NCBI GenBank assembly: GCA_019351975.1
Contig: JABBOG010000037.1
Coordinates: 1 to 38,532, forward strand
Source of the DNA: Acidobacteriota bacterium
GTDB lineage: Bacteria; Acidobacteriota; Terriglobia; Terriglobales; Acidobacteriaceae
Length of the DNA: 38,532 nt
Reading direction: 5' to 3'
In this document: positions 1 through 38,532 of the stretch, piece by piece
Layout of the letters: each line of letters starts with the position of its first letter
How positions within the stretch are numbered: position 1 is the stretch's first letter
The notes under the pieces: model-generated
Databases searched by the model: none
What the model saw: the letters and a program-made list of their open reading frames with translations, nothing else
What the model was told of the DNA's origin: nothing
Position numbers and translations under genes: made by a program

Positions 1-1246
1 CCGGAACGAAGTAGGAAGCGACGGTATCGGCAAGCCGCTGGATGGGGGCGCGGGTCCTCTGGGCTTCGCTGACCATCTTCACGATTTGAGCGAGGAGCGT
101 ATCCGCGCCGACGCGCTCCGTCTTCATCACGAAGCCGCCGGTTCCGTTGATCGTTCCGCCGATGACCTTCGCATCTTTGGTCTTCTCGACCGGGATTGGC
201 TCACCGCTCACCATCGATTCGTCCACGGAGCTACTGCCCTCGGTTAAGACGCCGTCCGTAGGGACTTTTTCGCCTGGTCGAACTCGCAGGCTATCGCCTA
301 CCTGAATCTCATTGAGGTCTACATCCTGTTCTTGTCCATCGGCGGCAATGCGCCGTGCCGTTTTAGGGGCGAGTCCAAGCAGAGCTTTGATAGCGCTGCT
401 GGTTTGGCTTCGCGCCTTCAACTCCAGCACCTGGCCGAGCAAAACGAGAACGGTGATGACTGCTGCGGCCTCGAAGTAGAGGCCCAGCTGACCGGACATA
501 TCGCGGAACGATGCCGGAAAGAGCTGTGGCATGAATATAGCCACGACGCTGTAGAGGTAGGCGGACCCAGCTCCAACCGAGATGAGGGTGAACATATTGA
601 GATTGCGACTGATGATCGATGCCCAGCCTCGCTGGAAGAATGGCCAGCCTCCCCAGAGGACCACCGGAGAAGCGATGGCGAGCTCAAACCAGCCAAGCCA
701 GGGCCCTTTCAAGAGTTCTTGAATCGGATGGCCTGGCAGGAAGTCAGAGATCATGATGGCGAGCAGCGGGAGCGTTAGGGCTGCACCGATCCAGAACCGC
801 CGCGTCATGCTATCGAGTTCGGGATTCGCCTCGTTAGCCGTGATGGTCATCGGTTCCAGCGCCATGCCGCAGATCGGGCAGTCGCCCGGCTCGTCACGAA
901 TGATTTGAGGGTGCATGGGACAGGTGTACTGCGTGCGAGTGGACGGGACGACTTGTACTTCCGGTTCGAGCGCCATGCCGCACTTCGGGCAGCTTCCCGG
1001 ACCCATCTGATGCACTTCGGGGTGCATCGGACAGATGTAAGCTGCCTCTTTGCTACCCGCAGTCGCAGCTTTGGCTACCGGATGCAAATAGCTTTGGGGA
1101 TCGGCGGCAAATTTCGTCGCGCAGGATCGATTGCAAAAGTAGTAGGTCTGGCCGTCATACTCCTGATGGCTCACCGCATCCTGTGGCTCGATCATCATCC
1201 CGCATACGGGGTCCCGCACTTCTTTGACTGTCTGCTCGTCAACCAT
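1..1246 (-). CDS. Copper-type P1B ATPase with N-terminal YHS and paired Cys-rich domains (partial)
   Basis: Heavy-metal P-type ATPase that pumps a soft metal, probably Cu(I), out of the cytoplasm. The C-terminal part lies beyond the left edge; 415 residues are visible. Residues 10-47 form a YHS domain (VCGMMI, then YYFCNRSC). Two heavy-metal-binding Cys modules follow, each CPMHP with CP.CGMALEP about 15 residues later (near 72-94 and 109-132). Membrane helices begin near 152, and the actuator domain carries the SGEP motif at 347-350. The CPC metal motif, DKTG phosphorylation site and ATP-binding domain are not in view, so metal choice is inferred from the N-terminus and neighbours. The ATG at 1246 follows a GCAGGAG ribosome site. 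It is probably the last visible gene of the minus-strand operon that starts with the DUF4396 gene. Confidence 0.93.
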
Positions 1247-1298
1247 TGATGCTCCTGCACCGAACGGGGCTGCGCTCGACCGCAGCCCGTCTCAGCGT

Positions 1299-1481
1299 TT
1301 ACTTCACATACTGTTGGGGGTTCGCATCAAACTTCCGCTTACATCCGAGACCGCAGAAGTAATAGGTCTTTCCCTGATAGTCACTCTGGCCCGCGGCGTC
1401 CTTCGGGTCGATGTCCATTCCGCAAACAACATCCTTCACCATCTGAGCGTTCTCCTTGGTTTTGGTTGCACAACAACACAT
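1299..1481 (-). CDS. Small YHS-domain protein with N-terminal CCC
   Basis: A 60-residue soluble protein that is almost entirely one YHS domain: VVCGMDI, a Tyr-rich strand, then YYFCGLGC and KFDANPQQY. YHS domains are associated with binding soft metals, and this one is clearly related to the YHS domain at the start of the adjacent P-type ATPase. The first residues are MCCCATK, adding three further thiols. The start at 1481 is preferred over an in-frame upstream ATG at 1520 because it follows a near-perfect GAAGGAGATATACCC ribosome site. It probably buffers or hands over copper for the ATPase; a chaperone role is inference. Confidence 0.88.
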   Translation of the reverse strand: MCCCATKTKENAQMVKDVVCGMDIDPKDAAGQSDYQGKTYYFCGLGCKRKFDANPQQYVK

Positions 1482-1526
1482 GGGTATATCTCCTTCACCC
1501 ATAAAGACGCACGCCGGCACATTCCC

Positions 1527-2120
1527 TTACACTCTCCGTTTACAGGAACAATCGAGGCATTTGTGGTCCGCGCAGCTACCGCATACCTGAATGAGTCTCT
1601 TGGCAGCCGCTCGACGCGCGCGGTGCAGCCGTACCGAGACATTGTTAGGGGTCGTATGCTCAGCTTTGGCAAAATCTGCTATCGATTCGCCGCTCAAATC
1701 AATCTGCTCCAGTGCGAGGCGATATTCGGGTTTCAACGTTTGCACCACGCCCTCAATGCAGGTACATAGATTTGACTGCAGTTCCATCTCGTAGCTTTCA
1801 GGAGTTTCCGCCGACAGTCCTTCGTGGGCGCGCCCACGGGCGGCATCTCTCCGATAATGGTCCGTCAAGGCGTTCCGAAGGATGCGATAGAACCACGCCA
1901 CGACGCTTTCCGTCTTCTGGATCTGGCCGCCCTTTTCCAAAGTCCGCGTATAGGCGGCCTGGAGGATGTCTTCGGCGGTAGCCGGGTCGGAGACTCGCGC
2001 CGTGAGAAAAGCCAAGAACTTAGCGCGGTGCTCCAAGAGTTCGTTGAGATGCGGATCTATCTTGTCTGCGGACGTACCTGCTGAACCCTGACTGAGAATC
2101 ATCGCATCGCCTCTTTCCAT
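1527..2120 (-). CDS. ECF-type sigma-70 factor with Cys-rich C-terminal tail
   Basis: Extracytoplasmic-function sigma factor, 197 residues. Region 2 is near residues 30-95 (helices around DPATAEDILQAAY and VVAWFYRILRNALTDHYRR). Region 4 is near 127-176, with the helix-turn-helix around SIADFAKAEHTTPNNVSVRLHRAR. The last 18 residues hold CGSC, then CLDCSC, and a further CTC lies just before region 4. No anti-sigma gene is adjacent. Cys-rich extensions of this kind act as the metal sensor in CorE-type sigma factors of Myxococcus, so direct copper or zinc control is a reasonable inference. The start may be the ATG at 2120 or the one at 2102, which has AGAGG upstream. It sits between the DUF4396 gene and the YHS/ATPase genes, which it may regulate. 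Confidence 0.9.
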   Translation of the reverse strand: MERGDAMILSQGSAGTSADKIDPHLNELLEHRAKFLAFLTARVSDPATAEDILQAAYTRTLEKGGQIQKTESVVAWFYRILRNALTDHYRRDAARGRAHEGLSAETPESYEMELQSNLCTCIEGVVQTLKPEYRLALEQIDLSGESIADFAKAEHTTPNNVSVRLHRARRAAAKRLIQVCGSCADHKCLDCSCKRRV

Positions 2121-2138
2121 TCGATGCAGATTCCTGCT

Positions 2139-2999
2139 TTACATCCCGCCGAACATGGTGGCGACCGATAGTCCAAGCCCGAATATCATCCACGACAAGA
2201 TTGTCATCCAGGTGAGGACGCTGGTTGATACCGGCATCGCAGCACGGTCCGTCAGAGGGTTGCTTTGTGTGTGGTGGCCGTCGGCGCGCTCGGTCGCCGC
2301 GTGATGTACGTGCTCGCTTTTATCTGTGGTTTCATCTTGGGACTTGTGCTCGGGCCGTACCGTTATCATGCCGTGCTTCATGTGATGGGATACCAACCAC
2401 CAGTTCATAGGGTACGCGGTGATGAAGCCAACCAACAGGGCCATGGACATAACGAACCAGAACTCCGGCCTGAATGGATTATGAGCTGCCGGTACTCTCA
2501 TCATGCCAAATGTCATCATGGGCACCATGCCGGCCATGAGAAAGTTCATAGACAGCAATTCCGGGAAAAACGTGATGGAGAGCGAACGCTTATAAGAGCC
2601 CCCTGCCATGCCGCGCATCGCCAAGGACTGAAAAATGCTCCATCCGAAGCCAAAACCCAGGGCATACTCCAGCGCAATATCGGCAGCTCTGGGCAAGCGA
2701 AGCAGACTGGCGATGAGCGCGCCCGCCAAGATCCCAAGGCCATCGCCAGCTACACAATGCATCGTCGAACCTAGAACTTGTCTCCATCGCGTCGCAACGT
2801 AACGTTCGTGCAGTCCAGGCAGTGGCTCACGACAACCCAAGACGTACAGGAATGCTCCCAGCGGTCCGGTATATGCGGTGAGTAGTATGAATCCCCACTT
2901 GAGCACCGGAGCTTCAGGTGTGGCACGAATATCCACCACGACATACAGCAGCGATAGTGCGGTAAGAACAAACCACAGAAGCATGACGCCATCGAGCAT
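2139..2999 (-). CDS. DUF4396 integral membrane protein with His-rich loop
   Basis: A 286-residue multi-pass membrane protein of the DUF4396 family, function not established. About six or seven hydrophobic segments are visible, near 4-23, 33-55, 82-100, 108-128, 143-165, 178-203 and 262-284. The family-like signature MHCVAGDGLGIL lies near residue 80 and AYPMNWWLV near 196. Both are echoed in the second DUF4396 protein of this window (15641-16339). A hydrophilic stretch of about 60 residues before the last helix is rich in His (EHVHHAATERADGHH), suggesting metal contact. The gene leads the minus-strand operon; GGGGGAT precedes the ATG. Confidence 0.85.
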   Translation of the reverse strand: MLDGVMLLWFVLTALSLLYVVVDIRATPEAPVLKWGFILLTAYTGPLGAFLYVLGCREPLPGLHERYVATRWRQVLGSTMHCVAGDGLGILAGALIASLLRLPRAADIALEYALGFGFGWSIFQSLAMRGMAGGSYKRSLSITFFPELLSMNFLMAGMVPMMTFGMMRVPAAHNPFRPEFWFVMSMALLVGFITAYPMNWWLVSHHMKHGMITVRPEHKSQDETTDKSEHVHHAATERADGHHTQSNPLTDRAAMPVSTSVLTWMTILSWMIFGLGLSVATMFGGM

Positions 3000-3383
3000 T
3001 TGATCCCCCTGTGCTTGCGCACCTCACACTGGCACCGGCAGACGTTCGGCACCTGCCGAGCCACGCGGGTAATTCTTCATTGGCGCATTGCTTCTCGAAT
3101 GTTGCTGCTTGCGTTCGAGTGGATGTCCCTACTTCGTAGGAGCATACCGTAGGAGCTTGGAACGCAGCTCTTCGTTTGTGATCTCTCTCTCTGAGCCTAC
3201 CGACGGCAACGCCTTCCGTCTGAGCAATTTAGCACTCGGCGCGTTGATCGTGGTCAAAAGAGCACAGTCATCTCGATTCAATGGGTCTAAGGTGGTCGAA
3301 GAGTAGTGTCCATTGTGAGCGATGCCTCTTGTGATTTGAGGCCGACTCGTTGGAGCATTTCAGAGGGGCAAGGAGAATGAACC
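3000..3383. other. Gap between the divergent DUF4396 and CBS genes; promoter region
   Basis: No convincing gene. The stretch should hold the promoters of the minus-strand ATPase operon and of the plus-strand CBS gene. Visible structure is modest: a short palindrome CGGCAGGTGCCG (read on the minus strand, near 3050-3061) and a 9-base direct repeat CGTAGGAGC at 3135-3143 and 3148-3156, spaced 13 bases apart. No clear -35/-10 pair was assigned. Confidence 0.4.
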
Positions 3384-3758
3384 ATGAGTTGCTGTGGAGA
3401 CAAAATGGAGGCTCTGAATCCGGAGTCGTGCTGCACACCCCGTGAGACTGTTCAAAAGGCGTCCCTCGCAATGCGTAAAACCGGTTGCGGTTGCGCCCCT
3501 GTAGTAAAGGACAAGGAAAGCCGAACGGTCGTCGGCGTCGTCACCGAGCGTGACGTGTGCCACAAAGTAGTTGCTGACGACCACAGGGCATCGGAAACGG
3601 CTGTCGAAGGGATCATGAGTCCCGCATCTGCATGTTGTGGCAAAGATGATTCCCTTGACGAAGTGCGTCGGAAACTGCACGAGCATAAGGCAACGAGTCT
3701 CCCCGTTGTTGACAAGGCTGGCAGCTGCTGTGGCACGATCAGTGTCCATCATTGCTAG
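3384..3758 (+). CDS. Cys-rich CBS-domain protein
   Basis: A 124-residue protein with a CBS-domain pair. Hallmarks are APVV near 38-41, VVGVVTERDV near 49-58, IMSP at 77-80 and ATSLPVVD near 103-110. CBS pairs usually bind adenosyl ligands and act as regulatory modules. The unusual point is cysteine: 12 of 124 residues, with CC pairs at 3-4, 16-17, 84-85 and 115-116, a CGC at 35-37, Cys59 and a terminal HHC. This suggests metal binding or metal sensing, which is inference. A strong AAGGAG lies upstream. The end looks abrupt: the usual GIxSxxDIAR tail stops at ISVHHC, while the next reading frame continues as IIARQRRQEVSKK. It converges on the cupin gene. Confidence 0.82.
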   Translation: MSCCGDKMEALNPESCCTPRETVQKASLAMRKTGCGCAPVVKDKESRTVVGVVTERDVCHKVVADDHRASETAVEGIMSPASACCGKDDSLDEVRRKLHEHKATSLPVVDKAGSCCGTISVHHC

Positions 3759-3803
3759 GCAACGCAGGCAGGAAGTTTCGAAGAAAGACAAATTACCCGG
3801 GGT

Positions 3804-4211
3804 TTAGGAGCCGTAGCCCCTATGCGGAAGCGAACGAAGCATATCGGTTGCCGGCCATGAGATTGTGACCAAAAGGACCGATGCCTCACGCGCTTCTACA
3901 TCGTGCTGGATTCGCGGTGCGAGAGTAAGCATCCGGCCTGCTTGAAGACTGAGCGGTTTGTCTTGTATGCGGATGCAGACCACACCTTTTATGACATGGA
4001 TTGTGGTCGTGCCGTCGGTGTGATGTTCTTTCATTTGCGCTTGGGCGTCCATGGCGATGAGGAGAACGCGAAGGTCATCAGCTTTGACTAGCAGTTTTGA
4101 AAATAGGCCCGACTGCCACGGTCTCCTGTTCTCAAAATGGAAGAGTTCCTCGGCCAAGTCGTGGGTGACCCCGCAAAGAAGACTGTTGTCGACGAAGTTG
4201 TCAGATGCCAT
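3804..4211 (-). CDS. Cupin-domain protein
   Basis: A 135-residue soluble protein with a single cupin barrel near residues 45-120. Motif 1 is seen as EHHTDGTTTIHVIKG and the second His motif as LAPRIQHDVEA. Several His residues are in positions used for metal binding by small cupins. The N-terminal 45 residues match nothing I recognise. It stands alone on the minus strand, converges on the CBS gene and diverges from the RND operon, so it may be a regulator or small-molecule binder linked to metal stress. The substrate is unknown. The ribosome site is weak (GGGGTA). Confidence 0.78.
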   Translation of the reverse strand: MASDNFVDNSLLCGVTHDLAEELFHFENRRPWQSGLFSKLLVKADDLRVLLIAMDAQAQMKEHHTDGTTTIHVIKGVVCIRIQDKPLSLQAGRMLTLAPRIQHDVEAREASVLLVTISWPATDMLRSLPHRGYGS

Positions 4212-4264
4212 CGGGATACCCCATACCTATGCAAAGTAAATCAGTTCGTGGAATTTATATCTAA

Positions 4265-4295
4265 CCGCCGCGTAAGATTTTAGCTCTTACGGCGG
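4265..4295. promoter_or_regulatory. Strong hairpin in the divergent cupin / RND leader
   Basis: CCGCCG, a two-base CG bulge, TAAGA, a 7-base loop, then TCTTACGGCGG: eleven base pairs. No gene ends just upstream on either strand and no T-run follows, so it is not an ordinary terminator. It may be an operator or a leader structure for the plus-strand metal operon or for the cupin gene. Confidence 0.5.
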
Positions 4296-4417
4296 CACTT
4301 CACGGAACCTTGCACTTGCAGTCTGCCAGCAAGTGAAACAGGTTTGGACGTCAAGTGATGTATCGGAACGCTCATCTTATGCTGCCTCGTTTCGCTCGCC
4401 TTGGGGACTGTTGGCGT

Positions 4418-4801
4418 ATGCTGGTTTATGTGAAGCCACTGCGCCAATTCGGAGCTGTTCTGTTGCTCCTCGTGTCCTTTGTGGCACCGGCGATGGCGTG
4501 CATGGCTCCTGATGCGGGTATGACTGTCGAAGAGCAAGCCTGCTGCCGCATGATGAAAAGTGACTGCGGGCATACGGACATGCCCAGCTCTCACGACTGC
4601 TGCAAGAAGACCCCAGGCGCGATTCACGACAGTGCTTTGAGATCAGATTTTGTCTCGTTCCATCCTGTCTTTGCGATTGCAATCTGGACGTTGCCCCTCG
4701 ACCTTTTCACGCCCGACGATGAAACTAATGGCTGGATTCAGCGTCCAGAACACTCACCGCCAAAGCCTCCCCACTCGATCATTTCTGTTCTCAGAGTCTA
4801 G
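4418..4801 (+). CDS. Small exported Cys-rich protein ahead of the RND operon
   Basis: A 127-residue protein with a signal peptide (positively charged start, hydrophobic run near 12-24, cleavage likely after APAMA). The mature start is rich in Cys and Met: ACMAP, QACCRMM, CGHTDMP and HDCCKKTP, giving seven Cys residues within about 45 positions. This suggests a periplasmic copper-binding role. The C-terminus is PP-rich and ends ISVLRV, similar in style to the end of the small protein at 10954-11406. An in-frame ATG exists at 4355; the start at 4418 is preferred because the signal peptide begins there and TTGGGGA lies upstream. No established function is known to me. Confidence 0.72.
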   Translation: MLVYVKPLRQFGAVLLLLVSFVAPAMACMAPDAGMTVEEQACCRMMKSDCGHTDMPSSHDCCKKTPGAIHDSALRSDFVSFHPVFAIAIWTLPLDLFTPDDETNGWIQRPEHSPPKPPHSIISVLRV

Positions 4802-4883
4802 CTCCTCCCTATCTCGCTGAAGATTCGAGCCGCACACTTGTGCGCGTTCATGTCTGAACTGCAACCGAGACAGGAGTTTAACC

Positions 4884-6143
4884 ATGAGGGTGGCCGCCTA
4901 TTGGACCACCGCGTTGGTGTTATTCGCTGGCATCTCTGCGAACTCGCAGGAGATGAACGGTAAACCAACGCCACTTGCCACATTGCTTGCCGAAGCACAA
5001 TCAAGCAATTCCCAGATTGCCGCTGCGAACGATACCTGGAAGGCGTCGAGCCATGTGGCGCGACAGGTGTCCACGCTGCCCGATCCGCAGTTTACCTTTC
5101 AATCGTTCAGCGTCGGCAGCCCGAAGCCGGGCGCCGGCTTCAGCAACAGCAACTTCGCGTATCTCGGCTTCGGAGCTTCGCAAGCCCTCCCCTTTCCTGG
5201 CAAGCTCCGACTCAAGGGCGAGGTTGCGTCACGCAAGGCCGACACGGCCGAAGCCCAGGTAGGTGTGGTCAGCGCCGATGTAGGGGAGCATATCAAGCTG
5301 CTTTATCTGCGGCTTGCCTATCTACAGCAGACACTCACCATCCTCGACCATACGGATGGGGTGCTGGGGCCACTCGTCAAGAATGCGCTCTCACACTATA
5401 GCCTCGGCGAGGGCAGTCAGGCGGGCATCATCAAGGCGCAGCTGCAGCGTACTGAGATTCTGCGGCGCGAAACAGTCAATCGCGAACAGATGGGCGAAGC
5501 TGAGGCCGATCTCAAAGAGCTGTTACATCGCACACAAGATTCGCCTGACATCATCGCGGAACCGCTCGTCGAAACAACGCTGCGGCTTAGCGCCAGTGAA
5601 TTGCAAGCTCTGGTTCGTCAACAGAACCCGGTCTTGCAGGTTGAGCAACGGTCAGTCCAGCAGGAAGACGCCCAGATAAAGTCCGAGCAGCGAGGCAGCA
5701 AGCCTGACTTCAATGTTGGCTATATGTATCAGTTGACCGGCCCTTCTTATCGCGACTACTACATGCTGACGCTGAACCTGAGCCTGCCGCATCGCGGCCG
5801 TGTTCGAGAGGAAGTCGCCGAGGCGACCGAACAGGCGAACCATGCGCGGCACGAACTCGACTCCGAGGCGCAGCAACAACTCGCAGCCGTGCAAAAGCAG
5901 TTCGTTGCAGCCACAAGCACGGCGGAACTGCTGGCCGATTATAACCACGGACTGATTCCGCAATCGGAAGCCATCTTCCGTTCGGAGGAATCCTCCTACG
6001 AAGCCAATAAGCAGGAGTTCACCCCGGTGCTCTCGTCTCTGCTCGACCTTCTCTCTCTGAAGAGCGACTATCAAGAAGCTCTTCTGGAACATGAAACCGC
6101 AATCGTGCGTCTTGAGACGCTGACAGGAGCGTCTCTCCGATGA
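4884..6143 (+). CDS. cusC: TolC/CusC-type outer membrane efflux protein
   Basis: Outer membrane channel of a tripartite metal exporter, 419 residues. It has a signal peptide (hydrophobic run near 8-17, cleavage near ANSQ) and the two repeated alpha-helical OEP regions, with long coiled-coil-like helices near 115-230 and 305-400. It lacks a lipobox Cys at the N-terminus. CAGGAG precedes the ATG, and the stop overlaps the start of the adaptor gene (ATGA). The neighbours name it as the outer membrane partner of the CusB- and CusA-like genes. Confidence 0.88.
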   Translation: MRVAAYWTTALVLFAGISANSQEMNGKPTPLATLLAEAQSSNSQIAAANDTWKASSHVARQVSTLPDPQFTFQSFSVGSPKPGAGFSNSNFAYLGFGASQALPFPGKLRLKGEVASRKADTAEAQVGVVSADVGEHIKLLYLRLAYLQQTLTILDHTDGVLGPLVKNALSHYSLGEGSQAGIIKAQLQRTEILRRETVNREQMGEAEADLKELLHRTQDSPDIIAEPLVETTLRLSASELQALVRQQNPVLQVEQRSVQQEDAQIKSEQRGSKPDFNVGYMYQLTGPSYRDYYMLTLNLSLPHRGRVREEVAEATEQANHARHELDSEAQQQLAAVQKQFVAATSTAELLADYNHGLIPQSEAIFRSEESSYEANKQEFTPVLSSLLDLLSLKSDYQEALLEHETAIVRLETLTGASLR

Positions 6144-7711
6144 GCCAGTCCACGCAGAAATACATTCTCGTTACGTCGCTCGTATGGGCTTGCATCCTGG
6201 CCGCGGTGCTCTTCTTCGTGTATAAGCCCCGACACAGCGCGCCGGCCAACACCGGCGGTCCGGCACCACTTGCGGAAGGGCCAGTCGTCTCTTCCAGCGC
6301 AATGCGTCAAGTACCGCAATCGCCACAGCAGGTCGAAGCGCCGCTCGCGCCCGTGCAGTTATCGCAGGCGCAAATGCAGAGCATCGATATGAGCACCGGC
6401 GTTGCGCAATACAAACGGCTCGACAATGACCTGAGCGCGACCGGAACGGTGGCAATCGACGACCGCCTTGTGTCTTATGTGCAGACGCGATTCTCAGGCT
6501 ACATCCGCAGGGTCTTCGTCAACGCGACGTATCAATATGTTCGCAAGGGACAGCCTCTCTTCACCATCTACAGTCCCGACCTGGTGGCGACCGAGCAGGA
6601 ATACCTACTCGCGCGCGAAAATGAGAAGACACTCGGCGGCAGCTCCATCGGCGATGTCGCGGCGGGTGCGAACTCGCTGACTGCGGCGGCGGAACAGCGG
6701 CTCGCGCAGTGGGAGATTCCCGCCAGCCAGATCGCCGAACTCAAGCGCACTGGACGAGCCTTGCCTGATCTCACCATCAACGCCCCTGCGTCTGGATACG
6801 TCACTGAATTAAATGCACTGCCTAATCTGTTTGCGACTCCGGCGACCCGGCTATACACCATCGCGGACCTCTCGCAGGTGTGGGTCAATGCGCAGGTGTT
6901 TCAAACCGATGTAGGGCAACTCAAGCCCGGCGACTCTGCCACCATTTCCGTCGATGCCTACCCTCTCAAGACGTTCCGAGGCCGCGTCGAACAGATTCTT
7001 CCTCAAGTGGACATGACGACGCGCACAGTCGCAGTGAGACTGTCCATCGCAAATCCCGGCCTGCTGCTTAAGCCGGGGATGTTCGTCAATGTCGCTGTCA
7101 AATCCTCGATGGGACGACGGCTTGTCGTTCCGGCCTCAGCCGTGTTTCAGACAGGCATGAGGCAGGTTGTGTTCCTCGATCACGGGAATGGCAGCATTGA
7201 ACCGCACGATGTCGTGCTGGGGCCTCGCATCGGCGACGATTTCGTGGTGCTGAAGGGTTTGGCCGCTGGTGAGTCCATCGTCACCTCAGCCAACTTCCTG
7301 ATCGACTCGGAAAGCCAACTGCAGGCCGCCGCAGGTTCGTATGCGCCTCCGCCTCCGGGAGCGGGCGCGAACCAGGCGGCATCTCCGCAGCAGGCGCAGA
7401 TTGATCTCACAACCGAACCCACGCCGCCGCGCAAAGGGGCGAATGTCTTTCGGGTCAAGCTGACTGGGAGCAACGGCACGGTAATCCCAGGCGCGGATGT
7501 TACCGTGACCTTTTTCATGCCGGCGATGCCGGCAATGGGGATGGCTGCCATGAACTCGTCTGCGCATCTTGCGGAGAAAAATGCAGGGGTCTACGAAGGC
7601 TCTGGCGATCTTGGCTCCGGCGGAACGTGGCAGGTGACGGTTGTCGCGAAGAGAGGCGGCGAAATCCTCGCCACAAAACAAGTTCACCTTAACGCAACGG
7701 GGGGGATGTAA
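6140..7711 (+). CDS. cusB: CusB-type RND periplasmic adaptor with extra C-terminal FixH/YtkA-like domain
   Basis: Membrane-fusion adaptor linking the inner-membrane pump to the outer membrane channel, 523 residues. An N-terminal membrane anchor spans about 10-28. The lipoyl/barrel-sandwich half-motif (FSGYIRRVFVNATYQYVRKGQPLF) is near 115-140, followed by helical hairpin, beta-barrel and membrane-proximal regions to about 400. Residues from about 430 to the end form an added beta-rich domain with MPAMPAMGMAAM, resembling FixH/YtkA-like domains and able to offer Met ligands to copper. The start overlaps the channel stop by four bases, so translation is coupled; the pump gene follows two bases after the stop. 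Confidence 0.9.
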   Translation: MSQSTQKYILVTSLVWACILAAVLFFVYKPRHSAPANTGGPAPLAEGPVVSSSAMRQVPQSPQQVEAPLAPVQLSQAQMQSIDMSTGVAQYKRLDNDLSATGTVAIDDRLVSYVQTRFSGYIRRVFVNATYQYVRKGQPLFTIYSPDLVATEQEYLLARENEKTLGGSSIGDVAAGANSLTAAAEQRLAQWEIPASQIAELKRTGRALPDLTINAPASGYVTELNALPNLFATPATRLYTIADLSQVWVNAQVFQTDVGQLKPGDSATISVDAYPLKTFRGRVEQILPQVDMTTRTVAVRLSIANPGLLLKPGMFVNVAVKSSMGRRLVVPASAVFQTGMRQVVFLDHGNGSIEPHDVVLGPRIGDDFVVLKGLAAGESIVTSANFLIDSESQLQAAAGSYAPPPPGAGANQAASPQQAQIDLTTEPTPPRKGANVFRVKLTGSNGTVIPGADVTVTFFMPAMPAMGMAAMNSSAHLAEKNAGVYEGSGDLGSGGTWQVTVVAKRGGEILATKQVHLNATGGM

Positions 7712-7713
7712 CC

Positions 7714-10700
7714 ATGCTCTCCCGAATCATCGATCTATGCGCTCGTAACCGTTTCCTTGTATTCACCTTCACGCTGCTGTTGACGCTCGCAGGTATCTGG
7801 TCGCTGCGGCATATTCCCGTCGATGCCTTGCCCGACATCTCGGATGTGCAGGTCATCATCCACACACGCTGGGATGGGCGACCACCCGATCTCATCGAAG
7901 ATCAGGTCACCTATCCCATTGTCACGAGCCTTCTGGCTGCGCCGCATGTGAAGGCCGTTCGTGCTCAGACGATGTTTGGGGACTCCTACGTCTTCGTTGT
8001 ATTCAAGGATGGCACCGACCTCTACTGGGCACGCTCCCGTGTGCTCGAATATCTCCAGCAGATCAGCGGACAGTTGCCCACGGGTGTGCATCCTGAGATC
8101 GGTCCCGATGCCACTGGCGCAGGCTGGGTCTTCGAGTACGCCATCGTCGATACGCGCGGAAACCAGAGCCTGGCCGACCTTCGCAGCCTGCAGGACTGGC
8201 ATCTCCGCTACGCGCTCGAAACCGTTCCTGGCGTCGCCGAGGTTGCGAGCATTGGCGGATTTGTGAAGCAGTATCAGGTCAACGTCGATCCCAATAAGCT
8301 GCTGGCCTACGGCATTCCTCTGTCCAAAGTTATCGCGGCGGTCAAGGCAAGCACGAATGAAGTTGGTGGCCGGGTGCTCGATCTGAGCGGAGCGCAGTAT
8401 ATGATTCGCGGCCTCGGCTATTTGAAATCGACAGATGATCTGGAAAACGTCGCAGTCGGCAGCAGCAACGGCGCACCCATCCTCATCCGCAACCTTGGCA
8501 CCGTCTCTCTTGGCCCCGACATTCGTCAGGGTGCGGCGGACTGGAATGGCGAGGGCGAAACTGTTGGCGGCATCGTCGTTATGCGACAGGGTGAGAACGC
8601 GCTGAACGTCATCAACGGCGTCAAGGCAAAGCTGAAACAGATAGCGCCTTCGTTGCCGCCCGGCGTGAAGATCATGGCAGGCTACGACCGTTCGGGTTTG
8701 ATCAACGATTCCATCGCAACCCTCGAACGCGACCTCACCGAAGAGGCGATCATCGTCAGCCTCGTCATTCTGATCTTTCTATTCCACTTCCGCTCGGCGT
8801 TGATTGCGATCCTCGCGCTTCCCATCGCCGTGCTCATCGCCTTCATTCCGATCTACTACCTTGGCATCAGCTCCAACATCATGTCACTCGGCGGTCTAGC
8901 CTTAGCCGTTGGTGTGCTCGTCGATGCGGCCATCGTCATGGTGGAGAACGGATATCGCCATCTGTCGGAACGGCAGGAGCGCGACACCAAGCCTGTCACC
9001 GAGACCGAACGCCGCGAGATTCTGATCGGCGCTGCCAAGCAGGTCGGCCCTGCACTCTTCTTCTCGCTGCTGATTATCGTCGTATCGTTCTTGCCGGTCT
9101 TTCTGCTGGAAGCCCAGGAAGGGCGCATGTTCCGTCCGCTTGCCTGGACAAAGACGCTGGCGGTTGGCTCTTCTTCCATCATTGCTATCACGCTCGTTCC
9201 TGTGTTGATGGTCTTGCTTATCCGGGGAAGGCTCAAGCCAGAACGCGCCAACCCCATCGCGCGGTTCACGCAAGCCATCTACCTGCCCGTGCTGCGATTC
9301 TGCCTGCATCATCGCAAGCTGACGATTGCGGTCAATTTACTGTTTCTGCTGGTCACGCTGCCGGTTGCCTTCAAACTCGGCAGCCAGTTCATGCCGCCGC
9401 TCTTTGAAGGCTCTGCTCTCTACATGCCCACCGCTCTTCCCGGCATTTCGGTGGAGCAGGCGAAGACGATCCTGCAAAAGCAGGATGCCATCCTGCACAC
9501 CTTCCCCGAAATAGAGAGCGTCTTCGGCACGGTGGGACGCTCCGACAGCGCGACCGACAACGCGCCACTGGACATGTACGACACCACCATTATGCTCAAG
9601 CCCCGCGAACAGTGGCCCGTCGGCATGACCTATGACAAGCTCGTTCAGGACATGGACGCGAAGGTGCAGTTTCCGGGCCTGTCCAATACCTGGACGAGCC
9701 CTGTCGAGAACCGTCTGGATATGGAGCTGACGGGCATCAAGACACCCCTTGGAATGAAGGTGCAAGGTCCGAACGTGGACGGGATCGAACGCGTCGCTGG
9801 CCAGATTCAAAGCATTCTTGGATCGATGCCACAACTGCGCTCCATTTTCGCCGAGCGCATCTCGCAGGGCTTCTATGTCAACGTGGAGGTGAATCGCCTG
9901 GAGGCCGCGCGCTACGGCCTCAGCGTGGCCGATGTCCAGACCGCCGTCGCATCCGGCATTGGCGGCGAGAACATAGCCGAGAATATCGAAGGCCGCGAAC
10001 GATATCCGATCGACGTGCGCTACGCACGAGCGTTTCGCGACAACATCGAAGCGATGCGTACCGTGCTGGTCGTTACTCCATCCGGGGCGCAGATTCCGCT
10101 CGGCCAGGTGGCCCAAGTCTCGTTCACCCACGGTCCCGCCATGATCCGAGACGAAGACGGCCAACTCACCGGCTACGTCTATCTCGACCTCAAAGACACC
10201 AACTATGGCGGCTTCGTCAACGCAGCCAACCATCTGCTCAAAAGCAAGCTCGTCCTGCCGACCAACTACACCTATCAGTGGTCGGGCGAGTATCAGTTTG
10301 AATTGCGCGCAAAGCAGCGCCTCAAGCTCATTCTGCCCATCGTCTTCTTTCTCATCTTCGTCCTGCTCTACATGGTCTTCCACTCGGCTGCGGAGGCGGT
10401 CGTACTCATTGTGCCCACGATCTACGCACTGACCGGTGGCCTGCTGTTGCAATGGCTGCTTGGCTATAACTTCAGCGTGGCCGTCTGGGTCGGGTACATT
10501 GCGCTCTTCGGCATCGCCGTGGAAACCGGTGTGGTGATGGTCGTCTACCTGCATGAAGCTCTGGATCGTCATCTCCTCGCAGGCGAAATTCATAACCCTC
10601 ACGATATCGAACTGGCCGCGATCGAAGGCGCGGTACAGCGCCTGCGCCCAAAGCTCATGACTGTCGCCGCTGTTCTCGCCAGTCTCATCCCCATCCTCTT

Positions 10701-10869
10701 TGAGACCGGCATCGGGTCCGACGTGATGAAGCCGATAGCTGCACCTATCGTCGGCGGCATGATTACCTCGACGATCCACGTTCTGATTCTCGTGCCCGTC
10801 TTCTTTGTCATGATGAAAGAGCGGGCCCTTCGCCGGGGAAAGTTACACGATAAAGGTGTGCCGCAGTGA
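7714..10869 (+). CDS. cusA: CusA-type heavy-metal RND pump
   Basis: Proton-driven inner-membrane pump of the heavy-metal-efflux RND group, 1051 residues, the normal length. Features in order: first helix near 12-30, VDALPDISDVQV porter start, TM4 with GVLVDAAIVMVENGYRHL, second porter half, and the C-terminal helix block. The motif NRLDMELTGIKTPLGMKV matches the region of CusA that supplies copper-binding Met residues, supporting Cu(I)/Ag(I) over zinc. The gene follows the adaptor by two bases and ends the core cusCBA cluster. Confidence 0.93.
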   Translation: MLSRIIDLCARNRFLVFTFTLLLTLAGIWSLRHIPVDALPDISDVQVIIHTRWDGRPPDLIEDQVTYPIVTSLLAAPHVKAVRAQTMFGDSYVFVVFKDGTDLYWARSRVLEYLQQISGQLPTGVHPEIGPDATGAGWVFEYAIVDTRGNQSLADLRSLQDWHLRYALETVPGVAEVASIGGFVKQYQVNVDPNKLLAYGIPLSKVIAAVKASTNEVGGRVLDLSGAQYMIRGLGYLKSTDDLENVAVGSSNGAPILIRNLGTVSLGPDIRQGAADWNGEGETVGGIVVMRQGENALNVINGVKAKLKQIAPSLPPGVKIMAGYDRSGLINDSIATLERDLTEEAIIVSLVILIFLFHFRSALIAILALPIAVLIAFIPIYYLGISSNIMSLGGLALAVGVLVDAAIVMVENGYRHLSERQERDTKPVTETERREILIGAAKQVGPALFFSLLIIVVSFLPVFLLEAQEGRMFRPLAWTKTLAVGSSSIIAITLVPVLMVLLIRGRLKPERANPIARFTQAIYLPVLRFCLHHRKLTIAVNLLFLLVTLPVAFKLGSQFMPPLFEGSALYMPTALPGISVEQAKTILQKQDAILHTFPEIESVFGTVGRSDSATDNAPLDMYDTTIMLKPREQWPVGMTYDKLVQDMDAKVQFPGLSNTWTSPVENRLDMELTGIKTPLGMKVQGPNVDGIERVAGQIQSILGSMPQLRSIFAERISQGFYVNVEVNRLEAARYGLSVADVQTAVASGIGGENIAENIEGRERYPIDVRYARAFRDNIEAMRTVLVVTPSGAQIPLGQVAQVSFTHGPAMIRDEDGQLTGYVYLDLKDTNYGGFVNAANHLLKSKLVLPTNYTYQWSGEYQFELRAKQRLKLILPIVFFLIFVLLYMVFHSAAEAVVLIVPTIYALTGGLLLQWLLGYNFSVAVWVGYIALFGIAVETGVVMVVYLHEALDRHLLAGEIHNPHDIELAAIEGAVQRLRPKLMTVAAVLASLIPILFETGIGSDVMKPIAAPIVGGMITSTIHVLILVPVFFVMMKERALRRGKLHDKGVPQ

Positions 10870-10953
10870 TCTAAGTAGCCGTTCGAAACGAAATAGTCTC
10901 CAACAACCTCGACTTACACCACAGCATCATACCCAACGGAGTAAACTTACCTT

Positions 10954-11406
10954 ATGCGCCTAAGAGCAGCACTCGCGACGTTGACAGCAGTTCTTTTGCT
11001 GACAATCTCGTGTGCGGCCTCTGCCTGTTCTGCGTCCTGCGCAGCGATGGCTCTCGGAAGCGGGTGCTCTCATGGCTCTGCTTCTCATGAAAGCGCCAGC
11101 AGTGAGCATTCTGGTCACCAAATGTCCGGGATGTCGCATCGGGAGATGACAGGCCCGAATGACATGGCGGTTCTGCCGATGGTCACGCTGTCGAGCAGCA
11201 GTTGTATCCAGCATGTTTGTGAGTTGGCTCCTACACTGTTGCGCAGCGATTATGGCGGTGCCCAACTCCTTGCAGCAACCCAACCGATGTTTCTTTCAAC
11301 CCAGGCATTCTTTACGCCTGAGATGGAACCGCAAATTGAGGCTGTTGGAACCCCGCCTTTACGATCACGCCTCGTTGTAGCCCTTCAAACCACTCTCCGG
11401 ATTTAG
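10954..11406 (+). CDS. Small exported Cys/His/Met-rich protein
   Basis: A 150-residue protein with a clear signal peptide (hydrophobic run near 8-20, cleavage near SACSA). The mature N-terminus combines Cys (six in the first 40 residues), His (EHSGHQMSGMSHREM) and Met, a pattern common in periplasmic copper binders. A later pair SCIQHVC is near 95. The end LQTTLRI resembles the ISVLRV end of the small protein at 4418-4801, so the two may be distant relatives. It lies between the pump and the oxidase. No family is assigned. Confidence 0.72.
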   Translation: MRLRAALATLTAVLLLTISCAASACSASCAAMALGSGCSHGSASHESASSEHSGHQMSGMSHREMTGPNDMAVLPMVTLSSSSCIQHVCELAPTLLRSDYGGAQLLAATQPMFLSTQAFFTPEMEPQIEAVGTPPLRSRLVVALQTTLRI

Positions 11407-11542
11407 ACAGCGCCAGCCATCGACCGTTTCCGTGTCGCCGATGGAGTGAGCCGCTCTTTCTCTCAAGATTGCAGAGTGCTTCGTTCTCCGCTCCGGCGGC
11501 GCATGTTCATGTGCCTTTACCGTGTCTCCGGAGCCCTTTCTC

Positions 11543-13192
11543 ATGGCAAATCGCCGATCTTTTCTTCAAAGTACCCTTGGCCTCGGCGCGGGGCTGTTTG
11601 CCAGCCGCGCCGTCGCTGAAACGACCCACACTAATAACAATCCCACCAGCCAGGTCGCCGCTCGTGGCGGCTATCTTGGCGAAAGCAGCGGTTCTCTTTC
11701 CAAGGTTGAAACGCTTCGCGGCCCAGCCTTGAACGCACCGGTGGTCACCACCGATGTGGGCGATTTGCCTTTTGAGATGGACGGTGCCACCAAAGTATTC
11801 CGGCTCACGGCTCACGTCTTCAAGCGGCAGATCGCGCCTGACAAAACCATCGACGTGTGGGGCTTCAATGGCTCTGCACCGGGCCCCACCATTCAGGTGA
11901 CACAGGGCGATAAAGTCCGCGTCATTTTCAAGAATGAGTTGCCCGAACCGAGTTCGATTCACTGGCACGGATTCGAGGATCGCATTGGCAATGATGGGAT
12001 GCCCGGAATCAGTCAGGAGCCGGTGAAGCCCGGCGAAACCTTCGTCTACAACTTCACCATCCACCAGGAAGGCACCTACTTCTATCACTCGCACATGGCG
12101 ATGCAGGAGATGGCGGGAATGCTGGGCGGCTTCATCATGCATCCGAAAGTTCCATACCGGCCGAACTGCGAGAAAGACTTCCTGATTCATTTGCAGGAGT
12201 ATGCGGTGCTACCTAACTCGACGACGCCGAACACAATGATGATGGAGTTCAACTGGCTGCTGCTCAACGGAAAGGCCGGGCCTGCCACCACACCTCTGAT
12301 TGTGCGACAAGGCGACCGTGTTCGCATTCGCTTTGTAAACCTAGGCATGGACCATCACCCAATGCACGTCCACGGTCACACGTTCTACGTCACGGGAACC
12401 GAAGGTGGACGTATACCCGAAACTGCCTGGTGGCCGGGAAATACAGTGCTGGTCGGCGTAGCACAAGCGCGCAATGTTGAGTTCGTCGCCGACAATCCGG
12501 GTGACTGGATGCTGCACTGTCACCTTCCCCACCACATGATGAACCAGATGGCTTCGCAAGCGGGACCGATGACCCGCATGGCGGGGTTCCCCGGTGGCAA
12601 AGGTCTGCGCGGCGATGACAGCCACGGACGTATGACCCCACGGGGTCAGAACGGCGACGACATGAGCCAGATGTCGATGAACGGTATGAAAGGCATGGAA
12701 ATGAGCGGGTCTCCTGCTGTCACCGATCCAGCAATCCCATCGGCTTCGCTGGGTGCGGGAAAGCAGGCGACGATGCCAGACGGCCCCCTCGCCAATACAC
12801 AACTCGACGCCGGCATGATGGGCATGACGAAGGAGCAGAGCGGAACTGGACCCAAGCTGAGCGAGTTGCAGAAGCGCAATCTGGATGCGTTCGACATGGG
12901 CCAGAGCAGCATGAAAATGCAGAGCAGCGAGACCTCGCCTAACGCGAACAACGTGCCGAACTTCCCGCAGGACGCTTACATGGAAGGCCCCATGATGAAT
13001 ATGGACAAGCTGGTGGACAAGCCGGAGAACCTTGGCCTGCGCCCCAACTGGAGCCGGTTCATGCAGGGAATGATGACCTTTGTCCGCGTCCTGCCACCCG
13101 AGCAATACGACCAGGTTCTGTCCGCCATGCGCAATGCAAACCGGTCCGGCGACCCCTACGCCTCGCTCTACACCGACGAGGCGAAAAGTTAA
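11543..13192 (+). CDS. Two-domain multicopper oxidase with Tat signal and Met-rich tail
   Basis: Periplasmic copper enzyme, probably a Cu(I) oxidase. A Tat signal (NRRSFLQ, then a hydrophobic run) starts at the ATG at 11543; an in-frame GTG at 11522 also exists. Ligand motifs are complete (numbered from the GTG): HWHG 147-150, HSH 189-191, HHPMHVHGH 278-286, HCHLPHH 332-338 and axial Met343. Only about 87 residues separate HSH from the next motif, so there are two cupredoxin domains rather than three, with the type 1 site in domain 2. About 210 residues follow, including DMSQMSMNGMKGMEMSG and more Met-rich stretches, of unknown fold. Its place between the CusA-like pump and the second TolC-like gene supports copper detoxification. 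Confidence 0.9.
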   Translation: MANRRSFLQSTLGLGAGLFASRAVAETTHTNNNPTSQVAARGGYLGESSGSLSKVETLRGPALNAPVVTTDVGDLPFEMDGATKVFRLTAHVFKRQIAPDKTIDVWGFNGSAPGPTIQVTQGDKVRVIFKNELPEPSSIHWHGFEDRIGNDGMPGISQEPVKPGETFVYNFTIHQEGTYFYHSHMAMQEMAGMLGGFIMHPKVPYRPNCEKDFLIHLQEYAVLPNSTTPNTMMMEFNWLLLNGKAGPATTPLIVRQGDRVRIRFVNLGMDHHPMHVHGHTFYVTGTEGGRIPETAWWPGNTVLVGVAQARNVEFVADNPGDWMLHCHLPHHMMNQMASQAGPMTRMAGFPGGKGLRGDDSHGRMTPRGQNGDDMSQMSMNGMKGMEMSGSPAVTDPAIPSASLGAGKQATMPDGPLANTQLDAGMMGMTKEQSGTGPKLSELQKRNLDAFDMGQSSMKMQSSETSPNANNVPNFPQDAYMEGPMMNMDKLVDKPENLGLRPNWSRFMQGMMTFVRVLPPEQYDQVLSAMRNANRSGDPYASLYTDEAKS

Positions 13193-13275
13193 CGCGGCCA
13201 ATTGCGGCTTGACTACAGCACAATCGGCACTCCGAAAGGATGTGCCTGGCCGAAACAAAGAGATTGGGAGAAGAC

Positions 13276-14940
13276 ATGAAGATTCGATACCTGGGATTGA
13301 GCCTCACATTAGCGGTTGCCGCCTGCACCCTGCAGGCCCAGCAGTCCATGCCGGAAATGCCCGGCATGAAGATGGACACACCGCCAACGAAGTCACAGCA
13401 GACTACACCAGCTCCTAAGCCGAACCGCACACGACGGCAGCCAGACCCCATGCCCGGCGACATGCAGAACATGCGTCAGGACACTCGGGATACGAAAGCA
13501 AAGGCAGCAGCAGCGAGCATTGAACACTCCTTTCAACAGCAGGCTGGTCAAGCTGATGGAAAGCCGGCACAGGATAGCGACGCCAGTTCCATCAAGTTGC
13601 CTATCCAGGAGCTTCAGGAACCGGAAGCGGTGGGCTTTCAAACCGGTTCCGACCTTCCTGCTCCTGAACTTTTGATAGAAGTTGTCCCTCGGCAACCGAT
13701 GACCCTTGCAGAGTTTATCGACATGGCTGACAAGTCAAATCCGACGCTTGTTCAGGCCCAACGCAATGTTGATCGCTCGAAAGAACAAGCCCGGCAGGTT
13801 AGCCTTCCGCCAAATCCGATCATTGGCTACTCCGGCGATCACATTCGCGGAGGCAGCTACCACGGCGGAGAGGAGGGAGCTTTCTTCTCGCAGGAGTTTG
13901 TATTGGGACGCAAGCTGGCTCTAAGGCGCGATGTGTACCGGGCCGCGGGCCGATCCAACGAATTCGCGGTCGAGATTCAACGCGCCCGTATTCACAATGA
14001 CGTAGGCCGCGCTTTCTTCGATGCCCTGGCCGCTCAGCAATCCGTCGTCATTCACGACCGGCTGCTCAAATTCGCATTGGACACGGAGACGAACGCCCAC
14101 GAGCTTGAACGGAATGGGCAGGCAGATGCCTCTGATGTTCTGACTGCCGAAATCGCAGCCGAACAGGCAAAAGTCGATTTCGTTCATGCGCAGCGCATGT
14201 TCCTGGCCGCGTTTACACAGCTTGCGACCTACGCGGGCCAGAGCTCTCTTGTCCCACATCCCTTAGCCGGGGAGCTTGTCGAGCCACCTCTGCTCGACCC
14301 TGATGGAGCGGTCGTCACCGATATGCGGGAGAGTCCAGCGGTGAAGCAGGCCCAGGCCAACGTCACTCTGGCGGAAGCCCGATTGAAAGACGCCAAACGA
14401 GAGAAGTTGCCCAACCTCAATCTCAAGGCGGGCGAGTGGTATTCCGGCGAAGAGCTCGGAGAAACGGGAATCAAGACCGGCTGGATGAGCTTCGTCGAGG
14501 CCGGAGTTCAAATCCCCCTCTGGAATCGCAATCAGGGCAATATTGGAGCGGCGCGCGCAGAACTGGAGCGGGCCCATCAGGATGTAACGCGAACCCAGCT
14601 ACTCACCCGCAACCGCGCCGAACCCTACGCACAGCAGTATCAAACCGCACGTTACACCGCCGAGAAATATCGCTCTGAGATGCTGCCGCGAGCGCGCCGC
14701 GCCTATCAGTTGGAGGTCATGAAATACCAGCAGATGGCGCAGTCTTACCCACACGTCTTGACGGCCCAGCATCTGCTCTTCACCTTGCAACTCACCTATA
14801 TCCAGGCGCTCAACGAAGAGTGGCGGGCGGCAATCGCCCTCCAGAACTACGCATTGATGAACGGACTGGACGAACCAATGAGCATCGGCTCAGATTCGAC
14901 AACGATGAATCTTCCCACAGCACCGGGAGATGGAAATTAG
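13276..14940 (+). CDS. TolC-family outer membrane protein with Met-rich N-terminus
   Basis: Outer membrane efflux or CopB-like partner protein, about 554 residues. The ATG at 13276 follows GGGAGAAG. The signal peptide ends LAVAACTLQAQQ, which could be read as a lipobox (VAAC) or as signal peptidase I cleavage after QA. The mature start MPEMPGMKM is Met-rich. A low-complexity linker of about 100 residues precedes two OEP repeats, recognised by long amphipathic helices and by GYSGDHIRGG and VEAGVQIPLWNRNQGNIG, typical of the strand turns. It is longer than usual because of the linker. It has no adaptor or pump of its own here, so it may serve the oxidase. Confidence 0.86.
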   Translation: MKIRYLGLSLTLAVAACTLQAQQSMPEMPGMKMDTPPTKSQQTTPAPKPNRTRRQPDPMPGDMQNMRQDTRDTKAKAAAASIEHSFQQQAGQADGKPAQDSDASSIKLPIQELQEPEAVGFQTGSDLPAPELLIEVVPRQPMTLAEFIDMADKSNPTLVQAQRNVDRSKEQARQVSLPPNPIIGYSGDHIRGGSYHGGEEGAFFSQEFVLGRKLALRRDVYRAAGRSNEFAVEIQRARIHNDVGRAFFDALAAQQSVVIHDRLLKFALDTETNAHELERNGQADASDVLTAEIAAEQAKVDFVHAQRMFLAAFTQLATYAGQSSLVPHPLAGELVEPPLLDPDGAVVTDMRESPAVKQAQANVTLAEARLKDAKREKLPNLNLKAGEWYSGEELGETGIKTGWMSFVEAGVQIPLWNRNQGNIGAARAELERAHQDVTRTQLLTRNRAEPYAQQYQTARYTAEKYRSEMLPRARRAYQLEVMKYQQMAQSYPHVLTAQHLLFTLQLTYIQALNEEWRAAIALQNYALMNGLDEPMSIGSDSTTMNLPTAPGDGN

Positions 14941-15051
14941 CTACAGATCGGCGCCATTCATTTTTGATCCGCTGGAGGCGACCGTCGCGAAGGGCGCCGC
15001 CGCAGTCTCTCGTCAGTTGTTCATTACCGCACCCAGTAAAGGAGATCCACA

Positions 15052-15597
15052 ATGCGAAAGTTCTGGTTAGGCTGCATCGTTGCAACCGTCATCCTACTCG
15101 TGACGGGATTTTGCTATGTCCGGTTCGGCTTCGTTAATCCTCGCGCGGACACTCCTGTAAACGCTATTGACCGGAGTGTTGCGATGCCGGCTCTCGATGC
15201 ATCAGTAGACCGTCGCGCGCCTGAGATACAGAACCCCCTTCAGCCAACCGACGCGAATCTGGTTGCTGGAATGAAGATGTATCAACAGCAGTGTTCCAGT
15301 TGCCACGGTGGCTACTCTCACCATCAGGGAATGCTGGCCGACGCACTCTATCCGCGCCCACCACAATTCATGGAGGACTCACCCGACATGCCAGAGAACC
15401 AGAACTTCTACATCCTGCAACACGGCATCAGATATAGCGGTATGCCTGCGTGGAAGCAGACGTACAACGACCAGCAGCTCTGGCAGATTACGACGTTTCT
15501 AAGTCACATGGACAAGTTGCCGCCGTCCGTGTCCTCTCTCTGGAAAGCGGCGGAGAGCAATTCGGGACCACTTGGCCCAGCAGATACTCATAACTAA
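15052..15597 (+). CDS. Membrane-anchored c-type cytochrome
   Basis: A 181-residue periplasmic cytochrome c held by an N-terminal helix (about 5-26). The haem site is CSSCH at 81-85. The distal Met is probably Met131 in YSGMPAW, followed by DQQLWQITTFLSHM, a typical C-terminal helix of class I cytochromes. AAAGGAG precedes the ATG. It lies two genes after the multicopper oxidase and immediately before the DUF4396 gene, so it is a plausible electron carrier for copper or DUF4396 chemistry; the partner is inferred. Confidence 0.9.
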   Translation: MRKFWLGCIVATVILLVTGFCYVRFGFVNPRADTPVNAIDRSVAMPALDASVDRRAPEIQNPLQPTDANLVAGMKMYQQQCSSCHGGYSHHQGMLADALYPRPPQFMEDSPDMPENQNFYILQHGIRYSGMPAWKQTYNDQQLWQITTFLSHMDKLPPSVSSLWKAAESNSGPLGPADTHN

Positions 15598-15640
15598 TCA
15601 ACAGCCGCGCGCAAGCTGTCCGGTGAAAGGGAGCTAAACC

Positions 15641-16339
15641 ATGTTTGAAACGATTTCTTGGATTTCGCTTGGAATCGCGTTCTTTTGCGCCATCGTGATC
15701 GCGGTCGATGTCGCACGACACCCGCAAAAGATGGGGATCATGAACATCGTATGGCCGGTGACGGCCCTTTATGGCAGTCTCTTTGGTGTATGGGCCTACT
15801 TCCACTATGGCCGCAAGAAAACGAAAGAAGCGCAAGCCCACATCTCCGAAGAACAGCATAAGCAGATGATGAAAGAAGCCGAAGAGCATCCCAAGCCATC
15901 CCAGATCTCAATCGCTGCAAGCCACTGTGGCGCGGGCTGCACTTTGGGTGACATTGTGGCCGACTTCGCCGTGTTTGGCTTTGCGCTCACGCTGTGGCAT
16001 TCGGACCTCTGGGCAAGCTTTGTCATCGACTACATTCTGGCCTGGAGCATCGGCATCGTCTTTCAATACTTCACCATCGCTCCGATGCGCGGCCTTTCCC
16101 TATTCCCCGGAATCTGGGCTGCCATCAAGGCCGACACGCTGTCCATCACTTCCTGGCAACTTGGCATGTATGGCTGGATGCTGCTGACCTACTTTGTCCT
16201 CTTTCCCCACCCTCATCTTCAACCCAATCAGGCGGGATATTGGTTCATGATGCAGTTCGCAATGATCGCCGGTTTCTTCACGGCATACCCAATGAACTAC
16301 ATCCTGGTGAAGACGGGGTTGAAGGAGGCAATGGCATGA
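15641..16339 (+). CDS. DUF4396 integral membrane protein (second copy)
   Basis: A 232-residue membrane protein of the DUF4396 family with about six helices (near 5-25, 38-58, 108-125, 130-150, 170-190 and 205-225). It shares two blocks with the protein at 2139-2999: HCGAGCTLGDIVADF (against HCVAGDGLGIL) and TAYPMNYILV (against TAYPMNWWLV). It lacks that protein's His-rich loop but has an extra Cys in HCGAGC and a charged cytoplasmic segment near 60-88. GAAAGGGAG precedes the ATG. It is likely co-transcribed with the cytochrome c gene. Function is not established. Confidence 0.86.
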   Translation: MFETISWISLGIAFFCAIVIAVDVARHPQKMGIMNIVWPVTALYGSLFGVWAYFHYGRKKTKEAQAHISEEQHKQMMKEAEEHPKPSQISIAASHCGAGCTLGDIVADFAVFGFALTLWHSDLWASFVIDYILAWSIGIVFQYFTIAPMRGLSLFPGIWAAIKADTLSITSWQLGMYGWMLLTYFVLFPHPHLQPNQAGYWFMMQFAMIAGFFTAYPMNYILVKTGLKEAMA

Positions 16340-16429
16340 TGTACTAGGCCCTGCGAAGCTCATATGTCAGAGCAAGACGAATACCTTTAGAGCAGCAGAC
16401 CTGTCAATTTAGCTTGAGCAAGCAACCGT

Positions 16430-16451
16430 TTATGTGCGTAATATGACATAA
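16430..16451. promoter_or_regulatory. Operator-like palindrome upstream of the Crp/Fnr gene
   Basis: TTATGT, ten bases, ACATAA: perfect six-base arms in a 22-base element. It lies about 100 bases before the regulator's start, a size and position consistent with a dimeric helix-turn-helix protein, possibly autoregulation. The match is short and unproven. Confidence 0.35.
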
Positions 16452-16553
16452 GCATGAGGCGCAACCTCGGTCGTCACGGCCATCTTCGTCGGTTTCTACG
16501 CAGCCCTGGGAGCGCGATCCTCAATCGGCCTCAATTATTCAACAACCGGGGCT

Positions 16554-17321
16554 TTGGTAAAGGGGTTTCCATTGAATGGTCATCCGCAGGGAGACTTCGA
16601 TCCCGTTGGTTTTCTAGCGAACGCCGGACTGGGAAGAAGAATTGTGCTTCTGAAAGCCAAACAGGTTTTCTTTTCTCAGGGCAGTCCCGCAGATTGCGTG
16701 TTCTACCTACAATCTGGTCGAGCGAAACTCACGGTCCTATCCGAACGCGGCAAAGAAGCAACGATCACTCTATTGGCCACGGGAGACTTCGTAGGTGAGG
16801 AGTCAATCGTGGGTGTGGCGGGATTGCGGGTTGCGACGGCGACGGCGATCACAGCCTGTTCAGCGCTGAAAATTCAACGAGCAGAAATTATTCGAGTTAT
16901 GCACGAGGAACATGCATTCTCAGATCTCTTTCTGAAGTTTCTGCTTGTACGCGGGATGCGAACTCAGGCCGATCTAGTAGATCAGCTCTTCAATTCGAGC
17001 GAAAAGCGGCTCGCACGGATTCTCTTGTTGATGGCTGAATTCGGTCAACCAGGTGAGCCTGAGAGTAGGATTCCGCAGATCACTCAAGAAACTCTTGCCG
17101 ACATGATCGGAACGACGCGATCGCGAGTGAGCTTTTTCATGAACAAGTTTCGCAAGCTGGGCTTCATCGAATACAACGGACGCATACATGTTCATAAGTC
17201 TCTGCTAAACGTGATATTGCACGATGAGATTCCGGCGAAGAATGCCACGAAGCCTTTTCCCTCCATACCTCCGACGCCTGTGAAGAAAACCATCGGGCGA
17301 CAACGGGCTCTCTCGACCTAA
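16554..17321 (+). CDS. Crp/Fnr-family transcriptional regulator
   Basis: A 255-residue regulator. The N-terminal cyclic-nucleotide-type beta barrel (about 25-140) has FFSQGSPADCVFYLQSGRAKLTV and GDFVGEES. A dimer helix follows, then a C-terminal winged helix (about 170-225) with ITQETLADMIGTTRSRVSFFMNKFRKLG. The Fnr-type N-terminal Cys cluster is absent, so an iron-sulfur oxygen sensor is unlikely; the ligand is unknown. The start is uncertain. TTG at 16554 is given; TTG at 16572 has AAAGGGG just upstream, and the frame stays open further upstream. It closes the plus-strand metal region and may control it. Confidence 0.87.
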   Translation: MVKGFPLNGHPQGDFDPVGFLANAGLGRRIVLLKAKQVFFSQGSPADCVFYLQSGRAKLTVLSERGKEATITLLATGDFVGEESIVGVAGLRVATATAITACSALKIQRAEIIRVMHEEHAFSDLFLKFLLVRGMRTQADLVDQLFNSSEKRLARILLLMAEFGQPGEPESRIPQITQETLADMIGTTRSRVSFFMNKFRKLGFIEYNGRIHVHKSLLNVILHDEIPAKNATKPFPSIPPTPVKKTIGRQRALST

Positions 17322-17479
17322 TGCTTCTTGTGGAGACCGCGCGGAGTATCTGGTATTGACCTTGGCAGCCACAACCCTGCCTGGAGGTAGGTTCCCGACA
17401 GCTAACGAAATTGAACTCAGGGAGGGGTAAGGCAATGCCTTCTGACCATGGCAACCAGAGTGCCTTCCCCTTGCAGCGG
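17322..17479. other. Short gap after the regulator
   Basis: No gene or strong repeat seen. It separates the metal cargo on the left from the parB remnant on the right and is a likely module boundary. Confidence 0.35.
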
Positions 17480-17572
17480 CTCATGCCTCACTCTGAGTGC
17501 AGTCATATTCTGTGTCCACCTTGCACTTCTTGGCTGTGGCACGGAAAACTTACCTTCGTCGGCTTGCTTCGC
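17480..17572 (-). pseudogene. Decayed copy of the parB-like gene 3' end
   Basis: These 93 bases align over their full length with 17801-17893 inside the neighbouring parB-like gene, in the same orientation. One single-base deletion and one single-base insertion shift the frame and then restore it. The flanks of the remnant still read AKQADEGK and TALRVRHE, against SKQVEGGK and IALRVKHE in the intact gene, while the middle between the two indels is scrambled. Weaker similarity may extend to about 17448. No upstream part of a second parB is present, so this is a fragment left by recombination or replacement. Confidence 0.75.
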
Positions 17573-17668
17573 TACACAAATTGGTGAAGGCTTCACAAGC
17601 CCGTCGGGTGGGCAGAACATGACGCCCTCGCAGTTGCGAGAGCGACCTTAAGGGTGGGAAAGACGGGC

Positions 17669-17701
17669 AAAAAAAAGATGAGCCTGTCCGAAGACAGGCT
17701 C
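17669..17701 (-). terminator. Intrinsic terminator of the parB operon
   Basis: Read on the minus strand: GAGCCTGTC, TTCG tetraloop, GACAGGCTC, then AT, C and a run of eight T. This is a textbook nine-pair UUCG hairpin with U-tract, placed 18 bases after the parB-like stop. Confidence 0.92.
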
Positions 17702-17719
17702 AATCAAGCGATACAGTTT

Positions 17720-19306
17720 TCAGGCAATCTTCTTCAATGCTTTTGCAACTGGCTTCGACTCGATCTTGGGAACGGATTTCGCCTTCGCTTTAGCAGCGAC
17801 CTCATGCTTTACCCTGAGGGCAATCGTATCGGGGTCCACCTTGTACGCTTGGGCTGCGGCACGGAGAACCTTACCGCCTTCGACTTGCTTACTCGCTGAA
17901 AGCAGGATCACGGTCTCAACAATCAGCTTGCCGATAACGCCTTCTTCGGCTTTGCGGAGAAAGGCGATGAGCAGCTTGGCTGCAGTTTCACCTTCCTTAG
18001 CGCGGATGCCCCGGTTCCGGGCGACGATCTCAACGCGGTTGTCGTCAAGCAGCGGGAGCATCTGTTCGGCAATGAAGAGCAAGTCGCGCTTCATCAAGCG
18101 GGCGGGAACGGCGGCGACGATGGTTTGCAGTACGCGGGTTCCGATGGCGTTCGCCAGTGCTTGTTCCCTGCGACTCTTCTCCTGCTCCGCTTTGAAGGTG
18201 GCATCGGCTTTCGACGGCTGCTTCTTTGGGTGATGAACGGGGCAAGTGGGTTCGGTGCAAACCTTCCGCACTTCACCCTTGTCGATGCCATCCGCGACGA
18301 TAGCCTCGGCGGTGAACTTGCACGTTTTGAACTCCGGCCATTTCGCCTTCTCCGGGGTGTCGGGCTTGTCCGGCCTGATCTCGACGTACTTGTTCCGCGT
18401 GACGACCTTGCTTCCTTCCGGCTGCTGGCTGTAAGCCGTGCTGATTTGCACGAGTTCCGGCTTCGCGGCAATCTGCTTCTGAACGTGCGCTTCCAGTTTG
18501 GCGGAGTAGCAGGCAGGGTCGGTGCAAGCGTCCTCCCTGACATCCGCGAAAAGCAGCTTGTTGTGTCCTGTCCGCTTGGTGCAATCGACACAGCTTCCGG
18601 CTGCGGGCACAAGTTGCGCATCGCGCTTGTTAAAGGGGGCCTGTTTCAAGAGAAGCAGGACGTTATGCTCTATCCAGTGCTGGAGATGCCGCACGGGAAG
18701 CAGGATGCGCTTGGCCTTGGCTCCGGCTCCCGCCCACTCCTCGCGGAAACAGTTGGCGAGTGCCGGTTCCTGCTGCGCTGGCTGGAGCTTTGCCAACAGC
18801 AGAGCATGTCCGACGCCGATCTCCTCGGCATAGAACGCCTCCACCGCTGGCGCGGCAAGCTGCGTCAAACGGGCGCGGGTCGCGACGTAGGTCGGGAGTT
18901 TGCCCACCTTCGCCGCTATCTGTTCGACGCTGTACTTCGGCTCTTCCAAGTTGAGAAGCGCATGAAATCCCTGTGCCTCCTCCAACGGGTGAACGTCCCG
19001 ACGTTGCAGATTTTCAATCAGCGCCGCTTCCATCGCTTCGGCATCGGTGAGGTTGACGATGCGGACGGGGACGGTTGCGGCCTCGGCCATCTGCGCGGCG
19101 CGGTAACGCCTCGCTCCGGCGACGATCTCGAAGCTCTGCTCGGTGACGGGACGGACAAGCAAGGGAGAAAGAACGCCCTGAACGCGGATGCTCTCGGCAA
19201 GCTCCTTCAAGGCTCCATCCTCGAAGATGCGGCGGGGGTTGGTGGTGGACTCGGTAAGAACGTTGAGGGGAAGGTTGCGGTACTCGGTAGCCGTTTGGGT
19301 GTTCAT
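17720..19306 (-). CDS. ParB/RepB/Spo0J-type partition protein with Cys cluster
   Basis: A 528-residue ParB-like DNA-binding protein, far longer than chromosomal ParB (about 300). The N-terminal ParB/sulfiredoxin-like domain has IRVQGVLSPLLVR, IVAGARRYRAA (64-70 core) and ENLQRRDVHPLEEA (98-111). A helix-turn-helix lies near 125-147 (SVEQIAAKVGKLPTYVATR). The middle holds Cys239, Cys242, Cys261 and Cys266, then Cys350, Cys355 and HH, suggesting zinc binding. The C-terminus is Lys/Ala-rich. The start at 19306 follows CAAGGAG; an upstream in-frame ATG at 19336 is less likely. Role: plasmid partition or, as with some long plasmid ParB-like proteins, regulation or nuclease activity. No parA is in view. 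Confidence 0.85.
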   Translation of the reverse strand: MNTQTATEYRNLPLNVLTESTTNPRRIFEDGALKELAESIRVQGVLSPLLVRPVTEQSFEIVAGARRYRAAQMAEAATVPVRIVNLTDAEAMEAALIENLQRRDVHPLEEAQGFHALLNLEEPKYSVEQIAAKVGKLPTYVATRARLTQLAAPAVEAFYAEEIGVGHALLLAKLQPAQQEPALANCFREEWAGAGAKAKRILLPVRHLQHWIEHNVLLLLKQAPFNKRDAQLVPAAGSCVDCTKRTGHNKLLFADVREDACTDPACYSAKLEAHVQKQIAAKPELVQISTAYSQQPEGSKVVTRNKYVEIRPDKPDTPEKAKWPEFKTCKFTAEAIVADGIDKGEVRKVCTEPTCPVHHPKKQPSKADATFKAEQEKSRREQALANAIGTRVLQTIVAAVPARLMKRDLLFIAEQMLPLLDDNRVEIVARNRGIRAKEGETAAKLLIAFLRKAEEGVIGKLIVETVILLSASKQVEGGKVLRAAAQAYKVDPDTIALRVKHEVAAKAKAKSVPKIESKPVAKALKKIA

Positions 19307-19384
19307 GGTTGCTCTCCTTGAGGGGTTGCACTGCACGGGTTGTGGAGCGGACGCACCTTCCTATCCGCTCCCGGAAGGAAGGGG

Positions 19385-19804
19385 TTAGGCGCGTGGGTTT
19401 TGCCGCTGATGATCGAAGGCTCCGGCGAAACCTTGTAAGCGCAGGTTGTTGTCCCAGCTTTTGGCGAATCGTTCATGCTGTTCGTGGAGGCTGGTGAGGT
19501 AAACGTAGTGATCGCGGACAATGGTGCGGCTCCATTGCTCAATTCCGAGATAGTCCTGGCGGTAATAGAAGGGGTTTAGGTGCGCCCCTCCTGCCAATCC
19601 AAGCTCGAAACACATCTCCGGGTCGCGCATGAGGTCGCCATTCTGTTCGCCATAGTGACAGACAGAGATGGCGGGGAGTCCACACGGGCCGGACTCGTCG
19701 GTTGCCTCGATCACCAACGCCATATAGGGCGGGTTCTCGATCTTGAGGTACAGGCCGTGATGCCAACCTCCGGCCTGTTTGAGAATGGCGAGGATGGTTT
19801 TCAT
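19385..19804 (-). CDS. DUF6908-type plasmid protein
   Basis: A 139-residue soluble protein with the pattern ILKQAGGWHHGLYLKIENPPYMALVIE near the start and GLPAISVCHYGEQNGDLMRDPEMCFE in the middle, which I recognise as the plasmid-borne DUF6908 group. Function is not known. Its ATG overlaps the TAA of the ArdC-like gene by one base, so the two are translationally coupled. It precedes the parB-like gene in the same direction. Confidence 0.75.
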   Translation of the reverse strand: MKTILAILKQAGGWHHGLYLKIENPPYMALVIEATDESGPCGLPAISVCHYGEQNGDLMRDPEMCFELGLAGGAHLNPFYYRQDYLGIEQWSRTIVRDHYVYLTSLHEQHERFAKSWDNNLRLQGFAGAFDHQRQNPRA

Positions 19805-20715
19805 TAAGCCACCTTCGCCAGCTCTGCATCGGGCATCGCCGCCTGTTCTGAGGTCGGCGGCTGCAATGCGGCAAGGATGACAGCGGAGGCCTGTTGGATG
19901 ACTTCCAAGCTCTCGGCCAAGAGTGAGGCGTTGCCGTGGTATAGGTGGATGTAGTCGGCGGATGCCGTGCCTGTCTCCAAGCCAACTGCTTTTCCAATGA
20001 CAAAGGCGATGGCCTCGGCCTCCGTCTCCCGCACGACCTTGGTGGTCGTTGTGCGGCGTTCGGCCTTGTGCAACATTTCGTGCGCGAGTTCATGGACAAG
20101 GGTTGAAAATTCCTCGGCGTCGGACTGTCCGGGAAGAATGGCAATTCTCCCGCCGTAGCTCATGCCCAGCGCCGGGGCAATCTTCTCGGTAAAGACAAGC
20201 TCGATTCCCTGCGCACCGACGAACGAAACAAGACGGTCGCGGTTCTCACCAACGCTGCCGCTCATCTCCCGCATGGTCGGAAGCTCCGCGCCATCGGTCT
20301 GCGATACATCGAAAACATAAGCATTGCGAAAGCCAACAAGGACGCGGGTGTTCTGCTTGGTGATGTCCTTCTCGGCCTCGATGTCCGGCTTGCGCTTGAT
20401 GCCGATGATGGGGGCAAGAATGCGGATGCCTTTCTGTCCCTTCATCACCTTTCGGCCAAGCTGGTTCCATGCGTATAGACCTGCGACACGGGTCGCGTTC
20501 GGCTTCTGCCGTGCGATCTCCAAGATGTTCCCGAAGCTGTAATTGTGAAAGCGACTCATCGCGTCGAGGTAGGCGGTAAGCGCATCGCTGTGTCCTGCCT
20601 CTAGTTGTTCAATGAGGCTTTTCACATTGGCGGCGATGATCTCTTTGGCTGTTTGCCGTTGCTGCGGCTGTTTGGGATTTTCACTGATGGCGGTTACGGT
20701 GCTGGTGGTGTTCAT
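19804..20715 (-). CDS. ArdC-type antirestriction protein / zinc metallopeptidase
   Basis: A 303-residue two-domain protein. The N-terminal ssDNA-binding domain (ArdC_N/DUF1738; RFHNYSFGNILEIARQKP, YAWNQLGRKVMKGQKGIRILAP) spans about 20-160. The C-terminal zincin domain has HELAHEMLH near 211-219, with a downstream ETEAEAIAF that can supply the third ligand. ArdC proteins protect incoming plasmid DNA from restriction during conjugation. The start at 20715 follows CCAAGGAGG. The gene leads the minus-strand block ArdC, DUF6908, ParB. Confidence 0.9.
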   Translation of the reverse strand: MNTTSTVTAISENPKQPQQRQTAKEIIAANVKSLIEQLEAGHSDALTAYLDAMSRFHNYSFGNILEIARQKPNATRVAGLYAWNQLGRKVMKGQKGIRILAPIIGIKRKPDIEAEKDITKQNTRVLVGFRNAYVFDVSQTDGAELPTMREMSGSVGENRDRLVSFVGAQGIELVFTEKIAPALGMSYGGRIAILPGQSDAEEFSTLVHELAHEMLHKAERRTTTTKVVRETEAEAIAFVIGKAVGLETGTASADYIHLYHGNASLLAESLEVIQQASAVILAALQPPTSEQAAMPDAELAKVA

Positions 20716-20750
20716 GGGTGCTTCCTCCTTGGCCTTTGGCCGTTGTTTTT

Positions 20751-20768
20751 CATGCCATGCGTGGCATG
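20751..20768. promoter_or_regulatory. Palindrome upstream of ardC
   Basis: CATGCCA, four bases, TGGCATG: perfect seven-base arms, 36 bases ahead of the ArdC start codon. The spot and symmetry suggest an operator for the antirestriction operon, which is usually repressed outside transfer. Confidence 0.5.
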
Positions 20769-21547
20769 TACCTACATGCCGAACGCCTCCTGGCGAAGGC
20801 GGGGCGGCAAGGCGCAACGAGGAGGGGGATCGCCCACCCGAAGGGCAAGCGCAGCGCGGTGATTTTTACGAAGGAAAAATTATGGGGAGACCTCTTGCGC
20901 CGCGCCAGGGCAGCGCCCTCAGCGAGGTTTGGTTTCCTTATTCGCGTGGCACCACGCGCAGATTGGCAGGGTCAGCGTTGCGAGCAGGAACAGGCTCGCT
21001 GAGGTGGGTGGCGGAGGACGCTAGAGCGGCCGCAGACAGGGTAGGAGGAACTCCTCCCTACAGTTAAAGCATCTGCGGGAAAATGGGAAATACGCCCGTC
21101 ATCAGAGTCATGCTCTGGCGCATGAACGACGAGCAAAAACTTATTTACGATTGGATTGGAATTTTCCGGTTCTAGTGCCGCAATGGGAAAAGCGAGTTCC
21201 TCTGCTGTATTAGGAATTGAACGGCAAGTGGTTTCACGGTGCTCTTCCAAGACTAACGAACAACTTTGTATGTGAATTCTGCGACATGCCACAGGACACT
21301 GCGGGGGATAGCTTGACGGGAAAACCGCAAAAGCCTGCTTCATTAAATGATCCACGTTAGCGGCGTGACAGGACACCTGGAGCCTTTCAACCTCGAAGTC
21401 TCCAGATTGATGCTCACCGGCCCGCACAACAAATTACCGTAAAGCCAAAATGCGAACCCGCTCGATATTAAGACATAAGAGCTTCGCCGCAAGGCGTCAC
21501 AATGCGGGCGGAAGCAGACCTGGCGTAGCTCGAAATTCCGACTCTCG
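20769..21547. other. Gene-poor junction between plasmid backbone and second metal module
   Basis: No supported gene. The left part is GC-rich with short hairpins: AGGGC/GCCCT at 20907-20919, the 16-base palindrome at 20943-20958, GCGAGC/GCTCGC near 20980-20999 and AGGAG/CTCCT near 21043-21055. An open frame on the minus strand (20972-21427, 151 codons) has no recognisable domain and no good start, and is not called. The right part has lower GC and no visible repeat. Confidence 0.35.
20943..20958. repeat. 16-base palindrome
   Basis: CGCGTGG, CA, CCACGCG: perfect seven-base arms with a two-base centre. It lies in the GC-rich half of the gap behind ardC and may be a protein-binding or recombination site; nothing further is shown. 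Confidence 0.45.
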
Positions 21548-21563
21548 CTGTGGCAAATCACAG
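21548..21563. promoter_or_regulatory. Crp/Fnr-like half-site palindrome ahead of the second RND operon
   Basis: CTGTG, six bases, CACAG. The arms resemble TGTGA/TCACA sites of Crp-type regulators, but the spacing is two bases shorter than the E. coli Crp site. It lies about 120 bases upstream of the first gene of the operon. Weak evidence. Confidence 0.25.
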
Positions 21564-21680
21564 GGATCGATAACCGGCCGGCAATGTGATCTGGGCGAAC
21601 ACAGCACGAACCTTACTTTTCGGTAGCCGCTCGTGAGAGTGGCGGCGACGCGAGCCCTCAATGTTGTATCTTGAACGAAG

Positions 21681-22013
21681 ATGTCTCGAAAGCACATCGT
21701 CGCTCTTGCCGCTGCCGTCATCTTGGCGGTGTCGATCGGCGTGCTGGTGTCTAAAGCTTTCGACCGACACGATACCAGGCCTTTTCCCGTTGACCCGGAA
21801 GTACCCACCTTCCTGATTGGTTCTTTGTTGGGCACCTGCATCGGAACCGTCGCCCTGACGGTGCAGTTGCTAGGCTTTTTTCAGATTCGGTTGGAACGGC
21901 TTTGGATTCGTGTTTTGCGGCCGTCGCCTAGTTTGAAGACGTGCTGGCAGGCATTCGAACACGAACGATTATTGTTTTCGCCACCTCCCTGCGTGAGCTC
22001 CCTCCGAATCTAG
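21681..22013 (+). CDS. Small two-helix membrane protein
   Basis: A 110-residue hypothetical protein with hydrophobic segments near 6-24 and 43-68, separated by a polar stretch with Asp/Arg. No Cys- or His-rich site and no known family are seen. It precedes the second outer membrane channel gene by about 80 bases in the same direction. The ribosome site (GAACGAAG) is weak and the C-terminus has low-complexity residues, so the exact frame is moderately sure only. Confidence 0.5.
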   Translation: MSRKHIVALAAAVILAVSIGVLVSKAFDRHDTRPFPVDPEVPTFLIGSLLGTCIGTVALTVQLLGFFQIRLERLWIRVLRPSPSLKTCWQAFEHERLLFSPPPCVSSLRI

Positions 22014-22090
22014 TAAAACCTGCGGCCCGTCTTCGTACGCGGCAGCCAGCCTGCTCGCGTTCGTCTCGAAACGGATCTCAGGAGTGTTCC

Positions 22091-23485
22091 ATGAAACCCC
22101 TCGTATTGGTTACGTTGCTTTTTCCAGCGCTCCTCACAGGTTGTGCTCCCCACAAGTATCACGCTGCGCCGATCGCCCCCGCATCTCTAGCTGCGGGTCT
22201 CTATGCACGCAGCTTGGATGATCCGGAGTTCCGGGCCTGGGTGAAGCAGAACGAAGGTTTTCAGACCTCGGCTTGGCCTTTGGAAGTGTGGGACCTGCAA
22301 TCCATCACGCTGGCCGCTTTTTACTTCAATCCAGATCTCGACGTTGCTCGCGCAAATGCTGCCTTGGCAGATGCTGCGATCAAGACGGCTGCCATGAAGC
22401 CGAACCCTTCCGTCAGCTTCGGACCTGGCTTTCAGGGACCGGCGGACACACAGTTCATCATGGGGTTGAACTTCTCCCTGCCGATTGAAACCGCCGGGAA
22501 ACGTGGCTACCGAGTCGCGGCTGCCGAGCATTTGAGCGAAGCAAGCCGATTGCAACTCGGTCAGGTCGCCTGGACTGTACGCAGCCGTGTGCGCGTCGCT
22601 CTTGTCGATCATATTTTCGCGTTGAAGTCCGTCGAGTTATTGCAAAAAGAAGTTGCGCTTCGCGGCGAGTATGTTCAACGCACAGAGACTCGCTTCCGAG
22701 CGGGTGAGATACCGTTGCCTGATGTGACTGCTGCGCGAATCGATCTATTTACCCTGCGTCAGACGCTCAGCATCGCCGAAGGACAGGCAGAGACGACAGA
22801 GGCCGCTTTAGCCGCCGCCGTGGGAGTTCCCGTCTCCGCGTTGAACGGTAAGACGTTTGTGTTGCCCGGAGCGGATCAGCCTCCTCAACCGGACGCTTTG
22901 CCTCCACAGTCTATCCGGGCGGCGGCCGTTCAGAATCGACTGGATGTGCGTCGCGCGCTGGAACAGTATGAGGCATCACAATCCACGCTTCAGCTTCAAG
23001 TCGCCCAGCAGTACCCTGACATCAATCTCGGACCGGGTTATAGCTACGAAGAGGCGACAAATTTCATCTCGCTCAGTCTGTCTTCGGTCTTGCCGATACG
23101 AAACCAGAATCAAGGCCCGATTGCCGAAGCCGAGGCTCAACGCAAACTAGCTGGAGCCCAGCTCCTCTCCGTCCAAAGCGGCGTCATTGCTGACACTGAC
23201 AAAGCCCTTGCACAGTACACAGCGTCCTATACAACTCTTGACGGTGCGACCAAGGCAATTCGTCTGCTAGAGCAACAGGAACAATCTGCGAAGCGATTGC
23301 TGCAAGCGGGAGAGACGGAGCAATTTACCGTCGTCGCGGCTCAGCTACAAACCTCAGTTGCCGAGCGCGCCCGGTTCGATGCGCTGCATCAAGCCCAGCT
23401 TTCTCTCGGCTTGATCGAAGATGCACTCCAAAAGCCGGTTGATCTCGGCGGAACAGTCAACCTTCCCAAACAGGCCCCGCGTTAG
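22091..23485 (+). CDS. TolC-family outer membrane lipoprotein (second RND system)
   Basis: Outer membrane channel, 464 residues. The N-terminus is a lipoprotein signal with lipobox LLTGC (Cys near 18). Two OEP repeats follow, with GPGFQGPADTQFIMGLNFSLPIETAGKRGYRV marking the first strand turn and SLSLSSVLPIRNQNQGPIAEAEAQ the second. Long helices flank both. The start at 22091 follows TCAGGAG; the open frame extends upstream but has no signal peptide there. It opens the channel-adaptor-pump order of the second exporter. Confidence 0.88.
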   Translation: MKPLVLVTLLFPALLTGCAPHKYHAAPIAPASLAAGLYARSLDDPEFRAWVKQNEGFQTSAWPLEVWDLQSITLAAFYFNPDLDVARANAALADAAIKTAAMKPNPSVSFGPGFQGPADTQFIMGLNFSLPIETAGKRGYRVAAAEHLSEASRLQLGQVAWTVRSRVRVALVDHIFALKSVELLQKEVALRGEYVQRTETRFRAGEIPLPDVTAARIDLFTLRQTLSIAEGQAETTEAALAAAVGVPVSALNGKTFVLPGADQPPQPDALPPQSIRAAAVQNRLDVRRALEQYEASQSTLQLQVAQQYPDINLGPGYSYEEATNFISLSLSSVLPIRNQNQGPIAEAEAQRKLAGAQLLSVQSGVIADTDKALAQYTASYTTLDGATKAIRLLEQQEQSAKRLLQAGETEQFTVVAAQLQTSVAERARFDALHQAQLSLGLIEDALQKPVDLGGTVNLPKQAPR

Positions 23486-23498
23486 TGCAAGGAGATTT

Positions 23499-24545
23499 AT
23501 GAAAACCGTCGTGCGCATTGTCCTATTCGCTTTGTTGGCCCTCGGGATTGCAGGTGGGCTCGTATGGGGCTTCATGGCTGGCCGTGGAGAGCAGGCTGCA
23601 GAAGCACAGCGCGAATCGCCCGTAAAGGCGCCGCCTCGCGTCTCCACCGAAGCAGGAGAGACGGTGCTCACGTTCGATGCATCCGCGCAGCGCGCAAACG
23701 GTATCGTCACCAAGGCCCTGCTCCCTACAACCCAGCGCGCCCAAGGTCAGGCGACGGGTGTTGTGGTCCAGCTCCAACCGTTGCTCAACCTCAAAGCCAG
23801 CTACAACACCCCTGCGACAGAGCTCATCAGGGCACAGGCAAACGCTCGTGCTTCGTCGGCAGAGTTTAAGCGTCTTCAACTGCTGAATCAGGATGATAAG
23901 ACTGCATCAGATAAAGCGGTGGAGGCGGCGCGGGCGGCGGCTGAAAGCGATGCCGCTCTGGTACAGAGCGCCCAGCAGACTATCGCCCTTCTCAAAGGAA
24001 CGACCGTGCTCCACTGGGGCCCTGTCGTTGCTGGATGGATAGAGAGCAACTCACCTCAGCTTGACGCTTTGCTGATGCAGCGAATGTTTCTCCTTCAAGT
24101 AACCAGTACAACTGCCGGCCCATTTGTTGCTCCGAGAGAAGCGACCGTAAAGTTTGCGGACGGCGCTCACGCGACCGCCCGGTTTGTGTCAGTGCTTCCG
24201 CAGCTAGATCCGCGTCTCCAGCAGCCCAGTCTTCTATACCTCATCGCGCCGCACTCCGGTCTGGTCCCCGGAATCAACGTAAGCGTCTTTCTACCCGCCG
24301 GACAGGAGCAAAAGGGCGTAGTGGTTCCCTCCAGCGCGGTCGTTTGGTCCCAAGGAACGCCGTGGTGCTACGTCGAAAAATCTCCGAACAAGTTCGTGCG
24401 CACTCCTGTGGCGACCACCGAGCCGAACGCTCAAGGGTGGTTTGTGACGACTGGTATATCTCCGGGCACGCGCGTTGTGATTGTAGGCGCTCAAACACTT
24501 CTCTCTGAAGAATTCCGTTCTCAAATTCAAGCGGACCAGGACTGA
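23499..24545 (+). CDS. RND periplasmic adaptor (second system)
   Basis: Membrane-fusion adaptor, 348 residues, shorter than the CusB-like protein of the first system. An N-terminal anchor lies near 7-27. Residues 45-190 give the beta and helical hairpin parts (ELIRAQANARASSAEFKRLQLL). A beta-barrel part follows (VAPREATVKFADGAHATARFVSVLPQLD) and the membrane-proximal part has GVVVPSSAVVWSQGTPWCYVEKSPNKF. It has no Met-rich or FixH-like tail. GCAAGGAG precedes the ATG, 13 bases after the channel stop. Confidence 0.87.
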   Translation: MKTVVRIVLFALLALGIAGGLVWGFMAGRGEQAAEAQRESPVKAPPRVSTEAGETVLTFDASAQRANGIVTKALLPTTQRAQGQATGVVVQLQPLLNLKASYNTPATELIRAQANARASSAEFKRLQLLNQDDKTASDKAVEAARAAAESDAALVQSAQQTIALLKGTTVLHWGPVVAGWIESNSPQLDALLMQRMFLLQVTSTTAGPFVAPREATVKFADGAHATARFVSVLPQLDPRLQQPSLLYLIAPHSGLVPGINVSVFLPAGQEQKGVVVPSSAVVWSQGTPWCYVEKSPNKFVRTPVATTEPNAQGWFVTTGISPGTRVVIVGAQTLLSEEFRSQIQADQD

Positions 24546-24565
24546 TCGGGGACAAAGAAAAGACC

Positions 24566-27500
24566 ATGCTGACTGCTATCGTTCGCTTTTCACTTCGCTT
24601 CCGTGGTGCGCTTCTGTCGCTCGCCTTAGCGATGCTGGGGTACGGGATATTTACCCTCTCGCAGGCGAAATACGACGTGTTCCCAGAGTTCGCCCCTCCC
24701 GTCGTCACGATACAGACGGAGGCCCCCGGCCTTTCGCCTGAGCAGGTCGAGCTCTTGGTGACGCAGCCCATAGAAAACGTCATCAATGGCGTCACCGGGA
24801 TCGACTCGCTACGTTCGAACTCCATTCAAGGGCTCTCCGTCACCACGGTGATCTTCCACAACGGCAGTGACGTCTATCGGAATCGGCAGCTTGTAAACGA
24901 GCGCCTGGCGACACTGGCCGGACAGCTTCCTCACGGCGTCCTCGCGCCCATCATGGAACCCCTGAAACTCTCCACGGCGACAGTGCTGGTCGTAGGACTT
25001 ACATCGGAGAGCAAATCGCTGATGGATCTTCGGACGGCGGCGGACTGGACCTTGCGTCCTCGCCTGTTGGCCGTGCCAGGAGTCGCTAGCGTCTCGGTCT
25101 TTGGCGGCGAGGTAAAGCAGCTTCAGGTTCAACCTCTTGTCGATAAGCTCGTCCAGTACAACTTGTCCCTTAGCGATGTGGTCGCCGCGGCTCAAAAAGC
25201 GACTGGGGTCTTGGGCGCAGGATTTATCGAAAACTCTAATCAACGCCTCATTGTTCAGACAGAGGGTCAGTCCATTACTCCGGCTCAGATCGCGGCGACT
25301 GTTCTGGTGCGCCAGAACGGTGCGAACGTGACGTTGGGAGAAGTGGCAAATGTTGTCGAAGGGCCTGCTCCGCCGTTTGGAGCGGCTTCGGTGGAAGGCG
25401 AGACCGGAGTCATTCTGAACATCTCCGGCCAGTACGGTTCCAACACCGCCGATGTCACTACTGGAGTAGAGAAAGCCTTGGCCGAATTGAATCCCGCGCT
25501 GCAACAGCAAGGCATCCTCATGCGATCCGATCTGTTCAAGCCGGCGAAGTTTATCGACATCGCCGTCCACAATGTGCGAAATTCACTGCTGCTTGGAGCC
25601 GCGCTCGTTATCGTCGTCCTGTTCCTGTTCCTGTTCGATCTGCGCGTGGCAGCCATCTCCTGTTCTGCCATTCCATTATCTCTGCTTATAGCAGTGACTA
25701 TCATGGATCATATGGGCTTCACGTTGAACACCTTGACGCTGGGCGGCCTGGCGATAGCCATCGGCGAGGTTGTAGACGATGCAGTCATCGACGTTGAAAA
25801 CATCCTCCGTCGCCTGCGAGAAAATGCTGCTCTCGGCCACCCTCGTTCCGCGTTCGCGGTTGTTCTCGATGCTTCGATTGAAGTGCGGAGTGCGGTGGTC
25901 TACGCAACCTTTGCCGTCATCCTGGTCTTTCTTCCAATCCTGACGCTTTCGGGCGTCGCGGGCAGGCTGTTCGCTCCCTTGGGCATCGCTTACATCCTGT
26001 CCGTGCTGGCATCGCTTGCCGTAGCGCTGACAGTCACGCCGGCTCTGTCGCTGCTCCTGTTGGGCCATCGGAAAATCCGACCGATGGAGCCGCCCGTCGT
26101 GCTCTGGCTGCAAAAGCATTACCGCAGATTGCTCGCTCGCATTGAACGTGCTCCCCGGCTTGTGATGGGCTCCGTTGCGGTTCTGACAATCTTGGGCGTG
26201 GCGGCCCTGCCTTTTTTTACCCCAAGCTTTCTGCCCGAACTCCGAGAGGGTCACTACATCGTTCACATGACCTCGGTTCCCGGCTCTTCGCTCGAAGACT
26301 CGCTACGCATAGGCAGAGAGGTCAGTGCTGCTCTCCTTAAACTGCCCTTCGTGCGATCCGTTGGGCAGAGGGTCGGGCGTGCAGAACTATCGGAAGATAC
26401 GACTGGGCCAAACTACAGTGAATTTGAAGTGGATCTCAAACCACTCAGCGGGGAAGAGGAGGAAGCGGCTGTGGGCACTATGCGCAGTACATTTTCTCAA
26501 TTTTCGGGGGTAAGCTTCTCTATTTTGACGTTCCTTACCGAGCGAATCGAAGAGGTGATCTCGGGCTACACAGCCTCCACCGTCGTCAACATCTATGGAA
26601 ACGATCTCGACCAACTGGACCGGGAAGCAACGGAGGTCACGCGCGTCCTCAATGGAGTGCCGGGAGCGACCGACGTTCAAATGCAGTCGCCGCCGGGGAC
26701 ACCGCAAATGTCGGTCGCGCTGCGCACCCCCGAGCTACTGCACTGGGGCTTCGATCCGGTGACCGTGCTTCAGGATGTGCAAACCGCTTATCAGGGTCAG
26801 CAGGTCGGAGACATCTACGAGGGCAGCCGGGACTTTGCCGTGACAGTGATACTGCCTCCGGACAGTCGTAAGGATGCGGCATCTATCGCGAAATTGCCGA
26901 TCAGAGATCCGGACGGAATTTACATACCCCTGGGCACGCTGGCGAATGTGTCTCAAAAGGCTGGGCGATACAACATACTCCACGACGGGGCTCGCCGGGT
27001 GCAGACGATTACGCTCAATGTCGCTGGAAATAATACGGCTGCCTTCGTGCAAGCCGCACAATCTCAGATTGCGGCCAAGGTACATCTCGCCCCCGGAGAC
27101 TACGTACAATTCACGGGTACAGCGGCGGCTCAGGCGCAATCGCGCCGTGACCTAATTACGCACTCCCTCTTAGCCGCTTTGGGCATCGTCCTGTTGCTCT
27201 CCATTGTCCTGATGAATGGTCGCAATCTTATCCTTGTATTGGCGAACATCCCGTTCGCCTTGGTTGGAGGCGTTCTCGCTGTCTTCGCCGGGGGAGGCGG
27301 CCTGTCACTTGGGGCGATGGTTGGGTTTGTAACCCTTTTTGGAATCACACTCCGAAACTCCATCATGCTTATCTCCCATTACGAGCATTTGGTCGAAGAG
27401 GAAGGCATGGCATGGGGGTACGACACGGCCGTTCATGGTGCCTCTGAACGACTAGCCCCCATCCTCATGACGGCGCTCGTAACGGCTCTCGGACTACTGC

Positions 27501-27661
27501 CTCTTGCAATCGGTAGCGGGGCCGCTGGACAGGAAATCGAGGGACCACTCGCCATTGTCATTCTCGGTGGGCTGATTACATCCACCGCACTCAATCTTCT
27601 TGTTCTGCCCACGCTAGCACTCCGCTTCGGAAGATTTGAACGACGGTCGATTGATGCGTGA
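24566..27661 (+). CDS. Heavy-metal-type RND pump (second system)
   Basis: Inner-membrane proton-driven pump, 1031 residues, complete. Features: first helix near 12-30, DVFPEFAPPVVTIQTEAPGLSPEQVE, TM4 region AIGEVVDDAVIDVENILRRL, the second porter half with SILTFLTERIEEVISGYTAS, and the C-terminal helices. TM4 carries two adjacent Asp and an extra Asp before the Glu. It lacks the NRLDM motif of the CusA-like pump at 7714-10869, so it probably exports divalent metals or other compounds. It lies 20 bases after the adaptor and its stop nearly meets the convergent CDF gene. Confidence 0.9.
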   Translation: MLTAIVRFSLRFRGALLSLALAMLGYGIFTLSQAKYDVFPEFAPPVVTIQTEAPGLSPEQVELLVTQPIENVINGVTGIDSLRSNSIQGLSVTTVIFHNGSDVYRNRQLVNERLATLAGQLPHGVLAPIMEPLKLSTATVLVVGLTSESKSLMDLRTAADWTLRPRLLAVPGVASVSVFGGEVKQLQVQPLVDKLVQYNLSLSDVVAAAQKATGVLGAGFIENSNQRLIVQTEGQSITPAQIAATVLVRQNGANVTLGEVANVVEGPAPPFGAASVEGETGVILNISGQYGSNTADVTTGVEKALAELNPALQQQGILMRSDLFKPAKFIDIAVHNVRNSLLLGAALVIVVLFLFLFDLRVAAISCSAIPLSLLIAVTIMDHMGFTLNTLTLGGLAIAIGEVVDDAVIDVENILRRLRENAALGHPRSAFAVVLDASIEVRSAVVYATFAVILVFLPILTLSGVAGRLFAPLGIAYILSVLASLAVALTVTPALSLLLLGHRKIRPMEPPVVLWLQKHYRRLLARIERAPRLVMGSVAVLTILGVAALPFFTPSFLPELREGHYIVHMTSVPGSSLEDSLRIGREVSAALLKLPFVRSVGQRVGRAELSEDTTGPNYSEFEVDLKPLSGEEEEAAVGTMRSTFSQFSGVSFSILTFLTERIEEVISGYTASTVVNIYGNDLDQLDREATEVTRVLNGVPGATDVQMQSPPGTPQMSVALRTPELLHWGFDPVTVLQDVQTAYQGQQVGDIYEGSRDFAVTVILPPDSRKDAASIAKLPIRDPDGIYIPLGTLANVSQKAGRYNILHDGARRVQTITLNVAGNNTAAFVQAAQSQIAAKVHLAPGDYVQFTGTAAAQAQSRRDLITHSLLAALGIVLLLSIVLMNGRNLILVLANIPFALVGGVLAVFAGGGGLSLGAMVGFVTLFGITLRNSIMLISHYEHLVEEEGMAWGYDTAVHGASERLAPILMTALVTALGLLPLAIGSGAAGQEIEGPLAIVILGGLITSTALNLLVLPTLALRFGRFERRSIDA

Positions 27662-27663
27662 TC

Positions 27664-28260
27664 TTAGTCGGTGGCCGTTTCGTGTTCTATCCTGGCTGCG
27701 CTCCACACCTCGTGAGCGGCATCAGCGTTCAAAGCCGCAATCCCAAGTCCCACGATCAGATCGGGCCACCCCGACCGGGTGTAGACCGTCACGATCGCAG
27801 TCGCAATCATCGCGACATTTGCCACGGCATCATTTCGAGCTGACAGAAATGCTGCTCGCGTAAGGCTACCGCTATGCCTTCGGAACCGTACCAGCAACAA
27901 AGCGCAGAACAGATTGATGAGCAAAGCGCCCGTCGCAGTTAAGGAAAGGAAGAGAGGCGCAGGCGGCAACGGGGCATGGATCTTGTCCCACGCGGTCCAT
28001 AGCGTCGCGACGCCTGGAACGAGGAGGATGCAGGCAAGGCCGATGCCGAGCCGTGCTCGATTCCTGCCACCCCACCCAAGCGCGACAGCGATGAGAGTAT
28101 TCAGCGAGGCGTCTTCCAAGAAGTCAACGCTATCCGCAAAGAGCGAGACGGAGCCGATCCTCCGCGCTACCGTAAACTCGACGGCGAAGTAAGCTAGATT
28201 CAACAGAGCGACAAGCAGAACAGTGTTGCGAAGGCTTCGACGCATATTGCGAGCTAGCAT
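27664..28260 (-). CDS. CDF-like cation transporter lacking the cytoplasmic domain
   Basis: A 198-residue six-helix protein of the cation diffusion facilitator type. TM2 reads FADSVDFLEDAS and TM5 reads FLSARNDAVANV. In zinc CDFs these positions are HxxxD and HxxxD; here TM2 is DxxxD (46, 50) and TM5 is SxxxD, with no His. That pattern suggests a different ion or altered coordination. The usual C-terminal cytoplasmic domain is missing. The gene converges on the second RND pump, ending three bases from it. Direct metal export from the cytoplasm is the likely role. Confidence 0.8.
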   Translation of the reverse strand: MLARNMRRSLRNTVLLVALLNLAYFAVEFTVARRIGSVSLFADSVDFLEDASLNTLIAVALGWGGRNRARLGIGLACILLVPGVATLWTAWDKIHAPLPPAPLFLSLTATGALLINLFCALLLVRFRRHSGSLTRAAFLSARNDAVANVAMIATAIVTVYTRSGWPDLIVGLGIAALNADAAHEVWSAARIEHETATD

Positions 28261-28557
28261 AACACTCTACTTGAACGTTACAGAATCGTAACGCCATCTT
28301 ATGTTGGCGCGGATTTCTCGCTCATAGCGCGCCTCTGACTTTAGGATTTGGTCTCGGCTCCGTCCCTGTCCGCTTCTTAAGACTTACTGTTTTCGCCGAC
28401 CTCGATATAGGCTCAACGGCCTCCGATTCTCCGGGGCGTAATAGAGAGGGCCGCGGGCCGCTCTCTGCGACAGGCTTCGGATCGCTCCGGCCTCAGCTGG
28501 GTACGGTCTCTCCGTAGAAATGTACTCTAAAGATTAAGCCTCAGTTCGCAACTTAAA
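28261..28557. other. Leader of the CDF-like gene; one strong hairpin
   Basis: No gene seen. It should hold the minus-strand promoter of the CDF-like gene. At 28443-28466 there is AGAGAG-GGCC, a three-base loop, GGCC-G-CTCTCT: ten pairs with one bulged G, no T-run on either side. A small hairpin TACGG/CCGTA lies at 28502-28516. Confidence 0.4.
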
Positions 28558-28948
28558 GGGTGGAAGCGGTCGCCGCTGGCGGCTGGAGCCGGGAGGAGAC
28601 TTCCGCCCGTAAATGAACTGCTGCATCTTGTTCGCCCGTGAACAAGATGAGAACAGATCTAACGGACGGTGCTCCCGCTCGACGTATGGCAGGGCCATTG
28701 CCATTCGCTACAGTATGTCCGATGATGAGTGTGGGACGGGTACGCACCGTCCTGGGGTGTGGAAACCCCTAACAGAGTAATGCGCGCCTACCAAGGTGTG
28801 TAGAGATTCCCTTGCCTTTGCGGTCGGGGAGCCTGTGACGTATGTCCAGGCCCCTGAAGCTAAAGGTCACAGGAACCGTACTCTGTTCGGTTTTCCAACT
28901 CCCCGATCACGGGTTTATAAGGGCTGTTTGCGGGGGCGTACCGCAGAC
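28558..28948 (+). ncRNA. Candidate large structured RNA of unknown class
   Basis: No convincing protein is encoded. Helices follow one another along the plus strand: GGGTGGAAG/CTTCCGCCC (28558-28608, nine pairs, one U-G, with inner hairpins); CATCTTGTTC/GAACAAGATG (28624-28649, ten pairs); GGACGG/CCGTCC (28734-28752); GGGGT/ACCCC (28754-28769); a junction closed by GGTCGGGGAG/CTCCCCGATC (28822-28908) that encloses CCTGTGAC/GTCACAGG and AACCG/CGGTT; and GTTTGCGG/CCGCAGAC (28926-28948). All four non-Watson-Crick positions are G-U only if the plus strand is the RNA. It may be the 5' ribozyme part of a group II intron without its reverse transcriptase, or a stand-alone RNA. Class not identified. 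Confidence 0.5.
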
Positions 28949-29141
28949 GTTTTCCCTTCGGCCAAGTTGAGGAGTTGCTATTGATCCCTCCTGCGACAAC
29001 GGCATGTACTGTCGACTGCGGCACCAGACGGTCCGCCTATACAGCTTCGATCCTGTACGCCAGCGCCCAATACTCTCCATCCATTACAAGCAACTGCCTG
29101 CCGCCAGTGCGAGATGTTAGTTGTTGCGAAGGGGCATTCGT

Positions 29142-30221
29142 ATGAGTGAAGCAGGCCATCTGATCTTTCACCTGGACGAAGAAGGTAGCCTCTTGCTCCC
29201 AAGGCAGTGCAGCCTTTCCGTTGCCTGTTATGAGTCGGAGGAAGTGCGTGAAGCCGTGACGATGTCTATGGAGCAGATTCTGTATGCCCTCGCACTCGTC
29301 GGTATGGACCTTCGCGCTCTGGACGGAATCACAATGTCCCACGACTGCCGGGCGGACGCAACGGCATTACAGCGTATGCCGGAGGGACAAATTCCTTTGG
29401 AGATGACCGACCGCGCCGACACGATGGAGATGGCTCGGACGGTGGCGGTATGGCGGGGGGAAGAGCTGCGCTTCCATATAGTGTTTCGGTTTGGCATAGG
29501 CGTGATGATGTTCTCGCCCGAGAAAGAGCTGAAAACAGTGGCGCAAGCCTGCATCGCTCACGAAGCCGCGCATGTCGAACACGAAGGCCATCTCTACCGA
29601 ACGTTTCCCGGCATCTATGGCCGTCCGTTGGAGTGCGGAAACCGCTCGCGACAGACCTTCCTGAAAGCAATGGATACGTGGAGCGAGTATGCTGCGTGCC
29701 GGTCCTCGGCAATGTTCCGGCCAGAAGCCGTTTCGGAATTTGAAGGAATCTTATGCCGTGCGCTAGAAGACAGCCTCGCTGCCTCCAAAGAACAGATCGC
29801 CGCCTACCGGGAAGATCGGAACGCCAAAGAAGTCTTTGTCGGAATCCAGCAACTCTTCGGCGACGTGTTCATCCATGCAGGATACTTCCTGGGGCATCTC
29901 GATGGTCTCGAACTGAAGCTCGAAGACGATGCCCCCGGCGTGTCAAAACTGTTCCAGACGCATCCGCAGATTCACTCCTTGATCGTCCGCTTGCGTCGTG
30001 TATTGCATGGAATGTGGCTCAGTGAATATGGGTGGCAGTCCATCGAAGTTTTCGCCCCGATCTACGATCTGATCTGCGAGATGATGGCACTGCACGGATT
30101 CGTCTTTGCGAGACATCCGACGGAATGGCGAGTCGTCATGTGTGAAGAGGAACACAGGCCTAACGACATCCAAAACGCCTTGGCGGACTGGATGGCACGG
30201 CCCGATCCTTCCGAGAAGTGA
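29142..30221 (+). CDS. Unrecognised HExxH protein, putative zinc metallopeptidase
   Basis: A 359-residue soluble protein of no family I can name. It has HEAAHVEHEGH at 140-150 (zinc motif HExxH) and, about 40 residues later, TWSEYAACR with Glu182, a good third ligand in the gluzincin style. No signal peptide or membrane helix is seen, so it should be cytoplasmic. The start at 29142 follows GCGAAGGGG; an upstream GTG/TTG-type extension is less likely. It is convergent with the relaxase gene, lies on the opposite strand from the transfer block, and follows the structured non-coding region. An accessory, antirestriction-like or toxin role is possible; none is shown. Confidence 0.7.
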   Translation: MSEAGHLIFHLDEEGSLLLPRQCSLSVACYESEEVREAVTMSMEQILYALALVGMDLRALDGITMSHDCRADATALQRMPEGQIPLEMTDRADTMEMARTVAVWRGEELRFHIVFRFGIGVMMFSPEKELKTVAQACIAHEAAHVEHEGHLYRTFPGIYGRPLECGNRSRQTFLKAMDTWSEYAACRSSAMFRPEAVSEFEGILCRALEDSLAASKEQIAAYREDRNAKEVFVGIQQLFGDVFIHAGYFLGHLDGLELKLEDDAPGVSKLFQTHPQIHSLIVRLRRVLHGMWLSEYGWQSIEVFAPIYDLICEMMALHGFVFARHPTEWRVVMCEEEHRPNDIQNALADWMARPDPSEK

Positions 30222-30244
30222 TGTCAACGATGTTCAACCTATTG

Positions 30245-33200
30245 CTAAAGGCCTATCCCAAAGCCCTCCAACTCGATTTGAGGCATAGACGGTGTGGAGA
30301 CGGTTCCGATAGTGGGCGAAAGCGGATTCTGCGAGAACGCATTCTGCGTGCCTGAAATGGCTTTTCCCGTTGCGATTTCCCGGCTGTCGGATGTGTAGAG
30401 GGTGAGATCGCGAATATGCGGAGAAAGGCGTGTAAGCGACTCCGGTTGTTGGGCAAGTTGGGAGGCATCGCCGGTAATGAGAACACGATCGACAGTGGCA
30501 CGCTGTGCGCTCGCCACCGCATAGCCATACTCGATATGTCGGGTTTGATCCGGGCTCACCTCGACGGACTTCCCATTATCGAGGCGGACGGACAGCGCGT
30601 TGTCCTCTCCGATCCGCTCAACGGTGGCGAAAGCGCCGGAACGGATATGAGCCTTCTGATCTGAGGTTGTGAAGATGATTCGTTCCCCAATCGCAACGTC
30701 GCGCCGGTCTTCGCGGTAGACGATACTCTGCCCGGTCTGCCTTTTCAAAAGTGCCGGATTGTAGGAGACCTCGTTGCCGTCGCGGGTCGCGACGGTAAGG
30801 GTGTTGGAGCGGGCATCGACGGACAGCACGGTACTCGTGCTGTTGTCGGCGATGCCATGCTCAACGGGGCTGCCAGTCTTATAACGGATCTCATCACCGG
30901 GTGCATAGTTCGCCGCGAGACGCGGATTGTCGAAGTTCTGCACAACTAGGACTGGGACGGATCGGCTTTCCGCTGCGAGCCGCCCTTGCTGCCGCAACTC
31001 ATCACGAACAAGCTGGGTCAACTCCCGCCGTTCGTCAGCATCGGGCGCAACGATGATGACGCGATCTTGCTGCGCGGTATAAGCAAGCGAGACTGCGGCA
31101 ATCCGATGTTCGGAATTGGCATATTCATGGAGCCGCCCTCGCTCCTGTAGCTTAGTCGTGGCCGAAGCATGATCGTTCGCAAGGAACGCAGCGACCGTCT
31201 GCTGTATCTCATTCGTGGAACTCGGTGGGCGAAAGTCCACGGCGGCGGTCTTCGAGATGTCGGTCGCCAACCGCTCTCCGAGTGTTTCGGCATTGTTGGT
31301 ATACACCCGCGCATCGTCCGAGGCCCGCGAGATGGCAACGTAAGCGAGTCGCGTATTGATGAGATTGTGTGCGCTGTCGGTGTCGAAATGAGCGAGTACG
31401 CGGGCCGCGGTAAGCCCCTGCGAGCTATGAGAGGTTACGGCGTAGCCGTGATCGAACTGCCGAAACTCAGCGGCATCGAATGTGATGTTTCGCTCGGCTT
31501 TCCCGTCCATCCGCACGCTCACTTGGTGGTCTTTGATCTCCGTGATGGTTCCAAGGTCGCGGTTGGCGACACCAAGCTCTTTATTGGACGAGGTCATTTG
31601 AATCCGATCGCCGGTAGCGAATTCGCGTTCCGTCTCACGGAAGACATGGACGCCGCGCAACCGTCGCGGGTCATACGTCACATTCGTTCCGTTTTCAAGC
31701 GCGACAGTGAGCGTATTGGTGCGGGCACCCACGGTGCGAACGGTGGCGAAACTGTCCCGCTCGATGCCTTCGGTCTTGCTGCCGGTGGTGTATTGGAGTA
31801 CCTCGCCTGCGTTGTAACGCGCCGCCCAGGTGCGGTCGGCTCCGGTCATATCGGAACGATGAGTAAGTGTCCGAAAGGTCTGCGCGTCTGCTGTCAGAAC
31901 ACCTTTCTGCAGCAGTTCGGCACGGACGGCTTCATTGATGTGCTGACGGCTGCGATTGTCGGGAGAGACGACGATGGTATTCTCCGGCTGCGCGGCATAA
32001 TCCCTGGCGATGGCCGCGATGCGTTCCAGCCTATCTCTTATCTCTGTAATCCGTCCCTGGCTGGCAAGCATGTCGATGCCTTGCTGGGTGTTGTTCTTCG
32101 CAAGCTGTTCGACCGCTTTGAGCAATTCAGGGTCCTTCTGCCGCATAATACGGTCAAGCTGCGAGGTGCGCATTCCAGTGTCCCGCATTTGCTCGAAGGG
32201 CTTTCCGGCGTCTACTCCCTGATGCTGGCTGGTGTCGCCAATGACCAATAGGCGGTCGTTCGGTTTCAGCTTGTCGAGGAAGGCCCGCATCTGCCGGGTG
32301 CTGGCGAGACTCGACTCGTCCAGCATGTATAGATGGCGCAATTCATAGTTGGCGCTGGGGCGGTTCTCGCCACGCGCAAGGAAACTCTGCAAGGTTGTCG
32401 CATCGATCCCGGCCTCGCGGAGCTGCGCCGACGCGCGAGAGGTCGGGGCAAAACCCTCAACCGTGTAACCGCTCTTTTCCGCGCCTTCGCGGATGGACGC
32501 CAGCACGGTTGTCTTCCCACTGCCTGCCCGGCCCTGCAAGCCATGAATGCGGTCCGTGGAATTGAGAACTTCCTCGATCACGCGACGCTGGGAGTCGTTC
32601 AGGAAGTCTCTCGAACCTGCCTGCTCCTGGGCCAGCTTCGCACTCATGATCGGTTGAACAGCATTCTTTCCGGCAACGACATGGGCAATGTTGGTGCGTT
32701 CTGCCGCGATGGTTTCCGGCGTGGTAAAGCTGCGGCCGGAGGCGTACTTCGCAGCCTCGACGGAGCGGAAGTCTCCACGCTCGCGCCTCGCCTCGAAGTC
32801 GGTGCGAACCTCGGCATAGGTCGTCTCTCCCATGCCGCGCCGCAACGCGTCCCGGAAGATGAGCCGCTCATCGGCGACGGCCTCGCGCTCGAAAAGACTG
32901 TCCCGCGCATAGGTGATGGCCTCCTTCGCGCGAGTCGCTCGATCTGGAATACGCTCCTGCATCTGGGCGCGTTCCCGTGCCCCTAGCACTACTTGTCGCG
33001 GCTGGTTGCCGTACTCGGCGGCGACGTTTCGATGGGCCTCCAGGACCTGATCGCGGGTAAAGGTCTGCTTTTTCTCGCGTGTGGAGTGAGCTGCGATCTG
33101 CGCCGCTCTCGGGCCACTGACGCCACTTCTCTCCATCTCATCTTTGATCTGTTGCGAGCGTAGACTCGATGCATCCAGATACGCCTGCGTATAGCCTTTG

Positions 33201-33913
33201 ATCTCCGGCGCGCCGCTTTTTCCCGGTTCGATTTCATAGCCAAGGTCGCGTAACCGGTACATCAATTCGGACTGGTAGACCGCCGTGGCAAATTGCTTGC
33301 TCTCAAAGAATGGCCGTTCCTGAAGAGCCCTCGTCGAAGCATCGGCCCGCTCGGTGACGTTGAAGATGACGGCGTGGGTGTGGAGTTGCGGCGCGGCGTA
33401 GCCGTCGACGGGCCGGGCAGTGTCATGTTCAAACTTCGCAGCGATGAACTTCCCGGTGTTCTCGGGTGGGTTGTTGCCGCCGATCCGCGCGTGCGTGTAT
33501 TTCTCCAGTTCATTCAGGGCTACAGTAACAGCGGTGGCGTGGGCTTCCCGAACCCGGTCATCCCCTCCGACTAGAGCGGTCAACGAGACGGATTTCGGCG
33601 CGGAAAAGGTAGCATCCCAACCGGCGCGATGCTTCACGGCCTTCACCGTCTTTCCGTTTGCATTCTGATACTCCACGGCATCTCGGTGACGAACCATCTG
33701 GACCTCGGTGTGCGGATGCTGACCCTCCGAGAGACGGGAAAACTCCTGGGCCGTCACCTCGCCGGAGAGTCCCAGCGAGGTTGCGAGCCGCCCCTGCCAT
33801 TCTCCCTTCACCTCGTCACCCTGTTTGTAATAACTCTGGGCAGCGGACGTGTACTCCAGCTTGTGATAGGTCTGAGCCTGACCGGAACTGAGCGCTTTGG
33901 AGATGGTCATCAT
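30245..33913 (-). CDS. MobF conjugative relaxase-helicase (TrwC/TraI type)
   Basis: Nicks the plasmid at oriT, stays bound to the cut strand and unwinds it. Length 1222 residues. The relaxase domain spans about 1-300, with candidate catalytic Tyr21, Tyr28 and Tyr29 and metal-binding His163, His178 and His180 (QLHTHAVIFN). The RecD-like helicase has Walker A GRAGSGKT (461-468) and LYMLDESSL (528-536), with later motifs to about 870. Residues about 905-1175 repeat the pattern of about 604-870, without a Walker A. The start lies two bases after the coupling-protein stop with GGGAGAT upstream, so the genes are coupled. Confidence 0.93.
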   Translation of the reverse strand: MMTISKALSSGQAQTYHKLEYTSAAQSYYKQGDEVKGEWQGRLATSLGLSGEVTAQEFSRLSEGQHPHTEVQMVRHRDAVEYQNANGKTVKAVKHRAGWDATFSAPKSVSLTALVGGDDRVREAHATAVTVALNELEKYTHARIGGNNPPENTGKFIAAKFEHDTARPVDGYAAPQLHTHAVIFNVTERADASTRALQERPFFESKQFATAVYQSELMYRLRDLGYEIEPGKSGAPEIKGYTQAYLDASSLRSQQIKDEMERSGVSGPRAAQIAAHSTREKKQTFTRDQVLEAHRNVAAEYGNQPRQVVLGARERAQMQERIPDRATRAKEAITYARDSLFEREAVADERLIFRDALRRGMGETTYAEVRTDFEARRERGDFRSVEAAKYASGRSFTTPETIAAERTNIAHVVAGKNAVQPIMSAKLAQEQAGSRDFLNDSQRRVIEEVLNSTDRIHGLQGRAGSGKTTVLASIREGAEKSGYTVEGFAPTSRASAQLREAGIDATTLQSFLARGENRPSANYELRHLYMLDESSLASTRQMRAFLDKLKPNDRLLVIGDTSQHQGVDAGKPFEQMRDTGMRTSQLDRIMRQKDPELLKAVEQLAKNNTQQGIDMLASQGRITEIRDRLERIAAIARDYAAQPENTIVVSPDNRSRQHINEAVRAELLQKGVLTADAQTFRTLTHRSDMTGADRTWAARYNAGEVLQYTTGSKTEGIERDSFATVRTVGARTNTLTVALENGTNVTYDPRRLRGVHVFRETEREFATGDRIQMTSSNKELGVANRDLGTITEIKDHQVSVRMDGKAERNITFDAAEFRQFDHGYAVTSHSSQGLTAARVLAHFDTDSAHNLINTRLAYVAISRASDDARVYTNNAETLGERLATDISKTAAVDFRPPSSTNEIQQTVAAFLANDHASATTKLQERGRLHEYANSEHRIAAVSLAYTAQQDRVIIVAPDADERRELTQLVRDELRQQGRLAAESRSVPVLVVQNFDNPRLAANYAPGDEIRYKTGSPVEHGIADNSTSTVLSVDARSNTLTVATRDGNEVSYNPALLKRQTGQSIVYREDRRDVAIGERIIFTTSDQKAHIRSGAFATVERIGEDNALSVRLDNGKSVEVSPDQTRHIEYGYAVASAQRATVDRVLITGDASQLAQQPESLTRLSPHIRDLTLYTSDSREIATGKAISGTQNAFSQNPLSPTIGTVSTPSMPQIELEGFGIGL

Positions 33914-33915
33914 GG

Positions 33916-36006
33916 CTACATCTCCCGGATGTATTCAGGACCATGCACTTCTTCGTGTTCGGTGTCGGCAACCACGATGGGAGTGGGGGCAGGCGCGGGC
34001 AGGCTCACTTCCCCGGCGCGAGTAGGCTCATTCGCAGCTTTCTTCGGCCACGGAAGAGGGTTCTGTTCGAGCACAAGCGGCGCATCGTTCGCCATCTGCC
34101 CTGTCGTATTCACGGCAGCCTCCGGTTCTGCTTGTTCTTTTCTGACCGGGGACCTCTGAGCGCGTGGCTCCAGCGTATCGGGATCGAAGCTCAGGCCACC
34201 ATCAGCGGCCTCGCGCGGGATAAATCCGGGTGTAGGCGTGGGCAAGTCCATATAGTCGAAGGCGAACCGGGCGACGTTGTTGCCCAGCTTCAGGTAGGCG
34301 TGCCGGTCATCCAGGCCGGTAATCTCCGAGCCCATCACCAGCGGTTCGATCTGACGTTCCACAGTGAAGTTCTTGCCTGACCTGGAGCCATCGAACTTGG
34401 TCTCTTTCAGCCGTTCTATTTCGACCTTTCCGATGGCCTCCGAGATCCATTCGGCAGCTTTGGGTTCGGCGGTTTTCATGAAAATTTTCGTCGCGGGCTG
34501 CGATAGCATCACCTCGGCAAGATGCCCATAGATGACCTCAAGCTGGGCCTTGCCCTGGAAGCCGAGAACCAGAGGATTCTTACTTTTCCTGTTCTCCGTG
34601 ATCGCCGTATGGAGCTGCGGCAACTTCTGTAAACTCGCCAGCTCGTCGATGACAAACCAGACTGGTTTTTGTCCCGGCTGCGGGGCTGTCAAGAGACGCA
34701 TGACAAGCAAATCAATCCACAACGAATGCAGCGGACGGAGCGTCTCCCGCTCGGGCGGACGCGACGTGATGAATATCCAACCCTTCCGTTTTTTCGCCCA
34801 TGTGCGGGCATTCCAGACGGGCCGCTTCTCGTCCTTCTGAGGCAGGAGCCGGAAGCATTTGGCGACTAGACCGAGAGACGAGAGGACACCGGCACGCTGC
34901 GGACCGGCCTTCCTATCTATATAGAAGGCCATTTCGGTTCCTTCGACCCGCTTCATCAACTCCGTATCGTTAGCCATCCATTCGGCGAGCTGATGCGGCG
35001 TTGGTCCGAGCTTCAGAAGGTGTGCGAAGATTTGTGCGGGCGTCTGATGAAAGAACTCGTCTTTGTCGGCGGTTGCGGGCTGATAGAGAGAAGCTGCGAT
35101 CGCATCGGCCTCCGCGTTCGACTCCATCTCTTGCGCTGGCCCCCAATAGGGGCAGCGGGTGTCCAGCGGGTTCAAAACGATGTCCTCGCGTCCTGCATCG
35201 TAAAATCTCTGGATGTACTCGCAGGCTGGGTCATACACGATAGCTGAATCGCCACGCTGACGAATCTGGCGAAGGCATTGCATGATGAGCTGTGTTTTCC
35301 CCACGCCGGTGTCGCCCATGAGCTGAAGGTGCTGGGCTTCTTTCCGCAGCGGAATCCGCATCATCTTGTCGGATTCGGTGGTTTTGAAGCCGATGCCGTC
35401 ACCCTTCTGGACCTTGTTGAACTCCTTCGGCGAGAGCATCAACGGGCCGCGTAGAACGCGTCCATACTTCATCTGCCGGAACCGCTGGATGTCCTTCGGG
35501 ATAGCAAACCAAAGCATCGCAAGGAGGCAGACGCCACCTTCGATGAAGCTGATGGTGAAGACGGCGAACAGCCCGTTACCATCGAAGATGGCATAGCGGA
35601 GCCAATGATCCGTCGTGGCATCGGCGAGCTTCTGGGCAGCGCCGCGAAATGGAAAACGATAGCCCTGCGCTTGCGCCAACTCAGACAGCTCGAACGGAAC
35701 GACTCTGCCATTCGGAAGAGTCATTTTGCCTTCGGCGAAGTCTACCGGCAGAGCGAGCCGCGGCTTAGCCGTACCACCGCCAAGGTACAGAAGACGGTAG
35801 GTGCCGTGGGTATGGATGGCGGCTCCAACCTCCGAGCGTGCATACTCCGTCATGTAGGACTGCTGCAGCGGCGGCAAGGAGAAATGGAGCCGCTGCCATA
35901 CAAACAAACAGGTGCAAAGGAACGCCGCTGCGATGGCGCTGTAGCTCATGACCGGCGCGTGCGGTGGCCAGATGATCGTCTCTTTTCTACCCCATTGGTT
36001 TGCCAT
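33916..36006 (-). CDS. Type IV coupling protein (TrwB/TraD type)
   Basis: Hexameric inner-membrane ATPase that delivers the relaxase-DNA complex to the type IV secretion channel, 696 residues. Two N-terminal membrane helices lie near 20-38 and 147-168. Walker A GDTGVGKTQ is near 231-239 and Walker B VWFVIDELASL near 449-459, both with close family spacing. The C-terminal 100 residues are Pro/Glu-rich and acidic. The ATG at 36006 has AAAGGAG upstream; a GTG at 36015 overlaps the stop of the trwA-like gene. No type IV channel genes are in the window, so they must lie elsewhere. Confidence 0.92.
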   Translation of the reverse strand: MANQWGRKETIIWPPHAPVMSYSAIAAAFLCTCLFVWQRLHFSLPPLQQSYMTEYARSEVGAAIHTHGTYRLLYLGGGTAKPRLALPVDFAEGKMTLPNGRVVPFELSELAQAQGYRFPFRGAAQKLADATTDHWLRYAIFDGNGLFAVFTISFIEGGVCLLAMLWFAIPKDIQRFRQMKYGRVLRGPLMLSPKEFNKVQKGDGIGFKTTESDKMMRIPLRKEAQHLQLMGDTGVGKTQLIMQCLRQIRQRGDSAIVYDPACEYIQRFYDAGREDIVLNPLDTRCPYWGPAQEMESNAEADAIAASLYQPATADKDEFFHQTPAQIFAHLLKLGPTPHQLAEWMANDTELMKRVEGTEMAFYIDRKAGPQRAGVLSSLGLVAKCFRLLPQKDEKRPVWNARTWAKKRKGWIFITSRPPERETLRPLHSLWIDLLVMRLLTAPQPGQKPVWFVIDELASLQKLPQLHTAITENRKSKNPLVLGFQGKAQLEVIYGHLAEVMLSQPATKIFMKTAEPKAAEWISEAIGKVEIERLKETKFDGSRSGKNFTVERQIEPLVMGSEITGLDDRHAYLKLGNNVARFAFDYMDLPTPTPGFIPREAADGGLSFDPDTLEPRAQRSPVRKEQAEPEAAVNTTGQMANDAPLVLEQNPLPWPKKAANEPTRAGEVSLPAPAPTPIVVADTEHEEVHGPEYIREM

Positions 36007-36011
36007 CGTTA

Positions 36012-36389
36012 TCACTCCTTTCCCGCATCCTGCGTGTACTGCTGCATCACGTCCTGGGCGGCCCTGTGCTTCTCCTTACGTACCATCGTCATGGCTTCGG
36101 TGATCCAAGTGGGAGATACTTTTTCTCCCAAGATGAGAGGCTTGATGAGGTTCACTAGCAGCATCCGCGTGGCGACCAACTCAGTGAATACGGCGTCGTC
36201 GGTTCGCCTCGCCTCGCGTAAGAGGACATCACGCGCCCATTCGCTGGCAGACTTTCCATTTGCTTCGGCAGCGCGGGCAAGCTCCCGTTCTTCTTGAATG
36301 GTGAGCTTGGTGCCGAGGCTACGTGAACGGCGGTCACGAATTTTCCCGCGTCCCATGCGTTGCGTGATGATGTTTGGTTGGCTTTGCAT
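36012..36389 (-). CDS. Relaxosome accessory protein, TrwA-like position
   Basis: A 125-residue basic protein. The N-terminus is Arg-rich (RMGRGKIRDRRSRSLGTKL) and is followed by TIQEERELARAAEANGKSASEWARDVLLREA, resembling a ribbon-helix-helix fold of mobilization accessory proteins. A helical C-terminal half follows. The order accessory, coupling protein, relaxase copies trwA-trwB-trwC of R388, where TrwA binds oriT and represses the operon. The inverted repeat 26 bases upstream of its start is the obvious binding site. ATAGGAG precedes the ATG. Confidence 0.78.
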   Translation of the reverse strand: MQSQPNIITQRMGRGKIRDRRSRSLGTKLTIQEERELARAAEANGKSASEWARDVLLREARRTDDAVFTELVATRMLLVNLIKPLILGEKVSPTWITEAMTMVRKEKHRAAQDVMQQYTQDAGKE

Positions 36390-36414
36390 AAGATGCTCCT
36401 ATTGCGAAATCTTG

Positions 36415-36451
36415 GTTCCCAGCTAGGAACCATGAGTTCCTAGCTGGGAAC
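36415..36451. repeat. Perfect 16-base inverted repeat
   Basis: GTTCCCAGCTAGGAAC, five bases (CATGA), GTTCCTAGCTGGGAAC. Each arm is itself nearly symmetric (GTTCC...GGAAC), giving four half-sites. It suits binding of a ribbon-helix-helix dimer of dimers such as the adjacent trwA-like protein. Confidence 0.85.
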
Positions 36452-36469
36452 TGACAACTGGTAACTGCC
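36449..36469. repeat. Three tandem 7-base repeats
   Basis: AACTGAC, AACTGGT and AACTGCC follow one another in phase, overlapping the last bases of the inverted repeat. Iteron-like units of this kind occur in oriT and plasmid control regions. Confidence 0.6.
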
Positions 36470-36596
36470 ACTTCTAAAAGGGGGTTCGCCGGTGGGAACT
36501 TGAGTCGCTTCAAACACCACCCTGGAAGGGATCAAGTGTCAATCTTCTTCCGGTGCGCAGCACCGTAGTGGCTCTGCCACTGATTAAGCAGCGGGA

Positions 36597-36923
36597 TCAT
36601 GCCTTCGATCCCGCCACGAATGCCGATGCTTGTGCAGGCGATGATGCTGACGAAGCCGGCTTCCTTGTTGGCTGCTCAGCGGCATCGTTGGCGGCTGCAC
36701 GACGCACGCGAAGCGTCGGCGTAATCCGCTGGGCTTCAGGAGTGCGAAGGAACTCCTGAAACTCCCGATCCTTGGAGAAGACATAGGCGAGCGCCTGCTC
36801 GACAACGTCGTTGGCAGATGCGTGGATGAAGGCGGCATACTGATCGACCTGTGTAGCGGTCGAATCAGTCAACCGGATGGAGGCGCTGAGGTGGCGGGTC
36901 TGGATGACTTCGAGTAGTGGCAT
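36597..36923 (-). CDS. Small ribbon-helix-helix-like plasmid protein
   Basis: A 108-residue protein. The first 60 residues (RHLSASIRLTDSTATQVDQYAAFIHASANDVVEQALAYVF) look like a ribbon-helix-helix strand plus two helices; the last 40 residues are Ala/Ser-rich and disordered. The ATG at 36923 follows AAAGGAG. It lies between the RepB-type primase and the candidate oriT, facing the transfer operon, so it may control it. Family assignment is tentative. Confidence 0.68.
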   Translation of the reverse strand: MPLLEVIQTRHLSASIRLTDSTATQVDQYAAFIHASANDVVEQALAYVFSKDREFQEFLRTPEAQRITPTLRVRRAAANDAAEQPTRKPASSASSPAQASAFVAGSKA

Positions 36924-36947
36924 GGCATTCTCCTTTGGGTGATAAAT

Positions 36948-37892
36948 TCAAGCGATTCTGTCGCGGGCAATCATGCGCTGTGCCGTGGCTGCGATCTCCC
37001 GCGCACGGGCGGAGCAGAGTGTCGCGGAAAGGTTGGTTCGCCTACGGCTTTCGAGCATCGCAATTACGTGGGCGATGGGGGTGCCTTCCAGGAACCAGAG
37101 ACGGGCGGAAGCCATGTCCACGGTGCGCTGCGCATAGTACGTGGGATTGGGCTTATCAGAGCGGCGCGAAGCCAGCTCCAGAGTGAGTGTCACGGCATCT
37201 TTCCCGTGGGCAATCTCGCGCAAGACCCACGCCCAATCATGCTCGGAGTTCGTCTGCATGTCGCGGCGTATAGGTTGCTGCGGGATAGGCGGAATCATGC
37301 AGGCTTCGCGCAGGACATACAGGTGGAAATCATCTGGCTGGTAGGTCGCATCGGAGAGATATTCGACTCTGACGAGCTGCGCGGGGTCGTACTTGCAGTT
37401 CTTGAATCCCGGAATGCGTAGAACCCGATTGCAGTCGGTGCAAGAGATGTCACCGTGGAATGCCATCGCGAGGAGCTTGAGCGTCATCTCCTGCGTATAG
37501 AAGTCGAAATCCTCCACGCGCCACAGCACTTGGTATTTGGCGGCCGATGTGGATACGATCACGTTCGGCTCCGGTACAAGCTCTGAGGCCCGTAGCGCAG
37601 CGAGTCGGGCCTCTCCGTTCAGGTCGATGTCGATATAGAGATGGCGAATGGAAGCGATGCAATCCTTGGTGCGCTTCCGGCTGCCGGAGAGCAGCGGATT
37701 GGCAGCCACGTAGATATTCGCTCCATGGTGGTTTTCATGAGCGAGCCAGCCACGGTAACGGGGCGCGAGCGCACGTTCCAGAGGAACGATGCGCTGCTGT
37801 ATCTTTGCGGTGCTCTCGTTGCGAAGCAAGAGAGCGATCGTGTCCCCCGGAGCGAAGCAACGGGCAAGAAAGTCCTGGGCTGTTTCGTTCAT
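36948..37892 (-). CDS. RepB-type DNA primase domain protein
   Basis: A 314-residue protein of the plasmid RepB primase group (archaeo-eukaryotic primase-like fold). The acidic motif YIDIDLNG is at 86-93, the SAAKYQVLWRVED strand near 115-127, and CTDCNRVLRIPGFKN at 151-165, which matches the family's nucleotide-binding segment. Such primases start the complementary strand in plasmid replication or after transfer. GGAGGTATCGAG precedes the ATG. It lies between ssb and the ribbon-helix-helix gene on the same strand. No replication helicase or initiator is in view. Confidence 0.85.
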   Translation of the reverse strand: MNETAQDFLARCFAPGDTIALLLRNESTAKIQQRIVPLERALAPRYRGWLAHENHHGANIYVAANPLLSGSRKRTKDCIASIRHLYIDIDLNGEARLAALRASELVPEPNVIVSTSAAKYQVLWRVEDFDFYTQEMTLKLLAMAFHGDISCTDCNRVLRIPGFKNCKYDPAQLVRVEYLSDATYQPDDFHLYVLREACMIPPIPQQPIRRDMQTNSEHDWAWVLREIAHGKDAVTLTLELASRRSDKPNPTYYAQRTVDMASARLWFLEGTPIAHVIAMLESRRRTNLSATLCSARAREIAATAQRMIARDRIA

Positions 37893-37950
37893 CTCGATAC
37901 CTCCAGTCCGTCCGGTACTGCGAGTGCAAATGCCACGGGCCTTTAGCAGC

Positions 37951-37981
37951 CGAAGAGCCCGGCTCGATGCCGGACTCTTCG
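37951..37981 (-). terminator. Strong hairpin after ssb
   Basis: Thirteen-pair stem with a five-base loop, between the ssb stop and the primase start. The one mismatch is a U-G pair if read as minus-strand RNA. No T-run follows, so it may be an attenuator or RNA-stabilising stem rather than a full intrinsic terminator. Confidence 0.5.
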
Positions 37982-37996
37982 GAGACGAGGAAGGGC

Positions 37997-38371
37997 CTAT
38001 GCGGCCTCTTCCTCGCTCAGTTCTTCGTCGTCCTCCGCAGCGGCTTTGGCGGCACGGTCCAGCTTGAGAATCGAGTTCACCCGGATCTCCCAGATGGTCT
38101 GCTCCGAGTTCGTCTTCTTGCTGTCATACTTCCGGCTGCGCAGCTCGCCCTCGACCTGGATATGAGCGCCCTTCTTGAGCGTGGCGGCGAACTCTCCGAG
38201 CTTGCCGAAGACCACGCAACGGTGCCATTCGGTGTGCTCGATGTACTTGCCGTCCTTCTTGTAGGAGGACTTGGTTGCCAGCGAGAGAGTGGTGAGGCTG
38301 CGGTCGTTGTTGGTGCGAACTTCTGCATCAGCGCCGGTGAATCCGATGAGGGTGACTTTGTTTGAGTACAT
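37997..38371 (-). CDS. ssb: Single-stranded DNA-binding protein
   Basis: A 124-residue plasmid SSB with one OB fold: NKVTLIGFTGADAEVR at the start, then LATKSSYKKDGKYIEHTEWHRCVVFGKLGEFAATLKKGAHIQVEGELRSRKYD. It coats transferred single strands and supports primase. The C-terminus is acidic (EDDEELSEEEAA) but lacks the usual DDDIPF tip that recruits partner proteins. The start at 38371 follows GGAGATCACC; an upstream in-frame start is less likely. It is the first gene of the visible minus-strand transfer/replication block. Confidence 0.92.
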   Translation of the reverse strand: MYSNKVTLIGFTGADAEVRTNNDRSLTTLSLATKSSYKKDGKYIEHTEWHRCVVFGKLGEFAATLKKGAHIQVEGELRSRKYDSKKTNSEQTIWEIRVNSILKLDRAAKAAAEDDEELSEEEAA

Positions 38372-38485
38372 GGTGGTGATCTCCGTTTCGTTGAATTTCC
38401 CGTATCCTGCTCGGGTCACACATGGCAAAGCCAGCGAGTGGGCCCGGCTCCCAAGCGCCAAGGAGTGCTTTCTTGGTGGGGCCCG

Positions 38486-38531
38486 AAAGAAGTTTGCGCG
38501 GTGTTCTTTGCCGCGGCTCTCAAACTTCTTT
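38486..38531. repeat. Hairpin at the right edge
   Basis: AAAGAAGTTTG pairs with CAAACTTCTTT over eleven bases, and an inner CGCGG/CCGCG stem lies inside. On the plus strand it ends in a short T-run cut by the window edge. It could terminate a gene from either side; the neighbour is not in view. Confidence 0.5.
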
Positions 38532-38532
38532 T

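Follow-up and report, generated by a model that had tools for sequence, protein, structure and literature searches.

A conserved RNA preceding Ti-plasmid traM and other genes is probably an on/off switch for protein synthesis

The closest described relative of the RNA analyzed here is sRNA-Xcc1 (RF02221), which the title of Chen et al. 2011 reportedly calls a trans-acting sRNA. It was detected by northern blot at about 100 nt, and mapping of its ends gave 88 nt (PMC2996969), a finding that speaks for a free sRNA in that branch; in Xanthomonas cassettes it is situated upstream of symE (PMC12444791). A second Rfam family, Atu_Ti1 (RF02506), occurs in the same plasmid tra regions as our RNA (inside traB in locus L055, between traF and traH in L060) but at another place and on the opposite strand. 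Translational riboswitches with anti-Shine-Dalgarno strands set a junction and a pseudoknot in competition with masking of the ribosome site, as we propose below for our RNA; however, the genes downstream of our RNA share no pathway. For the Ti plasmid, one survey counts 47 ncRNAs, one of them a 5' UTR (PMC3738593). In what was accessible of the literature on sRNA-Xcc1, traM leaders and small RNAs, Ti-plasmid riboswitches and symE-integrons, the leader described here did not appear; the ncRNA tables of PMC3738593 may include it.

The window, a 38,532-nt stretch of DNA from a member of the Acidobacteriaceae, is a mobile element carrying a TrwC relaxase-helicase, a TrwB-type coupling protein, a RepB primase, ParB, ArdC, and an RND/cation efflux block. 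A preliminary description had proposed a large structured RNA of unknown class at 28558-28948. The plus strand of this segment had a folding energy of -181.8 kcal/mol (z -5.66) and the minus strand one of -158.2 kcal/mol (z -4.96). In either case 0 of 100 shuffles came as low, so both strands fold far better than shuffled sequence. When 28280-29140 was searched by blastn against 101 genomes (the window's own and 100 relatives), 13 gave matches, and realignment to the matched loci revealed two separate conserved blocks, A (28311-28609) and B (28715-28994), which lie apart in other genomes; the intervening 28610-28714 had a single 28-nt match among the homologous loci compared. The segment 28558-28948 thus begins with the tail of a minus-strand IS110-type left end, continues through a spacer, and ends with a single conserved plus-strand RNA (28734-28948). 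Its original boundaries were therefore wrong, 28558-28609 being part of the separate minus-strand block homologous to IS110-type left ends. Block B is identified, by sequence comparison, with the predicted RNA; the RNA proper is 28734-28948, and the working context extends to the ribosome site at 28969-28974.

Block A (28311-28609, minus strand) is a remnant of an IS110-type left end, a separate element with homologues in L035, L036, L037, and L038. In three of these four loci (L035, L037, and L038), the homologue abuts, judging by position on the minus strand, the 5' end of an ORF with an IS110-like N terminus; the ORF in L037 was confirmed as IS110 (NF033542, 3.4e-55), and no IS110-like ORF was seen next to the copy in L036. 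The transposase is absent from the window, where the next minus-strand ORF of at least 80 aa (27664-28260) encodes a cation efflux protein. Presumably, an IS110-family left end encodes a guide (bridge) RNA, and a stranded copy without its transposase may be of interest. Between the IS110 piece and the promoter of the RNA, positions 28624-28649 form a perfect ten-pair inverted repeat (CATCTTGTTC/GAACAAGATG) with no T run after it.

The features of the leader all lie on the plus strand. Promoter-like elements TTGCCA (28698-28703) and GATGAT (28721-28726; a 4/6 match to TATAAT) are separated by a spacing of 17, and a transcription start is expected near 28734. The conserved leader RNA (28734-28948) was matched over its full length by the family model R1 with 217 bits, the window being one of the 12 R1 training sequences. 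Hairpin P1 (28734-28739/28747-28752, loop GUACGCA) is followed by P2 (28754-28758/28765-28769), whose loop at 28760-28764 (UGGAA) pairs with 28893-28897, and by a variable hairpin P3 (28781-28789/28794-28802), which was seen in the single-sequence fold and is absent from the family consensus. The three-way junction core (28822-28908) is closed by the ten-pair stem P4 (28822-28831/28899-28908), contains P5 (28832-28839/28866-28873) and P6 (28874-28878/28889-28893), and bears the conserved internal loop GUAUGUCCAGG...CUAAAGG; P4, P5, and P6 correspond to helices 4-9 of the covariation set. The J strand and the first part of the 3' strand of P4 occupy 28893-28902, as defined by the window fold and the own-versus-other tests described below, and 28896-28902 (CAACUCC) is fully complementary to 28971-28977 (GGAGUUG). 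The terminal hairpin P7 (28926-28933/28941-28948, loop GGGCGUA; helix 10 of the covariation set) lies within 28919-28958, with a lower stem AAGGG/CCCUU beneath it, constrained folds showing extended stems. A Shine-Dalgarno sequence, GAGGAG (28969-28974), recurs at the equivalent position in the majority of the acidobacterial copies compared; in a fold of the window, it can alternatively pair with CUCC just downstream of the start codon.

The junction with a ten-pair closing stem and two enclosed stems had been read correctly in the preliminary description, and it proved to be the conserved, covariation-supported core. When the window leader is folded by itself, its minimum-energy structure lacks the P4 stem, so the hand reading outdid the energy model here. 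A kissing interaction of the P1 loop (UACGC) with the terminal loop (GCGYA), inspected by eye only, was dropped because most partners are invariant and the changes in L042 and L034 are uncompensated.

A first consensus, built from 12 copies in seven genomes of the window's genus (its own included), had double changes in 11 of 47 pairs. Across 80 distinct rows of a set of 90, the structure was paired in 95.5% of cells and double changes occurred in 28 of 45 pairs, with helix 1, the P1 stem, changing in 5/5 pairs while being 99.7% paired. Double-change cells numbered 426, compared with 113.5 ± 12.7 in shuffles; the alignment was fitted to R1 and hence leans towards the structure, and slid controls reached at most 79. 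The pseudoknot between the P2 loop and the strand after P6 lay outside the model that guided the alignment. It was 97.8% paired and had 43 double-change cells compared with 8.6 ± 2.3 (0/500 shuffles as high; slid controls at most 6), the joint changes of loop and partner including GUGGAA/UUCCA, GUCGAA/UUCGA, UUAGAA/UUCUA, UUAGUA/UACUA, UUUGUA/UACAA, and others. We regard the RNA structure as near certain. Covariation among homologues is strong and supports the proposal of a large structured plus-strand RNA of unknown class. Two of the four wobble pairs offered as strand evidence, 28823/28907 and 28928/28946, fall in covarying helices; the other two, 28561/28605 and 28634/28639, fall outside the RNA. 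A protein-coding reading was rejected, as the reading frames across the 3' part differ between translated homologues.

Searched with RF02221 at E≤10, the 3.9 Mb genome yielded a single match, which fell on the RNA core (28823-28915; 20.8 bits, E 0.78). At the same E value, two of seven plasmid loci were matched (L054, 32.6 bits; L056, 28.8 bits) and five were not; at E≤1, one of six other carrier genomes was matched, on the RNA (G216, 21 bits), and five were not. All four scores stay below the gathering threshold of 53 bits, and the window RNA is not filed under RF02221 because this defining score is not reached. In the opposite direction, R1, built from acidobacterial copies only, matched 4 of 25 gamma copies (two genomes, E<0.05) at the place of RF02221 and left 21 unmatched. 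These reciprocal matches at the same place indicate a homologous three-way junction core, and sequence comparison makes the junction of the window RNA a distant relative of that of sRNA-Xcc1. RF02221 itself was found in 15 of 185 gamma genomes at E≤0.001, in 10 of them above the cut-off.

The gamma copies have their three-way junction core where the window family has it, and their upstream hairpin loop pairs with a core strand much like the pseudoknot of the window family. In contrast, P1 and the GGGGGCGYACC hairpin of the window family were not seen in the gamma copies examined, the internal loop reads GUAUGUCCAGG/CUAAAGG in the window family and AAUACAAUACC/GGGAAAUA in sRNA-Xcc1, and the one RNA is called a trans-acting sRNA whereas the other is read here as a leader. 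In 15 of the 25 gamma copies, the first ORF of at least 45 aa begins 24-42 nt downstream of the core. Given these close ORFs and the complementarities of the gamma copies, upstream and to the ribosome site (quantified below), the 88-nt RNA in the literature seems to represent the core of a leader of this kind. The RNA of the window belongs to a family lacking its own Rfam entry that joins sRNA-Xcc1 in a larger group. Many gamma copies (L191-L215) also carry a terminator-like element, GCGG...GCGGTTTTTTT, between the upstream hairpin and the core, possibly a second level of control.

R1 matched all 12 alphaproteobacterial plasmid loci, preselected by blastn, over the full length of the model (E <1e-22). 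It also matched 88 of 88 loci found with a core pattern (80 genome stretches and 8 viral contigs), some of them partially; this rate arises partly by construction, since the search pattern sits inside the core. The pattern scan of genomes gave at least 119 stretches, of which 80 were scored, and some pattern loci duplicate earlier records (L114, for example, is the training copy L031). By genome, matches to R1 occurred in 8 of 150 from the window's family, in 5 of 297 from across the phylum (all five from the window's family), and in 23 of 190 Alphaproteobacteria, seven of which had 4-7 matches each. In PLSDB, 276 plasmid records, Ti plasmids among them, matched the window RNA at E≤0.01; 41 of these cover at least 80% of the query, 237 are typed conjugative, and the matches listed mostly fall where nothing is annotated. 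Judged from these sequence matches, the predicted RNA recurs in Acidobacteriaceae and Alphaproteobacteria and appears widely transferred. A link to phages consists of two weak phage records and the eight viral contigs found by pattern. Up to 7 divergent copies were found in several small alphaproteobacterial genomes of 0.9-2 Mb (L216-L253); the copies fetched from multi-copy genomes precede different ORFs, an arrangement that looks like a regulon.

Of 95 copies, 84 carry a box with at least a 4/6 match to TATAAT 3-14 nt upstream of P1, most often 7 or 8 nt away, whereas equal control windows gave 5, 13, 17, and 13 of 95; the count covers 95 of the 106 distinct copies, 11 being omitted for short upstream sequence or partial matches. 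With ORF starts taken at the first possible start codon, the TraM cluster (34 loci) starts 5-23 nt after the RNA, the XRE regulator cluster (12 loci) 4-38 nt, seven of eight ORFs in the HD cluster (7 loci) 5-59 nt, RovC-type proteins (6 loci) 29-122 nt, and HExxH ORFs (8 loci) 20-172 nt. Six of the HExxH starts lie at 125-172, and the two nearer ones (20 and 58) belong to long N-terminal extensions. A KhpA-like ORF comes next in several HD loci and was confirmed by Pfam in L029. The Pfam assignments of cluster representatives were Prok-TraM, HTH_3, HD_5, KH_KhpA-B, and RovC_DNA-bd. Some copies have no recognized gene within 60 nt (for example, L026 at 260; L074 and L126 at 219-222). On Ti and related plasmids, the RNA is located between traH and traM, as on an A. 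fabrum Ti plasmid, where it precedes traM; in one Bradyrhizobium copy, an insertion sequence separates the two. Divergent alphaproteobacterial copies precede ORFs whose N termini, judged by eye only, are pilin-like, lipoprotein-like, or outer-membrane-like. Covariation, pseudoknot, promoter-like box, and gene spacing together describe a conserved fold in the 5' leader of a predicted transcript, and the RNA very likely stands in leader position before the downstream genes. Its suggested role as a leader for the HExxH gene was borne out in that a gene of this family follows 8 of 106 distinct copies, while other gene families downstream elsewhere and the promoter-like box at the 5' end give the leader assignment a further basis.

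In the window, the RNA is followed by a short ORF (28975-29145, plus strand) of 56 aa from TTG 28975, although TTG 28981 fits the Shine-Dalgarno sequence better; its stop codon TGA (29143-29145) overlaps the ATG of the HExxH gene at 29142. The clustered downstream proteins include no relative of the 56-aa peptide, so its translation is presumed. The HExxH gene (29142-30221, plus strand) encodes a metalloprotease-like protein of 359 aa with the motif HEAAHVEHEGH, in a family of 8 sequences whose other members are 53-57% identical to it. It had no Pfam match at E≤0.001 (scanned from 29121), and in NCBIfam only HtpX-like matches (E 0.02-0.09, far below the cut-off) and one unrelated match; the family profile had no PDB match at E≤1. 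The protein does match phrog_11743 (5.2e-18), a phrog without assigned function. A HExxH family without a Pfam match is linked to the RNA in Acidobacteriaceae.

We considered that such a leader could act as a two-state switch, which we grade as likely. Transcription would start from the promoter at P1, and the RNA would fold into P1, P2, the variable hairpin, the three-way junction, and the terminal hairpin, with the pseudoknot tying the junction to the P2 loop; the regulated gene would follow with its ribosome site and start codon. In the window, UUUCCAACUCC would serve both as the pseudoknot strand and as the junction stem's 3' half, and it is also complementary to the ribosome site. Formation of the junction and pseudoknot would occupy this strand and leave the gene translatable; if they did not form, the same strand would mask the ribosome site. 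The switched product in the window would be the short ORF, and as its stop overlaps the HExxH start, the HExxH protein would be controlled through translational coupling. We infer both the direction of the switch and this coupling. A ligand or an RNA-binding protein would set the balance between the two folds.

The alternative pairing of the J strand with the ribosome site is supported statistically at the level of sequence. The mean pairing of a copy with its own ribosome site compared with those of other copies was 5.45 vs 4.98 nt in 42 dereplicated copies of 69 (3/5000 permutations), and 5.74 vs 5.02 nt in a divergent set of 39 copies (0/5000), which was not dereplicated and had the wrong strand chosen in one row (L238). 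For 25 sRNA-Xcc1-type copies, not dereplicated, the values were 6.72 own vs 5.26 other for the downstream pairing and 8.12 vs 5.90 for the upstream pairing (0/10000 each). The gain in these tests is just 0.5-2.2 bases, and the copies are related; the J strand and the ribosome site pair exactly over 10 bases in L130 and over 11 in L248. A duplex-energy version with 90 copies was weak (own -16.7 vs -15.1, mean rank 0.36). Pairing of the hairpin 2 loop with the ribosome site was not supported in the alpha/acidobacterial set (own 4.33 vs other 4.44; 4119/5000 permutations as high), and in the gamma copies it was tested solely jointly with the J strand. In the window, constraining P4 gave a fold (-106.5) of lower stability than either the masked fold (-116.9) or the unconstrained minimum (-119.7), which likewise has its ribosome site paired; the energy model takes no account of pseudoknots and prefers masked folds. 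The small own-versus-other gain, the weak energy version, and this preference for masked folds are the reasons why the two-state switch is graded likely while the structure is near certain.

We favor, with reasonable confidence, a self-contained and horizontally spread 5' leader RNA with two mutually exclusive folds that regulates the downstream gene. An overlapping account, which differs in what is sensed, has the leader respond to protein binding (by Hfq, or by a ProQ/FinO- or KhpA-type protein encoded alongside) rather than to a ligand, for instance in autoregulation by KhpA. A ProQ/FinO gene adjoins the RNA on the octopine Ti plasmid, but in only one of 11 annotated plasmid loci, and KhpA genes lie behind the RNA in Acidobacteria, but KhpA-like ORFs follow acidobacterial copies only. 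The TraM protein of A. tumefaciens drops in the absence of Hfq (PMC4201532), which fits post-transcriptional control; this agrees with regulation through the leader but does not prove it. We hold the protein-bound account as a tentative possibility. It is rather unlikely that the RNA is mainly a free trans-acting sRNA that blocks ribosome sites of the GGAG type on other mRNAs and lies close to genes by cassette travel. The northern and mapped sizes of sRNA-Xcc1 (PMC2996969) would suit it, the anti-Shine-Dalgarno strand could work in trans, and several copies occur per genome; yet the distance from RNA to gene start is short in the main families, and the complementarity favors the ribosome site adjoining each copy over those of the other copies.

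The two remaining accounts fare far worse. A conserved DNA site, such as an origin of transfer or a protein-binding site, might be suspected from the tra genes adjoining the RNA on several plasmids and from the many PLSDB records typed conjugative (237/276), but base-pair covariation with G-U pairs on one strand, the promoter-like box at P1, and genome copies before unrelated genes make it very improbable. The preliminary description had also considered domains of a group II intron, and HEARO, GOLLD, or ROOL, and the RNA is indeed large, structured, and on mobile DNA. However, no Rfam family (Rfam 15) reaches its gathering score in the window, none of these four was found in 28250-29250 at E up to 10, and the promoter-like box sits at the 5' end, so this suggestion is unsupported and we give it almost no credence. 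Within 28250-29250, the Rfam matches at E up to 10 were only sRNA-Xcc1 and three snoRNA families, all below cut-offs; on the homologous loci, six matches were obtained, none on the RNA (two cobalamin riboswitches, two Atu_Ti1, ar14, and a tRNA).

In broader terms, we lean somewhat towards a large, new superfamily of leaders that control genes, with sRNA-Xcc1 as a truncated branch, in which each copy would have a private pairing code between its P2 loop and its own ribosome site. If so, the superfamily has spread on conjugative plasmids and through alphaproteobacterial genomes, and the private code would make one sensor core attachable to any gene, that for the Ti-plasmid brake TraM among them. 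The analysis adds an unannotated, strongly covarying RNA to hundreds of plasmid records and suggests a leader core as the identity of sRNA-Xcc1. The RNA lies directly before traM, whose product is the antiactivator that times Ti-plasmid conjugation, and also before other regulators; as a switch, it is open to testing, its two-state pairing being visible in the sequence. A ligand, if found, would tell which signal these mobile elements read.
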